Source: an uncultured bacterium
GTDB taxonomy: Bacteria > Armatimonadota > UBA5829
NCBI GenBank assembly: GCA_938074205.1
Contig: CALJES010000012.1
Span: forward strand, 62,001 to 126,000
Reading direction: 5' to 3'
Length of the DNA stretch: 64,000 bases
Made by a program: the position numbers and the translations under genes. A model generated the notes under the pieces. The model was given only the letters and a program-made list of their open reading frames with translations. It was not told the origin of the DNA and searched no databases. Positions 1 to 64,000 of the stretch are shown in pieces; the stretch's first letter is position 1, and each line of letters opens with the position of its first letter.

Positions 1-654
1 GTGAAACACAGGCATGTCGGCACGCTCTGACCGACAGGCTGCCGTAGCTTCTCGGTAGTATCGTAGCAGCGCTGCCTCAGCGCATTTTTGGCGATCTTCC
101 GGCTTATCCGGGTCGAGACCGTTGCTGAACATATACTCCATGCACCACTTGCAGCAGCACGGTCCCTGGTGAATGATGTCTAGAAATATACCGTCGCATT
201 CTGGGAAGAGATGTACAGCCTCGCGGATCTGATCACACAGATAGTCAAGGTAGGGCGTATTGAAGCACATAGTCTTGAACCCGGGGCGGTTTAGCGGACC
301 GGTCCATCCTTGAAACGCTCCCTCAATTGATATTTCACGCCACTCGGGATGTTCCTCGGCCATAAAGTTATCGACACCTGCCGAGATGTAGATTGGTACA
401 TTGACACCGATCTCTTTCGAAGCGTCCATCTGGGCACGCAGAAGGTCGAAATTGAGATGCGGATGCATTCGCCCGACCTTGGTAGGGTGATAGCTCCAGC
501 CATGGTGGCACTTAGAAAAGCACGTTATCGAATTTACTCGCCCGATCTTCAGGGCTTCCTGCCACTTCTTTTTATCGAATTTCTCGCCTACACCGTGGAT
601 GTGTGGCGATGTGTGGAAGTCCAAATGTACTTGCCGAAAACGCAGTTTGTACAC
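1..654 (-). CDS. Partial glycosyl-hydrolase-like TIM-barrel protein (GHL6-like), C-terminus outside window
   Basis: 218 codons are visible on the minus strand with no stop; the 3' part lies beyond position 1. The start is taken as GTG at 654 because GAGGTG lies 6 nt upstream; GTG at 663 has no such site. The N-terminus (LDFHTSPHIHGVGEKF) followed by a region on a visiting stranger barrel strand (GRMHPHLNFDLL, IPIYISAG-like, CDGIFLDIIHQGPCCCKWC) resembles hypothetical glycosyl hydrolase 6 / alpha-amylase-like proteins that often carry a later beta-galactosidase trimerisation domain. A cysteine cluster (CCCKWC) follows the putative catalytic strand. No signal peptide is seen, so it is probably cytoplasmic. 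It lies 59 nt downstream of a zinc dehydrogenase on the same strand, which fits a sugar catabolic unit. The family call is by pattern recognition; the substrate is unknown. Confidence 0.7.
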   Translation of the reverse strand, partial: MYKLRFRQVHLDFHTSPHIHGVGEKFDKKKWQEALKIGRVNSITCFSKCHHGWSYHPTKVGRMHPHLNFDLLRAQMDASKEIGVNVPIYISAGVDNFMAEEHPEWREISIEGAFQGWTGPLNRPGFKTMCFNTPYLDYLCDQIREAVHLFPECDGIFLDIIHQGPCCCKWCMEYMFSNGLDPDKPEDRQKCAEAALLRYYREATAACRSERADMPVFH

Positions 655-713
655 TTCTTTCACCTCGCGGAAAGATATTATGTGGAAAAGAATATCAGCA
701 CGTGAGAATATGT

Positions 714-1745
714 TTACTCGCTGACCTCCACGATTGCTCGGATTACACCGTCGCGCTTCGAGAATGCAAGGTCCAAGGCCTCTGCGGTTTTTTCCAAAGG
801 GAACCTATGTGTTGCCAAAGCAGCGGCGTTCATTTTGCCCTGCGCAACCAATTCTGCAGCACGTTCCGTAGTCATGTTGCTCCGGCGCACGAATATTGCA
901 GTGAGCTGCTTTCGCCTCGCGTCGGACGCATCAAACGGATAGGTATCGCTAGAGGGTATCCCAACAATGAGTATCTTGCCTAGCACCCTTGTTAGGCGTG
1001 CCGTCTGCCTGACCGCGTCGTCCTCGCCTGTGCACTCTATAACGATGTCCGCGCCTCGGCCGTTAGTAAAATTCGCGACGTCTTGTTCCGCTGTCGTAGG
1101 CGTGGTGACGTGGGTCGCACCGAGCTTTAGTGCAGATAGCCGGCGAGCTTCTATCGGTTCGCTGACAATGATCCTTTCTACGCCAACTGTCCGAACTGCC
1201 TGGAGCACGGACAAGCCTATGCCTCCGGCACCCAAAATTGCTACCACATCACCAGGGTTCGGCTCAGCCAAGTCGCAAGCGTACACGCCTATAGCCAGGG
1301 GTTCGAGCATTGCTATCTCGTCAAACGTGAGCGATTCTGGAACCTTCAGACACAGCCTCGCAGGCCAGGCAACATAGTCTCGGAGGCATCCGTCCACCGG
1401 CGGAGTTCCAAAAAAAGGTATTCCGGGACACACGTTGTAGTGACCTTTTTGACACCACTCGCATTTCAGGCACGGTTTGGCAGGCTCTAGCGCGACGCGG
1501 TCGCCCGGTTTCAGATTGGTAACGTCTGCTCCCACCGACTCGATAACACCGGACGCTTCGTGCCCCAGAACTATTGGAGATGTTACCACCGTGGATCCAA
1601 TACGTCCCTCTCGGTAGTAGTGCAGATCCGAAGCGCATATACCGACAGATTTTATGCGTATCAGGACTTCGTCCGAAGCATAGGTCGGTACGGGTTCATC
1701 ATGCATGCGTAGGTCCAACGGACCATGAAGTCTCAATGCTCTCAT
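714..1745 (-). CDS. Zinc-dependent MDR alcohol/polyol dehydrogenase (sorbitol/threonine dehydrogenase type)
   Basis: A 343-residue medium-chain dehydrogenase of normal length. Catalytic-zinc ligands are visible as Cys37 (GICASD) and His62-Glu63 (LGHEASG). The four structural-zinc cysteines are Cys92, 95, 98 and 106. A Rossmann motif (GAGGIGLSVLQ) starts near residue 170 and binds NAD(P). The expected reaction is oxidation of a secondary alcohol of a sugar or polyol. The ATG at 1745 is chosen; an in-frame TTG lies directly before it and AGGTGA sits only about 3 nt upstream. It is followed after 59 nt by a glycosidase-like gene on the same strand, so the two are probably co-transcribed. The family is certain; the substrate is not. 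Confidence 0.9.
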   Translation of the reverse strand: MRALRLHGPLDLRMHDEPVPTYASDEVLIRIKSVGICASDLHYYREGRIGSTVVTSPIVLGHEASGVIESVGADVTNLKPGDRVALEPAKPCLKCEWCQKGHYNVCPGIPFFGTPPVDGCLRDYVAWPARLCLKVPESLTFDEIAMLEPLAIGVYACDLAEPNPGDVVAILGAGGIGLSVLQAVRTVGVERIIVSEPIEARRLSALKLGATHVTTPTTAEQDVANFTNGRGADIVIECTGEDDAVRQTARLTRVLGKILIVGIPSSDTYPFDASDARRKQLTAIFVRRSNMTTERAAELVAQGKMNAAALATHRFPLEKTAEALDLAFSKRDGVIRAIVEVSE

Positions 1746-2187
1746 CAATCACCTACCAGCCTACAGTAGTCGAATTGCGCCTGGGGTAGATTAGCACGCG
1801 GTGCAGGTGATGTCAACGCAATCCGCAAATCTACAAATTGTCCACCTGCAGTGTGGGAAGAAACCTTCTGGCATGAATGCCTGTCGTCATGCCGAAACAA
1901 AAGAGGCATTTAAGCGAGAGTTCAGGGCGTGTTGTTTTCGACTGAGGTTGGCTGGAGACCTCGTCATTTCCAGCAACATCCATCGGTTGGTTAAGAGTAA
2001 TCTTTTTCTCGATTTGCTGTGCTGTCGCAACCGTGTTCAACGTTGATGGACTGATCTGTAAAACCGGCGGATCCGAGTAATTCTCGGGTACGCTCAGGAA
2101 GGAACTTTATGTATAGGAAAAGAAGTCGAGGTTCGTGTGGAACAATGGTAATGGATGAAACGCCCTATTTTCGAGGGGTAGTTAAAA
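1746..2187. other. Intergenic region without a recognised gene
   Basis: This 442-nt stretch separates the minus-strand dehydrogenase from the plus-strand lipoprotein gene, so it should hold two divergent promoters. I could not find a convincing -35/-10 pair, tRNA or known riboswitch. Short ORFs on both strands (about 70-80 codons) have no SD site and no recognisable composition. A small hairpin (CCGAG, TAATT loop, CTCGG) lies near 2073-2087 in the leader of the lipoprotein gene. Confidence 0.5.
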
Positions 2188-2664
2188 ATGCATAAACTTA
2201 TCTGTTCTCCTGTTCGGATAAGGTGTATCGTATTAGTATCTGCCGTTGTCATGCTCGCAGCCGGTTGCGGAGGCGGCGGAGGCGGCAGCAACGGAGGTGG
2301 CGGAGGTAGCAATGGGGGAGGTAGCATAGACACCACCGCCCCTGTCATATCTTCACCTAGCGCGACGCCTGACGAGCTCCCCCCTATCGGCGGTACGATA
2401 ACTATCCGTGCAACTGTAACCGACAACATCGGCGTGGCTTCAGTTACCGCGTCTATTACTAAGCCGAATAACACTACCGTAATGGTTGCTATGAGCACCT
2501 CATCAGGATCAACTTACACTGCTACATGGCGGCCCGATTTTTCGGATCTTGTGCCAAGCGGCGTATTCAAGATCGTGATCATAGCCAAAGATGCTGCTGG
2601 AAACACTACTACCTCACCGCTGCTCACAGTAAGAGTGGAGGGGCCACCTCCTCCACCCAGCTAA
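2188..2664 (+). CDS. Lipoprotein with Gly-rich linker and one Ig-like beta-sandwich domain
   Basis: 158 residues. A basic N-terminus and hydrophobic stretch end in the lipobox VMLAAGC near residue 29, so it should be lipidated and anchored on the outer side of a membrane. A low-complexity Gly/Ser/Asn linker follows (residues about 30-48). The rest (DTTAPVISSPSATP through to LLTVRVEG) looks like a single Ig-like or bacterial surface beta-sandwich, with a short proline tail. ATG 2188 has GAGGGG about 10 nt upstream. A terminator-like hairpin follows at 2731. The domain family is not precisely recognised; the localisation is well supported. Confidence 0.8.
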   Translation: MHKLICSPVRIRCIVLVSAVVMLAAGCGGGGGGSNGGGGGSNGGGSIDTTAPVISSPSATPDELPPIGGTITIRATVTDNIGVASVTASITKPNNTTVMVAMSTSSGSTYTATWRPDFSDLVPSGVFKIVIIAKDAAGNTTTSPLLTVRVEGPPPPPS

Positions 2665-2730
2665 GATTAGGCTTAAAATGGTTTCTTCCGCGAACACCGC
2701 GAAACGCCACCGCGAGGTGCATCATTGTGC

Positions 2731-2756
2731 TTGCCCGTTTTGGGCAAAAATTTTTA
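2731..2756 (+). terminator. Rho-independent terminator after the lipoprotein gene
   Basis: Stem TTGCCC (2731-2736), loop of 5 nt, GGGCAA (2742-2747), then AAATTTTT. It lies 67 nt after the lipoprotein stop codon. Confidence 0.6.
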
Positions 2757-2832
2757 TCGCCCATCATCGCGCGTGGCCTCGAACACTTTCACGCTGGGTT
2801 ATTGCGTCACTTCTCTAATGTTGCGTCTCCAA

Positions 2833-2862
2833 TTGGACAGCCGCGCAGCAAAATGGTAGAAT
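2833..2862 (+). promoter_or_regulatory. Promoter of the MutL-family gene with extended -10, short leader
   Basis: TTGGAC at 2833-2838, 18-bp spacer, TAGAAT at 2857-2862, with TG one base before the -10. The predicted transcription start is about 2869, only about 4-5 nt before ATG 2874. The promoter overlaps the alternative in-frame ATG at 2853, which therefore is unlikely to be the start. Confidence 0.6.
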
Positions 2863-2873
2863 ATTCGCCGGTT

Positions 2874-4655
2874 ATGTCTGAAATTAGAAGCATATTAGCA
2901 ACAGACTGCGGAAGCACAACTACAAAAGCCATCCTCATCGAAAAGCAGGGCGACGAATATCGTCTCGTAGTAAGGGGTGAGGCGCCCACAACCGTTGAAG
3001 CACCTTTCGACGATGTTACTGTCGGAGTCATCAATGCTGTCCGAGAAGTCGAGGAGCTCGCCGGAAAGCAGATTCTCGATCAGGACGGCCGGATAATGAC
3101 CCCGCTCAGGGCAGACGGATCAGGTGTCGACATCTACCTGTCTACTTCAAGCGCCGGCGGCGGCTTACAGATGACCGTGGCGGGCGTTGTGAAGACAATG
3201 AGCGCGGAGTCTGCCGAACGCGCAGCTCTCGGCGCGGGCGCTATTATTATCGATGTAATCGCCGTCGACGACGGCCGCAAGGACTTTGAGAAGGTAAAGC
3301 GGATTCGCGAACTCAGACCGGACATGATATTAATTTCCGGCGGCACAGACGGCGGCACGGTGAAACACCTCGTCGAGATCGCCGAGATGCTCGTATCAGC
3401 AGATCCGAAGCCGCGGTTGGGCGGCAACATGCCGCTGCCTGTAATTTACGCAGGCAACAAGGACGCCAGGGAACCTGTTAAGGAGATTCTTGGGAACCGC
3501 GTGGACCTCCGGATTGTCGATAATCTACGACCCAGCTTGGACCGCGAGAACCTCGACCCCGCCCGCGAGGCCATTCACGAGTTGTTTCTGCAGCATGTTA
3601 TGCAGCAAGCACCAGGCTACAGCAAACTCAGTTCGTGGGTGAGCTCGGGGATAATGTCAACGCCCAATGCGGTCGGAAAAATGGTTCAAACGGTTGCCCA
3701 GGAAAAAGGCATAAACGTTCTCGCGGTCGATATCGGCGGTGCCACGACCGATGTATTCTCCGTGTTCAATGGCGTCTACAACAGAACTGTAAGTGCCAAC
3801 CTGGGAATGAGCTATTCTATCTGTAACGTGCTTGCGGAAGCGGGCACTGCGAACATTCGACGTTGGGTCCCGTTCGAAGTGGATGAGGCGAACGTTCGCA
3901 ATAGCCTGCGCAACAAAATGGTTCGCCCAACAACCATTCCGCAAACACTTCGCGATCTGCGCATAGAGCAGGCAGTTGCCAGGGAGGCTCTTCGGTTGGC
4001 GTTCGAGCATCACAAAACCCTTGCTAGATCGCTCAAAGGTGTCCAAACGGTGCGCACTATCGGCGAGATTCTTGATCAGAAGGAAACTGGCGAAACCCTG
4101 GTCGACATGATGGCTCTCGATATGATCGTTGGAAGTGGCGGCGTGTTGAGTCACGCCCCCAGACGAGCAGAGGCTGCATACATGATGCTCGATGCCTATC
4201 AGCCCGAAGGCGTAACCCTGCTCGCGGTAGACTCCATATTCATGATGCCCCAGCTTGGCGTGCTGTCGACTGTGCATCCGCATGCCGCTGCCCAAGTGTT
4301 CGATCGAGATTGTTTGATTAAGCTCGGCAGCACAATAGCGCCGGTCGGCAAAATGAAACCGGGTGAGCCGGCCTGCACGGTTACGATCGACGGCGAAAGT
4401 CATACAGTGAAGTTCGGCGAGATCAAGCTTGTTCCGCTGTCCGAAGGCGCAGTTCGAGAAGCTGTGATCAAGCCTTCAGGTAAGTTGGATTTAGGAGCGG
4501 GCAGAGGACGCGAGCTTAGGGCCCAGGTTGAAGGCGGAGCAGTAGGGCTCATAATAGACTGTCGCGGCCGGCCTCTGGTGTTACCGGATGATAATCAAAC
4601 CAGAATTGGAAAACTTCGCGAATGGCATGCCGCCCTGGGATTGGCTTCGGAGTAA
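2874..4655 (+). CDS. MutL family protein (glutamate mutase accessory/GlmL-like ATPase)
   Basis: 593 residues from ATG 2874. It has the actin/Hsp70-like ATPase signatures of the MutL family: phosphate-1 loop TDCGSTTTKA at residues 10-19, LISGGTDGG, and the second phosphate loop VDIGGATTDVFS. In clostridial glutamate mutase and ornithine aminomutase clusters the GlmL/MutL protein is an accessory factor thought to be a reactivating chaperone for the B12 enzyme. No mutase subunit gene lies in this window, so its partner here is unknown. The next gene starts 3 nt after the stop and is surely co-transcribed. The open frame extends upstream to 2526, but that part overlaps the lipoprotein gene and its terminator, and a good promoter sits just before 2874. 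Confidence 0.85.
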   Translation: MSEIRSILATDCGSTTTKAILIEKQGDEYRLVVRGEAPTTVEAPFDDVTVGVINAVREVEELAGKQILDQDGRIMTPLRADGSGVDIYLSTSSAGGGLQMTVAGVVKTMSAESAERAALGAGAIIIDVIAVDDGRKDFEKVKRIRELRPDMILISGGTDGGTVKHLVEIAEMLVSADPKPRLGGNMPLPVIYAGNKDAREPVKEILGNRVDLRIVDNLRPSLDRENLDPAREAIHELFLQHVMQQAPGYSKLSSWVSSGIMSTPNAVGKMVQTVAQEKGINVLAVDIGGATTDVFSVFNGVYNRTVSANLGMSYSICNVLAEAGTANIRRWVPFEVDEANVRNSLRNKMVRPTTIPQTLRDLRIEQAVAREALRLAFEHHKTLARSLKGVQTVRTIGEILDQKETGETLVDMMALDMIVGSGGVLSHAPRRAEAAYMMLDAYQPEGVTLLAVDSIFMMPQLGVLSTVHPHAAAQVFDRDCLIKLGSTIAPVGKMKPGEPACTVTIDGESHTVKFGEIKLVPLSEGAVREAVIKPSGKLDLGAGRGRELRAQVEGGAVGLIIDCRGRPLVLPDDNQTRIGKLREWHAALGLASE

Positions 4656-4658
4656 GTT

Positions 4659-5780
4659 ATGGGAACAGCTTATACACCAGGATTAACAGTCAGCCCTGGT
4701 ATAACCATCAGGAAAACGCGCCGACTTCCCCTTAAGGGGCAGGTTGTCGTAAACCAGGGAGATCAGGTGACCTCCGATACAGTCGTTGCGCTAACTGAGA
4801 TCCCCGGCGTTATTCAGACGGTTAGAGTAGCGGAGATTCTCGGTCTGGAACCACCGGAAGCCGTAAATGCGCTGAAGGTCCGACAGGGTGATAAGGTTGA
4901 AAATGGCCAGGTGCTAGCAGAAAGCAGGTCCTTTTTCGGGCTTTTCAAAACGGAGTGCAGGAGCCCTGTGGCTGGCACAGTGGAGCTAATTTCGAATGCA
5001 ACAGGTCATGTCGGAATCAGGTTGCCCTCAACGCCTGTGGAGGTGACAGCGTATATCGACGGCACAGTGGCTGAAATCATACCCGAAGAAGGCGTTGTTG
5101 TAGAAACCTATGGGGCTCTGGTTCAAGGGATTTTCGGCGTCGGCGGCGAACGCACGGGCACGCTTATTGTTCCGGGCGACTCACCGGATGCGGAAATCAC
5201 GGATGACCTTGTAACACCTGGTCACACGGGCGCGGTAATCGTCGGCGGAGCCGGGATTACGCTTGATGCTCTTAAGAAAGCTGCCGAGGTGGGCGTCCAG
5301 GGAGTTGTGGTTGGTGCTATAACCGATACGGATCTTGTGGCCTACCTGGGACATGATATCGGAGTAGCGATCACGGGACAAGAAGATATCCCCACAACCT
5401 TGATTCTTACCGAGGGATTCGGCTCCATAAAGATGGCTCGGCGCACCTTCGATCTCTTGAAATCGCTTGAGGGCCGCAAGGTGTCTATTAACGGTGCAAC
5501 GCAGATACGCGCGGGGGTTATCCGGCCTGAGGTTATCGCTCCCTTAGATACGAAGCCCGATACCATGGCAAAGACTTCCAAAGGTCAGATGCTTGAGGTC
5601 GGGAGCAGTATCCGAATTATTCGCGAGCCTTATTTTGGACTTTTGGGTACGGTAACAAAACTGCCTCCGGAACCTGTCGAGATCGAGTCCGGGGCAGTTG
5701 TACGAATCCTTGAAGCCGAGTTGTTAGACGGAACCGTTGTTAGGGTTCCTCGAGCAAACGTAGAGATTATCGAGGGTTGA
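4659..5780 (+). CDS. Barrel-sandwich (biotinyl/lipoyl-like) protein with C-terminal KOW motif, MutL partner
   Basis: 373 residues, no signal peptide or membrane segment. Residues about 25-130 (KGQVVVNQGDQV, VRQGDKVENGQVLAES, CRSPVAGTVELI) have the repeated turn pattern of barrel-sandwich hybrid domains, but no biotinyl-lysine MKM motif is seen. The middle region (GHTGAVIVGGAGITLDALKKA, GVQGVVVGAITD) looks alpha/beta. The end (IIREPYFGLLGTVTKLPPE) is a KOW-type turn followed by beta strands. ATG 4659 lies 3 nt after the MutL stop, with GGAG upstream inside the MutL tail. The tight coupling to MutL suggests joint function. Its last 14 bp overlap the tail of the convergent radical SAM gene. I do not know a function for this architecture. 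Confidence 0.8.
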   Translation: MGTAYTPGLTVSPGITIRKTRRLPLKGQVVVNQGDQVTSDTVVALTEIPGVIQTVRVAEILGLEPPEAVNALKVRQGDKVENGQVLAESRSFFGLFKTECRSPVAGTVELISNATGHVGIRLPSTPVEVTAYIDGTVAEIIPEEGVVVETYGALVQGIFGVGGERTGTLIVPGDSPDAEITDDLVTPGHTGAVIVGGAGITLDALKKAAEVGVQGVVVGAITDTDLVAYLGHDIGVAITGQEDIPTTLILTEGFGSIKMARRTFDLLKSLEGRKVSINGATQIRAGVIRPEVIAPLDTKPDTMAKTSKGQMLEVGSSIRIIREPYFGLLGTVTKLPPEPVEIESGAVVRILEAELLDGTVVRVPRANVEIIEG

Positions 5781-7251
5781 CTCCTGCAGCTTCGCAAGTT
5801 TCCTCTTGCGCAGATGAAGCGTCATAGCTGCTGACATATTCCCTTTTCCACTTCGGATCGAGTAGCTCTTTCATTCGCTTGCCGTAGGCTACCATTCGCT
5901 CGTAGTAGACAGGGTCCTCGATGGCGGCTTTTGCTTCCGGCGTGATAGGTTTGGCTTCTGTCTCTTTAACGGCTTCGTAGAAGCGATCGAAGTGGTCGCG
6001 TATTGCACACGGACAGAGCCAGTTGTCGGTCTCTCGGGCAGGTCTACCGTAACCATATTCCTCCTGCCACGCTCGGATCTTCTTGAAAAGTGGTAGCTCG
6101 AGGACTGTGTTCAGGTCTCCTCCGCGAGCATATACGTCGTTAATATTGTCTGCGGCATATGGCATAAATACGCAGGGAGTGATGTCTCCATCCCAGTTGA
6201 TGTAGAAGTAACCGGTGCCGCGGCCAGCGGCAATGCATCCCAGGCTTGCCGTCCCGGAGTTCCAGAAGTCGACCATGAATACCTGCTTTTCGCGCACGTG
6301 CTTCCACATACGGTCGACCATCTCAGCTCGCGCCTCAGGTGGTACTACCAAGTCAAGACATTGGTCGCGCCCAATTGGCATATATTGGAATATCCAGCAA
6401 TACAGCGCGCCTTGATCGAAGAAATAGAAGTCTACAAACTCATCGCTTGTGATAATGTGCCAGTTATCACGAGTCGCTGTTGCGGATATTCCAAACGGCA
6501 CGCCCACTTTTCTGAGTCGGTCCATCGCAGCTAAGACCTTTTCGTAGACCCCTTCGCCTCGTCTTGCGTCGGTTTCTGGACCGAACCCTTCAATAGAGAA
6601 GCATGGCGATATGTTGCCGACCTCAGCTAACCGCTCCGCAAGCTTGTCGTCTATAAGTGTTCCGTTGGTGTAAACCATGAATATGTCTTGCTTGTGCCGT
6701 GCCGCGAGTGTTATCAAGTCATGCCCGCTGTCCTTCCACAAGAATGGTTCTCCACCTGAGATGACTGTAAAATGTGAACCCCACATCCGCCGTTTCTCGT
6801 TTAGTATACGCTCAAATACCTCGAAGCTAAGTTGATTGCCATAGAGCGCTGCATCGGCCGCATAGCATCCTCGACATTTGAGGTTGCACTTACCGGTTGG
6901 GCTGATGGTGATGAACGACGGCGGTTCGAAACCGAGTTTCTGGGTTGCTTGTGCTAGTTCCTCGTTTAGGAAAATATCACCGAGGAATGATTCAACAAGG
7001 GATCTCATAAATTGCTTGGAAACGGCCCCACGCTTCATAATTCGGTCGATACCACGCAGGAGAGCTATTGCGCAGTCCAAGCGGTCTAACTGAACTTGCC
7101 GTGGGCACGAATCGGGGCTACACTCGTCCGCCTCCTTGCGAAGGGCCTTCTCGACTTGCGACAACACAAAGCTGCGGACGCCGTCGTGCCACATCAGAGG
7201 TTCCAGCAGAGTGCTAACCGGCGGTTGGGTCAGAATACGACGTAAATTCAT
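5767..7251 (-). CDS. Radical SAM/SPASM-type protein
   Basis: 494 residues. The radical SAM 4Fe-4S motif is Cys122, Cys126, Cys129 (GKCNLKCRGCYA), preceded by a helical N-terminal domain of about 110 residues. GGEPF follows as the SAM-binding motif. In the C-terminal part, cysteines in GCIAAGRG, DGDITPCVF and WLCPC look like an auxiliary cluster region of the SPASM/twitch kind. ATG 7251 has AGGTGAG 4 nt upstream. No peptide or enzyme substrate gene is adjacent. The gene converges on the MutL/KOW operon with a 14-bp overlap. The family is firm; the reaction is unknown. Confidence 0.88.
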   Translation of the reverse strand: MNLRRILTQPPVSTLLEPLMWHDGVRSFVLSQVEKALRKEADECSPDSCPRQVQLDRLDCAIALLRGIDRIMKRGAVSKQFMRSLVESFLGDIFLNEELAQATQKLGFEPPSFITISPTGKCNLKCRGCYAADAALYGNQLSFEVFERILNEKRRMWGSHFTVISGGEPFLWKDSGHDLITLAARHKQDIFMVYTNGTLIDDKLAERLAEVGNISPCFSIEGFGPETDARRGEGVYEKVLAAMDRLRKVGVPFGISATATRDNWHIITSDEFVDFYFFDQGALYCWIFQYMPIGRDQCLDLVVPPEARAEMVDRMWKHVREKQVFMVDFWNSGTASLGCIAAGRGTGYFYINWDGDITPCVFMPYAADNINDVYARGGDLNTVLELPLFKKIRAWQEEYGYGRPARETDNWLCPCAIRDHFDRFYEAVKETEAKPITPEAKAAIEDPVYYERMVAYGKRMKELLDPKWKREYVSSYDASSAQEETCEAAGVNPR

Positions 7252-7532
7252 GGTCTCACCTGCCGTTTACCAGCCTCTTCACGGGCCGGGTCTCTTTGAA
7301 ACCGCTGTTGCAAACATAGTTTACAGTTGGTTCACCGTAAAGTCAAGCAATTCTACACCAAAAGCATCCAGCGGTCTAATCGGTGCCTACCTGGTACCAC
7401 CCGCTGAACCATATACCCTCGTTTCCAGACAGCCAAACCACTCTACCGCCGCCTCACAATTGGTCCGATGCTTGAGTCTATCTATCGAACCTTTGCTGCA
7501 CCTGTGACGACGGCGAGTTCAAAAATACTGTA

Positions 7533-7928
7533 CTACGCGGATTGTGAATGCTTCTGCTTTTCAGCTTCGAAGCGTTCGTGCAGCTTGTCTAGCGCTTCAC
7601 GGGCTTTTGTGTAGTTTGGGTCTAGTTCCAAAGCCATTCGGTATTGCCTAACAGCCTCGTCCACTCGGTGAACCGATTCATATATCAACCCTAGGTTGTA
7701 ATATGCCTTCGGTGACTCCTCCAGACGCACGCATTCTTCAAAGTGGTGAATGGCGTGCAGCTTGTCCGGTACGGCATTGTAAGCGGCTCCCAGATAACAG
7801 TGGATCTGAGCGTCTTCTGGATCGATGGCCAATGCCTGCTGAAGCTTCTCGATTGCCTCGTGGATTTTTCCTGCCTTGAGGAGGCGAATGCCTTCCTCTT
7901 TGGCTGAGACACCAGGGGACGATTCCAT
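7533..7928 (-). CDS. Small TPR-repeat protein
   Basis: 131 residues from ATG 7928, which has GGGAGGG 7 nt upstream; an in-frame TTG two codons earlier is less likely. It contains about three tetratricopeptide repeats (AKEEGIRLLKAGKIHEAIEKL, residues about 8-28; the IHCYLGAAYNAVPDKLHAIHHF unit; and AYYNLGLIYESVHRVDEAVRQY), ending in a charged helix. No signal peptide. TPR proteins mediate protein-protein contacts; no partner is evident. It lies between a glycosidase-like gene and the radical SAM gene on the same strand. Confidence 0.85.
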   Translation of the reverse strand: MESSPGVSAKEEGIRLLKAGKIHEAIEKLQQALAIDPEDAQIHCYLGAAYNAVPDKLHAIHHFEECVRLEESPKAYYNLGLIYESVHRVDEAVRQYRMALELDPNYTKAREALDKLHERFEAEKQKHSQSA

Positions 7929-8046
7929 CAGCAAACCCTCCCTATCTCACATCGACCTGCGCCGCCAAATAGCTTGCAATGCATGAGTTCCGGCGTCGGG
8001 CTATCTCAGCGTACAAGGTGCCAGCCGACTTGCTTTTCTATAAGTA

Positions 8047-10248
8047 CTAGTTCTCTTCGCTGAGATTAATCCCTGCCTCATTCAGCGTACTTGCCAAGAC
8101 CGGCAAATACGATACAATCGCTTTGTTGTCATATATGCATATCCAATTTGCCGGCGGATACTGGTTCCGCTGCAGGAACGGATATGTGCCAGGCGTGTCA
8201 GGTGATTCCTTGGATAGAACCCAATGTGCAAGTCGTAGTATGCCATCAAGAATCTCTCGGTCGCCCGACCATTTGTAAGCTTGAGCGGCATACCAGAAGT
8301 GAAACGCGACGTAGTGAGTTCCGAAATCAAATGTTGGTGCATTGACTGTCCACTTGGCAATCTTGCAGAACGCGTCAATATAGCGGGGGTCTTTTGTCTC
8401 TTTGCATAGTTGGATTAATCCTCGTTCTATGTATCGGGTGGAGTTCGAGTTTTCGCAAAACTTATCTAAACCCAACTCATCAATTCCTGCCAGGATCCAA
8501 TCGCCGATTCGCTTGGCTTTGTCGAGGAACCATTCGTCGCCTGTCTCGATGTATGCGTACATCAAGGAGTCGGCGAAGTTGGTCATAGCCGCTTCGCCGC
8601 ACTTGCTTCGCCAATCTCCAGTTCTGCCTTCTCTGCCGTCGCCGTGAGGCGCCATCATTGCACCGTCGTCAGCCACGTAGTTTTCTCCCCAGAATCGCAC
8701 GAGCCAGATTATCTTATCTCGGTTGATCTTATGTCCAAAAAGGTGGCTACAGCGGATTATACCTCCAATACGTTGGTAACGCGGGTGGAACCACTCCTGA
8801 TGATCCAGCAGAAACCTGCGGGTATGCATGTAAGGACCCCAGCCGTCAGTGCGCTTGCAGAACTGAATGTCCCACGTGTAGTAGTAGCTCATTTTGGCGG
8901 ATTCATAGAAGCGCCAATCACCAGTGCGGTAGAAGTGCAATAGAGGCCCGATAGCTGAGTTACCCGAGTTGGTTTCTTCTACTCCCAGATCATGATCTAT
9001 GTCACGTTCCCTCCACCACTCGCCGAACCAAAGTGTGCCCTTCCACTGAGTGTCGAGCATGTACTCAGCAGCTCTGTCGACAACGTCCTTCCACGGACCG
9101 AATGTGACCTCGCTTCCGTCCTCAGGTAGCACACCGACCTCTGAATAGTACTGGGGCGATAGTATGAAGGGGATCGGATTCAGCTCCGAAATGAGCAAAT
9201 CTTCATCGTGATCAACGAGGATCGACCCTTCGAAGCTCCGTGACATGCCATAGTAGAACTTGCGCCATATGTCGGGATACTTTCCACCGAATCCACCATC
9301 CGGCGGCGGATCAACACCCCCTTGAGCCACGCGTCCTTCGGAAACCTCGATACCAGCACCTTTACCCAACCACGAATAAAATGGAAACGTCATCGACAGC
9401 TTCCCGCCAGGGGTTCGCAGTGTCACCCACTCCGCAAATCGATTATGGTTGTTGCACGATTCGTTGGCGCATTTTGTGAGGTGCCTATCAGATTCGCGCT
9501 CTGCTCCTTCAACTACCAGGCTGTCGTTCGGCAGCGGAAGAGAAAAAAGATATCTGTCTAGCCACATATAGGAGCAGTTGAACTTCATGAAGTTCGTAAT
9601 CCACCATCGGAAACGAACAACCGGTGAGTCCGCATATATGGAGAACTCTGCTTCTGCTTCATAACGTTGCTCAGGGTCTATGGTAAACGCCTTCGGGGTC
9701 CACGCACGGTACCATCCCTTGAGCAGTATCTTTACTCGGCGGTTTGTTTGTTCAATAAGTTCATAGCCCCTAGGTTCGTAGTGTATAGGGCGCAGATTGC
9801 CTACCGCGCTTCGAGCATCTGAGCGCAATTCGAAGTCTACGGGTCCTTCCAGTACCGTTCCACGAGTTGTAACGAGCCTGATGTTTCCGGGATTGATAAA
9901 TTCGACTGTGAAGAACTTGTTCTTGACAAGAAATCCTGAGTCGGTTTGGGTAAGTTCCAAGTTATCTTCGAACTTTGGTGGAGATGTTGCCTGCTCAAGA
10001 CGAAACTTTTTTTGTTCTCCTGCGTTTAAATTGACTGGCAGGGAAACCAGTAGCCAACGAACACGACCGTACTGGTCAGTGCCTTCGACGTTGATTGCTG
10101 CAGGAACCGAATTGTCATCTTCGTCCACAACTACTAGGCAACTTGCCTCATGTGTGGACATAGGATGGACGGGAATTCCCTGCTCAACAATGTAATTGCG
10201 CCGGTTGGCCCCCCGGTTTTCGATCAGTAGTAACTCTATGGGTTTCAT
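8047..10248 (-). CDS. PcRGLX/YetA-like polysaccharide-active protein (PL26-like)
   Basis: 733 residues, no signal peptide, so probably cytoplasmic. The N-terminus (IENRGANRRNYIVEQGIPV) resembles the RIFT-barrel domain of exo-rhamnogalacturonan lyase PcRGLX and B. subtilis YetA. A second beta-rich domain follows. The C-terminal half (about residues 400-720) has repeated helical segments rich in Trp and Tyr typical of an (alpha/alpha)6 toroid (EWWRERDIDHDLG, RRFLLDHQEWFHPRYQRIGG, ADSLMYAYIETGDEWFLDKA). The likely role is release of acidic or rhamnose-containing units from pectin-like oligosaccharides, but the activity is inferred from family resemblance. A consensus promoter ends 6 nt before its ATG, so the mRNA is probably leaderless. 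Confidence 0.72.
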   Translation of the reverse strand: MKPIELLLIENRGANRRNYIVEQGIPVHPMSTHEASCLVVVDEDDNSVPAAINVEGTDQYGRVRWLLVSLPVNLNAGEQKKFRLEQATSPPKFEDNLELTQTDSGFLVKNKFFTVEFINPGNIRLVTTRGTVLEGPVDFELRSDARSAVGNLRPIHYEPRGYELIEQTNRRVKILLKGWYRAWTPKAFTIDPEQRYEAEAEFSIYADSPVVRFRWWITNFMKFNCSYMWLDRYLFSLPLPNDSLVVEGAERESDRHLTKCANESCNNHNRFAEWVTLRTPGGKLSMTFPFYSWLGKGAGIEVSEGRVAQGGVDPPPDGGFGGKYPDIWRKFYYGMSRSFEGSILVDHDEDLLISELNPIPFILSPQYYSEVGVLPEDGSEVTFGPWKDVVDRAAEYMLDTQWKGTLWFGEWWRERDIDHDLGVEETNSGNSAIGPLLHFYRTGDWRFYESAKMSYYYTWDIQFCKRTDGWGPYMHTRRFLLDHQEWFHPRYQRIGGIIRCSHLFGHKINRDKIIWLVRFWGENYVADDGAMMAPHGDGREGRTGDWRSKCGEAAMTNFADSLMYAYIETGDEWFLDKAKRIGDWILAGIDELGLDKFCENSNSTRYIERGLIQLCKETKDPRYIDAFCKIAKWTVNAPTFDFGTHYVAFHFWYAAQAYKWSGDREILDGILRLAHWVLSKESPDTPGTYPFLQRNQYPPANWICIYDNKAIVSYLPVLASTLNEAGINLSEEN

Positions 10249-10254
10249 ACATAG

Positions 10255-10283
10255 AAACTACCAGAAAACCGTCGTCGGGTCAA
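10255..10283 (-). promoter_or_regulatory. Leaderless promoter of the PcRGLX-like gene
   Basis: On the minus strand TTGACC (10283-10278), 17-bp spacer, TAGTTT (10260-10255), with TGG just before the -10. Exactly 6 nt separate the -10 from ATG 10248, which puts the predicted +1 on the A of the ATG. No SD site is present. Confidence 0.7.
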
Positions 10284-10337
10284 GAAACTGCGGAACACTG
10301 TGGGCAGAAATTTCGTATTATGCTGTGCGAAAACCCC

Positions 10338-10367
10338 TTGACGAGGTTTCGCGGCTTGCGCTAGAAT
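10338..10367 (+). promoter_or_regulatory. rrn promoter P1
   Basis: TTGACG (10338-10343), 18-bp spacer, TAGAAT (10362-10367), upstream of the 16S gene. Confidence 0.65.
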
Positions 10368-10390
10368 ATAGCGCGCTGGAGGTAAAAGCA

Positions 10391-10455
10391 GCGAAAAAAA
10401 TTGCTGCAAAAATTCCGAAAAATATGTTGACAGTGCCTATGGGCTGTGGTAATAT
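10391..10455 (+). promoter_or_regulatory. rrn promoter P2 with A-rich UP-like element
   Basis: TTGACA (10427-10432), 17-bp spacer, TAATAT (10450-10455), with TGG before the -10. The 35 bp upstream hold phased A-tracts (10391-10425), as in rRNA UP elements. It is the strongest-looking promoter in the window. Confidence 0.8.
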
Positions 10456-10497
10456 ATATTTTGCCCCTGGAGGCAGAAGCACTCCTGGCGGCAAAGA

Positions 10498-10538
10498 GCG
10501 TTCCTTGAAAACTAGATAGTGTAAGCGTGCGGATGAGT
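10498..10538 (+). other. Pre-16S leader: boxA-like site and 5' arm of the processing stem
   Basis: GTTCCTTGAAAACT near 10499-10512 resembles the boxA antitermination signal of many rrn leaders. The segment 10498-10538 pairs with 12249-12290 downstream of 16S; the core 16 nt (10512-10527) are perfectly complementary to 12261-12276. This is the expected RNase III substrate for release of pre-16S. Confidence 0.75.
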
Positions 10539-10643
10539 TTCAACCAGGCATGACTGCGAGGCAACTCGCAGTGCAAACTCTTCGTAAGTAGACGACGGGT
10601 CGATACTTTCGGAAACTATCCGAGGGTGTTGCCCGAAGGTTTT

Positions 10644-12183
<1,540 letters not shown>

Positions 12184-12248
12184 ATCGCGGGTCGCACCGG
12201 TTGTTGAACCAACGATTGCCGCATCAGCGACCCCATCCTAGGTCGATA

Positions 12249-12290
12249 ACTCATTCGCACCGCTTACACTATCTAGCGTTCAGGGAACGC
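12249..12290 (+). other. Pre-16S 3' processing-stem arm
   Basis: Complementary over about 40 nt, with a few mismatches and one bulge, to 10498-10538 upstream of 16S. Together they loop out the whole 16S. Confidence 0.75.
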
Positions 12291-12361
12291 TGAGCATAAT
12301 TTGATGACGGCTTCTTTCCGAACAGGGTGATCTGAGGCTACAACGAGACGGTGGGTGTCCC

Positions 12362-12392
12362 GGAAGGGGGAGACCAATCGTCTCCCCCTTCC
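12362..12392 (+). terminator. Strong hairpin in the 16S-23S spacer, possible terminator or processing site
   Basis: A perfect 13-bp stem, GGAAGGGGGAGAC (12362-12374), loop CAATC, GTCTCCCCCTTCC (12380-12392). An outer pairing GGCTTCTT (near 12307) with AAGAAGCC (near 12400) encloses it. No T-run follows, so it may be a processing structure rather than a terminator. Confidence 0.4.
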
Positions 12393-12441
12393 TTGCGTAG
12401 AAGAAGCCAGCACATTAAGAAATAAAAGAACGGCAGACTAC

Positions 12442-12471
12442 TTGACCAGTGGGGTTAAGTTTGTCTATAAT
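12442..12471 (+). promoter_or_regulatory. Consensus promoter inside the rRNA spacer, upstream of 23S
   Basis: TTGACC (12442-12447), 18-bp spacer, TATAAT (12466-12471). It would start transcripts near 12478, giving a leader of about 190 nt before 23S. No ORF or tRNA follows, so its product would be 23S-5S. Confidence 0.65.
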
Positions 12472-12508
12472 GAGCGGCCGCGGGCTTCGGCAGAAGCTGA
12501 GGTCTAAG

Positions 12509-12613
12509 CAAGCTGAGCCGGAAGACGGTGCCTCAGAGCAAAGCAAGTCTTCTTGCCTTCCTCTGAGGTGCGCCGGCAGCTTGTGAGGCGGAGGTTAGAG
12601 CTGCTCATTGACA
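12509..12613 (+). other. Structured 23S leader with boxA-like sequence
   Basis: Three nested stems: CAAGCTG..CCGG (12509-12521) with CCGGCAGCTTG (12573-12583), CCTCAGAG (12531-12538) with CTCTGAGG (12561-12568), and GCAAG (12543-12547) with CTTGC (12552-12556). TGCTCATTGACA at 12602-12613 matches the boxA consensus and is placed where spacer boxA is normally found. No tRNA gene occurs in the spacer. Confidence 0.6.
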
Positions 12614-12667
12614 AGTGCATACGGATTGAGAGTGCGCATGCGAAGCCTTGGTATCGACTTAAGTTTT

Positions 12668-15667
<3,000 letters not shown>

Positions 15668-15804
15668 AATTAATGCAATCATTGCCAGGGCATTGCATGC
15701 TGCCCTCTCACCGTGTGCGCTTGTCTGTGAACGGCAGAGTAGCCGACCTGTCTTTTGAAAGACTGTGTGCAGTCGGTGTCGTAGCCGAATATTTAAAATC
15801 AGTT

Positions 15805-15923
15805 TTCCTGGTGACCATACCGGCGGGGGTCCACCCGTTCCCATTCCGAACACGGTAGTTAAGCCCGCCAGGGCCGACGATACTGGAGCGTGAGGCTCCG
15901 GGAAAATAGGTCGTTGCCAGGAA
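15805..15923 (+). rRNA. rrf: 5S ribosomal RNA
   Basis: About 119 nt. TCCTGG at the start pairs with CCAGGA at the end. CCCGTTCCCATTCCGAACACGG (near 15834-15855) is the classical loop region, and AGTTAAGCCCGCCAG follows. It is directly followed by a terminator. Confidence 0.95.
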
Positions 15924-15933
15924 ATTCTTTGAG

Positions 15934-15974
15934 CAAGCGCCTTGGTACTAACGTACTAGGCGCTTGTTGTTTTG
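15934..15974 (+). terminator. rrn operon terminator
   Basis: CAAGCGCCT (15934-15942) pairs with AGGCGCTTG (15958-15966), then TTGTTTT. It lies 11 nt after 5S. Confidence 0.8.
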
Positions 15975-16008
15975 TGCCGCCAGTTATGCAGGGTTTGTGT
16001 GCTAATTA

Positions 16009-18897
16009 TTATCGCACTAATTCCCCCAATGACCCCAGCGTCACCTTAGCTCGAGGCGCAATGTTGCCTGCAGGGTTTCCGCACGAGAAAGAGACTTCGT
16101 TTATTCCCTGGTGCAGTCTCGCTGAACCCTCAGGTCTTATCTCCCGTATAACGTCGCCGGACGGTCTGTAAAGCCTACATCCTGACGGCCAGTTGTACTC
16201 GATGTAGTACCCACTTTCAAGTTCCACAGGGAAGGTAATCGTCTGCCCATTGATAGTGAGCGACGGATTCACGAGTTTAACTTTCGCCATAGGCAGCGCT
16301 TTAATCGGCGAAACATACACCGAAGCCGCACCGTCGTGCGGCACGTTGTTCAACCACAGGCTCAAACTGCTGATCGCATTCCAATGAACCAGCTCTCGAT
16401 AGATAAGATAGGCGTTTCCGCTGTAAGGCCAGAGGTAATCTTCAACTCGCTCACCCTCCGGTTCTATGAGCTCGAAATAGCGCCAGCCAGTGAAGTCTAT
16501 AGGTATGTAGTTGTCTGCTATTCCTCTTACTAAATGTTCCGGACTCGAATACTGCACGTTAAGCAGCTCCCCTTTGCCGTCTCCATAAACCCACAGTCCG
16601 ATTGCCCCTTTGCTGCTGAGATCCTTAGGAGGAGAGAATGTGAACTGGATGGATGCCCAACTCGGCAATCCTCCTCTGATTCGTCTTTGCCCGTGGTCGG
16701 TGGCGGAGAACTCTTCCACTCGGTTAGGTTCTTGCGGGGGTCGTTGAGTCCAGTGAGCTGTTAAGTGGCAGCTTGCGCTACCGGTCTTTCTTATATCCTT
16801 AGACACCCGATATGCGGCTTCAATACCAGGTGCGGTTGCAACTGTCGGGGACTGCTGCGCATCTGTGAAACTGACCAAAGTGAGCGCCTCCGGCGAATCG
16901 TAGGGATGTGCAGACATAAGCGATTCTATTCTGATGCGAGGCATCTGCGGGGCGTAAGGATTGTCCACCCGCCACTGATAAGTGTCTTTATTTGTTCCGA
17001 GCACTTTGTGTTTCCAATAACGGACCTCTCGGAGCTCGGGTGTGCTGTTTGACACATCCAGTGTGAACTCTCTACTCGGTTCTCGCAGTTTAGCTTTGGC
17101 CGGTCCACTAAACCACCCTGACAACCTTAGGTTTTCCCAGCGCTTTATGATGCTTCCCAGCCGCTGCAGATTGTGCGACGAGGCGTAAGATTCAGGTGTA
17201 AAGCCTTGCGGTGACAGCCCGCAGTCCCATCCTGCGCACTTCGCGCATAGATACTCGATATCATCCGCAAATGTCGGTTCTACCTGTGGATTGCTGTCTG
17301 CTATTATCGCCCACCAGCCAAGATGCGCAGGCAGAAACATATTGAAGCACCCTTGGTTGGCTTGACAATGTAGATCGATGAAGCGTTTATGGCCGCGCCG
17401 CGGATGGTCCCACGCGCCCATTCGAGACCGCACGTACCATAGGTGGTGGTGAAATGTGCTCATCTCCATTATGGGCGGCTTCTTTAGGCGCTTGAAAAGC
17501 TCAAAAACGAATTTAGAACCGTAATGCCATCCCCATTCGCTGCCTCCAAGAACGTCCTCTCCGTCAAGGGCGTCGAGGTAAATCATGTCGAAACCACATT
17601 CATTGTAGAAATCGGCTGTCGCTTCAACCGCCTTGGTAAAGAGCACAGAGTCCGGATCAGGCGCGAACAGTCCAAAACACTCTTTCAGATGGTGGACCTT
17701 AGTATCCCTCTGATGCGTGGATACGCGCGTGCCGTAGGCGCCACGCCTGCAGCCGGTAAACCTGTAGGGTGGTTACTTTGTCACGTTGGTGTAGGTGATC
17801 AGTTCATCGTCTATCTGGAGCGTGACGGAGTTTCGCACAAAGAACCCCATAACTGCGGACATATTCGTAGTCGATTCCATCACCGGTACTTCTTGTGCGT
17901 CCTCTGAAAGGTTTGCCGCTAGTGTGAACGTAGCGTCCTTTGCCAGCCCAGGATCGGGCACAGGTGTAATCCAAGGACAGGACTTGTCTATGAAGAATGC
18001 ATATGTGTGCAGACCTGCGAGGATACCAGCAGCGTGCAGCCTGTCGATCACCTTTTTGAAGCTTTCTCTGCCTCGTGGATACCATTGCGGATTTGGTCTG
18101 CAGTCGCCGAACCTGAAGGAGGATCCACCGTGAAAGTCAATTTGGGTGATGCCAAGGTTTTTCGCCAGTTCGATCCAGGAATCCACTGTTTGTTCGGTTA
18201 GTCCGCCGAAGTTGAAGAGGTAAGAGGCTCGGTTCGCGGGCGAATCCAGCGCCCAAGGTCCGCCTATCGGTGACTTGGGTAGTTCAGGCGCCTCGCTGAC
18301 TACCTCCTGCATCACTTCTCGGAGCTTCTCAGGTGGACAACCGATTATAGCCACGGCGGCGCCGACGAAACCGGTCTTTGCGTAACATGAAGCGGATAGA
18401 TGAGTCATGGGACCAGGGAGCGCGGGTACGTTCGTCTTGAGGTTTAGCGCCAGAACGCACGCAACGAACGGTTCCTTGAGGGAGCCTTTCAGTGTGGTCG
18501 GTATATCTACAAATCTAAGCTGGCCGGCTGTTTGGTCCGATACTGAGAGAACCTCTAAAACCAGGTAGTGCTTTTTTGGCCTAACTCCGATAACCGCTTC
18601 GCCTCGATCTTCGCCGAAACGCAGCGTTAACCTACTTGAATCGAATGAAGCGTACGACGCGGGATACATCTTGCCGCCTGCTTGCAAGTGTGCTATGGGA
18701 ACATCGAGCGGCGAATAGTTAGTGCCGGTTTGCTTATCAACAAAGCTAACGGTGGCATTCGGCTGTATGCGTAATTCGAGGTATTCGGTTTGAAATGTGA
18801 AACTCATGGCAGTTTCTCCGATCAACAGGAACGGGGCAAAGACCGCCGCGAGTGCCGCAGTTATGTAATGGCATGGTCGAGAGACTGGTGTTACCAT
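16009..18897 (-). pseudogene. Glycosidase-like gene interrupted by a single in-frame TAA
   Basis: One reading frame runs from ATG 18897 to the stop at 16009 (963 codons) with one internal stop, TAA at 17775-17773 (codon 375). The 42 codons after it read PPYRFTGCRRGAYGTR... and join the downstream frame without shift. Residues 1-35 contain a hydrophobic export-like segment. A beta-rich domain follows, then a TIM barrel (LGITQIDFHGGSSF; IDRLHAAGILAGLHTYAFF; after the stop KVHHLKECFGLFAPDP and CGFDMIYLDALDG), then C-terminal beta domains. The stop falls inside the barrel, so the truncated product could not fold as a complete enzyme. Options are a recent nonsense mutation (for example CAA to TAA), readthrough, or a sequencing error. 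It is the last gene downstream of the dehydrogenase and oxidoreductase cluster. The substrate is unknown. Confidence 0.8.
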
Positions 18898-18903
18898 AAG
18901 CGT

Positions 18904-18912
18904 AGTATAACA
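18904..18912 (-). promoter_or_regulatory. Extended -10 element directly before the interrupted glycosidase gene
   Basis: TGTTATACT on the minus strand (18912-18904), with exactly 6 nt to ATG 18897. The predicted +1 is the A of the ATG. The -35 is weak, as is common for extended -10 promoters. No SD site is present. The in-frame ATG at 18951 lies upstream of this element. Confidence 0.5.
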
Positions 18913-18970
18913 CAGCCGTTGGGCGTTTCCGAGGCGCATGCCGCGCAGCAAATGCAGAGACTGTTGACTC

Positions 18971-19981
18971 TTAACAGCTCAACACCACCTTAACCGCATT
19001 TGCCTTATCCTCTCCTGCGCACAGCAGCGCTTGCGCCGCACTCTCAAGCGGAAAGATATGGCTTACCAGCTTCGCCGGATCCACTATTCGATCTCTAAGT
19101 AAGTCCAAAGCAATTGGGAACATAAGGTTGGGCACCGCGTGGCTGGCGCGAATCTGCAAGCGCTTAAAGTGAACTTCGTTCACATCAAATGTGACAAGCT
19201 CTTCGCCTCCGAAATCAATCCCGATATAAGAGATTATCCCACCAAAATTGACAATCTTGACCGCGTCAAGCAGTGTCTTTGGTGGGGAAGTCACGATAAT
19301 GCGATCTACTCCTTGCGGGAAATGCGTTCTGAACCATTCAACAACATCGCACCTGTCCGCGTGTACGACCTCGTCGGCGCCCAGCTCGCGACCTACTTCC
19401 AATCGACGAACCGAGTGCGAATTTCCGACCAGGATAATCTTCTTAGCGCCCTTTAGTTTGGCGATCCTTACTGCCATCAAGCCTATAGGTCCCGGGCCCA
19501 TCACGCACACCGTAGAGTTGAGAGGAATCTCTGCCAGTTCCGTTACGTCCAATGCTACTCCCAGTGGTTCGGTCAGAACAGCGTGTTCAAACGGTAAGCC
19601 ATCAAATACGTGCAGCGACTGTTCTCGAATCGTGATGTACTCGGCAGCGCCCGGTTGGTCATCAAGAGTCAACCACGAGGAGCACTTCTCCACTCTGCCG
19701 TTCTTACAGTTCGTACACACGCCGCAGAATGTGCAGTTTTCAATCATTACCTTATCGCCCGGTTTTACGCGGCAGACGTGTGCTCCAACTTGCTCAACTT
19801 CGCCTGCGATTTCGTGTCCTATTGTTGACCAGTCTCCAGCGCACTTGCGCGCAATGTGCACATCTGTTCCACAAATGCCGCAAGCTCGAATGCGCACCAG
19901 GGCTTCGTTGGGAGCCGGATCTCGAACCGGCACATCGCGAATTTCCACCTGAAATGGGGTCTTCACAAACACTGCTTTCAT
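18971..19981 (-). CDS. Zinc-dependent MDR dehydrogenase
   Basis: 336 residues. Catalytic zinc ligands Cys37 (GICGTD), His56-Glu57 (IGHEIAG). Structural-zinc cysteines 86, 89, 92 and 100. The nucleotide-binding motif GPGPIGLMAV lies near residue 165. It belongs to the threonine/sorbitol dehydrogenase branch; the substrate is probably a sugar or sugar acid. Its ATG overlaps the TGA of the upstream Gfo/Idh gene by one base (TGATG), so translation is likely coupled. It is not a close copy of the dehydrogenase at 714-1745, although the architecture is the same. Confidence 0.9.
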   Translation of the reverse strand: MKAVFVKTPFQVEIRDVPVRDPAPNEALVRIRACGICGTDVHIARKCAGDWSTIGHEIAGEVEQVGAHVCRVKPGDKVMIENCTFCGVCTNCKNGRVEKCSSWLTLDDQPGAAEYITIREQSLHVFDGLPFEHAVLTEPLGVALDVTELAEIPLNSTVCVMGPGPIGLMAVRIAKLKGAKKIILVGNSHSVRRLEVGRELGADEVVHADRCDVVEWFRTHFPQGVDRIIVTSPPKTLLDAVKIVNFGGIISYIGIDFGGEELVTFDVNEVHFKRLQIRASHAVPNLMFPIALDLLRDRIVDPAKLVSHIFPLESAAQALLCAGEDKANAVKVVLSC

Positions 19982-21021
19982 CAGAGCTGCAACCTCTCAA
20001 TTTCCACGCGCCTTCCCTCTGCGCCGGATTTGTAAATGGCGTCTATCATCGCTTGCACCATAAAGCCATCGCAAACGTCAGGACTGGCAGGTCTGCCCTC
20101 TTTGACAGCGTCCACAAAGGCCTTGACTTCTTCAACGAAGCAGTCTTTTATCTCCGGGTGATACTCATAAAACGTCCGATCGTCAGCGCAGTAAAACCTC
20201 ACAAAGGGCTCTTCGATGTCCGGTCTAGTCCACCACATTGTAAAAAGTTCCAACCGACCGTCTTCACCTGTAAGTTCAATTCGCTCATCCCAACCATTAT
20301 GCCTGACACCTAGGTTAGGCAGATCCAACCAGCCTGACTCGAAGAACATTGTGAATCCGTCGGTCATTTGGAAATATGCGGTGTCGTAGTAGTCGATAAT
20401 TCCCTTGTAAAAGTGGGTTCGGGCGTCTACGGCGACGGGGTCTCCGACCAGAAACCGCATTAGGTCAAGCATGTGACTTCCGGAATGCACAAGCACGCCT
20501 CCACCACCTTTGCTGGGGTTCAAAAGCCAGAAATCGCCACCGGCAGATTCCAATCCGTCTCTGGACATAGGATGATGAACACGCACAACCCCGCTGAGAA
20601 GCTTCCCAAGCCGCGGCAGAAGCTCTTTGGCTTTCTGAACCGCCGGAACGAATCTTTTCATATAACCAACTTGGAAGATCAGACGGCTTCTTCGCACAGC
20701 CTCCACCAATGCCGCTGCGTCTTCGAGAGTAGTAGTCATCGTTTTCTCACACAGCACATGTTTCTCAGCGGCGAGAGCTGCTTCTGCTTGTTCCCGGTGG
20801 AGGTAGTTGGGTGTGCAGATGCTAACGCACTCGATGCGCGAGTTTTCAAGGAGCTTGCGGTAATCCGTCGTCCACTCGCAGTTGAGTTCTCGTGAGAGGT
20901 TTCTTGCTCGATCCTTGTTGCTATCGGCCACGCATACGATCTCTGCCCCGGCTTCCTTGTAGCCTCGAACGTGAAAGTGTGATATCCCGCCGCAGCCGAT
21001 AATGCCGACTCTAACGCTCAT
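19981..21021 (-). CDS. Gfo/Idh/MocA family NAD(P)-dependent oxidoreductase
   Basis: 346 residues of normal family length. N-terminal Rossmann fold with VGIIGCGGISHFHVRGY at residues 4-20. The conserved catalytic-site lysine appears in CEKTMTTT, where most members read EKP. The C-terminal alpha/beta domain includes HSGSHMLDLMRFLVG with the usual His. It should oxidise or reduce a sugar or cyclitol hydroxyl using a nicotinamide cofactor. ATG 21021 has GGGAGGA 5 nt upstream. It sits between a secreted glycosidase and the zinc dehydrogenase on the same strand. Confidence 0.92.
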   Translation of the reverse strand: MSVRVGIIGCGGISHFHVRGYKEAGAEIVCVADSNKDRARNLSRELNCEWTTDYRKLLENSRIECVSICTPNYLHREQAEAALAAEKHVLCEKTMTTTLEDAAALVEAVRRSRLIFQVGYMKRFVPAVQKAKELLPRLGKLLSGVVRVHHPMSRDGLESAGGDFWLLNPSKGGGGVLVHSGSHMLDLMRFLVGDPVAVDARTHFYKGIIDYYDTAYFQMTDGFTMFFESGWLDLPNLGVRHNGWDERIELTGEDGRLELFTMWWTRPDIEEPFVRFYCADDRTFYEYHPEIKDCFVEEVKAFVDAVKEGRPASPDVCDGFMVQAMIDAIYKSGAEGRRVEIERLQL

Positions 21022-21060
21022 AGTTTCCTCCCGCTCTTATTCGAGGTAGGCTTGGTCTAC

Positions 21061-24000
21061 CTACTTCGTTTCCGAATTTTCCGAAAATGAAGGCTTGATT
21101 ATCGGGAAATATTCTCTTTCCTCTGGGGATATGTCGTGGAAGAACGCTTCGGGATCTTCGCATGTTAGCAAACGCTTGTTGAAATCCCGCGAGTAATAGC
21201 CCACTATTCTGACAGCATTTGATTGTTGCACGGCCGAGCAGATAAGCACTGGACGGATTTTTTCTGAGCATTCCAAGATCACGTTGAACGCTCTGAGCCC
21301 GGCGGGCAGTTTGAAGTGCCACCAACCGGCTTGTGCTTCAGTTTCCCAATCTTTTTCTAGGGTATCCCTGAGGTATCCCTCCAATGGGTTGCCGTTAACA
21401 GCTAGGCGGAACTCCAATTCACCCTGTGTGGCTTTGTCAGTACGCTGTTTACCAGCAGGGATTTCGCGAAGCAGAAACAACATCAGTTCTGCGTCGGAGA
21501 GGTCTCCTGAAACTCGGACGTCAGCTTCCATGGTTTTCTTGCCGTTGTGCAGGGTTTCTTTCAAACTTCGCACGAGAAGGTTTCCTCTTTTAGGGACCGT
21601 GAGAGCTAGTTCATACGTTCCGTCTTGCGAAGCATTAACCGGTTTGCCATTGATTGTTAGCCTTTCAAACACCACACCTTCGGGAGGCACCAATTTGGTC
21701 TTGAGGGAACCACCGGCTGGGGATGGTTCGGCTCGAACCTCCAGTTGAACTGAATCCCATATTGTTTCCTTGACCACATACTGGCAGCGTGCTACAAGCG
21801 GTCTTATGGCGTCTTTTCTAATCCGAATTACAATGTGCTTTTGTGACGGCAGCCATCCGCGGACTACGTTGCCGAACCTAAGGAGCTGTCTGCCGGCGCT
21901 CGCCCCACCGAGTGTCAGGTCCTCGAAATACGGATATATAACCTGCGCACGCAGGTTGTTAGCAGATGTGCTGAACCCTAGTTCTTCAGAGATGGGTACT
22001 TCGTACTGCGCATCTTGGAACGTAGGATTGAACACGAATATGTAGCCTTCATCATTGTTGATATGTGCATATCCCTCGAGCGTGTTACACTCGAGCACGT
22101 CGATTCCCAAGTTCTTCTCTAGGTCACGGCACCTCGGAAGTCCCCAGGGCTCCTTGACTTCCCTGTTTGGGGAAAAGGGCTGGAAGCGTTCTAAGAATGC
22201 GGCGTTTCTACGGCTCCAGGCGAGGCAGTCTCGAATCCAGTTGCGCTCTTCTGGGGTGTAACTGCCTAGGTCCGTTGATATCTGCCGTCTCGTCGATCCC
22301 GCAAGGTTGCCGATAATCTCTTCCTTCCATTCTCGGGTCTTATCAGATATGAGAGCAGAACCCTCGACTTGATTCCACACAAGGTACCGCCAGTAAGCCT
22401 CATTAAACATTTCCCGGTCGTGCATGAAGTTCATCTTGGCGCGTGTGGGAGCGAGTTCGCCGGGGGTGAGACCTCCGTGGTCTTCGTAAGTATGCACCAA
22501 CTCCGAATACTTCAGCCAAAATGGATCCCACGTGTATATACCTAACCGCAACTCAGGATACTGCCTCTTGAGCTCCTCAACAAGTCGCATAAAGGTGAGC
22601 CACGTGGCATCTCTGACTGGCCCCGGTTTGTGGTTATGATCCGCAGCCCAACACGCATCCGGTGGTACGAACCCGTCGATTTTCATCACCAGCATGCCAT
22701 TGTTGCGGATTTGAGCGAGCATTTCCCTTTTAACGAAGTCATAATAGCCTGATAGAAGGCACATCTGTCTCATCGTTGCGCCGTTTCTGTCGCGTACGCG
22801 CCACTGCAGGTCCCGGGATTCACCCTCCAGCCAAAAGAAATTGAACCACCCGGCCAAGGTAGTACCAGCTTGGCGAGCAGCGTCGGCGAATGGTTTTTCA
22901 CCGTGCGGAAACTCTATTTCCCACCGAGGATTCAGTCCTATCCCATACCACTGATACTTCCAGCCAGAATCAAGCACAAAACAGTCAAGTCCGCAGTAAG
23001 CAGCGAGAGGTATAAGGGGCAGAACCTTGTCGTAAGTGAGCAGGCCTCTGGCTCTTTGCATTCTGCCAATACCGGCATGTCTGATGTACCATGTGTTAAA
23101 GTAGGTGAAAGGCATTCGAGTGCCCCGGCTAACCCAAAACTTTGAGCACACGTTTTCTGGAATGATCGTTTCCCTAAGATTGAGGTACAGTCTCAAGTCC
23201 CACACGCTAAATGGTTCTACGCATCCCTCTACCAGGAATCTTATCTTCTTGGCACGGACCTCTGCAAAACGGACGGGTTTCGCGGGCGGTTCTGATCCTG
23301 CAACTACGTCGAACCAGCTGGTGCCCGTCCATACCTGCAAATGCCAGCGTTGGAAGTCAGGCGTACGCTCAAGCACCGGGCGAAACTGAGGATTGTCGAG
23401 AAGAAGTTCTATCGTGTCGAATCGTGCAGGTACGGGCAGCTCGATTTCTAGCCAATGCTCGCCCGAATGCGACCTGCGCGATTTCCAACAGGTGGTTGGA
23501 TCATCGTCGGTTGCTTTGTATGCTTCATAGGCGGTCGTGACGGCTGGGTCCGATTCTGAGGATGCTCTTACTATGGCGTATTCTCGCCAGCCGGACAGTT
23601 CGTATGTATACTCGCGGTATGCGTCGAACCCGGCAAATAGATTGCCTTTCCAAGTTGCGAATACCGCTGGTATCGTGCGATAAGGTTCCTTTGCGCGCAG
23701 CTGGTAGCGGGGCTCGTGGTAAGTTTCCAGATGTGCATTTTTGTCCAGGCAGATACTCCGACAGGGCATGGGCATCTCTACGGTAACAAACACCCCACCC
23801 TTGTCGAGTAATAGGAAGCGCGCTTGGTGATTAGTGCTAGCCCGCGGTTGAGCAAGCAGTTTCAAATCGATCATTGACACTTTCTCTATGAAAATCGGTG
23901 TCTTAGGGAATAGTTCAAGAGACCGCTTTATACATCCACTGTCGAAAACCTCGAACCGCTGCGTAACGGCCAATTTTTCGCTGTCCGTCGTGATGTACGT

Positions 24001-24273
24001 GACTTGATCGTTCGAGCACACACCGGTGACTACTAGGTCGTTTGCTGACACCTCACCTTGGTCGGTTGAGATCACGAAGTCTCGTGAGTCGGTAGCTAGG
24101 ACAAGTGACTCGCCAGTCTGCATGTTCTCAACAGCGGTGAGATGCGCACGGTTGTCCGCGATTGTAAGGACTAATCGCGTCGTGGTACTCTCGACGGTAA
24201 CTTGCGAAGGTGTGTCGCATTTGGCCGGAACGAACAAATTCACCAACACTAGGACAAAGAATGCGCGAACCAT
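21061..24273 (-). CDS. Secreted clan GH-D-like glycosidase with discoidin (F5/8C-like) domain
   Basis: 1070 residues. Signal peptide at residues 1-19 (hydrophobic FFVLVLVNLFV). A beta-sandwich N-terminal domain is followed by an F5/8 type C-like carbohydrate-binding region (TDDDPTTCWKSRRSHSGEHW, near residue 250). The catalytic TIM barrel spans about residues 390-690 (YFNTWYIRHAG, YCGLDCFVLDSGWKYQW, LVMKIDGF). Asp533 in MKIDG matches the nucleophile position of GH27/GH36-type alpha-galactosidases. Beta domains end the protein. ATG 24273 has GGGAGGAT 7 nt upstream. It heads the minus-strand cluster with the Gfo/Idh and zinc dehydrogenase genes. The likely role is hydrolysis of an alpha-linked sugar outside the cytoplasm; the exact substrate is not determinable. 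Confidence 0.75.
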   Translation of the reverse strand: MVRAFFVLVLVNLFVPAKCDTPSQVTVESTTTRLVLTIADNRAHLTAVENMQTGESLVLATDSRDFVISTDQGEVSANDLVVTGVCSNDQVTYITTDSEKLAVTQRFEVFDSGCIKRSLELFPKTPIFIEKVSMIDLKLLAQPRASTNHQARFLLLDKGGVFVTVEMPMPCRSICLDKNAHLETYHEPRYQLRAKEPYRTIPAVFATWKGNLFAGFDAYREYTYELSGWREYAIVRASSESDPAVTTAYEAYKATDDDPTTCWKSRRSHSGEHWLEIELPVPARFDTIELLLDNPQFRPVLERTPDFQRWHLQVWTGTSWFDVVAGSEPPAKPVRFAEVRAKKIRFLVEGCVEPFSVWDLRLYLNLRETIIPENVCSKFWVSRGTRMPFTYFNTWYIRHAGIGRMQRARGLLTYDKVLPLIPLAAYCGLDCFVLDSGWKYQWYGIGLNPRWEIEFPHGEKPFADAARQAGTTLAGWFNFFWLEGESRDLQWRVRDRNGATMRQMCLLSGYYDFVKREMLAQIRNNGMLVMKIDGFVPPDACWAADHNHKPGPVRDATWLTFMRLVEELKRQYPELRLGIYTWDPFWLKYSELVHTYEDHGGLTPGELAPTRAKMNFMHDREMFNEAYWRYLVWNQVEGSALISDKTREWKEEIIGNLAGSTRRQISTDLGSYTPEERNWIRDCLAWSRRNAAFLERFQPFSPNREVKEPWGLPRCRDLEKNLGIDVLECNTLEGYAHINNDEGYIFVFNPTFQDAQYEVPISEELGFSTSANNLRAQVIYPYFEDLTLGGASAGRQLLRFGNVVRGWLPSQKHIVIRIRKDAIRPLVARCQYVVKETIWDSVQLEVRAEPSPAGGSLKTKLVPPEGVVFERLTINGKPVNASQDGTYELALTVPKRGNLLVRSLKETLHNGKKTMEADVRVSGDLSDAELMLFLLREIPAGKQRTDKATQGELEFRLAVNGNPLEGYLRDTLEKDWETEAQAGWWHFKLPAGLRAFNVILECSEKIRPVLICSAVQQSNAVRIVGYYSRDFNKRLLTCEDPEAFFHDISPEEREYFPIIKPSFSENSETK

Positions 24274-24471
24274 TTTTCGATCCTCCCTTGAGGGGATTAA
24301 ACGGCTGCATGGTTCATTCCTCTAATCCAGTTCGGCACGGATAAAGAAATCGTTAGGAGTTCTTACAGGAGTTATTGGTACAACCATATAAATCTCCTGC
24401 TGAGGGCGGCGAGGCCGAAATGATCGCCCAAGGCCTACGCCGGTTTGCTATGACTATGGAGGTTGGTGATT

Positions 24472-27400
24472 ATGGGTGACTATGTTGTGCACTGGGCTGT
24501 TATTGCGGGAGTCGTTATGGTTTGTTTGTGTATCGCAGCTGTTGAGCCCCTGAGCGCAGGGGAGGGCAGCAGACCCTCGAGTGTTTCGGCTCAGTCTGTG
24601 ATCGAGCCCAAAGTGGGGGAGTGGATGGACGCTGTTCCTTTCGGCGAGATCAGAACGTGGGAAGCGGGAAAGGACATAGGTGTGCTGTGGGAAGATCCCC
24701 GGGACATATTCAAAGTCACAGTGAGGTTTGCCCAGACCCCTCCAAGTCCGGAATCGGTGAAGCTGCAGTATTGGGTGACTGGCGGCTGGCCGCGCACCAG
24801 GGTGCCGCGCGATAAGGAGAGCTTGGCACGTTTGTCCGGTTGGACTCCGACAGGCGATTGGTTCAACGGACGATGGCAGGACGCAGATGTACAGCTCGCG
24901 AGAACAGGTAATGAATGGACCTACACCTTCAACCCTGCAAATGCTCAGGAGTTTAATGAGTCGGATTTTGACGGTAGATACCGCACAACGATGAAAATCC
25001 GGCTGCTGTTCGAAAATCAAGCAGTGTTTGTGGCTGAACTTCACGCCTTTACGGACTCGTCCTGGGACAAGGTTTCGGCTCTTGTTCAGTGGGTGGATCC
25101 ACCCTCGGACACGAAGGTAGAAGTGTTCAATGGCTACGTCTCTTCGTCCGTCACCGAAGGGGGCAGCACGAAACTGGAAATATGGTATGTCAAACCTCAG
25201 GCTGCTTTTTCTAGGGACGAGACTATAGTTACACTCCGCACGGACAAGCACAGCTTCTCATTCAATGCTCGTGAAGTCGCTGAGGGCAACCGCATACTTG
25301 TGCCCGACTATGGTGTACTGGTAACTCGCGCTGATGACAAAGTCACATACGACCAAGCCCGGGAGGAGTTGGCGAGAAGAGGCGCGAAAAGCCGGTTTGA
25401 CCTAGTCAATGAGCTTCCGGAACAGACGCTTGCCAAAGCGTGGTCGGATATGCCCCTCAAGGGTAGGATTTACATGCCATTGGCGGTAGAAGGAAGCCGT
25501 CAGCACTTTGCCGTTTTGCCTAATGGCGACATTCGCATAGGTCTGCAGTGGGCAAAAAGGATAAAGGGCAAGGACACACCGCGTATCAAGTGGGACAGCG
25601 ACCAACCCATCATACGGGTCGGGCTTCCGGAGAGTTCGCGGACCGGCGCATCCATTGAAGAAGGCGTCCTTCCTATTGCAATCACGTGGTATGAATCCAA
25701 TGGAGTCCGATATCTCGAAGAAGCATTCGCAACCCCTTTGTCTGGTAAGCTCCCGCGGTCATGTCGCGTGCCCGGCGACGAACCCATCGCTTTGATGCTG
25801 AAGTTCCGGCTGACAAACCTATCGAACACACCTAAGACTGCTTCACTGCCGATGAGGGTGGACGACGGGGGCGAACAGCAACTTTCCGTAAAGGACGGCT
25901 TGGTGTACGGTAAAGGCAAGCAAGGCGAATTCGTCCGGTTCTATATCAACACAAACAACTGCGCAAGGATTACAGCCAAGGATACAATAGTAACCTGCAG
26001 TGTAAGCATTCCTCCTCGAGAAACGAGGGAGTTCTTCGTTACTATACCGTTCATAACCGTGGAAACATCCGAGGAAATCGCTGGACTAAAGTCGCTTGAC
26101 TATTCAGCTCAGCACAGACTCATCGCCGGTTACTGGAAGAGACGGTTTGCACAGAGCACCAAGATAACCACTCCGGAGCCGATGATCAATCAATTCTTTA
26201 CCGCGTATACCAGCCACGTGTTGATCAATACTGATAACGAGCCTGGCAACGAAGAGCGCGCGATGGCGAAGGTTGGCACGTTCCACTACGGCGTCTACAC
26301 GAATGAGTCAGTAATGATGACCACTGAGTTAGACCGCCGCGGCTTCCACGACGTCGCCCGCAAGGCTTACGAAACCTGGATCCACTATCAGGGCACGGTC
26401 GCTCTCCCAGGGGATTACTCCACGAAAGACAGGGTGTTCTATGGCGCAGGAGGTTGTCAGGCCGGCGGTTACAATCAGCACCACGGATGGTGCCTGTGGG
26501 GACTTGCAGAGCATTATTGGTTTACTAGAGATGATGCGTGGCTGCGCAGAGTGGCGCCTAATATCGTGAAGGGTTGTGACTGGATAATCAACGAACGCAA
26601 GCGCACGTTCGGCGAAGAGTATACTGGCATAAGGGCTATCGAGAGAGGTCTGCTGCCTGCAGGATCGCTCGAGGACATCGGTGACTGGAAGAGCTGGATG
26701 TCGAACAACGTTATGAGTTACTGGGGCCTCAATAATGCGGCAAAGGCTCTGGCTGCTATCGGTCATCCTGAGGCTCAGCGCTTGCTAAAGGAGGCGGCAG
26801 CATATCGCGAGGACATCCGAAAGGCATTCTTTGAAGCAATGGTTCGTTCGCCTGTTGCCAGGCTGCGCGATGGCACATATGTTCCTATCATTCCGTCGGA
26901 AGTGCATCGCCGAGGTAGGTCTGTCGGCTGGATATGCGAAGTCTTGGAGGGCTCAATACACATGATCCGCTGCGGAATCGTGGATCCCACCGAGCCAGCA
27001 TATTATTGGATTATGAAGGACTACGAGGATAACCGTTACCTTGCTGAGCAATACGGCTACTTGGTCCCGTATCCGGAGCGCGATTGGTTCTCGTTAGGTG
27101 GTTTCTGCCAGCAGCCTAGCCTGCTGTGCAGCCCGACGCCGTATATTATGGACGACCATCCGAAGCATTACGTGCGCGCCTACTTCAATGCCTTCGCTGC
27201 AGGATATTTCCCTGAGAGAGCTATGATCACCGAACATCCTCTGCCTAACCTGGGTAACTATGCCGGTGATCACTTTAAGAGTTCGGACGAGGGTATGAAT
27301 TCAAGTTGGGTGCGCTGGATGTTTGTTTGGGATGAGGGCGAGGACCTGTTCCTAGGTAAAACTATGCCTCGGTATTGGCTTGCTGACGGGAAAGAGGTCA

Positions 27401-27666
27401 AAATCGAGCGCACCGTCACGCACTTTGGCGTTATGAGCATGTTTATAAAGAGCTATGCGGCTTCTGGACGGATAGAGATGACCATCGATCCGCCAACCCG
27501 CAATGCTCCTCGTGCAATATATGCTCGGTTCAGGCATCCCGAAGGGAAATCGATGAACCGCGTTACTGTGAATGGCAAGCCCTACGATAACTTCGATCCC
27601 GAAAAAGAATGGGTTATCCTCCCACCTCTTAAAGAGAGAACAGTTGTGGTGGCATATTACGACTAA
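24472..27666 (+). CDS. Secreted glycosidase-like protein with six-hairpin (alpha/alpha) domain
   Basis: 1064 residues from ATG 24472, with GGAGG 9 nt upstream; TTG and GTG codons just before are not needed. Signal peptide at about residues 1-28 (WAVIAGVVMVCLCIAAVEPLSAG). The N-terminal part is beta-rich (GEIRTWEAGKDIGVLW and the following domain). The C-terminal region from about residue 560 has the helix pattern of six-hairpin glycosidases: QHHGWCLWGLAEHYWFTRDD, RRVAPNIVKGCDWIINER, and MSYWGLNNAAKALAAIGH. A short beta domain ends it (RFRHPEGKSMNRVTVNGKPY). It is divergent from the GH-D-like gene, with a 198-nt intergenic region in between. No specific GH family is recognised. Confidence 0.72.
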   Translation: MGDYVVHWAVIAGVVMVCLCIAAVEPLSAGEGSRPSSVSAQSVIEPKVGEWMDAVPFGEIRTWEAGKDIGVLWEDPRDIFKVTVRFAQTPPSPESVKLQYWVTGGWPRTRVPRDKESLARLSGWTPTGDWFNGRWQDADVQLARTGNEWTYTFNPANAQEFNESDFDGRYRTTMKIRLLFENQAVFVAELHAFTDSSWDKVSALVQWVDPPSDTKVEVFNGYVSSSVTEGGSTKLEIWYVKPQAAFSRDETIVTLRTDKHSFSFNAREVAEGNRILVPDYGVLVTRADDKVTYDQAREELARRGAKSRFDLVNELPEQTLAKAWSDMPLKGRIYMPLAVEGSRQHFAVLPNGDIRIGLQWAKRIKGKDTPRIKWDSDQPIIRVGLPESSRTGASIEEGVLPIAITWYESNGVRYLEEAFATPLSGKLPRSCRVPGDEPIALMLKFRLTNLSNTPKTASLPMRVDDGGEQQLSVKDGLVYGKGKQGEFVRFYINTNNCARITAKDTIVTCSVSIPPRETREFFVTIPFITVETSEEIAGLKSLDYSAQHRLIAGYWKRRFAQSTKITTPEPMINQFFTAYTSHVLINTDNEPGNEERAMAKVGTFHYGVYTNESVMMTTELDRRGFHDVARKAYETWIHYQGTVALPGDYSTKDRVFYGAGGCQAGGYNQHHGWCLWGLAEHYWFTRDDAWLRRVAPNIVKGCDWIINERKRTFGEEYTGIRAIERGLLPAGSLEDIGDWKSWMSNNVMSYWGLNNAAKALAAIGHPEAQRLLKEAAAYREDIRKAFFEAMVRSPVARLRDGTYVPIIPSEVHRRGRSVGWICEVLEGSIHMIRCGIVDPTEPAYYWIMKDYEDNRYLAEQYGYLVPYPERDWFSLGGFCQQPSLLCSPTPYIMDDHPKHYVRAYFNAFAAGYFPERAMITEHPLPNLGNYAGDHFKSSDEGMNSSWVRWMFVWDEGEDLFLGKTMPRYWLADGKEVKIERTVTHFGVMSMFIKSYAASGRIEMTIDPPTRNAPRAIYARFRHPEGKSMNRVTVNGKPYDNFDPEKEWVILPPLKERTVVVAYYD

Positions 27667-27673
27667 CTTCTGC

Positions 27674-27721
27674 CCTGGCGGTCCATGATGAACCTAACGA
27701 TGCGGTAGGCGGGCCGCCAGG
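27674..27721. terminator. Bidirectional hairpin between convergent glycosidase and carB genes
   Basis: CCTGGCGGTCC (27674-27684) pairs with GGGCCGCCAGG (27711-27721), 11 bp including one G-T pair, loop of 26 nt. No clear T-run. Placement between two convergent genes supports a terminator role. Confidence 0.45.
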
Positions 27722-27748
27722 CGGAGGGCTGCTTTCGCAAATCGTCGC

Positions 27749-30700
27749 TTACCCCGCGTGATACTCCTGCAGGCTTCGCACTGTGGCTCCCTGTTGGCGC
27801 GCGGTTTCAAGCCCCAATAGGGTAGCTTTAGCGCCCGCTATCGTCGTTATAATGGGAATGCCGCGAGCAACAATAGTTGAACGAATCAATATCTCGTGTT
27901 TTCGTGCCTTCTTGCCGCTTGGAGTATTAATCACCAGTGCAATTTCATTGTTCTTGATCAGATCAATAGCGTCCGGGCGTCCTTCCCCAATCTTGGGGAT
28001 TACACGCACCGGGATTCCAGCCTGGCGTAGCACCTTTCCAGTTCCTTCCGTCGCGATAATGTTAAATCCAAGTGCTCGCAGCTTAGTTGCAATCTCGACA
28101 GCTTCGTGTTTATCGCGGTCTGCCAAGCTCAAGAAAACATTGCCCTTAGATGGCAGATTTTGGCCCGCTGCAATCTGCGCCTTGATGAATGCATTGCCAA
28201 AGTTGAGGTCGATTCCCATCACTTCGCCGGTAGACTTCATCTCAGGTCCGAGTACTACGTCAACACCTGGGAACCGCACAAACGGGAACACGGCTTCCTT
28301 TACAGCAACGTGTTTCGGGGTCACTTCTTGGGTGATGCCTTGTTCCTTCAAACTCTTTCCGAGCATAATCTTAGTTGCTACCCGTGCCCAGGGCACACCG
28401 GTAGCCTTGCCTACGAACGGTACAGTTCGCGACGCTCTGGGGTTCACTTCCAGTATGTATATCTCTCCATTCTTGACAGCGTACTGTACGTTCATAAGTC
28501 CTCGGACTTCCAGCTCTTGAGCAAGCAGGTAAGTCTGGCGCTTGATTTCCGATACTATTTCGTCCGAGAGTGAGTAGGGTGGTAGTGAACAGGCACTGTC
28601 TCCGGAGTGCACACCCGCTCGCTCGATGTGTTCCATGACACCGCAGACGAGTGTAGTCTCGCCATCCGAAATGGCATCCACGTCCACTTCTATAGCATCC
28701 TCAAGGAACTTATCAATCAAGACAGGCCGTTCTGGAGAGGCTTCTGTTGCCAATTCCATGAACGCGGTAAGGTCCGTATCATCATAGACGATTTCCATTG
28801 CTCGCCCCCCTAGCACATAGCTCGGCCTCACAAGGACTGGGTAGCCTATTCGACGTGCTTTCTCTAGGGCTTCCTCTACAGACGTCGCGGTGTCGTTCAC
28901 CGTTTGCCGCAAACCGAGCTTGTTCACCAATTCGCTAAACAGCTTCCGGTCTTCCGCGCGGTCTATCTGTTCGGGTGACGTGCCAAGTATGGTCACCCCT
29001 GCCCGTTTCAGCGGTAAGCTCAGATTGAGCGGCGTCTGACCTCCCAGCTGAACGATGACGCCCATCGGTTTTTCGCGGTCTACTATTCCCAGCACGTCTT
29101 CGCGAGTTAGAGGCTCAAAGTACAATTTGTCGGACGTATCGAAGTCGGTCGACACAGTTTCTGGGTTGCAGTTGATAATTATCGCCTCGTAGCCTTCTTC
29201 CCGGCAGGCATATGCCGCGTGCACACAGCAGTAATCGAATTCTATGCCTTGTCCTATGCGGTTGGGCCCACCGCCGAGAATTATTACCTTTTTCGGATTT
29301 GACGTGGTGCGGCTTTGGTCTAGCGTCTCGTAGGTCGAGTAGAAGTAGGGTTTTTCAGCTTCAAATTCGCCAGCGCAGGTGTCCACAAGATAGAAGGTGC
29401 TTTCAATTCCCAACACCTTCCGCCGCATCCTGACCTGTTCTTCGCTGGTTTCAAGCAGGTTTGCGATCTGAACGTCGGAGTACCCGAGTTGCTTCGCTTC
29501 TCGCAGCGTTTCAGCTGGTATGTTCACAAGCGACTTCCCCTCAAATTGCTTCTCAAACTCTACCAACTCTCGAATATTTTCTATGAACCATGGATCAATC
29601 TTCGAAAGCTCATATATCTCATCGGTCGGCATCCCGTTTTCAATGGCATAGCGGATAAAGAACAATCGTTCGGCATTGGGTTGGACGAGCTTGCGGCGAA
29701 TGAGGTCCATATCCCGCCGCTCTTTTTCTTTGAGGTCCTTACCGTCAGACCCCAGCCCGTAGCGTCCTATCTCGAGCGACCGAATTCCCTTTTGCAGCGC
29801 CTCTTTGAAGTTACGCCCGATAGCCATAGCTTCGCCGACAGCTTTCATGGACGTATTGAGCGTGGGGTCTGCCTGCGGGAACTTCTCAAATGTAAACCGA
29901 CAGACTTTCATAACCACATAGTCAACAGTCGGTTCGAAGTCTGAATATGTCTTCCCAGTGATGTCGTTCTTTATCTCATCCAGCGTCAATCCCACCGCAA
30001 GCTTTGCGGCTACGCGTGCAATTGGGAACCCTGTTGCTTTCGATGCTAGTGCGGACGACCGGCTAACCCTTGGGTTTATCTCGATAATGACTACGTCTCC
30101 ATTGTCGGGATTCACGGCGTATTGTATGTTCGTGCCGCCACCATTGATGCCTACCGCCCGGATGACCTTTTTGGAAAGCTCGACTAGGTTTGCCATCTCC
30201 GGCATAGTAAGGGTTTGCGCCGGAGCAACTACCACAGAATCGCCGGTGTGAACCCCCATCGGGTCGATGTTTTCCATGGAAGTGACGCAGATCACATTGT
30301 CGGCGCAGTCACGAATGACCTCGAACTCAATCTCTTTCCAGCCCAGCACTGACTCCTCAATAAGCGTTTGATGTATCGGACTGGTCTCAAGTGCGAAAGC
30401 GAGCATTTTCTCGAACTCTTCCATATTGTAAGCGGTTGCCCCGCCTGCGCCTCCCATGGTATACGCCGGGCGAAGTATTGCCGGGAAACCGACGTACTTT
30501 ATCACCTGCATTCCTTCCTCAATGGAGCGCGCAATACCGCTGCGGGGCACGCGTATACCTATAGACTGCATAGTCTCCTTGAACAACTCGCGGTCCTCAG
30601 CTCGGGCTATTGCCCTTTCATCTGCTCCGATAAGCTCACAGCCGTACTTCTTGAGGACGCCTTCGCGCTCAAGGAATGTGCCCAGATTAAGTCCCATCTG

Positions 30701-30976
30701 ACCACCAAGTGTGGGCAGCAAAGCATCTGGCCTTTCTCTCTCGATTATTTTGGCTACGGATTCCAGCGTCAGCGGCTCGATATAAGTGCGGTCAGCCATT
30801 CCAGGGTCCGTCATTATTGTGGCTGGGTTCGAGTTGACCAACACTGTCTGGTAGCCTTCTTCTCGAAATGCCTTGCAAGCCTGCGAGCCGGAGTAGTCGA
30901 ATTCGCAAGCCTGACCGATAACGATAGGTCCGCTTCCAATTATCAAGATTTTCTTTATATCAGTCCTTTTTGGCAT
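27749..30976 (-). CDS. carB: Carbamoyl-phosphate synthase large chain
   Basis: 1075 residues, the full family length. The two ATP-grasp halves are intact: the first with [17 protein letters not shown] near residue 14 and [11 protein letters not shown], the second with [17 protein letters not shown] and [11 protein letters not shown]. The oligomerisation domain lies between, and an MGS-like allosteric domain ends the protein ([25 protein letters not shown]). It makes carbamoyl phosphate from bicarbonate, two ATP and ammonia for pyrimidine and arginine synthesis. It lies 76 nt downstream of carA on the same strand. All regions needed for ammonia-dependent synthesis look normal, in contrast with the carA partner. 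Confidence 0.97.
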
Positions 30977-31052
30977 CTACTGCAAACTCCATTTTCGCGT
31001 TGATTAGACACTATTGCCCAGGCAAAACGCAAGCCCAGGCAAGTCTTACTGA

Positions 31053-32045
31053 TCATTTAATGGCGTCAAGCATAGCCTGGAACCACGCCTCATTGGGCAA
31101 AAAGTTCGCACCGGCCGCGCGACTATCTTTGCAAACGAAGCCTTCACACGTGCTGTCGTGAACGTTTATAAAAAGGGATTCCACTTGACCTGCCGGGATT
31201 ACAACATAGTTGTGGTTCTGTACGGTGATCTCGTTGCGCCCGCCCCCGACGTACTTTACAGGTATGTTTAGACCGTGGTCACCGAAGGAAAGTCGTCTGA
31301 CTGTAGCTCCACATGCCCGGGCAACAATTGCGCACCCGTGTCCAAATCCCAGTACGGGTTTGTCTTTGAGCCTGGATCTCACCAGATCGACCTTTCGCTC
31401 GTCCTCGACCGCATAGTAAGGTGCGTCCGACACAATTACGATTTCAGCTGATTCCGGGTCGCAGGTCGCATCTATTCCCAGTGAGGCAATGTGCTTGTAG
31501 AACGAACGTGATGCTCCGAAATCGATCACCTCAGCCTTGACTACAGGCACTGCTCGGTCGCACGCTATCGGCGAGTTCTCAGGCTGGTAATCCACGAGAG
31601 GAGCCTGTTCTAAGCGTGCTTTGACCTCTTCGGCGCCGAGCCTTTGCGTGCTAATTGCCGCACCCATTTCACCGTGTTCGCGCATGTGCACCATCATTGC
31701 CCGGGTGTCAAACCGGTGGCCCAGCAGAGTCTTAGTGGGCCTGAGATAATCGTGAAGACTAATTTCGGCACGGAAATTGCTGTAATAAGGCGGGTACTCC
31801 TTAGCTAGAATTGCCCCAACCTTCGGCGCGGCTGATTCCGTATCCTCGGAGTTAACGCCGTAGTTGCCGATCAGAGGATAGGTGTATACGACTATCTTGC
31901 CCATGTTTGCAGGGTCGGTTATGACTTCTTGGTAACCCACCACGCCAGTGTAGAATGACAGCAGCCCAGCGCATTCTACGGGTTCGTTAACGCTCACTCC
32001 CTCGAATATGGTACCGTCTTCGAGGCAACAGAATATAGGTTTCAT
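31053..32045 (-). CDS. carA: Carbamoyl-phosphate synthase small chain, glutaminase site lost
   Basis: 330 residues from ATG 32045, which has GGAG 5 nt upstream; the in-frame ATG at 32069 has no SD. The N-terminal CPSase domain is recognisable (GVVGYQEVITDP, YTYPLIGNYGVN, FDTRAMMVHMREHG). The class I amidotransferase domain is degenerate. Where the nucleophile elbow normally reads GICLGHQ, this protein reads GFGHGCA (residues 233-239), with no nucleophilic Cys. The usual GPGDP is replaced (SDAPYYAV), and the catalytic HPE appears as LPN (Leu316). It should not hydrolyse glutamine. It may still be a structural subunit for CarB, which would then use free ammonia. The protein is also shorter than the usual 370-390 residues. 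The carA-carB order and spacing are normal. Confidence 0.9.
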   Translation of the reverse strand: MKPIFCCLEDGTIFEGVSVNEPVECAGLLSFYTGVVGYQEVITDPANMGKIVVYTYPLIGNYGVNSEDTESAAPKVGAILAKEYPPYYSNFRAEISLHDYLRPTKTLLGHRFDTRAMMVHMREHGEMGAAISTQRLGAEEVKARLEQAPLVDYQPENSPIACDRAVPVVKAEVIDFGASRSFYKHIASLGIDATCDPESAEIVIVSDAPYYAVEDERKVDLVRSRLKDKPVLGFGHGCAIVARACGATVRRLSFGDHGLNIPVKYVGGGRNEITVQNHNYVVIPAGQVESLFINVHDSTCEGFVCKDSRAAGANFLPNEAWFQAMLDAIK

Positions 32046-32085
32046 ATCTACTCCAGCTAGGTGATCCATGTCATAAAGCCCTCAG

Positions 32086-32142
32086 CGGAAAGGAGGCTTT
32101 CCGACAGGTACTTTATATTTGTAGTTTTGCGCAGATGCACAA
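32086..32142 (-). promoter_or_regulatory. Possible carAB promoter and leader hairpin
   Basis: On the minus strand TTGTGC (32142-32137), 19-bp spacer and TATAAA (32117-32112) precede a 7-bp hairpin CGGAAAG/CTTTCCG with a 4-nt loop (32103-32086). The hairpin ends 40 nt before the carA ATG. The -35 and spacing are weak, and no PyrR-type motif is recognised. Confidence 0.3.
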
Positions 32143-32215
32143 GTTACCTGCATTTACAGTTAATTTTTTCAGGATATCCTCCGGTGGTGTTGGCGGAGGC
32201 TTCTTAGCAAGCACG

Positions 32216-32245
32216 TTGAACGACGCCTTCTCAGTCTGATATACT
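32216..32245 (+). promoter_or_regulatory. panD promoter with extended -10 and short leader
   Basis: TTGAAC (32216-32221), 18-bp spacer, TATACT (32240-32245), with TG one base before. ATG 32256 begins 10 nt after the -10, so the leader would be about 4 nt. The alternative GTG at 32247 lies upstream of the predicted +1. Confidence 0.6.
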
Positions 32246-32255
32246 AGTGTTTGAA

Positions 32256-32606
32256 ATGAAGCTCATAAGCGTTTGCAAAGGAAAAATACATAGAGCCACG
32301 GTTACCAGCTGCGACGTGAACTATGAAGGCAGCATCACTGTTGACCAGGATCTCTTGGACGCTGCCGGTATCGTGGACGGTGAGCTTGTGCACGTCTGGA
32401 ATATATCGAACGGTGAGCGGCTGGAGACGTACGCAATTCCGGCCGAGCGCGGCAGTGGAATAGTTTGTCTAAATGGTGCTGCCGCTCTTAGGTGCGGCGT
32501 CGGCGACAAAATAATCATTGCGGCTTTTTGCCTGACCGACGAGCCAGTACGCAGAAAAGTAGTTCTTGTCGACGACAACAACCGCATCACTAAGATCGTA
32601 TCCTAA
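32256..32606 (+). CDS. panD: Aspartate 1-decarboxylase precursor
   Basis: 116 residues. PanD makes beta-alanine from aspartate for pantothenate and CoA synthesis. It is a pyruvoyl enzyme, self-cleaved between Gly25 and Ser26 in NYEGSIT; the downstream [10 protein letters not shown] and CLNGAAA motifs are conserved. The start at 32256 gives the usual spacing to the cleavage site, within one residue of typical PanD. No SD site is seen, in agreement with the promoter placed 10 nt upstream. It heads a plus-strand unit with the radical SAM gene and is divergent from carAB. Confidence 0.95.
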
Positions 32607-32649
32607 CGCGCCCATTTGGGCTGTAAATGCAGAACGCCCGAATAATCCC

Positions 32650-33753
32650 GTGATCAATTCCGTCCTTGTCAAACCTTCAGGTCCTGATTGCAACCTCCGC
32701 TGCAACTACTGTTTCTACCGACAGAAGGCAGGGCTTTTCGGAGGGAAGCGCCACCGTATGTCGGAACGCGTCCTCGAGGAACTTATCAGTCAGTGCATGG
32801 ATCTTGGCGTCACCACGTTTTCTTGGCAGGGTGGCGAACCGGCTCTTATGGGCCTGAGTTTTTTCGAGAGAGTAGTCGAACTCGAAATGCGCCTTGGCGC
32901 GCCCGGTACTACAGTCGCAAATGCGCTCCAAACGAACGGCACCCTGCTGGACAGTGACTGGGCGCGTTTCCTTGCGAATTATAACTTCCTTGTCGGTCTC
33001 TCTATAGATGGTCCGGCTGAGCTGCACGACTATTATCGTAAGGATGCCGCTGGTAAAGGTACGCATCGACGGGTTATGAATACTGCAAGATTGCTGAGAC
33101 AGCACGGCGTCGAGTTCAACATCTTGGCGCTGGTCAACGATGTCAACGTCAAGCACCCGAACGAGGTTTGGGATTTTTTCAAGGAGAACGAGTTTTCTTT
33201 TCTGCAATTTGTGCCTTGCGTGGAACCGGCAGGCAAGGGCGAGGCGGCACCGTTCTCCGTCACGCCCGAGGAGTTCGGCGAGTTTCTGGTGGTAATTTTC
33301 GACCGCTGGGTGGAAGACTTTCCGAATGTGTCTGTTCGAGACTTTGATGACCTGCTGGCTCACGAGTTGGGAATGCGGCCAGCGACTTGTACCGTTAGCG
33401 AAACCTGCGGTAGTTATGTGGTAGTGGAGCACAACGGAGACGTTTTTGCTTGCGATTTCTTTGTGATGGCAAGGTGGCGTCTGGGAAACATTCTTCAGTC
33501 CCATCTGGGCGAGATAATAAAATTTGAGAAGTTCGCAGAGTTTGCTGAGAACAAGAGCAGGTACGGCGCTGCCTGTCGGTCGTGCAAGTACCTCGAGTGG
33601 TGTCACGGCGGCTGTCAGAAGCATCGGATCGTGCTTGGCGGTGAGTTGGGCCACCCAAGCTACTTTTGCAAATCGTACAGGATGCTTTTTGCCCACGCGT
33701 TACCGAAAATTCCCGAACTTGCGCAGCGGCTCAGGTTGATGGGCAGGGCCTAG
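32650..33753 (+). CDS. Radical SAM/SPASM anaerobic sulfatase-maturating enzyme-like protein
   Basis: 367 residues if started at GTG 32650; an in-frame TTG at 32566, inside panD, is less likely because anSME proteins normally begin a few residues before the SVLVKPSG strand. The radical SAM motif is Cys14, Cys18, Cys21 (DCNLRCNYCFY). SFSWQGGEP-like TFSWQGGEPAL is the SAM-binding motif. The C-terminal CRSCKYLEWCHGGCQKHR and the later SYFCKSY match the SPASM auxiliary-cluster ligands of anSME, which converts an active-site Ser or Cys of sulfatases to formylglycine. No sulfatase gene lies in the window. A small Cys-containing gene follows after 18 nt. Confidence 0.85.
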   Translation: MINSVLVKPSGPDCNLRCNYCFYRQKAGLFGGKRHRMSERVLEELISQCMDLGVTTFSWQGGEPALMGLSFFERVVELEMRLGAPGTTVANALQTNGTLLDSDWARFLANYNFLVGLSIDGPAELHDYYRKDAAGKGTHRRVMNTARLLRQHGVEFNILALVNDVNVKHPNEVWDFFKENEFSFLQFVPCVEPAGKGEAAPFSVTPEEFGEFLVVIFDRWVEDFPNVSVRDFDDLLAHELGMRPATCTVSETCGSYVVVEHNGDVFACDFFVMARWRLGNILQSHLGEIIKFEKFAEFAENKSRYGAACRSCKYLEWCHGGCQKHRIVLGGELGHPSYFCKSYRMLFAHALPKIPELAQRLRLMGRA

Positions 33754-33771
33754 CGGTCTTTGGGAGCCCGT

Positions 33772-34011
33772 GTGAGAGAAAGATTCGAAAAGACGACTCT
33801 ATATGAGTTTTGCGAGATTCGCAGGCTCGTGGTTCGGCTCGAAGCCATTCAATCGACAATGGTGATGCCGGATACGGTGCACGCTGAGGTCAAGCTGCTA
33901 CCAGTGGACTGCAGCCGAGCTGGGGAATGCAAAACAAGAGGCATAAGCTGCCTCGTTTACGACAAGAATGGTATCGATCCGTGCCCTGGTCTCTGGAAAG
34001 GGCTCGATTAA
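33772..34011 (+). CDS. Small conserved-looking protein with four clustered cysteines
   Basis: 79 residues from GTG 33772, with GGGAG 5 nt upstream; an in-frame TTG lies at 33760. No signal peptide or membrane segment. A basic helical N-terminus (RERFEKTTLYEFCEIRRL) is followed by DCSRAGECKTRGISC and DPCPGLW, a C-x6-C-x6-C-x10-C layout that could bind a metal or cluster. It lies 18 nt downstream of the anSME-like gene, so it may be a partner or a substrate of that enzyme. The family is not recognised. Confidence 0.6.
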   Translation: MRERFEKTTLYEFCEIRRLVVRLEAIQSTMVMPDTVHAEVKLLPVDCSRAGECKTRGISCLVYDKNGIDPCPGLWKGLD

Positions 34012-34036
34012 CTTATTCACAAAAAAGTTTTGTTGT

Positions 34037-34067
34037 TTGCATACGCCACACAAAATTGTGGTATAAT
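34037..34067 (+). promoter_or_regulatory. Extended -10 promoter of the secreted protein gene, with palindrome in spacer
   Basis: TTGCAT (34037-34042), 19-bp spacer, TATAAT (34062-34067), with TGG before the -10. The palindrome CCACA-N6-TGTGG (34046-34061) fills the spacer and may be an operator. A 97-nt leader with an AAAGGAG SD follows. Confidence 0.6.
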
Positions 34068-34164
34068 TGGAATAATAAGGCTGCAGGGCGTACACGCTTG
34101 ATTCCAATCCTGACCGAGTCGAGCCCGGCGCACTGTTTAAAGCCTCTGGAAAGGAGATAAAGCT

Positions 34165-34773
34165 ATGGCAAAATTCGTCCTAGTGCGCCGAGGCTTGTGC
34201 GTACTTATTGTCTTTTCTTCGTTATCCATACCTGCTTTCACGCAGGTGCGCACGACACCCGTAGAAGTCCGCAACGAACCGGTCGTCAAACTCGATCCAA
34301 CCAACAATACGGTGAATGCGCAGCAGAGCGGCACCTGGTCGGTCGGAATCGACTCGTCTGCGAACCTTGTTTCCGAACGACCTAGACATTACGTCGGGCG
34401 CTTGTGGGATTCTGATCGTGTGGTTGCACCAGGGCCTTCTATACTTCTGTCTGTAGCGGTTTGTCTGGATAACTACAGGGAAGTAAGAGCCGTGATTAAG
34501 ACGACACAACCTGTGGGTACGCCTTCGCAACTCCGGGTGTGGATAAGATTATATAGCTTAGATTATCCTCACCCGTACTTAGACGTGGGATACGTAACAT
34601 TCGGCCAGCCTAACGAACCCTTTGTAAAGAGTGCCACGAACTATTATCAGCAGAGCAGTGTGTGTATGCTATCATTTCCGGTCTGGGGCAGATACGTCGC
34701 ATTCTATGTTCAGAACCTTACTCCCGACACGGTGACAATCTCCAGCAGCAGTTACGTATACTTGATCAACTGA
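34165..34773 (+). CDS. Secreted protein of unknown function
   Basis: 202 residues. Signal peptide at about residues 1-27 (VRRGLCVLIVFSSLSIPAFTQV). The mature part is beta-rich with many Val, Tyr and Thr (TPVEVRNEPVVKLDPTNNTV; LRVWIRLYSLDYPHPYLDVG). No catalytic motif is recognisable. ATG 34165 has AAAGGAGAT 6 nt upstream. It is the first gene of a plus-strand pair with the lipoprotein-like gene at 34880, separated by 106 nt. It may be a cell-surface or matrix protein. Confidence 0.75.
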   Translation: MAKFVLVRRGLCVLIVFSSLSIPAFTQVRTTPVEVRNEPVVKLDPTNNTVNAQQSGTWSVGIDSSANLVSERPRHYVGRLWDSDRVVAPGPSILLSVAVCLDNYREVRAVIKTTQPVGTPSQLRVWIRLYSLDYPHPYLDVGYVTFGQPNEPFVKSATNYYQQSSVCMLSFPVWGRYVAFYVQNLTPDTVTISSSSYVYLIN

Positions 34774-34879
34774 ACGGCTTACTGCGATTTTCCCTAAGTC
34801 TGCGCTTTGCTTGCCGCAATCTGGCCGCCATACAGGCTGTCCTAGCGCTGACGGTCGCTGATGATTGGAGCTGCTCGAT

Positions 34880-36121
34880 ATGTGCAAAAGGTTTATGTTG
34901 ATGTTCTTTGTCCTTGCCGTCGCGGGTTGTGCGGTCGGACGGGTTTGTGCTACCGTCGCATACACGGATCCGCATCAGTTCACATCAGCAGTCAGCAATT
35001 ACGGCTTTCAGCTGTTGGTAGCCTTTGACGACCAACCTGACGGTTCCAGCGCCGCCAGGTACGGAATGCTCAGGGTGAGCAGCACCGGCTTGGCATCAGA
35101 CGGCTCAACTACTCTCACGCTTGCGCCCGTTGCCACAAGTGACTTTCCAGTTGTGAGTGCTCCCAACTCCATGGGAGAGCCGACATCGCAGGATCAGTTC
35201 TTGGCGGGCAATAGTGATACTCTCACATTCAACTTCGCCTGTCCCGTATACGCTTTTGGGTTGTATCTCATCGGAAACCCGGCTCCGACCGGTTCTCCGG
35301 CGATACCTTTTTGGCGGCTCAACGTTCCAGTTCTTGCCTTCGATGCGCTCTCTTCGACCGTACCGCGTGAGTCATTGGGACCTGGTAGCGATGTCTACTT
35401 TCTTGGTGTAGTATCCCCGGACATACCGTTTAGCCAAGCCCATCTTTACTCGGATAATGACCCGGCCGCCGTTTTCAGTTTTTGCGTCGACAACATCTAC
35501 GTCGCCACGGCAGCCCGGAAAGTAGACATTCCTGGCGCCAAGGCGTTGGAATCTGGTAACGTCATAATATCGGATGCGGCGGTGATGAGGAACCACACGG
35601 ACAGGGTCAACGTCGAAGCCAGAGACCGTTCTGCGGGCATTGCCGTGCTCGAAAGCGATTTAACGAGGGGCGTCACGGTGTCGTTCCTTGGTTCTGTCGA
35701 AGCAACGGCAGATGATGAGCGGGTAATACGAATGATCCACGTGATAGAGACGGTGCAAGAAGATCCGCCTGGCACTATTCATATGAGCACAAGAGCCGTC
35801 GGCGGCGGTTCTAGCGTCGGACTGCAGTCCGGATGTGTGGGCAGTTTAGGTCCCAACAACATCGGACTGGACGTGACGATATGCGGCAGAGTTACCGCTA
35901 TAGCCAAGGATCGAAGTTGGATGACCGTAGACGACGGTACCCAGCGCGAAAGCGGGATGTCCAGCAAAGGCGTAAAGATCGTAGGGCGATTTGGGGGCGA
36001 CCTCCGCTACTTTGGGGAGACTGTTCGCGTAACAGGCTCTGCTTCTCTTTTCAAGAAGGCTGGCAATTACTATCCTCTTGTTCGAGTGGCGACTGCAAGA
36101 GACGTTGTGCACCTCTATTGA
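34880..36121 (+). CDS. Exported lipoprotein-like protein with OB-fold-like C-terminal half
   Basis: 413 residues from ATG 34880, with GGAG 9 nt upstream; the upstream TTG 34865 is not preferred. The hydrophobic start ends in FVLAVAGC, a lipobox with Cys17. The first half (FDDQPDGSSAARYGMLRVSS; FACPVYAFGLYLIGNPAPTG) resembles the beta-sandwich seen in PEP-CTERM-type surface proteins, but no C-terminal sorting motif is present. The second half holds two OB-fold-like repeats (VNVEARDRSAGIAVLESD; VTICGRVTAIAKDRSWMTVDDG), as in other secreted proteins with nucleic-acid-binding-like OB domains. Its function is unknown. Confidence 0.75.
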   Translation: MCKRFMLMFFVLAVAGCAVGRVCATVAYTDPHQFTSAVSNYGFQLLVAFDDQPDGSSAARYGMLRVSSTGLASDGSTTLTLAPVATSDFPVVSAPNSMGEPTSQDQFLAGNSDTLTFNFACPVYAFGLYLIGNPAPTGSPAIPFWRLNVPVLAFDALSSTVPRESLGPGSDVYFLGVVSPDIPFSQAHLYSDNDPAAVFSFCVDNIYVATAARKVDIPGAKALESGNVIISDAAVMRNHTDRVNVEARDRSAGIAVLESDLTRGVTVSFLGSVEATADDERVIRMIHVIETVQEDPPGTIHMSTRAVGGGSSVGLQSGCVGSLGPNNIGLDVTICGRVTAIAKDRSWMTVDDGTQRESGMSSKGVKIVGRFGGDLRYFGETVRVTGSASLFKKAGNYYPLVRVATARDVVHLY

Positions 36122-36136
36122 TAGATGCGGATGAGC

Positions 36137-36706
36137 TCAACTCGCTTGGTGCTGTGTCGAGTCGGCTTGCGCACCTTCCCTCCTGCGCCAAAGCTGGGGG
36201 ATTAGCATCGGAACGGCCTTCCTGTAGTGTTCATACTCATCGCCAAATCTGCGCACCAACGCTTTCTCCTCAAAAGTCTTCAGATATGCCGCCGCCAGCC
36301 CCGCCAATATTGGAACTAGTGCAATACCGGCAGCCGACCGTCTCAAGAAAGCAACTCCGAGTAGTATGAAAAACGCTCCCAACACCATCGGGTTCCGTGT
36401 GTATGAGTATGGTCCGGTCGTGACGAGTACTCTCGTAGGGTGCAGCGCCCGTCCAAACGCTTCAAGCGGCAAGCCCTTGCCGACGAACACAAGATATGAA
36501 TAAGCCCAAGTGATCCAGAATACGCCTGTCAATATGAGCGCAGCAGCGACTATGAGGGAAATAGGCGCACTCACGGGGACAGGCGGCAGATTAAAGGTAG
36601 TATCGACCCATAGGCTCGCCCACCAAAACCCTAGCGGTAGGAGGGCAACAAAGAAAATACCTGTTGTGGCCAACCCTATGGCCGCTTTTCTTGCGCTGAT
36701 AGTCAA
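36137..36706 (-). CDS. Isoprenylcysteine carboxyl methyltransferase-family membrane protein
   Basis: 189 residues with about five membrane helices (residues 9-31, 47-76, 110-126, 127-145). The C-terminal signature GPYSYTRNPMVLGAFFILLG and EEKALVRRFGDEYEHYRKAV match the ICMT/PEMT methyltransferase family, which uses SAM to methylate lipid or membrane-embedded substrates. The start is TTG 36706, without a clear SD; the next start codons would remove the first membrane helix. It is convergent with the lipoprotein gene at 36121 and divergent from lemA. The substrate is unknown. Confidence 0.8.
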   Translation of the reverse strand: MTISARKAAIGLATTGIFFVALLPLGFWWASLWVDTTFNLPPVPVSAPISLIVAAALILTGVFWITWAYSYLVFVGKGLPLEAFGRALHPTRVLVTTGPYSYTRNPMVLGAFFILLGVAFLRRSAAGIALVPILAGLAAAYLKTFEEKALVRRFGDEYEHYRKAVPMLIPQLWRRREGAQADSTQHQAS

Positions 36707-36778
36707 GTCGCTCGCCAGCTTTGTTTACCCTGTTTTGGCCTTTTCTAAACAGCAATCTTATGGATAGGGAGAGTTTTC

Positions 36779-37429
36779 GTGAGCAGTAGATCGTTCTTGG
36801 AGGAGCCGCTAAGATGCGTCTATGAAGCAGGAACGTTACATGCTTCTGACAAACATACCTTTGAGAACGAACAGATGTGGATAGTCCTAATTGTTCTATG
36901 TGCGGTTGTCGGTTACGCGATTGTCACGTACAATTCGCTTGTGGTGCTGCGTAATCGTGTAAGAAATGCCTGGTCCGACATTGACGTCCAACTAAAACGC
37001 CGACACGATTTGATTCCCAACCTGGTTGCTGCCGTTGAGGGATACGCTTCCCACGAGAAGGCAGTGTTCGAAGACGTCGCGCGCCTCCGCTCCGAAGCTA
37101 TGCAATTGCAGTACAGTGCACAGCACGCGGATGCCGAGAACCAGCTAAGCGCCACAATTAGAAGCCTATTCGCAATTGCGGAACAATACCCGGACCTGAG
37201 AGCGGATAAGAACTTTAGAGAGCTCCAGTCACAGCTTGCCGATATCGAAAATCATATTCAGTACGCGCGTCGCTACTACAATGCCATAGTGCGGGACTTG
37301 AACACCAGGTGCGAAACATTTCCTTCTAGCGTAATAGCTCGTATTACAGGAATAGCAAAACTTCCTTATTTTCAGACAGATTACGAATCGCGCGAGCCAG
37401 TTCACGTGGATGTATCGGACGACGAATAG
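36779..37429 (+). CDS. lemA: LemA family protein
   Basis: 216 residues from GTG 36779, which has AGGGAGAG 5 nt upstream. The alternative ATG at 36875 would give the more usual 184 residues and begins right at the membrane helix, but it lacks an SD. The single N-terminal membrane helix (MWIVLIVLCAVVGYAIVTYN) is followed by the LemA helical bundle, with NRVRNAWSDIDVQLKRRHDLIPNL, EGYASHE, NFRELQSQLADIENHIQYARRYYN and the end region. LemA proteins are membrane-anchored helical proteins of unclear role, often next to DUF2207 or TPM genes, as here. The downstream gene starts close after or overlaps its end. Confidence 0.9.
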   Translation: MSSRSFLEEPLRCVYEAGTLHASDKHTFENEQMWIVLIVLCAVVGYAIVTYNSLVVLRNRVRNAWSDIDVQLKRRHDLIPNLVAAVEGYASHEKAVFEDVARLRSEAMQLQYSAQHADAENQLSATIRSLFAIAEQYPDLRADKNFRELQSQLADIENHIQYARRYYNAIVRDLNTRCETFPSSVIARITGIAKLPYFQTDYESREPVHVDVSDDE

Positions 37430-37442
37430 GACGAAAACCGAA

Positions 37443-39260
37443 ATGCATAAATGCGTCTCCCGCTTAAATATTAAGTCGGCGAGTAATCGCCATAACGTCT
37501 GGTTGCCTTATGCCACTGTCATAATCATTGCTGGTCTCGTCTTTTGGTCATTGCTTGCCGGCTCCGCACTAGGGTTTCCCATTACTGACTTCAGAGTTCG
37601 AATCGAGATCAGAGAGGACAGCAGCATTCACGTGACCGAAACTATAACCGCGGATTTCACCCGCGAGCCTCACCACGGACTGTACCGCGAGATTCCGCTC
37701 TCCGGAAGAGACAGTTGGGGAAACAATTATCGTCTGAGAGTTTATGACGTCAGAGTGACTGACGGGTCCGGACAACCTTTACAGGTGCTCAAGCGCTTTC
37801 AACAAGGCTGCCTCCACCTTCGCATAGGTGATCCAAACGTTTACATCGCTGCTCCACAGACCTACGTGATCAACTACGGCGTTTGGCGAGCAATACACTT
37901 CTTTTCGGAACACGATGAACTCTACTGGAACGCTGTCGGCACGGAGTGGGAAGTGCCGATATTGAAGGCTTCTTGTGATGTAGTACTACCAGGCAACATG
38001 CCTCCTAACCAGCTGCGCACTGCCTGCTACACCGGTTATTTCGGTTTAACGAGCAGCGCAAAGGCATTAAGCGATACACCCGAGCCCTCAAAAGTACGCT
38101 TCTGGTCTACACGACCGTTTTCTCCTGGAGAAGGAATGACTATTGTAGTAGGGTGGCCCAAAGGCATCGTGAAGCCGCCGCCGTTCAGGCAGGAGTTTCT
38201 GTGGTTTGTCACCGACAATGGCTACTTCTTTTTGGTTCCTGGGTTCTGCCTGGGGCTTTTCTTATATTGGCGCAGGGTCGGAGCAGATCCGAGTACCGGA
38301 CGTTCAGTTGTGGTGGCTTATGAACCACCCGATAACCTAAGCCCGGCAGAGTTGGGAACATTGATCGATGAGCGCGTTGACATGCGCGATATTTCGGCGT
38401 CCATAGTCGACCTTGCCGTAAGGGGATATCTGCGAATCAAGGAACATGTGCAGCGAGGATTTCTATGGGCCAATCGCGACTATACGCTGGAACTGACAAT
38501 GCCATTTGAAGAAGTAGTCAACGACCCTGCGCTCAAGCCGTTTGAAGCAGCTCTGATCCATGCGCTTTTTGAGGGTAAGAGTTTCTGCGTTATTTCGAAC
38601 CTGAAGCACGCGTTCTACGTGCACATTCCGAAGCTCAAGCGGATGCTCTACAATTCCCTAGTTAAGAGGCGGTACTTTACAGAGTCGCCGGAGTCTGTTC
38701 GCAAGACTTATATATGGGCCGGAGCCGCCATTATTGGCGTTGGGGTTTTTATCGCATTCATTGCGCTTGCCGATTTGTCCGTGGAATTTTCGGTGGGGTG
38801 GGGACTGGCCGCGAGCTTGTGTGGAGCTATCCTTGCTGCAGCTTCTCGAACGATGCCCCGAAAGACCAAGAAAGGCAAAGAAGCGCTATTGGCGGCGCGC
38901 GGTTTCGAAGAATATTTGGCCCGCGCAGAAAGGCCTCTTATAGAACATCAGGAACGTCAAAACTATTTCGAAAAGTTTTTGCCATACGCAATGGCTTTCG
39001 GCATATCCCAAAGGTGGGCTCGAGCATTTGAGGGTATCCAAACGCAACCACCTAAGTGGTATTCTGGGGAGGAGGGTGCTTTCCACCCCGTGTTTTTTGC
39101 GGATCATCTCGATAGTGCCGCGCGTGGATGGGCTTATACACTAGCTTCGCAGCCTCGTTCTAGCGGCAACGGAGGTGGTGGTTTCTTCTCCGGCGGCAGC
39201 GGATTTGGTGGCGGCTTCTCTGGTGGGGGCGCTGGGGGTGGAGGCGGTGGAGGATGGTAG
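37443..39260 (+). CDS. DUF2207 family membrane protein
   Basis: 605 residues from ATG 37443, with AGGA 10 nt upstream; the ATG at 37410 would overlap lemA by 20 nt. An N-terminal membrane helix (YATVIIIAGLVFWSLLAGSALG) precedes the DUF2207 extracellular domain (VRIEIREDSSIHVTETI; HHGLYREIPL). Membrane helices lie near residues 263-276 and 425-470. The cytoplasmic parts include LGTLIDERVDMRDISASIVDLAVRG and KGKEALLAARGFEEYL. The C-terminus is a Gly/Ser tail ending GGGGGGGW, typical of this family. The genomic pairing with lemA is recurrent in bacteria; its function is unknown. Its last 7 bp overlap the next gene. Confidence 0.9.
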   Translation: MHKCVSRLNIKSASNRHNVWLPYATVIIIAGLVFWSLLAGSALGFPITDFRVRIEIREDSSIHVTETITADFTREPHHGLYREIPLSGRDSWGNNYRLRVYDVRVTDGSGQPLQVLKRFQQGCLHLRIGDPNVYIAAPQTYVINYGVWRAIHFFSEHDELYWNAVGTEWEVPILKASCDVVLPGNMPPNQLRTACYTGYFGLTSSAKALSDTPEPSKVRFWSTRPFSPGEGMTIVVGWPKGIVKPPPFRQEFLWFVTDNGYFFLVPGFCLGLFLYWRRVGADPSTGRSVVVAYEPPDNLSPAELGTLIDERVDMRDISASIVDLAVRGYLRIKEHVQRGFLWANRDYTLELTMPFEEVVNDPALKPFEAALIHALFEGKSFCVISNLKHAFYVHIPKLKRMLYNSLVKRRYFTESPESVRKTYIWAGAAIIGVGVFIAFIALADLSVEFSVGWGLAASLCGAILAAASRTMPRKTKKGKEALLAARGFEEYLARAERPLIEHQERQNYFEKFLPYAMAFGISQRWARAFEGIQTQPPKWYSGEEGAFHPVFFADHLDSAARGWAYTLASQPRSSGNGGGGFFSGGSGFGGGFSGGGAGGGGGGGW

Positions 39261-40897
39261 TGGAAGCTCTTTCCGAACTTCTTGAAACGGTCAAAAGAAT
39301 CTCAGCACGGACGACGCACGCACCCAACGTGCGCAACGTGACGGCTGAAGAGGCCAAGAATCTAGCCGCGACGTTTGGCACATCTACCCGCTTCGGAAGC
39401 TGTAACTACGTCTCGTTAGTAAAGAATCTGAGCACAGCTCTTACGGTTTACTTCGGGAGCCCGCGTGTCGAAACTGAGGTTCTCACCCAAAAGAAGCGCG
39501 AAATCAAAAGAAGCGCTCCCGATACACTCAAACGGCTGGAACAATACCTTGCCAGGGCCCCACAGGTTCGGATTTGCTGCAGGCTCGGAGATCAGAGCGT
39601 TTTCACGCCTTCGTGCTCGCTTGTGGTTTCAACGTACCGCAAAGACTCTATTCGCCTCGCGCATATGGCTGCCGTGAATCTGTTCCCAGCTGGATTCATC
39701 GATCCTTCCGATTTGACGGTCATATCCGTTCCTGAGTGGCCTGAGAAGGACAGACAGGTGCTAGTGTTTCCGGAGGTCGGCGTAACATTTATCCTCGGTA
39801 GCGATTTCTTCGGCGAAGTAAAAAACGCTTTCTTGCGGATGGCGATGTGGCTTGCCAAAGAGCGCGGAATGCTCGGATTACATGCAGGTACCCAACTGGT
39901 CCACGCGCTGACTCCGGACGGCTCGGTTCGCAAACTTGGGTTCATTATGTTTGGCATAGCGTCTACTGGCAAGACCACTCACTCGTGTCACGATCACGGC
40001 TTGGACAAACCCGGAGAAAAAGTTCAGATAGTTCAGGACGACGTTGTATTCTGGTGTGAGGACGGCTCTGCTCTCGGCAGTGAGCGTGCCTTTTACATAA
40101 AAACAGAGGGTTTGAACCCTCATGATCAGCCCCTACTTTACGCAGCTGCAGCAAGTGCGGAAGCGATACTTGAAAATGTATTTGTTGATTTTGACGGCTA
40201 CGTGTGCTTTGATGATCGCACGCTAACGCCGAATGCCCACGCACTCGCTCCGCGGGAGGCACTGAAGTCCTTCGCTTCGAAAGGCATCAACCTGCCGCCC
40301 GCGTCGGAACTCGACCGACTCATTCTGCTTTTTATGGTCAGAGACTACACGGTGGTTCCTGTAGCCAGCAGGTTGACTCCCGAACAGGCCACGGTGGCAT
40401 TTATGATGAGTGAGTCAATAGATGCCGTTGGAGCTGAGCAGCAGCTGGGTTTGCAGCCGGGAGGAATCGGTGCGAGTCCGTATGTGATCGGTGATGCAGC
40501 TGTGGACTGTAACCGGTTCTATGAGTTGGTTAAGACTCACGGACCTAAGATAGAGTGCTACATGTTGAATACAGGCGGTGTGGGGGAACTGGTCGAACAC
40601 GAATTAGATGGAGCGCGAAGAGTGCGTCGCAAAGTTACGAGGATAACTATCCCTGAGATGGCTGCAGTCATACGTGGCATCGCTAGGGGTTCCATAAGGT
40701 GGCGAGAGGATCCGAACTGGATGGTGGAAACGCCCGCATTCGTCGATGGTATGGACATTTCGCGCTTCGAGCTTAATCGGCACTACGATCAGGAGAAAAT
40801 AGACTCTCTAATCGCTGAGAAGCGTGTTCAGCGGCTGAGGTGTGCGGAACAATATGCGGCTCTCGATCCTGCTGTGCGGGCAGCCGCAGAGTTCTAA
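39254..40897 (+). CDS. Divergent ATP-type PEP carboxykinase-like protein
   Basis: 547 residues. The P-loop is GIASTGKTT (residues 234-242), like the GLSGTGKTT of PEPCK. The preceding LGLHAGT keeps the metal-ligand His position, and IVQDDVVFW keeps the paired Asp of the kinase-2 region. ILENVFVDFDGYVCFDDRTLTPNAHA aligns with the PEPCK ENVVVD..G.VDFDD..KTENTR block, but the Arg that binds the phosphate/nucleotide there is His/Ala here. The N-terminal third is also poorly matched. It may be a catalytically distinct kinase rather than a gluconeogenic PEPCK. It overlaps the DUF2207 gene by 7 bp (ATGGTAG), so it is translationally coupled to LemA/DUF2207. A strong hairpin follows. Confidence 0.75.
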   Translation: MVVEALSELLETVKRISARTTHAPNVRNVTAEEAKNLAATFGTSTRFGSCNYVSLVKNLSTALTVYFGSPRVETEVLTQKKREIKRSAPDTLKRLEQYLARAPQVRICCRLGDQSVFTPSCSLVVSTYRKDSIRLAHMAAVNLFPAGFIDPSDLTVISVPEWPEKDRQVLVFPEVGVTFILGSDFFGEVKNAFLRMAMWLAKERGMLGLHAGTQLVHALTPDGSVRKLGFIMFGIASTGKTTHSCHDHGLDKPGEKVQIVQDDVVFWCEDGSALGSERAFYIKTEGLNPHDQPLLYAAAASAEAILENVFVDFDGYVCFDDRTLTPNAHALAPREALKSFASKGINLPPASELDRLILLFMVRDYTVVPVASRLTPEQATVAFMMSESIDAVGAEQQLGLQPGGIGASPYVIGDAAVDCNRFYELVKTHGPKIECYMLNTGGVGELVEHELDGARRVRRKVTRITIPEMAAVIRGIARGSIRWREDPNWMVETPAFVDGMDISRFELNRHYDQEKIDSLIAEKRVQRLRCAEQYAALDPAVRAAAEF

Positions 40898-40912
40898 CCA
40901 CGCTGCCCGCAC
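40874..40912. terminator. Hairpin terminator spanning the 3' end of the PEPCK-like gene
   Basis: GTGCGGGCAGC (40874-40884) and GCTGCCCGCAC (40902-40912), a perfect 11-bp stem with a 17-nt loop containing the stop codon, followed by ATATTTGT. It lies between convergent genes and may serve both. Confidence 0.65.
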
Positions 40913-40931
40913 ATATTTGTGGAACTTTAAG

Positions 40932-42944
40932 CTAGCTTTTGGATATCTCCAGGCCGAGGTCCTTCCCGAGTTCTTTCAGTTGGGATATTGTCCCTTCAAC
41001 CAAGTCGATGGATTCTAACTGCTCCGGTTTCGCACCAGTTACGGCTTCGAACCACTTCGGCAGACTATCGACCGATTGCTGCAAAGCTTCGATACACCTA
41101 GCCAGGAGCTTGGATGCAGCAGTCTTCTTTTCGTCGGCAACTTTACCGTCGCGAACTATCTTTCCAAGGTCGTATGCAGCGCGGAGCGCTCGAATGTAAC
41201 CATCGACCACCTGGGTTTCGTATATGAATTCGTCTATGCCCATCTCACGGGCAATGCGGAGAGCCCTGTTTTCGTTTGCGACGTCTTGATCAAACTGTTC
41301 CAAGGTCTGTATCTGTCCCCAGGGACCCCTGAAGGGTCCATAGACTTCGCCTAGAGCAGGCAAATTGCCCTCCCTGATGCGCTTCGCTATGGGACCTGGG
41401 AAGTGACGCTTTTCAGAAAGTGGAAAGTCCGAACCGTAGACATCCCAAGCCACCGCGCCATGCAGCTCAACCCAGTCAGCAAACTTCTCCGGCTCCTTGA
41501 TCCCGTTTCGAACAGCCCACGACACCGCAAACTCTCGTGGGCTGCGCCCTCTGGAATTCCACGCCCATTCTGCGGCAGCTTCCACTAGAAATCTGTTTAT
41601 TTTCAAGCCAGTGCACGCATAGCCCAACAGTCCTCGACAGCCGCTCTCCACAAACTCCTGCAAACGGTAGTAGGCAAATTGGGGGCTAGTGAAGGGGTGG
41701 TGCAAACGCACGAAAGCTGACAAATTGGGCACGGGTCCTACCCAGCCTCCTCGTTTTATAAAGTCTAGGACATCGCCCACGATCATCGGCTCCTTGCCGT
41801 TTGTGTAGGTGAGAAGGCTGTCGTAATACCAGACCTTCACATCTGGTGGGACCTCGGCGAAAAGCAGCTTGTTGCTCGGCCGCGTCTCCTCGCTAGTGAG
41901 AATTCTTAAGCCGAACTTTGTGCCCAGCTTTTCCTGAGCCTTCTGCCACGCAGCTAGCACGGTCCGAAACTCAAGTACTGTGCGATCCACCTTCCTACAC
42001 TGGTCGCACTGACATCCGCCTTGGCCGTGCAAGTTTTCGGCCAGCCACACGCTGACATCAGTCACATTTGGCAGGTTCTTCAATGCAATGATCCAATCGG
42101 TCAGCACGCCGACAAACTCTGGCTGGGAGTAACAAATCGATCCCTCCTGGCCGCCTTTTGCCTTGAGGCTGGGGTAGATGTCGAACAATCTAAGCCCGTT
42201 AGGGTAAGGGCCTGACACCTGTTCGAGGTGTAGCACCGCTGGGATAACATTAATCGCTCTCTTCGGTCCCTCAACAAGCGCCTGTTCCCAGAAGGGCTTT
42301 GGTCCTGATGTCCCGCGCCCATCCTTTTCCACACTTCTCCAAGAGATGTTTTCGATGACGTTCATCTTGCGTTCGGCAAGCCACTCTACGTTCATTCCGC
42401 TGTCACCGCCCCAGAGGCCTCGATCCTCAAGGTCCGGCCAGTCCCTAACCTTGACTAGCGGTATTCGCACTTGACCATTCTGCACAAAGGGCCGGATCAG
42501 TTGCTGAAGCGTCTTCGATGCGTAGTAAAGCCCCCGCGGAGTTAGTGCGACAAGCTTAAGTCCTTGGTCTTGATCCAACGGCTGGATGGAATATGCCTGG
42601 TCGGAATTCTTGAGCACTTTCAGTTGCTCGGCCTCAGTTCCGCCTACCACCATTTGTAAGGTAAAAGTTTTAGCCGCGGATTCCTCTACTCTGCCCAGCG
42701 CTTGTGTCAGCTCAGAGACAGCTTGATCGACTGTATCGCTCTCTATCTTTGGCGGCTCAATGGCAATTTCCGATGTTTTGAGCGTCATCTTGCCCACGAA
42801 TTCGATGGATTTCGGCAGTGGAACTAGGTATCGCACCCAGTTTTCTGCTTCTGCATCCGATACTGGTTGCCGTGGCGTCGAGCAGCCAGGAGTAGCTGCG
42901 CAGCACAGTAAAATCGCGAAAGCTGTGTGGAGTACCTTGTTCAT
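40932..42944 (-). CDS. Lipoprotein with GH20-like N-terminal domain and TIM barrel
   Basis: 670 residues. The lipobox CAATPGC ends the signal (Cys21). Residues about 40-160 look like the zincin-like alpha/beta domain that precedes the barrel in beta-hexosaminidases (GLKLVALTPRGLYYASKTLQQL). VRDWPDLEDRGLWGGDSGM opens a TIM-barrel region. Around residue 300-330, VWLAENLHGQGGCQCDQC carries a cysteine cluster in place of the usual Asp-Glu catalytic pair of GH20. A helical C-terminal domain (AASKLLARCIEALQQ) ends it. A role in glycan turnover is likely; true hexosaminidase activity is uncertain. ATG 42944 has AAGGAG about 12 nt upstream. Confidence 0.75.
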   Translation of the reverse strand: MNKVLHTAFAILLCCAATPGCSTPRQPVSDAEAENWVRYLVPLPKSIEFVGKMTLKTSEIAIEPPKIESDTVDQAVSELTQALGRVEESAAKTFTLQMVVGGTEAEQLKVLKNSDQAYSIQPLDQDQGLKLVALTPRGLYYASKTLQQLIRPFVQNGQVRIPLVKVRDWPDLEDRGLWGGDSGMNVEWLAERKMNVIENISWRSVEKDGRGTSGPKPFWEQALVEGPKRAINVIPAVLHLEQVSGPYPNGLRLFDIYPSLKAKGGQEGSICYSQPEFVGVLTDWIIALKNLPNVTDVSVWLAENLHGQGGCQCDQCRKVDRTVLEFRTVLAAWQKAQEKLGTKFGLRILTSEETRPSNKLLFAEVPPDVKVWYYDSLLTYTNGKEPMIVGDVLDFIKRGGWVGPVPNLSAFVRLHHPFTSPQFAYYRLQEFVESGCRGLLGYACTGLKINRFLVEAAAEWAWNSRGRSPREFAVSWAVRNGIKEPEKFADWVELHGAVAWDVYGSDFPLSEKRHFPGPIAKRIREGNLPALGEVYGPFRGPWGQIQTLEQFDQDVANENRALRIAREMGIDEFIYETQVVDGYIRALRAAYDLGKIVRDGKVADEKKTAASKLLARCIEALQQSVDSLPKWFEAVTGAKPEQLESIDLVEGTISQLKELGKDLGLEISKS

Positions 42945-43109
42945 CGTTTTCCTTTCTCCTTAGTGTTATAAAATGCGCGTGGTAAGTACCGCTTTCCGGT
43001 AACTTGCCTTCATCTATATCCTGACGTTACAATACGGGCAGCGTTTCTATTGGTCTTCTTGTACACCGCGCTTGCGAACTCCTTGTGGAAAGGAAGTATT
43101 ATTCCACCT

Positions 43110-43886
43110 ATGGCTGATTCTACTACGGTCAGAACGCGTGCGAGCTTGACAAAGGCTTTGAGGCGCGGCTTTGCTGCCGCTTACGATCACTTGGGATACG
43201 TCGTGCTGGTCTCATTTACGGGATTCGCAGTGACCGCAATAGTGCTGGGTGCGGGAATGAAGCTTGCCCTTATTCTTGAGCTGGGGGCGTTGAAGTTTGC
43301 ATTGTGCATTCCTGCCGCGCTTGCTGCCTGGCTTGTCGCAGTCGGTGCCTTTTACTACGCGAAAAAGTCTGTATATCACGAGCATCCTAGCCTAGTCGAA
43401 ACACTGAGCGGCATAAGGATCCTTTTGCGACCTGCGCTTGCTTTGTTTCTTGTCAACCTTACGGTTATACTCATACTAATTATCGACGTGGCTGCGTATT
43501 TATTGGTCGCACGTACTTCTGCCGTGTACGGAATACTCAGCGTTGTTTGCGCATACTTGGCTCTTTTCTGGTTCCTTGCAGCCATCTATCACCTTCCGCT
43601 TCTGGCCTCGCAGCTCGACATGCCGTCAGGGCCAAGACCGCTGGTTGTGCTTAAGAAATCGTTTCTTCTTCTGGGGGACAACCCTGGCTTTACAGCCGGC
43701 CTAGTTGTTGTTATAATCGCGCTTGCTGTGATATGCGCCCTGCCTGGATTCGTCGGTATGGCGCTCTTCTACTTGGGTACGGCAGCCTTTGTCGTTACGC
43801 ATGCCGTTCGTGAGCTATTCATCAAGTACGGCATCGTAGAAAGTGAACCGGAGGTAGTCGAAGATAAAGGTTGGCCCCAAGGGTAG
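43110..43886 (+). CDS. Polytopic membrane protein of unknown function
   Basis: 258 residues from ATG 43110. An upstream TTG 43050 is in frame but has no SD. TATTAT at 43097-43102 lies 7 nt before the ATG with a poor -35 (TTGCGA, 19 bp), so the mRNA may also be leaderless. Six or so membrane helices are visible (HLGYVVLVSFTGFAVTAIVLG; LCIPAALAAWLVAVGAFYYA; FLVNLTVILILIIDVAAYLL; LSVVCAYLALFWFLAAIY; LVVVIIALAVICALPGFVGM). It has the arrangement of DUF4013/DUF975-like helix-pair membrane proteins, but no family is recognised with confidence. Confidence 0.75.
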   Translation: MADSTTVRTRASLTKALRRGFAAAYDHLGYVVLVSFTGFAVTAIVLGAGMKLALILELGALKFALCIPAALAAWLVAVGAFYYAKKSVYHEHPSLVETLSGIRILLRPALALFLVNLTVILILIIDVAAYLLVARTSAVYGILSVVCAYLALFWFLAAIYHLPLLASQLDMPSGPRPLVVLKKSFLLLGDNPGFTAGLVVVIIALAVICALPGFVGMALFYLGTAAFVVTHAVRELFIKYGIVESEPEVVEDKGWPQG

Positions 43887-43928
43887 TGACCTCTCTACAA
43901 CTAGTGGTTCCTAGATCTCTTAGCAATT

Positions 43929-43940
43929 AAGATTAATCTT
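43929..43940. promoter_or_regulatory. 12-bp palindrome upstream of the PfkB-type kinase gene
   Basis: AAGATTAATCTT, a perfect palindrome 21 nt before ATG 43962. A possible operator; no regulator gene is adjacent. Confidence 0.25.
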
Positions 43941-43961
43941 GAATCTGGAGCGAAAGGACAT

Positions 43962-44903
43962 ATGGCCGAAGTAACTTGCTTGGGTATCTTGGTAGCTGAT
44001 GTTGTAGGCAAACCCGTAGACCAGGTTCCGGAACGAGGCAAATTGGTGCTTGTCGATACAATGGAACTTCACACTGGTGGATGTGCGTCAAACACGGGCA
44101 CTTCTCTTGCGAAAATTGGAATCGACACAGCGATTATGGGTAAAGTCGGCGACGACGGCTTCGGTGACTTCATGATCAAAGAGCTAAGTAAGTGGGGTGC
44201 TGATTGCTCGGGAATTGTGCGGGACAGGGTTTCCAAGACCTCCGCGACCATGGTCTTGGTTCATGGCGACGGCGAGCGAAGCTTCATACACTACATTGGA
44301 GCCAACGCGACGCTTACCGAGGATGATGTAAACTTCGACGTTATCAAGTCCTCGAAGGTTCTCCACGTAGCCGGAACATTTTTGATGCCTGCCTTTGACG
44401 GAGAGCCGACCGCACGGGTTCTGAAAAAGGCTCAAGAGATGGGAGTGATCACTTCGCTTGATACCTGTTGGGATTCGAAGGGCAACTGGATGAAGCTTTT
44501 GGAGCCCTGTTTGCCTTACCTGGACTATTTCGTTCCCTCGATCGAGGAAGCCCGCATGTGCGCCGGCAAGCACGAGCCTGAAGATGTAGCAAAGGTCTTT
44601 CTTGATAATGGAGTCAAAGTCGTTGCCCTAAAGATGGGTGACCAGGGCTGCTACATAAGAACCAGGGAAACAGAAATCCGCCTGCCTGTGTATAAGGTCG
44701 ACGCGGTTGACGGTACCGGCGCCGGCGACGCCTTCGCTGCGGGCTTCTTGACAGGCGTTGTGAAAGGCTGGGATCTCGAATATACGGGCAAGTTTGCCAA
44801 TGCCACAGGTGCGTTTTGCGTCACCGCTATGGGCGCTACCACCGGTGTCAAAGATATGGCGACAATACAAGCCTTCATAGAAGAAAGAGAAAAGAAAAGC
44901 TGA
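43962..44903 (+). CDS. PfkB/ribokinase family carbohydrate kinase
   Basis: 313 residues. The N-terminal signature GGCASNTGTSLAKIG (residues about 33-47) and the C-terminal catalytic/anion-hole motif DGTGAGDAFAAGFLTG (about 248-263, with the base Asp in GAGD) are intact. It phosphorylates a sugar or nucleoside hydroxyl with ATP in the cytoplasm. The exact substrate cannot be read from the sequence; fructose-, ribose- or 2-keto-3-deoxygluconate-type kinases are all possible. ATG 43962 has AAAGGA 4 nt upstream. alaS follows 121 nt later. Confidence 0.9.
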   Translation: MAEVTCLGILVADVVGKPVDQVPERGKLVLVDTMELHTGGCASNTGTSLAKIGIDTAIMGKVGDDGFGDFMIKELSKWGADCSGIVRDRVSKTSATMVLVHGDGERSFIHYIGANATLTEDDVNFDVIKSSKVLHVAGTFLMPAFDGEPTARVLKKAQEMGVITSLDTCWDSKGNWMKLLEPCLPYLDYFVPSIEEARMCAGKHEPEDVAKVFLDNGVKVVALKMGDQGCYIRTRETEIRLPVYKVDAVDGTGAGDAFAAGFLTGVVKGWDLEYTGKFANATGAFCVTAMGATTGVKDMATIQAFIEEREKKS

Positions 44904-45024
44904 TTACTGTTGGGTTTCGCGGAGATCGCGGCGTCTACTTGATTCGTCGAACAGAACTAGACGTTCTTAACACTGAATCACTTTGAAGGCGGCGCATGGT
45001 TTGTGCGTCCTGGATTTAGCTCAA

Positions 45025-47685
45025 ATGATGACTAGTTCCGAACTGAGAACTGCATACTTGAAGTTCTTTGAATCTAAGGGCCACCTAATCTATCCCAGCG
45101 ACTCACTCGTGCCCAACGATTCGTCGCTGCTTTACACTTCGGCAGGGATGGTCCAATTCAAGCCCTATTTTGTGGGCGAACGAGTGCCTCCCAGCAAGCG
45201 CGTTGTTACGTGTCAGAAATGCTTGCGGACGGATGACATAGACGAGGTCGGTGACGCTGTCCATCACACGTTCTTCGAAATGCTAGGCAATTTCAGCTTT
45301 GGGGATTATTTCAAGCGGGAATCCATCATATGGGCTTGGGAATTCTTGACTGCTGTCCTGAAGTTCAATCCCGACCATCTTTGGACCAGCATCTACCTCG
45401 ATGATGATGAGGCGGAAGAGATTTGGGTAAAAGAAATCGGATTTCCCAAGCACAAGATAGTACGTCTAGGGGAAGATAAGAACTATTGGCCGGCGAATGC
45501 GCCGTCGAAAGGTCCTAACGGTCCCTGCGGTCCGTGTAACGAGATATTTCTGGATATTAGACCTGAACTCGGCCCACCGGAAGATCCGACATGGTCTATT
45601 GCGCACGATAACAACCGCTTCGTTGAAGTTTGGAACCTTGTGTTCCAGCAGTTCGACCGCCAGGAAGACGGCACGCTTAAGCCACTTCCAACTAAGAACA
45701 TCGATACCGGAATGGGCTTGGAGCGTACAATTGCCGTAATTCAGGGTACACCTACCGACTACGAAACCGACCTATTTCTGCCGATTGTCAAGAAAATCGA
45801 GTCGCTTTCGGGAGTCAAATACGGCGAATCGGAGAACTCCGACCGATGCATACGCGTCATAGCTGACCACATACGCAGCGCAGTTTTTGTCATAGGCGAC
45901 GGGGTTATGCCGTCAAATACGGGCAGAGGCTCGGTACTGCGGCGAATTATTCGCAATGCAATGATCAAAGGGCGCAAAATCGGCCTTGAAAAGGATTTCC
46001 TCGCACCCATCGTACCTGTTGTTGTTGATTTGATGGGTAGTGTTTACCAAGAGCTTGTCGATCGGCAGGGATACATCACGAAGGTGATCACTGCCGAAGA
46101 GGAGAAGTTCAGGCGAACCCTGGATGCTGGTTTGGAACGGTTGGAAGATCACATTGCTCAAGCTCTCGCTTCTTCCGAGCGGAAACTTGACGGCAGAGCT
46201 GCGTTCGTTCTCCACGACACCTACGGTTTCCCTATCGAGATAACGGGGGAAATCGCTGCGGAGCACGGCATCGAGGTTGATCTCGAAGGCTTCGAAGCCG
46301 CAATGGAAGAGCAGCGGGAGAGGGCAAAGGCTGCGAGCGAGTTCGGAGCGGTTATGACGGTTGGGGAAGGCTCAGCGGTCGGCGAATTGGAGCGAGCTGC
46401 CAAGCCCACTGAGTTCGTCGGATACGAGCTTTCAGAATGCGAGGCGGTCATAGTTGCCATTGTTAAAGGAAATGATCTTGTCGTTGCTGCCTCAGAAGGC
46501 GACGAAGTGGAGATAGTCCTGGACCGCACTCCTTTCTATGCCGAAGCGGGTGGTCAGGTCGGGGATAACGGTTGGCTCTTCACACAAGATTCGGAAGTGG
46601 AAGTCTACGATACTGCGAAGGTATCTCACTTCTTCTTCCACAAATCACGTGTGAAATCCGGCAGTGTGTGTGTCGGCGATACCGTGAAGGCCGTAATTGA
46701 CACCGAGAGAAGACAAGCTGTTGCCCGAGCACATACTGCTACTCACCTCCTGCACGCGGCTCTCCGAAAAGTTTTGGGTGAGCATGCACTCCAGTCAGGA
46801 TCCTTGGTAGAGCCCGACAGGCTGAGGTTCGACTTCTCTCACTTCCAGGCACTGACTCATGACGAGCTCAGGACGATTGAGAATGAAGTGAACGCTATGA
46901 TACTTGCCGACGCACTCTCCAGCGTGGAAGTCACGAGTCTCGACAACGCTCGAAAAATGGGTGCCGTTGCACTTTTCGGTGAGAAATATGGTGATACGGT
47001 TAGAGTCGTTCGAATGGGCGATTTCTCGATTGAGCTTTGCGGAGGCACCCACCTCTGTCACACTTCCCAAGTCGGCTTCTTCAAGATAGTCAGCGAATCG
47101 AGCATAGGAGCAGGGCTTCGCAGAATCGAGGCTGTAACCGGCATTTCTGCGGCGAGGTACGTGCATAATCTTGAGGATCAACTGCGTCGAGCGGCGGACA
47201 TACTGGGCGTCACGCAGTCTGAGGTCGTCACGGCTGCCGAAAAGCTAACGCAAGCGCTGCGTGAGGCGAGGCAGGAAATTGACGCTCTTAAGTCGCGCAC
47301 CGCGGCCGACATTGCGGATGAGCTCTTGTCATCGGCGCAAGAAGCTGCAGGTGTGAGGTTCGTAACCGCAGCCCTGCCAACCTGTGATATTCCTACCCTG
47401 CGCAAACTCATAGACAACGTAGCCTATCAACTCAGATCCGGAGTGGTAGTTCTTGCCGGAGTCTCCGACGGCAAAGTGCTCTTCCTGGGCAAAGTGACGC
47501 CTGACTTGGTATCACGCGGTTTCCACGCCGGGAACATTATCCGCGATGTAGCGAAAGTGGCTGGAGGAGGCGGAGGCGGAAAACCGGAATTCGCCCAAGC
47601 AGGCGGTAAAAACCCCTCCAAAGTTCAGGAGGCTTTGGCAAGAGCCGCTGAGCTCATAAGGGAGACGGCAGGAGCCGCAGAGTAA
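45025..47685 (+). CDS. alaS: Alanine-tRNA ligase
   Basis: 886 residues from ATG 45025; ATG 45028 directly after is equally possible, and the TTG at 44983 is not needed. The class II aminoacylation core (SKGHLIYPSDSLVPNDSSLLYTSAGMVQFKPYF), the editing-domain zinc ligands HTATHLLH and CGGTHL, and the C-terminal DHHA1 domain with GGGGGGKPEFAQAGG are all present. It charges tRNA-Ala and edits Ser- and Gly-tRNA. No SD is obvious and no T-box structure is recognised in the 121-nt leader. Confidence 0.97.
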   Translation: MMTSSELRTAYLKFFESKGHLIYPSDSLVPNDSSLLYTSAGMVQFKPYFVGERVPPSKRVVTCQKCLRTDDIDEVGDAVHHTFFEMLGNFSFGDYFKRESIIWAWEFLTAVLKFNPDHLWTSIYLDDDEAEEIWVKEIGFPKHKIVRLGEDKNYWPANAPSKGPNGPCGPCNEIFLDIRPELGPPEDPTWSIAHDNNRFVEVWNLVFQQFDRQEDGTLKPLPTKNIDTGMGLERTIAVIQGTPTDYETDLFLPIVKKIESLSGVKYGESENSDRCIRVIADHIRSAVFVIGDGVMPSNTGRGSVLRRIIRNAMIKGRKIGLEKDFLAPIVPVVVDLMGSVYQELVDRQGYITKVITAEEEKFRRTLDAGLERLEDHIAQALASSERKLDGRAAFVLHDTYGFPIEITGEIAAEHGIEVDLEGFEAAMEEQRERAKAASEFGAVMTVGEGSAVGELERAAKPTEFVGYELSECEAVIVAIVKGNDLVVAASEGDEVEIVLDRTPFYAEAGGQVGDNGWLFTQDSEVEVYDTAKVSHFFFHKSRVKSGSVCVGDTVKAVIDTERRQAVARAHTATHLLHAALRKVLGEHALQSGSLVEPDRLRFDFSHFQALTHDELRTIENEVNAMILADALSSVEVTSLDNARKMGAVALFGEKYGDTVRVVRMGDFSIELCGGTHLCHTSQVGFFKIVSESSIGAGLRRIEAVTGISAARYVHNLEDQLRRAADILGVTQSEVVTAAEKLTQALREARQEIDALKSRTAADIADELLSSAQEAAGVRFVTAALPTCDIPTLRKLIDNVAYQLRSGVVVLAGVSDGKVLFLGKVTPDLVSRGFHAGNIIRDVAKVAGGGGGGKPEFAQAGGKNPSKVQEALARAAELIRETAGAAE

Positions 47686-49917
47686 GTGGTGCAGAAATGG
47701 TCCTGGTCAGCTGCAGTTTGTGCGATTGCTGCGGTTGTCGTCCTCGCAGCAAGTTCCTCATCGGCGGCGGCCGGCCAAACTGCAGATGTCGGTGACCGCA
47801 CTCTACCCCGCAAGCTCGTCGTTGTCGTGGCCAATCGTCTTATCCTGTCCGACTTCACCGATCCACAACTGAGACTGCCCAACATCTCGCGTTTAATAAG
47901 GGAAGGCGCACTCGGTCTGATCAGCCCTAACTGCGAACATCCTCGCACCGAAGCCGCCGTGCTGATGACGGCAAGTGCGGGCTATAGGTGTCCGGGCAGC
48001 GATTTCTTAAACGAGTTTTATGACTCAGATGAGTCGATCCCCTCAACTAACGAGAGTGCTGCAGAAGCTTTTCGCATCCGCACTGGGAGAATCGGGCCGC
48101 AGGGAGCCGCTTTGTTTTTGGGATACGGTCCTGCTCTCAGGCTACTTCGGGAACAAGGATTGCTGCCACAGTTTGGGCGCATAGGCGATGCAGTGCACTT
48201 AGCTGGAGGCAAGACTTGCGTGATCGGCAATGCTGACCTTGACCAGCTTCAGCCGAATCGTGCCTACGCAGTACTCGCTGTTGATTCGGACGGCATAATT
48301 GATATTGGTTTACTGCACGTGTCCGGTAGGCAAACCGTTGGATGCTTGCCGGGAATCGATGTGGACCTGCTTGTCGAAACTACACTAAAGTGCCTGGATA
48401 GAGCCGACTTGATTGTTCTGAACTTTGGCGAATCCACAATTCTCGATGCTATTAAGATGCATCTGTCAGACACAGCCTATCAAACCCACAGGAAATCTAT
48501 GCTGCGCCGGCTCGATAAACTTGTGGGTCGCCTTATCGAAGCCGAGCGCAGGAGCCTGTGCGACGCGGTAGTTCTCGCGTCCTTTAGCGTCCCGAAAAAC
48601 GGCTACTGGAATCGACTGACGCCTATACTTGTATGGAGTCCTGAAAGCAAGCACAAGCTGCTAACGTCGGTCACTACTCGAACAGCCGGCCTTTTGGCAG
48701 CAAGTGACTTCCCCGGGTTGGTTGAAGGTCTACAGTGTCCTCATCTCCTTTATCGCAACCGCAATCTCTGCAGCGGATCGTTTGACACAGTGCGCAGACT
48801 AGACGCTCGCGTTTACGCAAACCACACTTTACTTATGCCGATAGGGTGGGTGTTTGGCGCCACGGCTGCTTTATCTCTTACGGCCGCTTCGGTGACCACA
48901 GCTTTTCGGCTGCGGGTTAGGCGTATCTTAAGGTCGGCAATTTTGATTGGATTGCTCACGTGTCTAGTGGCACCACTCGCAATGCTGGTTGCAGTCTTAG
49001 GACCGCCATCTGTTTGGTTGTATGCCGCGATCACAATAGGAGTCGCTGTAACTGCCGGTGTCCTGTCTCGTATAGCGTTTAGGCGCTCGGCGGTCGCAGT
49101 GCTTTTTGGTTTAACCGCCCTTGCCGTCATTATCGACGCACTCACTGGTTGCAATCTTTGCAAGTTCGCCCTACCTAGTTCTTTCCAGTTGGAAGGTTAT
49201 CGATATTATGGTGTCGGTAATGAGTACGCGGCTGTGTTGATCTGTGCATGTGCGCTACTCCTACTCGTTGCGGGACGTGCGAGACGTGCTGGGTCGGCGG
49301 CTGCGTTGGGAGCTGTTGTCGTTAGCGTACTGGGATTCGGAAGGCTAGGCAGTAATCTTGGGGGGGCAGCAGCAGCGGTCGTCACATTCTGCCTGATGTA
49401 TGTCGCGCTGCGGAACGGCCGTTTCAGAGCTCGTCACATTGTAGGTGCGTTTGCAGCCGCGCTGGCTGTGGGAGCTACGTTGGCTTGGGCGGACTGGGCT
49501 TTGTTTGGCGATTCGAGCTCCCACGGCGGCAAGCTGGTGTCCATCTTTCTTTCACGAGGAGAAAGTTCACAGGCCCCGCTTTTTGGTGGATTTCGAGGGG
49601 TGTTGCTTCTGGCTGCGCGCAAGTGCCTTATGAATTTACGCATAACTATATCCGAGCACGCGCAGAATGCTTACATTACTTTCGCGCCGTTTATCGCGCT
49701 TTGGTTATGGAAGGCGCAGCCAAGACTCGCTATGGCTTTGACGCCAGATGACCGAGCGAATGCAGGTCTCAAGGCACTGGTTGTTGGGGCGATAGCGACT
49801 TTTATTCTGAACGACTCCGGGATAGTCATGGCTGCTATAATGCTCGGGATGACAGCAGCTGCCCTGCTGTATATTCTTCTAGAACAGGATTCCGATGGCG
49901 AGAATTGTTGCTCTTGA
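47686..49917 (+). CDS. Membrane protein with degenerate alkaline-phosphatase-like domain
   Basis: 743 residues from GTG 47686, with GGAG about 11 nt upstream; the gene starts right after the alaS stop. A signal-like N-terminus (WSAAVCAIAAVVVLAASSSSAAA) is followed by a domain of about 350 residues with AlkP-superfamily layout (VVVVANRLILSDF, LPNISRLIREGALGLISPN, ASAGYRCPG). The usual metal-binding Asp of the first strand is Asn here and other ligands are unclear. The C-terminal half has eight or more membrane helices, from residue about 380 (LLMPIGWVFGATAALSLTAA) to 735. It sits between alaS and ruvX, with 23 bp overlap to ruvX. The function is unknown; envelope-glycan processing is a guess. 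Confidence 0.75.
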   Translation: MVQKWSWSAAVCAIAAVVVLAASSSSAAAGQTADVGDRTLPRKLVVVVANRLILSDFTDPQLRLPNISRLIREGALGLISPNCEHPRTEAAVLMTASAGYRCPGSDFLNEFYDSDESIPSTNESAAEAFRIRTGRIGPQGAALFLGYGPALRLLREQGLLPQFGRIGDAVHLAGGKTCVIGNADLDQLQPNRAYAVLAVDSDGIIDIGLLHVSGRQTVGCLPGIDVDLLVETTLKCLDRADLIVLNFGESTILDAIKMHLSDTAYQTHRKSMLRRLDKLVGRLIEAERRSLCDAVVLASFSVPKNGYWNRLTPILVWSPESKHKLLTSVTTRTAGLLAASDFPGLVEGLQCPHLLYRNRNLCSGSFDTVRRLDARVYANHTLLMPIGWVFGATAALSLTAASVTTAFRLRVRRILRSAILIGLLTCLVAPLAMLVAVLGPPSVWLYAAITIGVAVTAGVLSRIAFRRSAVAVLFGLTALAVIIDALTGCNLCKFALPSSFQLEGYRYYGVGNEYAAVLICACALLLLVAGRARRAGSAAALGAVVVSVLGFGRLGSNLGGAAAAVVTFCLMYVALRNGRFRARHIVGAFAAALAVGATLAWADWALFGDSSSHGGKLVSIFLSRGESSQAPLFGGFRGVLLLAARKCLMNLRITISEHAQNAYITFAPFIALWLWKAQPRLAMALTPDDRANAGLKALVVGAIATFILNDSGIVMAAIMLGMTAAALLYILLEQDSDGENCCS

Positions 49918-50347
49918 TGTTGGCGACGCAACTATAGGCATAGCTGCCACCGACGAGTTGCAATTGGTGGCGTTTCCCGTGTGCACCTTGCGGCGCAGCC
50001 GGAGTCTGAGTGCGGATCTGAAAATGGTCGAGAATGCTGTTCGTGAGCTGGAGGCAGACAAGGTTGTAGTCGGTCTACCTCTTGATCAAGAAGGCAAGGA
50101 GGGTAAACAGGCTGCGAAGGTGAAAGACTTCTCAAGTCGGCTAGCTGGGCGCCTGAATGTGCCCGTTGAGCTGTGGGATGAGAGGTTCAGCAGTGCTGAT
50201 GCTGAGGAGCGTCTTCTGGATCTCGATGTGTCCAGGAAGAAACGAAAGGAGCGAATACACGCGGCGGCAGCAGCAGTCATTCTGGAGAGTTATTTGAAGG
50301 AACTGGAGATCCGACGGGTTAGGGGGAAAATTTCTTCCTCAGACTAG
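49895..50347 (+). CDS. ruvX: RuvX/YqgF family Holliday junction resolvase-like protein
   Basis: 150 residues of the RNase H-like YqgF family. The first-strand Asp (ALDVGDATIGIA, Asp8), VVGLPLDQEGKEG, and DERFSSADAEE motifs are intact. The usual third acidic residue in the last helix (VD-AA pattern) is His122 here (RIHAAAAAVIL), so catalysis may be altered. YqgF proteins act in 16S 5'-end processing or Holliday junction resolution. It overlaps the upstream membrane protein by 23 bp and is followed by mltG, as in many bacteria. Confidence 0.9.
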   Translation: MARIVALDVGDATIGIAATDELQLVAFPVCTLRRSRSLSADLKMVENAVRELEADKVVVGLPLDQEGKEGKQAAKVKDFSSRLAGRLNVPVELWDERFSSADAEERLLDLDVSRKKRKERIHAAAAAVILESYLKELEIRRVRGKISSSD

Positions 50348-50426
50348 TGGTTGCCCGAAAGTTGGAGGGGTCTGCGTAGGGGCGTTTTCTGACAGCCGAT
50401 GCTAGCAATCAATCGGACTTGGTGAT

Positions 50427-51476
50427 ATGAAGAATGTAATCTGCATAACAAAAGGCTATATTGTGGTACTTTTAATAGTACTGAACGTTACTGTCTGGAC
50501 TCTGGTCTTAGGTTCGCGCCCTTTGTCTCCCGGCAGCCCCACGTGGACGCGAATTGCAGTTCCAAGAGGAGCCTCTGCTAAGGATGTCGCGGGCATACTC
50601 GCCCAGAATCAGTTGATACGAAGCCCATTCGTGTTTCTGCTAACGTGCCGAATGAGCGGAAAAACGGGCAAACTCAAACCAGGTTTGTACGAACTCAGTC
50701 CGTCGATGAGCGTGCCGGAAATCATACGATCTCTGGTGCGCGGCGAAGCTCTTCAAGCGTGGGTTACCGTACCCGAAGGCTACACAATTCGGCAAATTGG
50801 AGATCTCCTGCAGGAACGTGGGGTGACCGATGCCGAAGCTTTTGTATACGCGGCGATCACAGGCGGATTCAACTTCCCACAATATCCGTTCATAGCCAGT
50901 CGGAGCTTGGAGGGTTATCTGTTTCCGGATACATACCTGATTGCGCGAGGCACGCAACCCCAGCGCGTAATTGAAAGGATGCTGGACGCTTTTGAGCGTA
51001 AGGTCGTAACTCCTTATCGGTGGCAGATAGAACGTGCAGCACTCCGGCACTTTGGCATAGGAAGAGAAGAATTTGCTCAGGGATTGCACAAGCTGTTGAC
51101 GGTTGCGTCTCTCATAGAGCGCGAGGCAAAAATCCCTGAGGACAGACCTCTTATCGCAGCTGTTATCTACAACCGCCTGAAGAAAGGTTTGAAGCTCGAG
51201 ATTGACGCTACGGTCACGTATATCCCCGGCGACAGCCGGGCAAACAAACCCAAGATTTACTACAAGGACCTAAAAGCGGATTCGCCATACAACACCTACT
51301 TACATCCTGGTCTGCCGCCTGGTCCCATATGCAACCCCGGACTTGCCTCCATCAGTGCTGCTCTCGAGCCGGCCAACGTGGATTATCTTTACTACGTGGC
51401 GAAGCCCGACGGCAGCCACGTTTTCAGCAGGAACCTGCGAGAACACAACCGCGCCAAGAGTGCTGTGAGCAGATGA
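50427..51476 (+). CDS. mltG: Endolytic murein transglycosylase MltG (YceG-like)
   Basis: 349 residues. N-terminal membrane anchor (YIVVLLIVLNVTVWTLVLG), a LysM-like subdomain (TVPEGYTIRQIGDLLQERGV), then the catalytic domain with FPDTYLIA, LLTVASLIEREAKIPEDRPLIAAVIYNRL (catalytic Glu in IERE) and DATVTYI. It ends nascent peptidoglycan strands at the outer face of the membrane. No clear SD before ATG 50427. The 79-nt gap to ruvX holds nothing recognised. ruvX-mltG-yqeG-aroE is a common order. Confidence 0.95.
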   Translation: MKNVICITKGYIVVLLIVLNVTVWTLVLGSRPLSPGSPTWTRIAVPRGASAKDVAGILAQNQLIRSPFVFLLTCRMSGKTGKLKPGLYELSPSMSVPEIIRSLVRGEALQAWVTVPEGYTIRQIGDLLQERGVTDAEAFVYAAITGGFNFPQYPFIASRSLEGYLFPDTYLIARGTQPQRVIERMLDAFERKVVTPYRWQIERAALRHFGIGREEFAQGLHKLLTVASLIEREAKIPEDRPLIAAVIYNRLKKGLKLEIDATVTYIPGDSRANKPKIYYKDLKADSPYNTYLHPGLPPGPICNPGLASISAALEPANVDYLYYVAKPDGSHVFSRNLREHNRAKSAVSR

Positions 51477-51500
51477 ACCCTCTAGTGTCATAGGTCTCGA

Positions 51501-51528
51501 TTGGCACAGCTTCTGCATATGGTAAACT
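51501..51528 (+). promoter_or_regulatory. Extended -10 promoter just before yqeG, short leader
   Basis: TTGGCA (51501-51506), 16-bp spacer, TAAACT (51523-51528), with TGG before it. ATG 51538 starts 9 nt later, so the leader would be about 3 nt. No SD site. Confidence 0.5.
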
Positions 51529-51537
51529 ACAGTAAAG

Positions 51538-52086
51538 ATGATGCGACGTATATTGAGTTTATGCCGTCCCGACGAGTCTGTGTCGTGTGTAACGGAAATC
51601 GACCTCGAGCGTCTCATGCACAGAGGCTTCAAGGCACTGCTCTTGGACTTGGATAATACACTCCTACCCTGGCAGTCGCTTGAGATCCCGTCTAACGTCA
51701 GGAATTGGATTGCCAAAGCCGGACTGCTCGGGTTCAGGGTTTGCATAGTATCGAACACTCACAATCCCAAACGTTTGCGGCAAATCGCAGCCCAGATTGG
51801 GGTAGAATGCGTTCATCGCGCCCTGAAACCCCGTAGTGCTGGCTTTGACGCTGCGCTTGCAAAACTGGGTTGTGCGCGTTCGGAAGCAGTGGTCGTGGGC
51901 GACCAGATCTTGACCGATATATTAGGCGGGAACCTTGCAGGGATGCATACAATCCTGGTGGATCCGATGCATCCGAGAGAGTTCATTGGCACAAAGATCG
52001 GTAGGCTCGCAGAGCGGATTCTCGGCCGAAAGCCTGTTGGGAACAAAGCCCAAACCGGCAGCGTCAGAAAAAAGGATACCAGGTGA
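51538..52086 (+). CDS. YqeG family HAD-IIIA-type phosphatase
   Basis: 182 residues. The HAD nucleophile motif DLDNTLLPW (near residue 37) with DxD, motif II Ser/Thr in VSNTHNPK, Lys near LKPRSAG and motif IV VVGDQILTDILGGN are intact. YqeG proteins are cytoplasmic phosphatases, some acting on phosphatidylglycerophosphate (PGP). Its stop overlaps the aroE start by 4 nt. An apparent promoter lies just upstream. The first two codons are both ATG. Confidence 0.9.
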   Translation: MMRRILSLCRPDESVSCVTEIDLERLMHRGFKALLLDLDNTLLPWQSLEIPSNVRNWIAKAGLLGFRVCIVSNTHNPKRLRQIAAQIGVECVHRALKPRSAGFDAALAKLGCARSEAVVVGDQILTDILGGNLAGMHTILVDPMHPREFIGTKIGRLAERILGRKPVGNKAQTGSVRKKDTR

Positions 52087-52931
52087 AGGTGCTCGGAAGC
52101 ACAAAGGTACTGGGTGTTTTTGGTCACCCGATTTCTCACAGCCTCTCGCCCATAATTCATAATGCGGCCATAGAGGCACTGAGTGTTGACTATATATACG
52201 TGCCCTTCCATGTTTTGCCTGAAAGACTCGATGACGCAGTCCGGGGTATAAGATCTTTGCAAATACTCGGGGTAAACATAACCATTCCTCACAAAGAGCG
52301 CGTCATTGAGTATCTCGACGAGGTCGACGAAGCGGCACGTGCAATTGGGTCGGTTAATACGATTATTAACGAAGACGATCGACTGAAGGGGTTTTCGACT
52401 GACGGGCCTGGCTTTTTGAGGTCCGTAGAGGCTGAGTGGGGTAAGGTTGACGGTTGCCGAGTTCTTATACTGGGTGCAGGAGGCTCGGCAAGAGCTGTGG
52501 CGTTTGCCCTAGCGGAAATCGGGTGTGAAATCGTGATCGCTAATCGTACCTATTCACGCGCACAGGAATTGGCTGAGTCGCTAAAGTCGACCAGCAAGAA
52601 TGTGAGCGCCATTCCGCTGGAGCGCGAAGCGATTGCAGAAGCTATAGGCTTTGCCGATTTGCTGGTGAATACGACATCGGTGGGAATGCATCCGGATTCG
52701 GATGCTATCCCGATTCCATCGGACTTGATTCATTCCGGCCTCTTAGTTTACGATTTAATTTACAATCCGCCGCGCACTAAGCTTATTCAGGAAGCAGTTG
52801 CCAGGGGCGCGAAAGCGATCAATGGGCTGAAGATGCTGGTCTATCAGGGTGCTCTCTCGTTTGAAATGTGGACCGGTATCAAGCCTCCCGTGGATGTCAT
52901 GGAGCACGCGGCGGCTTGTGCTTTGGGGTAG
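52083..52931 (+). CDS. aroE: Shikimate dehydrogenase (NADP+)
   Basis: 282 residues. The substrate-binding loop SHSLSPIIHNAA (with Ser residues contacting shikimate) and the catalytic Lys in NITIPHKE are intact, then the Rossmann motif GAGGSARAVAFAL (near residue 130) and NTTSVGMHPDSDAIP. It reduces 3-dehydroshikimate to shikimate in aromatic amino acid synthesis. It begins as GTG, overlapping the upstream gene by 4 nt, and pilB starts 7 nt after it, so it may be co-transcribed with the pilus genes. Confidence 0.95.
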   Translation: MKVLGSTKVLGVFGHPISHSLSPIIHNAAIEALSVDYIYVPFHVLPERLDDAVRGIRSLQILGVNITIPHKERVIEYLDEVDEAARAIGSVNTIINEDDRLKGFSTDGPGFLRSVEAEWGKVDGCRVLILGAGGSARAVAFALAEIGCEIVIANRTYSRAQELAESLKSTSKNVSAIPLEREAIAEAIGFADLLVNTTSVGMHPDSDAIPIPSDLIHSGLLVYDLIYNPPRTKLIQEAVARGAKAINGLKMLVYQGALSFEMWTGIKPPVDVMEHAAACALG

Positions 52932-52937
52932 CTCTCA

Positions 52938-54752
52938 ATGGCAATGGTGAGAAAAGACCTTGGAGACGTGTTGGTTGCTAAGGGGATAATAACCCCAGAG
53001 CAGCTGGCTCAGGCACGCGAAGTTCAGCGCGCAGCTCCTGGGGATATCGGTCGCATTGTTATCGATCTTGGCTTTGCTGACGAAAGGTCGGTAACAGAAG
53101 CTCGGGCTTCAGCGATGGGGGTTCCTTTTGTTGACCTATCCACTCAGCGTGTCGATCCGTCCGCCATAAGCGCTGTGCCCGAACAGGTAGCCCGCAGACA
53201 TAAGATTCTTCCCATCTCTAAGAATGGCAATAAGCTGGTCATTGCAGTGGTTAACCCCAACGATCCGGTGGCAATTCAGGATGTCAGACTCACCAGCGGC
53301 GCTCAGCAGATCGGTATTGCCTTAGCCACGGAAGACGACATAATGGCTGCGATTGATCGGTACTATAAGGCCGGCGGCACGGGTGGGGAAGTCGTTCCTA
53401 TGGGTGATACCACAACAGTGGGTTCTGGTACTGCGCCTACAGGTCCGGCAGGAGGTCCCACAGGTGCAGGAGCCGGACTGGCTGGCTTGTCGGCTGACCT
53501 CAGGAAAGATATCGCCAGCTATGGTGCGCGGGAAGACATTCCTGAGGAGGATACGGAAAGCACTGCGCGGGTTGCTGAAGAAGCTCCCATCGTCCGCATT
53601 GCCAACACGATTATTATCCAGGCGATCAAGGATGGAGCAAGCGATATCCACGTAGAGCCTGAGGCTCGCGGTGTGCGTGTGCGCTACAGGATTGACGGCG
53701 TTCTGCATGAAGTAATGCCTCTGCCCAAGTATATCGACAAGCCTCTGATTTCCAGACTGAAGATTATGTCCGGAATGGATATCGCCGAGAGGCGAGTTCC
53801 GCAGGACGGGCGTATACCCATTCGATACGAAAACAAGGACTACGACCTACGCGTTTCCTGTCTGCCTACGATCCACGGCGAAAAGATTGTTATGCGAATA
53901 CTGGATAAGTCCAGCGTATTGATCGGTTTGAACAAGCTGGGCTTTACTCCTGAGGTGCAGGCACAGGTCGAAGAACTTGTCTCCCAGCCGAATGGTATGT
54001 TCTTGTCAACGGGACCTACCGGAAGTGGGAAGACCACCACTCAGTACTCGATACTGCACAAGCTGAACTCACCGGAAAAGAACATAATCACGATCGAAGA
54101 TCCGGTGGAGTACCAGCTTCCCGGAATATCGCAAGTTCAGGTGCATAAGAAAGCAGGACTAACTTTCGCTACTGCTCTGCGAGCATTCCTGCGACAGGAC
54201 CCGGACATAATAATGGTCGGCGAGATGCGCGACATTGAGACAGCCAGCATAGCCGTTGAAGCTTCCCTCACAGGTCACCTCGTTCTTTCCACGCTTCATA
54301 CGAATGACGCACCCAGCGCAATAATTCGTATGGTAGATATGGGTGTTGAACCTTACCTGGTATCTGCTACGGTAATCGGCGTGCTGGCACAGAGGTTGGG
54401 CAGACGGATTTGCACAAAGTGCAAGAAGCCTTATGAAGTCCGAGCCGAAGAGCTGCGCAGATTCGGATTTAAGCCCAAGAATCCAGATGAAGTAGTTACG
54501 CTCTGGAGGGGTGAAGGCTGCGAGGCGTGTCACCATACGGGCTATAAAGGCAGGATCGGTATTTACGAATTGATGAGGGTAAACGACGAAATCGCCGAAC
54601 TCATAGTCCGACACGCTCCGTTGGCAGATATCCGAGAGGCAGCCAAGGCAAACGGAATGCACGAGCTTCGTGAGGACGGACTCGAGAAGGTGCTACAGGG
54701 TATTACCACCCCGGACGAAGTAATGCGCGTCGTCTTCACTGCCGGACACTAA
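52938..54752 (+). CDS. pilB: Type IV pilus assembly ATPase PilB/GspE
   Basis: 604 residues. An N-terminal MshEN-type domain (GDVLVAKGIITPEQLAQA) is followed by a Thr/Gly/Pro-rich linker (about residues 155-185). The core has Walker A GPTGSGKTTTQYS, the Asp box (IIMVGEMRDIETA), the His box and the tetracysteine zinc module CTKCKKPYE..CEACHHTGYKG. It powers pilin polymerisation at the inner membrane. It is 7 nt after aroE and begins the pilB-pilT-pilC-pilD run. Confidence 0.96.
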   Translation: MAMVRKDLGDVLVAKGIITPEQLAQAREVQRAAPGDIGRIVIDLGFADERSVTEARASAMGVPFVDLSTQRVDPSAISAVPEQVARRHKILPISKNGNKLVIAVVNPNDPVAIQDVRLTSGAQQIGIALATEDDIMAAIDRYYKAGGTGGEVVPMGDTTTVGSGTAPTGPAGGPTGAGAGLAGLSADLRKDIASYGAREDIPEEDTESTARVAEEAPIVRIANTIIIQAIKDGASDIHVEPEARGVRVRYRIDGVLHEVMPLPKYIDKPLISRLKIMSGMDIAERRVPQDGRIPIRYENKDYDLRVSCLPTIHGEKIVMRILDKSSVLIGLNKLGFTPEVQAQVEELVSQPNGMFLSTGPTGSGKTTTQYSILHKLNSPEKNIITIEDPVEYQLPGISQVQVHKKAGLTFATALRAFLRQDPDIIMVGEMRDIETASIAVEASLTGHLVLSTLHTNDAPSAIIRMVDMGVEPYLVSATVIGVLAQRLGRRICTKCKKPYEVRAEELRRFGFKPKNPDEVVTLWRGEGCEACHHTGYKGRIGIYELMRVNDEIAELIVRHAPLADIREAAKANGMHELREDGLEKVLQGITTPDEVMRVVFTAGH

Positions 54753-54796
54753 AGTATCGACACAACTATAACTAGTCACGCTGGAGGGACAGTGGC

Positions 54797-55978
54797 TTGA
54801 CTGAGATGACTGCGAAGACTGCTGGACACTATCTGGCAGATATGGCTAAGAGGGCTGGTCAGCCCAAATCGTTGGATGAAACCCATGCCGATGACCTGCT
54901 GCGCGAGGTAGTTGAGCGAGGGGCAAGCGACTTGCACATTGCGGTAGGCGTGCCGCCGGTGCTGCGCATCGATGGGCAACTGGTTCCACTTAACTATGAA
55001 AAGTTTGCCCCTATTCAGACTCAGAGGATGATCTACGACATCCTCACCGACGAACAGATACAGCGCTTTGAAGAGACATGGGAGCTGGACTTTTCCTATT
55101 CCTTGCAGCAGGTCGCAAGGTTTAGGGTCAACGTTTTCAAAGACAAAGGTAACGTGGCGGCAGCTTTCCGGTTGATCCCGATGAAGATTCCGACGATTCG
55201 TGAGCTTGGTCTGCCGCCGGTACTCGAGACTATTGCTCGCAGGCCGAGAGGTTTGGTTTTAGTTACGGGACCGACCGGCTCGGGTAAATCCACAACGCTC
55301 GCGGCGATGATCAACCAAATCAACCACGAGCGGAGTCTGCACATAATTACCATTGAAGACCCCATCGAGTATCTCCATCAGCATCGGATGTCGATCATTA
55401 ACCAGCGCGAGGTCGGCCAGGACACCAAGGAGTTCGCAAACGCTCTTAGAGCAGCGTTGCGTGAGGACCCAGATGTGATTCTAGTCGGTGAGATGCGCGA
55501 CCTCGAGACTATGCAGAACGCAATCCGAGCTGCTGAAACCGGGCACTTGGTGTTTGCCACTCTACACACTAACTCCGCTGCTCAGACTGTAGACCGAGTC
55601 GTCGACCAGTTCCCGGTGGACCAGCAAGAACAGGTGCGGTTGATGCTTTCGAACAGCTTGGAAGCTGTTATTTGTCAACAGCTTCTTCCCAGAGCCGGTA
55701 TGCCGGGACGCGTGTGTGCGATGGAAATTATGATTGCAACACCTGCCGTGCGCAACCTAATTCGCGAAGCGAAAGCTCACCAGTTGCCGTCAATAATACA
55801 GACAAGCGGTGCCGTGGGCATGCAGACAATGGATCAGCACCTGCGCGATTTGTACCTGAAAGGTATAATCACTTACGAGGACGCGCTCGCACGAGCGATG
55901 AACGTTGAAGAGCTGAAAAACATGATTAATGCCGCGATGAGCGGAACCCCTGCCACAAGCGGTAGTGCACGGCGGTGA
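54797..55978 (+). CDS. pilT: Type IV pilus retraction ATPase PilT
   Basis: 393 residues. TTG 54797 is chosen because GGAGG ends 9 nt upstream; the ATG at 54806 is 18 nt from it. Walker A GPTGSGKSTTLAAM, Asp box VGEMRDLETMQNAIRAAETGH (AIRAAETGH is a PilT signature) and GHLVFATLHTNSA. Hexameric motor that depolymerises the pilus for twitching or DNA uptake. It is 44 nt after pilB and 11 nt before pilC. The presence of PilT favours a retractile pilus rather than a pure type II secretion system. Confidence 0.96.
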   Translation: MTEMTAKTAGHYLADMAKRAGQPKSLDETHADDLLREVVERGASDLHIAVGVPPVLRIDGQLVPLNYEKFAPIQTQRMIYDILTDEQIQRFEETWELDFSYSLQQVARFRVNVFKDKGNVAAAFRLIPMKIPTIRELGLPPVLETIARRPRGLVLVTGPTGSGKSTTLAAMINQINHERSLHIITIEDPIEYLHQHRMSIINQREVGQDTKEFANALRAALREDPDVILVGEMRDLETMQNAIRAAETGHLVFATLHTNSAAQTVDRVVDQFPVDQQEQVRLMLSNSLEAVICQQLLPRAGMPGRVCAMEIMIATPAVRNLIREAKAHQLPSIIQTSGAVGMQTMDQHLRDLYLKGIITYEDALARAMNVEELKNMINAAMSGTPATSGSARR

Positions 55979-55989
55979 GGTGATCTGAA

Positions 55990-57219
55990 ATGCCGAACTT
56001 CGCATACAGTATTCGCGACGCGACCGGCGCGGTCTTCGGCGGAACATCCGAAGCCGAAAACGAGGAGATTCTTCGTAGGAGACTTACTGAGCAAGGCTTC
56101 ACGGTTGTCGAGATCAAGCAGGTCAAGGGCGGTGCGAAGCGCGTTGGTGGATTCGGTGGTGTCAAGAAGACCGAGCTGGCGGTGATGTGTCGTCAGTTCT
56201 CAACTATGATAGACGCCGGCGTAAACTTGGTCCGGTGTCTGACGGTTTTGTCTGAACAATCCACCAGTCCGAAGCTCCGCGCTATTCTGAACGATATCCG
56301 AGCAGAAGTCGAAGGGGGCTCTACACTTACGCGGGCTCTAGAGAAGTACCCGAATGTTTTCGACCGCCTTTTTGTTGGTTTGGTGAACGCAGGTGAGGTC
56401 GGCGGAGCCCTTGAGGAAAGCTTGCAGAGGCTGGCGGGCTTTCTCGAGAAGGACGTAGAGCTTCGGCGGAAAGTCAAGTCGGCTATGACATACCCAATTT
56501 TGGTCATGTGCTTCGCAATAGCGGTCGTAATCGGCTTGATGACTTTCGTGCTGCCGAAGTTTATGATCCTTTTCGAAGACTTGCAAATCAAGGAGCTTCC
56601 TGCTCCTACCATGATGCTCAAGGCAACCAGCAACTTTATGGTCCACAAGTGGTATTGGATGATCGCTATTGTTGTGGGCTTTCTTATGGCCTTTCGTATT
56701 TTTGTTCGCACGCGGGTTGGACGCAGGCTGTATGATCGAATCAAGCTGAAGGCTCCTGTTTTGGGCAAGCTGAACCACAAGGTGGCGCTGGCGAGATTTG
56801 CAAGAACGCTTTCCACACTTCTCTCCAGCGGTGTGGGCATCCTGCAGGCGATGGAGACAGTTGCCGGTACGGTCTCCAATGACATCATAAGCGACGCAAT
56901 ACTGTCTGCCAGAGCGTCGATACGGGAAGGCGAAAGAATTGCAGAACCGTTAGCGCGAAGTAAACTCTTCCCGCCGATGGTTGTGCAGATGATATCGATC
57001 GGCGAAGAATCAGGGTCACTTGACCCAATGCTCGCAAAAGTTGCCGACTTCTACGAAAGCGAGGTGGAAGCCGCATTAGAGAGCCTTACTTCGGCAATTG
57101 AACCTGTATTGATAGTGCTGCTCGGCGTGGTCGCCGGGTTCATAGTTATTTCGATTTTCCTACCGCTCATATCCGTTATTCAGAACCTGTCAAGCGGTGG
57201 TGGTGGCGGCGGAACGTAG
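55990..57219 (+). CDS. pilC: Type IV pilus inner-membrane platform protein PilC/GspF
   Basis: 409 residues. Two GspF domains (residues about 65-190 and 270-395), with membrane helices YPILVMCFAIAVVIGLMTFVLP, WYWMIAIVVGFLMAFRIFV and VLIVLLGVVAGFIVISIFLP. A short Gly tail (SGGGGGGT) ends it. It connects the motor ATPases to pilin addition. ATG 55990 has GAGGTGAT 5 nt upstream, overlapping the pilT 3' region. Confidence 0.96.
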   Translation: MPNFAYSIRDATGAVFGGTSEAENEEILRRRLTEQGFTVVEIKQVKGGAKRVGGFGGVKKTELAVMCRQFSTMIDAGVNLVRCLTVLSEQSTSPKLRAILNDIRAEVEGGSTLTRALEKYPNVFDRLFVGLVNAGEVGGALEESLQRLAGFLEKDVELRRKVKSAMTYPILVMCFAIAVVIGLMTFVLPKFMILFEDLQIKELPAPTMMLKATSNFMVHKWYWMIAIVVGFLMAFRIFVRTRVGRRLYDRIKLKAPVLGKLNHKVALARFARTLSTLLSSGVGILQAMETVAGTVSNDIISDAILSARASIREGERIAEPLARSKLFPPMVVQMISIGEESGSLDPMLAKVADFYESEVEAALESLTSAIEPVLIVLLGVVAGFIVISIFLPLISVIQNLSSGGGGGGT

Positions 57220-57231
57220 AAACGTAGATCT

Positions 57232-58116
57232 ATGCCGGAATGGGTTGGAGCGCTAATAGCTTTTGTATACGGTGCAGCGGTTGGCAGTTTCCTGAATGTC
57301 TGCATATTCCGGTTGCCCAATGAAGAATCGATAATCCATCCGCCGTCGCACTGTCCGAAATGCAATACTAGGCTGAAGTGGAGCGATCTTGTGCCCCTCT
57401 TCAGCTTTTTGTTTCTGCGTTGCAAGTGTCGTTACTGCGGAGAGCCGATTAGCTGGCGGTACTTTGCTATTGAGTTGGTTACAGGGTTGCTTTTTGCCGC
57501 AACCTGGCTTCGGTACGGGCTTTCGATAGACTTTTTCATCTTCGCCGCATTCCTGGCAGCTCTGATAGTTGCATTCGTGACAGACCTGGAGCATTTCATC
57601 ATACCAGATCAGGTGTCTATCACTGGCATAACACTAGGTATAGCGCGTGATTTGGCGCACTGGGCAGCCGGCGATTTGAAGCCGTTCGTAATTCCGTTTC
57701 CTGGGAGAGAACAGGGGATACCTATCCTGTCGAGCATTGTGGGCATCATTGTCTGTGGGGGTATATTCTACCTAGTGGCATACCTTGGATATTTTGCGTT
57801 TCTTCCTAAGGATCCTGCAGAGCGGGAAAACTATGAGGGTGCCCTCGGTGGCGGAGACATAAAACTGGCGGCTGCTGCCGGTTCCGTTCTTGGCGTGTTG
57901 CCTGCACTGGGATCGTTTCTTATAGCCGTCATGCTCGGAACTCTCATTGGCTGCACATTGGCTGCTGTTCAATCTATACGCAGTCGAAAGGGTCTACCGT
58001 GGCGAACAGAGATACCTTTCGGCCCGTATATGGTCGTCGGAGCCGTAGCTGTCATTTTGTTCCGTCCGGAACTGAGCGCACTTTGGGCAGCTTGGGTTAA
58101 GTTCGTAGCACATTAG
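57232..58116 (+). CDS. pilD: Prepilin peptidase/methyltransferase PilD (A24 family)
   Basis: 294 residues. The N-terminal methylation domain carries two CxxC pairs (CPKCNTRLKW and CRYCGEPISWRYF). The aspartic protease residues are in VTDLEHFIIPDQVS and GGGDIKLAAAAG. Eight membrane helices are likely, some with an extended loop (ERENYEGALGGG). It cleaves the prepilin leader after Gly and methylates residue +1. It lies 12 nt after pilC and completes the core assembly set. Confidence 0.96.
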   Translation: MPEWVGALIAFVYGAAVGSFLNVCIFRLPNEESIIHPPSHCPKCNTRLKWSDLVPLFSFLFLRCKCRYCGEPISWRYFAIELVTGLLFAATWLRYGLSIDFFIFAAFLAALIVAFVTDLEHFIIPDQVSITGITLGIARDLAHWAAGDLKPFVIPFPGREQGIPILSSIVGIIVCGGIFYLVAYLGYFAFLPKDPAERENYEGALGGGDIKLAAAAGSVLGVLPALGSFLIAVMLGTLIGCTLAAVQSIRSRKGLPWRTEIPFGPYMVVGAVAVILFRPELSALWAAWVKFVAH

Positions 58117-58429
58117 AAATGTCCTTTTGTCTAGGTCTGACTTGCGGTGGGCGAGTTGGCAAAAATAGGACTCGCCGGAACAATATAAGCTCCGAAAACG
58201 CCATACAGATGTAGCGAGAGTTATATAATTGAGTATCGCATCCACAGTGGTTTGGTCCGAAACGACTGTTGCATAAGACCGAGATGCTTGCAGCGGCAGT
58301 CGAAAGTGGAATTTTTGTGGAAATCATGCCGACTGTATTTCTTCTTTGAGGCCCGTGAGTTCAAACTGACCAAACTAACGGCGTGGGGTGCCGGTAGGTT
58401 GGCTAACAAAGGGAGGTGCCGAGCACAAA
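58117..58429 (+). other. 313-nt spacer between pilD and the small prepilin gene
   Basis: No gene recognised. A 7-bp hairpin GGCGAGT/ACTCGCC (58150-58176) follows pilD and could attenuate transcription. TATAAT at 58224-58229 is a possible -10, but without a convincing -35. I looked for a c-di-GMP (GEMM) riboswitch and did not find its conserved GCAAACC/ACGCAAAGCC segments. An independent promoter for the prepilin, which must be made in large amounts, would be expected here. Confidence 0.4.
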
Positions 58430-59248
58430 ATGAAATCGCTTATTCGAAGCCACGGCTTTTCGCTAGTGGAGCTCCTAACCGTGATCGCTATCATAGCAAT
58501 ACTGGCTGCAATAATCTTTCCGGTTATGGCGACTGTTAAAGAAAGAGCCAGGCAAAATCAATGCATGACAAATCTTCAACAGATCGCTCAGGCTATCCAA
58601 CTATTCAAGCAGGATAACCGCAGATATCCGGATATACTCGGTTCCCCAGTTCGCTTGCCGACGGCCGGTACGGGTTTGGGTCCTATTTGGAAGCCCGGTG
58701 ATGGTAAGCCAGAAATGTTCGAAAATGTGAAAGACGCTTACTTGTTTCCAGAATACGTCAAGACCATTGCAATGTTCCACTGTCCGTCCTCCAAGGTGAG
58801 CAATAGCTCGGACGCGGTCGTCCATTACAAGGTGCGAGGGAGCACCAAGCCGGAGGATTATCTGCCGGTTTACGCTTACGATAGTTATGACACCATGGTC
58901 TTCGGTAGCGGAAGCGATGCAGGCGGGTACAGCGTTTATTCGGAGATCGACGGCACTGCCGAACCGCACTACGTGTTGGTCTGGGCGCAGAGTGTCGGCG
59001 ATGTCGGCGCCTTTGCGCCGTATCCTCCTGGTCAAGCCGACAGCCCTAAGCTGCAGCAGCAGGACTACGAACGGCAGCTCAGGTGGCGAAATCCGCCCGG
59101 AGATACTGTGGTCACTTGGTGTAGCTGGCATCAGGGTCCGGACTTCGGCGGACGCTGTCCAGTTGTCTTTCTGGATGGACACGCGGATGCTATGCCGGCC
59201 AAAGAGCTTAGAGACTGCAGGTGGCGCACCAGACCTAAGAAAAGCTAG
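58430..59248 (+). CDS. Type IV prepilin/pseudopilin with H-X-DG-like tail
   Basis: 272 residues from ATG 58430, with GGGAGGTG 11 nt upstream. Class III prepilin leader MKSLIRSHG with cleavage before FSLVELLTVIAIIAIL (Phe+1, Glu+5). The rest is a globular domain. The C-terminal WHQGPDF..VVFLDGHADAMP resembles the prepilin processing-associated H-X9-DG motif, here with 14 residues between His and Asp. This prepilin type is common in Planctomycetota, Verrucomicrobiota and Armatimonadota. It is the only prepilin of ordinary size in the operon and may be the major subunit, although 272 residues is long for that. Confidence 0.9.
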   Translation: MKSLIRSHGFSLVELLTVIAIIAILAAIIFPVMATVKERARQNQCMTNLQQIAQAIQLFKQDNRRYPDILGSPVRLPTAGTGLGPIWKPGDGKPEMFENVKDAYLFPEYVKTIAMFHCPSSKVSNSSDAVVHYKVRGSTKPEDYLPVYAYDSYDTMVFGSGSDAGGYSVYSEIDGTAEPHYVLVWAQSVGDVGAFAPYPPGQADSPKLQQQDYERQLRWRNPPGDTVVTWCSWHQGPDFGGRCPVVFLDGHADAMPAKELRDCRWRTRPKKS

Positions 59249-59344
59249 CGGAATTTTGTGCTAAGCCCTAAAACGCTTCGAGGGCGAGCTGTGCTGTGCC
59301 AACCCAGCCGCCAATGTTCAATAGACCGAAACCGGGTGGTCTCG

Positions 59345-61186
59345 ATGGTCGCCAATCGAATATTTACTAGTCGAGAAGGAACATCGCTGGTAGAGATTCT
59401 GGTAGCGACGGTTGTATTACTCGTAGGTATCATGACCGTCATCCAAATGTTCCCTACCGGCTTTGGCGTTGTAAGGGCCGGCGAAAGTCAGACTATCGCT
59501 GCGCGTCTTGCGCAGAAAGAACTCGAGCGTTGGAAGAGCATGTCGACCAATCTACCTGTTGGAATCCTGCCGATTGACGAAAACGGTAACGTCCTTAATA
59601 GCCAGCTACCTCCGCCGCCGTTTGAGGACTTCCAAAAGGATCCAGCCACTGGAGCTTGGGTGAAGGTCGGCAATCGTTATGCACGCGGAAACGCTCTGAA
59701 TGTTCGTCAAGTCATCGGTGAAAGCACGCTGATTCCAGTTGCCAGCTACTTCCGTACCGGTGCAGGAGCGCAGTACGGTTCGAAATACACCCTTGCTTTC
59801 AGCCCCATAGATGTCGAACTCAAAGACGGCAAAATCGAGGGATTGTACATACGAAGCGGCGATCTCAGCCGTCGAATCGGCGACCATACCGACGCGCCGC
59901 CGCCGCTTCGTCAAGGTCAGTACGCCGTTGATTATGAGCTGGTTTCAGGTCAGAACGGTAGGACTGTATTCCATGTAGCATTTCCCACAAGTCCCGGCAT
60001 GCCCAGAAGGGTTTACTACATCAGTTACTCGTATTGGGCGAGCAAAGATCCGTCGAATCCTGACGAGGAATGGGAACTCTTCAGCAAAATAGACCAGCGA
60101 ATTCCCGGCAACCCCAGTCAGTACCTTCCAGGGGATTATGCAGACTGGGTCGAGGTTCCTATCGAGGATGTGCCAGCCGGCTACACGGTTATGGAAGTTG
60201 AGCCTTACAGCGACAGCTGTGCTCGTGGTTTCATTGAGCAGCAGGGTAATTGGACGGGTGATCCTTACGAGTTTAAGCTCGCTGACGCTGTTATGGGTGT
60301 AGTCGCGTTTAACCCTGTCGGCCACGGCAGATACGAATACACGGCAAGCGGGGTGCGTCCCATCGAGGCTCGCATAGATTATCGCATCTATGATGTCCGC
60401 ATTATGCGCGAGGACCGCGTGATTCCGATGCCTGGAACAAACGCCACCAAAATACCGATAAAGCTCGCGCTGCGTTTTATCCTGAACATCGGTGATCCAA
60501 CAGATAACCCAGGTGAAGAGGAAGGCTACAAGGGCTTAATTATGGATCCCCGCGCTGGTATGAGTATACCACTACCAGTTTTGGTAATGGATCTTGCTAC
60601 AGGACTGCGCGTTCATCTGCCCGGTCCTCCGTACGATATAGACTTCAAAGCAGGAGTCGTAAACCTACCGCTCAGGGTTGATCTACGCGACTATAACGAC
60701 GAAACGATCGCAGCCAACGTATGGCTTGCAGGCAGACATTTGCGGTTTTACTACCGCGCTGACGGCGACTGGTCCGTGCAGTGTCACAAAGCTTATAGCG
60801 TTTATACGCGCAAAATCGGTGCAGGTGATCCGGATTATCGAACCTACAAAATCAAGCGCGACCTCAGTTTCCCAGATCGTCTGTCTAATAGACTCCTCTT
60901 CGCGCCGTGCGAAGGCCTCAAGAGTGTCGTAGTAGACTACACGTATTGCACCTTTGCCCCCTCGGGCGAGCGTGTTGAGCATAAAGTTGCCGGTGAGCAT
61001 CACAAGATAGACTTAGACCCGGTTACAGGTGAGTGGTGTATAGACTTGAAGATTCCGCCGGGTGGTTTCCTACCTCAAAATGGGCGGATCATTGTGGTGG
61101 GTTCATCGTTTATGGTACGTGTCTTGTGGCGCGACGGAAAGGTATGGCGGCACGTAGACATGGAAACCGAACTAATTAAGACTTGA
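59345..61186 (+). CDS. Giant minor pseudopilin, GspI/PilV-like
   Basis: 613 residues from ATG 59345; an in-frame start near 59258 would add an unlikely 29 residues before the leader. The prepilin leader ends SREG and is followed by TSLVEILVATVVLLVGIMTVIQMFPTG (Glu+5, Thr+1). The remaining 570 residues are beta-rich with no recognised domain, against 120-200 for canonical GspI/PilV. It probably forms part of a pilus-tip or secretion-tip complex. The gene end is duplicated at 61244 (38-bp repeat). Confidence 0.85.
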   Translation: MVANRIFTSREGTSLVEILVATVVLLVGIMTVIQMFPTGFGVVRAGESQTIAARLAQKELERWKSMSTNLPVGILPIDENGNVLNSQLPPPPFEDFQKDPATGAWVKVGNRYARGNALNVRQVIGESTLIPVASYFRTGAGAQYGSKYTLAFSPIDVELKDGKIEGLYIRSGDLSRRIGDHTDAPPPLRQGQYAVDYELVSGQNGRTVFHVAFPTSPGMPRRVYYISYSYWASKDPSNPDEEWELFSKIDQRIPGNPSQYLPGDYADWVEVPIEDVPAGYTVMEVEPYSDSCARGFIEQQGNWTGDPYEFKLADAVMGVVAFNPVGHGRYEYTASGVRPIEARIDYRIYDVRIMREDRVIPMPGTNATKIPIKLALRFILNIGDPTDNPGEEEGYKGLIMDPRAGMSIPLPVLVMDLATGLRVHLPGPPYDIDFKAGVVNLPLRVDLRDYNDETIAANVWLAGRHLRFYYRADGDWSVQCHKAYSVYTRKIGAGDPDYRTYKIKRDLSFPDRLSNRLLFAPCEGLKSVVVDYTYCTFAPSGERVEHKVAGEHHKIDLDPVTGEWCIDLKIPPGGFLPQNGRIIVVGSSFMVRVLWRDGKVWRHVDMETELIKT

Positions 61187-61281
61187 GCGCTGATATGAGA
61201 AGCAACACGTATACAACAAGTCTAAGATTGTAGCTGAGAGTATGAACTAATTAAGACTTGAGCGCTGATATGAGAAGCAAC
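61169..61281 (+). repeat. 38-bp direct repeat at the junction of two pseudopilin genes
   Basis: Identical copies at 61169-61206 and 61244-61281, period 75 bp. Each holds the last codons and stop of the upstream gene plus ATGAGAAGCAAC, the first four codons of the next one. After the first copy a 12-codon ORF (61195-61233) ends in TAG. Confidence 0.95.
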
Positions 61282-63135
61282 CGCGGTTTCACACTAATTG
61301 AAATCCTGGTCGTTTTGTCGATCTCAACTATCTTGGTGGGTCTGGTCCTTGGTCCTGTTGTTCAGTCATTCAGGATGACCCGCGAAGCGCAGGCCATGAT
61401 CGATGCCCAGGATGCTGCTCGTCTTGGCATGGAAATGATCAGCCGTGAGCTCGGCGAGGCGATGTTCGTTTTCGATAACTCCGTTGTGCCAGTCGCTATA
61501 TACGACGATGGCACCACGCCCAAGTTCACATACGTAAACGGCGAACAAGGCCCGATACAGCTACCAGTGAGGCAAGTCAACAATGAGATAGTCTGCTTCA
61601 CTCTTCCCAATGGGAAGATCGATTTCATACTTCCCAAAATAACGATGCACTGCAACAATCCCGCGCATCCCGCCGGTGAACCGCGTGACTATCCGCGAGG
61701 CAACGAAGCTTGGCCTCCGTGCCCCGTGTGCGGTTCAACCAACGTCAGCGCTATACCAAATATGCCTCTCGAGCAGGACGTCACTATTGTCCGGTACTTT
61801 CTAGGGCTTCGCTACAACAATCCGAAATATGATCCCGCCACTTACTCCGCAGCTGATTTGCCGCCGGGCGAGGGTCTTTTTGGATGGCGCTCGCCTTGGG
61901 AAGGCGAGATCGAGCCTGGAACGGAGAACCAGGTAGTGCTGTACAGGGTGGAGTTTGATCCTCACGACGACACTCTCTTCCCGCCGAATATGCCCGTTGA
62001 GCAGCGGTTGACGGACCCCATGTTTTTCTACCGCACAGCGCCCAACAAGAACGGCGAGCCGTGCTGCGAACGCTGGATGGAAATCGCGCGAGTAGTCGGT
62101 ATAGGTAAGTATCAGGATCTGGTTATCGGCAAATTCGACCCCGCCACGGGCAACTGCATTGGCGTTGAGCCATCTGTGACGTTCCGGTTTCAAGCCATTG
62201 ATAACGATGCTTTTGAAGGAGCCTATTCGGAGGAGAAAGGCTCCGAGTACCCGAATGTGGTTCCTGCTACCTATCTGGCTTCCTACGGTTATTGGATAGA
62301 CAACCACCTCACTTCCACAGGCGCCCAGATCAACTGGTCTGTTACGGTCTTCCGCAACGACAACACTATTGCCTACTCGACAGACGTGGACGACCGAGGT
62401 CATCTTGTCATCCTCAAATACGAATACTCCGGCGGCAGTTGGAAGATGCCTGAGCGGACGTTCGACATCACTGAGTATCTAAACACGGGCAGGATCACAA
62501 GCGGTAGCACCAATCCGGTTGAGATGGCGTTCACGGTTGACTTGAACAAAGGGAAAGTCATTTTTGCCCTGGATCCTCCACGGGTTGGCGGCGGGCGGAC
62601 CGGACCTGTGTGCCTACTGGATCCTGCGGCTATAAACGCGGCTTTCTACAATGTTTTCCGGACGGATCGTGCTGGCGCAAGACGAATGGCTATTCTTGAA
62701 ACATTCGATCCGGCCTCTCCATGGTATTTGCCAAATGCGCGCATCGTTCCCGGAAGTGAGCGGGTGGTCGGACCCGATATGAACCCGGGTTCTCATTACG
62801 GAAAACCCGTTAGATACGAGCGTGTACCATTGAACTTGGGCGATGCAGGTGTCAATCAATATAAGATCAACTACGATACTGGCGAGATATTCTTCAGCCC
62901 TCGTTATGGTCAGGATCTGCCGGTCGTTCCAAATTCGTCCGGTCAGGGGAACCAGCCGATCGAGGTGACTTATAAGATTCAGTTTAATCGAGAGGGCGAC
63001 GTAGTAAAAGGTGACTACGTAACCAAAAGCCTAGTGACGATCCACATGGGTATTCGTATGTTCGATCCGGAGACTGGCAAACCTCATGCTATTGACCTGA
63101 CGAACTCTGTAAAGGTGAGAAATGCTCACAGGTAG
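61270..63135 (+). CDS. Giant minor pseudopilin, GspJ/PilW-like
   Basis: 621 residues from ATG 61270; TTG 61258 is in frame but is part of the repeated upstream stop region. The leader MRSNRG precedes FTLIEILVVLSISTILVGLVLGPVVQSFR (Phe+1, Glu+5), and MISRELGEAM continues the N-terminal helix as in PilW/GspJ. The ectodomain is very long. It contains a Cys/His segment, MHCNNPAHPAG then CPVCG (residues about 125-160), that looks like a small zinc ribbon. The C-terminus is a beta-rich repeat-like region. The gene overlaps the next one by 14 bp. Confidence 0.87.
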   Translation: MRSNRGFTLIEILVVLSISTILVGLVLGPVVQSFRMTREAQAMIDAQDAARLGMEMISRELGEAMFVFDNSVVPVAIYDDGTTPKFTYVNGEQGPIQLPVRQVNNEIVCFTLPNGKIDFILPKITMHCNNPAHPAGEPRDYPRGNEAWPPCPVCGSTNVSAIPNMPLEQDVTIVRYFLGLRYNNPKYDPATYSAADLPPGEGLFGWRSPWEGEIEPGTENQVVLYRVEFDPHDDTLFPPNMPVEQRLTDPMFFYRTAPNKNGEPCCERWMEIARVVGIGKYQDLVIGKFDPATGNCIGVEPSVTFRFQAIDNDAFEGAYSEEKGSEYPNVVPATYLASYGYWIDNHLTSTGAQINWSVTVFRNDNTIAYSTDVDDRGHLVILKYEYSGGSWKMPERTFDITEYLNTGRITSGSTNPVEMAFTVDLNKGKVIFALDPPRVGGGRTGPVCLLDPAAINAAFYNVFRTDRAGARRMAILETFDPASPWYLPNARIVPGSERVVGPDMNPGSHYGKPVRYERVPLNLGDAGVNQYKINYDTGEIFFSPRYGQDLPVVPNSSGQGNQPIEVTYKIQFNREGDVVKGDYVTKSLVTIHMGIRMFDPETGKPHAIDLTNSVKVRNAHR

Positions 63136-64000
63136 ACTTCCTGCTCACAAGGGTACTTTTGCTTTTATGTCAAGGCGACGCGGCCAGACACTGGTAATCG
63201 CGATTATGGTGATGTTCATCCTTGCAGCTGTGGGTGCTGTCTTTGTCGCGATGGTCGCTCGCAACTTGCTGAGGTCGCAGCGGTTTTCGGACATCGATGT
63301 TGTTGCCCAGTTGGCAGAGGCAGGTGTGCGCTACGCTGATACGATGCTTACTAGAAGCGAGGAGGGTGCCGATTGGCGGCCCAAGCCAGACAACGACGGC
63401 GTTGAGACAAATCCGGATGGCACGGTCAAGATCGGCTCCGATGGAAAGCCCGTTCCGGCCCCGAATTGGCAGCAGATGAGGGACCAATATCCCGACTTTC
63501 AATGGACCCGTGCCTACTGGCCCGAGGAGCTGGGGTACGCTGGTCCTACAGGCGGGTTCACCACGTTTCACATGGGAGAAGGACGATTCCTATTGCGGGT
63601 CTCTTACAATCCCGATCCGACAGACCCATTCTCCAAATACATCAAGATCGAATCAATAGGCCGCCTAGGAGTCTTTGACAAGGACGATCCTACAACCTAC
63701 AAGGGTCACGGGTATACGCAGCTTCGCAGAGAGGTAACTGCATATAAGCCGATAGGGATCACGGACTACCTCCGTTTTGTCACAAACAAAGACAACAGAC
63801 CTCGCGAGTTCGCAATTGGTTGTCCCGGATTCAGCTTGAATTTGGGGAGACTTGACCCGGGACCTACTCGCAAGAACTGGTTTAGAGGCGGACCTGTGCG
63901 AGTGAACGGTGACCTGACCTGGTATTCCGATCCCGCCATAAACATATACCTGCGGGGAGTTGAGACCTCTGGTGGTGAGCTTACTCCCCTGGAGCGGATA
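63122..64000 (+). CDS. Partial giant pseudopilin, GspK/PilX-like
   Basis: 293 codons up to the window edge without a stop. ATG 63122 overlaps the upstream gene by 14 bp and has AAAGGTGAG close upstream; ATG 63167 is an alternative. The leader ends in SRRRG and is followed by QTLVIAIMVMFILAAVGAVFVAMVA. The residue at +5 is Ile, not Glu, as in GspK proteins, which cap the tip and do not need Glu5. The visible ectodomain continues past residue 290. It completes an I/J/K-like trio with the two genes before it. Confidence 0.85.
   Translation, partial: MLTGRLPAHKGTFAFMSRRRGQTLVIAIMVMFILAAVGAVFVAMVARNLLRSQRFSDIDVVAQLAEAGVRYADTMLTRSEEGADWRPKPDNDGVETNPDGTVKIGSDGKPVPAPNWQQMRDQYPDFQWTRAYWPEELGYAGPTGGFTTFHMGEGRFLLRVSYNPDPTDPFSKYIKIESIGRLGVFDKDDPTTYKGHGYTQLRREVTAYKPIGITDYLRFVTNKDNRPREFAIGCPGFSLNLGRLDPGPTRKNWFRGGPVRVNGDLTWYSDPAINIYLRGVETSGGELTPLERI

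Follow-up and report, generated by a model that had tools for sequence, protein, structure and literature searches.

A conserved carbamoyl phosphate synthetase with a glutaminase-dead small subunit in an Armatimonadota family, probably fed by free ammonia

What supplies nitrogen to a carbamoyl phosphate synthetase (CPS) whose small subunit has lost its glutaminase site? Three kinds of CPS are distinguished, of which the ammonia-only CPS I is mitochondrial (PMC6022934), and glutamine, the physiological donor in E. coli, is by extension regarded as serving every bacterial CPS (PMC6245113). The window analyzed here, a stretch of 64,000 nucleotides from an uncultured Armatimonadota bacterium, contains a carA-carB pair in which, according to the original prediction, the nucleophile elbow lacks the catalytic Cys, Leu316 takes the place of the His in HPE, and the GPGDP motif is gone, next to a normal carB. 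Two explanations were proposed: the CPS may depend on ammonia and keep CarA for structure, or the genome holds another carA. The relevant features are:

31053..32045, minus strand: carA paralogue coding for a glutaminase-dead CPS small subunit of 330 aa (ORF, Pfam, alignment, predicted fold)
31329..31349, minus strand: nucleophile elbow GFGHGCA, residues 233-239, with Gly235 in place of E. coli Cys269 (alignment)
31092..31100, minus strand: LPN, residues 316-318, at the place of HPE; the SPGPHD loop with Gly359 just after it is deleted (alignment)
31410..31424, minus strand: APYYA, residues 208-212, at the place of GPGDP, with a deletion right upstream (alignment)
27749..30976, minus strand: carB, large subunit of 1075 aa (NCBIfam, alignment)

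All three lesions are borne out by an alignment of the window CarA with E. coli CarA and 30 CarA ORFs from related genomes. The E. coli elbow GICLGHQ reads GFGHGCA, His353 (E. coli numbering) is replaced by Leu316 and, in addition, Glu355 by Asn318, while APYYA is preceded by a deletion of about ten residues. The catalytic Cys269-His353-Glu355 of the glutamine-hydrolysing small subunit is thus Gly, Leu, and Asn. The prediction was correct and conservative, as the damage exceeds what it had listed. Ser47 and Gly241 are changed to Ala, Gly243 to Tyr, Leu270 to His, and Gln273 to Ala (E. coli numbering), all of them glutamine contacts in E. coli CarA; as judged from the alignment, most glutamine-binding residues are gone besides Cys, His, and Glu. 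Gly359 of the deleted SPGPHD loop is an ammonia-tunnel residue of E. coli CPS, and its G359F mutant (1m6v) is among the structures matched by the predicted fold. The gene may alternatively start at an in-frame ATG at 32069, 24 bases upstream.

Cys238 of HGCA was considered as a shifted nucleophile and rejected, since it lies off the elbow position and is Ser in genome G013 and Ala in G006 and G012. Sequencing error, frameshift, or chance are likewise discarded, as the same changes occur in relatives at 37-82% protein identity, in seven species. Indeed, the alignment of orthologues that had been suggested as a check reveals loss of Cys, His, and Glu, as well as of most of the glutamine pocket, in all seven members, the window CarA and its counterparts in six relatives from one Armatimonadota family.

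Both CarA domains, the small-chain domain and the class-I GATase domain, are recognized in the window protein (Pfam PF00988, 4e-34; PF00117, 5e-10), which places it in the CarA fold family. Its scores fall below the curated cut-offs of both NCBIfam CarA models, TIGR01368 and NF009475, at 203.5 vs 307 for one model and 204.5 vs 221 for the other. The AlphaFold model (mean pLDDT 93.9, pTM 0.91) superimposes on E. coli CarA with Z 36 over 326 residues and on human CPS1 with Z 33. As predicted by this model, the CarA fold is kept despite the dead site.

CarB is normal, as had been stated. It starts 76 bases after the carA stop codon, retains 16/16 checked catalytic positions across both ATP-grasp halves, and matches the NCBIfam CarB equivalog with 1633 bits; its nearest relative is 97% identical. 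At the position of E. coli Glu892, an ornithine-site residue, the window CarB has Glu, whereas the pyrimidine CarB of the same genome has Ala.

This genome (3.02 Mb, 97.9% complete) contains one further carA with a full triad and one further carB, 52% identical to the window CarB. Their operon reads pyrR-pyrB-pyrC-pyrE-carA-carB, with pyr names taken from reading the translations and pyrB backed by a TIGR00658 match. Thus, the search for a second carA that the original prediction had called for yields a catalytically complete one with its own carB, whereas the other half of its proposal, a structural CarA and ammonia use, holds at the level of sequence, from which we infer the ammonia. Moreover, the contig that contains the window carries argF at another location, so that the genome combines a separate pyrimidine-operon CPS with argF, the setting of an arginine-specific CPS. 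As the pyrimidine operon holds a normal CPS, argF is present, and the ornithine-site Glu occurs only in the window CarB, a division of labor is likely in which the live copy serves pyrimidines and the dead-CarA copy most likely supplies arginine synthesis.

Taken with an amidotransferase domain that lacks its catalytic Cys, the mark of an ammonia-dependent CPS, these observations make it probable that the window carAB is a second CPS, likely for arginine, in which a non-catalytic pseudo-glutaminase CarA plays a structural part and CarB is fed by free ammonia. CarB would form carbamoyl phosphate from bicarbonate, two ATP, and free ammonia. Ammonia would probably enter at the mouth of the CarA/CarB tunnel, perhaps opened by the missing CarA loop, and the dead CarA would be retained because it keeps CarB in an active conformation. 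Ammonia supports E. coli CPS only at concentrations so high that they are considered unphysiological (PMC6245113); natural dead-CarA enzymes are therefore predicted to need a better ammonia route or a higher CarB affinity.

The strongest evidence that dead-CarA complexes synthesize carbamoyl phosphate is provided by genus g5 among the relatives. The window's own genus (g1) and genome G013 combine a live pyrimidine CPS with the dead-CarA CPS, the placing of G013 being less sure since this genome is 6% contaminated and its two almost identical fragments of pyrimidine carB suggest mixed strains. In the three genomes of genus g5, a dead CarA with an intact CarB is the only CPS found. These are incomplete MAGs (84-96%) in which a canonical carA may have been missed, though all three agree: G006 (96%) and G010 (91%) contain both argF and pyrB, and G012 (84%) argF only. 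Since the pair is their sole CPS alongside argF, and pyrB in two of them, such a complex very probably makes carbamoyl phosphate, by our reading from ammonia. By their record titles, two of the g5 genomes (L089, L090) are MAGs from the rumen of goat and yak.

In the window's own genus, the pair might instead be, or be becoming, a regulatory pseudo-complex that senses ornithine or UMP or binds the live CPS, with carbamoyl phosphate provided by the pyrimidine CPS. The end stage would be represented by the catalytically ruined, orphan second CarB found in eight genomes of the sister genera g2, g3, g4, and g6. These orphans are orthologous to the window CarB (a clade of 15 at 100% support) and form one clade at 99%. 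A whole-genome search detected no window-type carA in any of the eight, and for G003 and G011, whose contigs end near carB, its absence rests on this search rather than on synteny. Catalytic residues are lost in one or both halves (5/16 in G003, 12/16 in G009), but most orphans are full length:

L071, 7018-10146, minus strand: full-length orphan CarB
L073, 7432-10608, plus strand: full-length orphan CarB
L074, 7156-10341, minus strand: full-length orphan CarB
L069, 4110-7337, minus strand: full-length orphan CarB
L072, 313-3489, plus strand: full-length orphan CarB
L077, 5237-8401, plus strand: full-length orphan CarB

In the pair tested (G004/G008), pN is 0.095 vs a pS of 0.57 and lowest in the allosteric domain (0.043), indicating purifying selection that is strongest there. 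By sequence, these orphans appear to be pseudoenzymes that have been retained, a pseudo-CPS. The window CarB, in contrast, retains all checked catalytic positions, and none of the other three CPS subunits compared changes as slowly: in G000 and G002, the two nearest species, its dN is 0.019 vs 0.088 for the pyrimidine CarB. Together with the status of the pair as the only CPS in g5, this renders a regulatory role unlikely for the window complex. As a separate observation, the pyrimidine CarB of G009 (L078, 1453-4560; G009:C82) carries an in-frame TAG near the C-terminal allosteric domain, leaving 1036 aa vs about 1110, which is either a real truncation or an assembly error.

Even less probable is that another protein hydrolyzes glutamine to supply the ammonia, with the dead CarA as a docking platform. 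The donor could be the live pyrimidine CarA, which is present in G000-G002 and G013 and could serve the window CarB, or a PabA/TrpG-type amidotransferase, as most genomes yield GATase-only matches of about 200 aa, a PabA/TrpG-like size. However, no live CarA was found in g5 or g4, and the two g4 genomes give no GATase-only match of comparable score in the same search. We know of no precedent for a CPS fed by the glutaminase of another protein.

The g4 genomes, both at 100% estimated completeness, have a single CarA in which Cys is replaced by Gly and His by Gln or Glu. The SPGPHD loop is also absent and the glutamine pocket mostly retained, and in G005 the gene is located in the pyrimidine operon. 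In a CarA tree computed without the columns of the trait itself, g4 CarA nests among the family's live pyrimidine CarAs with 99% support, which makes it an independent loss. A possible early stage of loss is seen in L022 (G024), where Cys is present while His353 is replaced by Tyr and Ser47 by Ala.

Simple decay, which the original prediction had already doubted, is highly improbable: A live second copy would permit it, but the frame is open in seven species, the predicted fold is intact, pN is far below pS, and amino acids change at the rate of the live copy. Between G000 and G002, dN is 0.106 for the dead and 0.118 for the live pyrimidine CarA, a comparison independent of dS, while the dN/dS of about 0.08 for the dead CarA is rough, as most comparisons approach or reach saturation in dS. 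No copy contains a stop. Hence, the dead CarA is under purifying selection, and the shared loss in seven species and the intact CarB speak against decay as well. Among 291 Armatimonadota genomes, a profile of the window CarA type separates seven genomes from a single family (502-593 bits) from all the rest, which reach about 210 bits at best; as these seven also built the profile, it is the gap to all others that counts.

CarA without the catalytic Cys is not confined to this family. Scanned against 84,980 species, the dead-CarA profile returned 43 loci, a number that does not give a rate of loss because the query is biased toward divergent CarA. Apart from the relatives of the window's host, which are among these loci, named bacterial hosts are Streptococcus entericus, two Wohlfahrtiimonas, Secundilactobacillus kimchicus, and Arcobacter vandammei, joined by a Planctomycetota MAG, two Omnitrophota, clostridial MAGs, and a Leuconostocaceae bacterium, and archaeal ones by Methanomethylophilaceae and another Thermoplasmata archaeon. 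CarA of Bacillus sp. B15-48 has Asn at the Cys position and retains His-Pro-Glu. In most of these hosts, the Cys-less carA is the only one found, and the partner CarBs readable over their full length retain their catalytic residues except in two Lactobacillaceae. Sole-copy dead CarA with intact CarB also occurs in the cultured S. entericus and A. vandammei. In Leuconostocaceae ESL0958 (L124, 7042-9565, plus strand) and S. kimchicus (L127, 7054-9595, plus strand), CarB is short (841 and 847 aa) and lacks catalytic residues, and a live carA lies elsewhere. Among 30 species of the A. vandammei genus, each with one carA (L186-L214 and L146), 13 have the Cys-less and 17 the normal form, providing a clean within-genus contrast and a natural experiment.

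On the CarA tree, parsimony requires 12 changes of state, at least six of them forced by well-supported branches. These changes are taken as losses, because Cys, His, and a deleted loop could hardly be regained. Some could be shared through horizontal transfer, given that the window-type CarB has as its nearest outside neighbor a Planctomycetota CarB whose partner is Cys-less. Loss of the SPGPHD loop accompanies that of Cys in g1, g5, g4, S. entericus, Wohlfahrtiimonas, one Omnitrophota, a clostridium, and Arcobacter, though not in all hosts. Record titles place several carriers of the dead form in gut or rumen samples, consistent with a habitat rich in ammonia.

The window system shares features with several known enzymes. 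It resembles E. coli CarAB (CPS II) in its two subunits, gene order, CarA fold, CarB catalytic positions, and ornithine-site Glu, but differs in lacking the CarA triad, the glutamine pocket, and the SPGPHD loop with Gly359. With vertebrate mitochondrial CPS1 (CPS I) it has in common a structurally similar amidotransferase-like domain without the catalytic Cys and, putatively, ammonia as donor; CPS1, however, is one chain and needs N-acetylglutamate, whereas the window system has two subunits and has lost the whole glutamine site. Bacillus and Lactobacillus likewise have a second CPS, specific for arginine (PMC6245113), with a carAB located away from the pyrimidine operon; those enzymes are described as ordinary, whereas the window pair has a dead CarA and a putative arginine role. 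The small CPS of Methanobrevibacter smithii (PMC6022934) likewise relies on ATP-grasp domains without a glutaminase for carbamoyl phosphate, but is a 41-kDa ATP-grasp dimer and not a full-length CarB with a retained pseudo-CarA.

The literature searched, with most subscription papers outside its scope, contained no account of a prokaryotic CarA lacking the Cys; the genome paper of Arcobacter thereius lists its CarA without remark as a normal small chain. Many genomes, including some that have no CPS other than the dead form, seem to contradict the view that glutamine serves all bacterial CPSs, which suggests that many microbes feed CPS with free ammonia, as the liver does. We lean, by a modest degree, toward regarding dead-CarA CPS as a recurrent, stable, ammonia-fed prokaryotic class ("bacterial CPS I") of many origins, often the only CPS of its host, from which a lineage in one Armatimonadota family later derived a conserved, catalytically dead regulatory CarB. 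If so, the origin of vertebrate CPS1 would be one case of a repeatable transition, with staged natural intermediates: in g4, triad and tunnel loop are lost and the pocket is mostly kept, while in g1 and g5 the pocket is lost too. Automatic annotation can label dead CarAs "glutamine-hydrolyzing", which calls for caution.

The DNA flanking the pair was also inspected. No arg genes were recognized beside carAB in the genomes read and no ArgR site was found there, promoter and terminator scans returned nothing above chance, and no shared operator was apparent by eye in the upstream regions of four relatives. Divergent from carA, at 32247-33753 (plus strand), a small PanD-like ORF is followed by a radical-SAM, anaerobic-sulfatase-maturase-like ORF, both named by eye from their translations, and this order is also kept in G002. 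An Rfam scan of the whole window detected only an rRNA operon and no regulatory element at carA; this operon, at 10644-15922 (plus strand), is a complete 16S-23S-5S unit whose spacer is devoid of tRNA genes.
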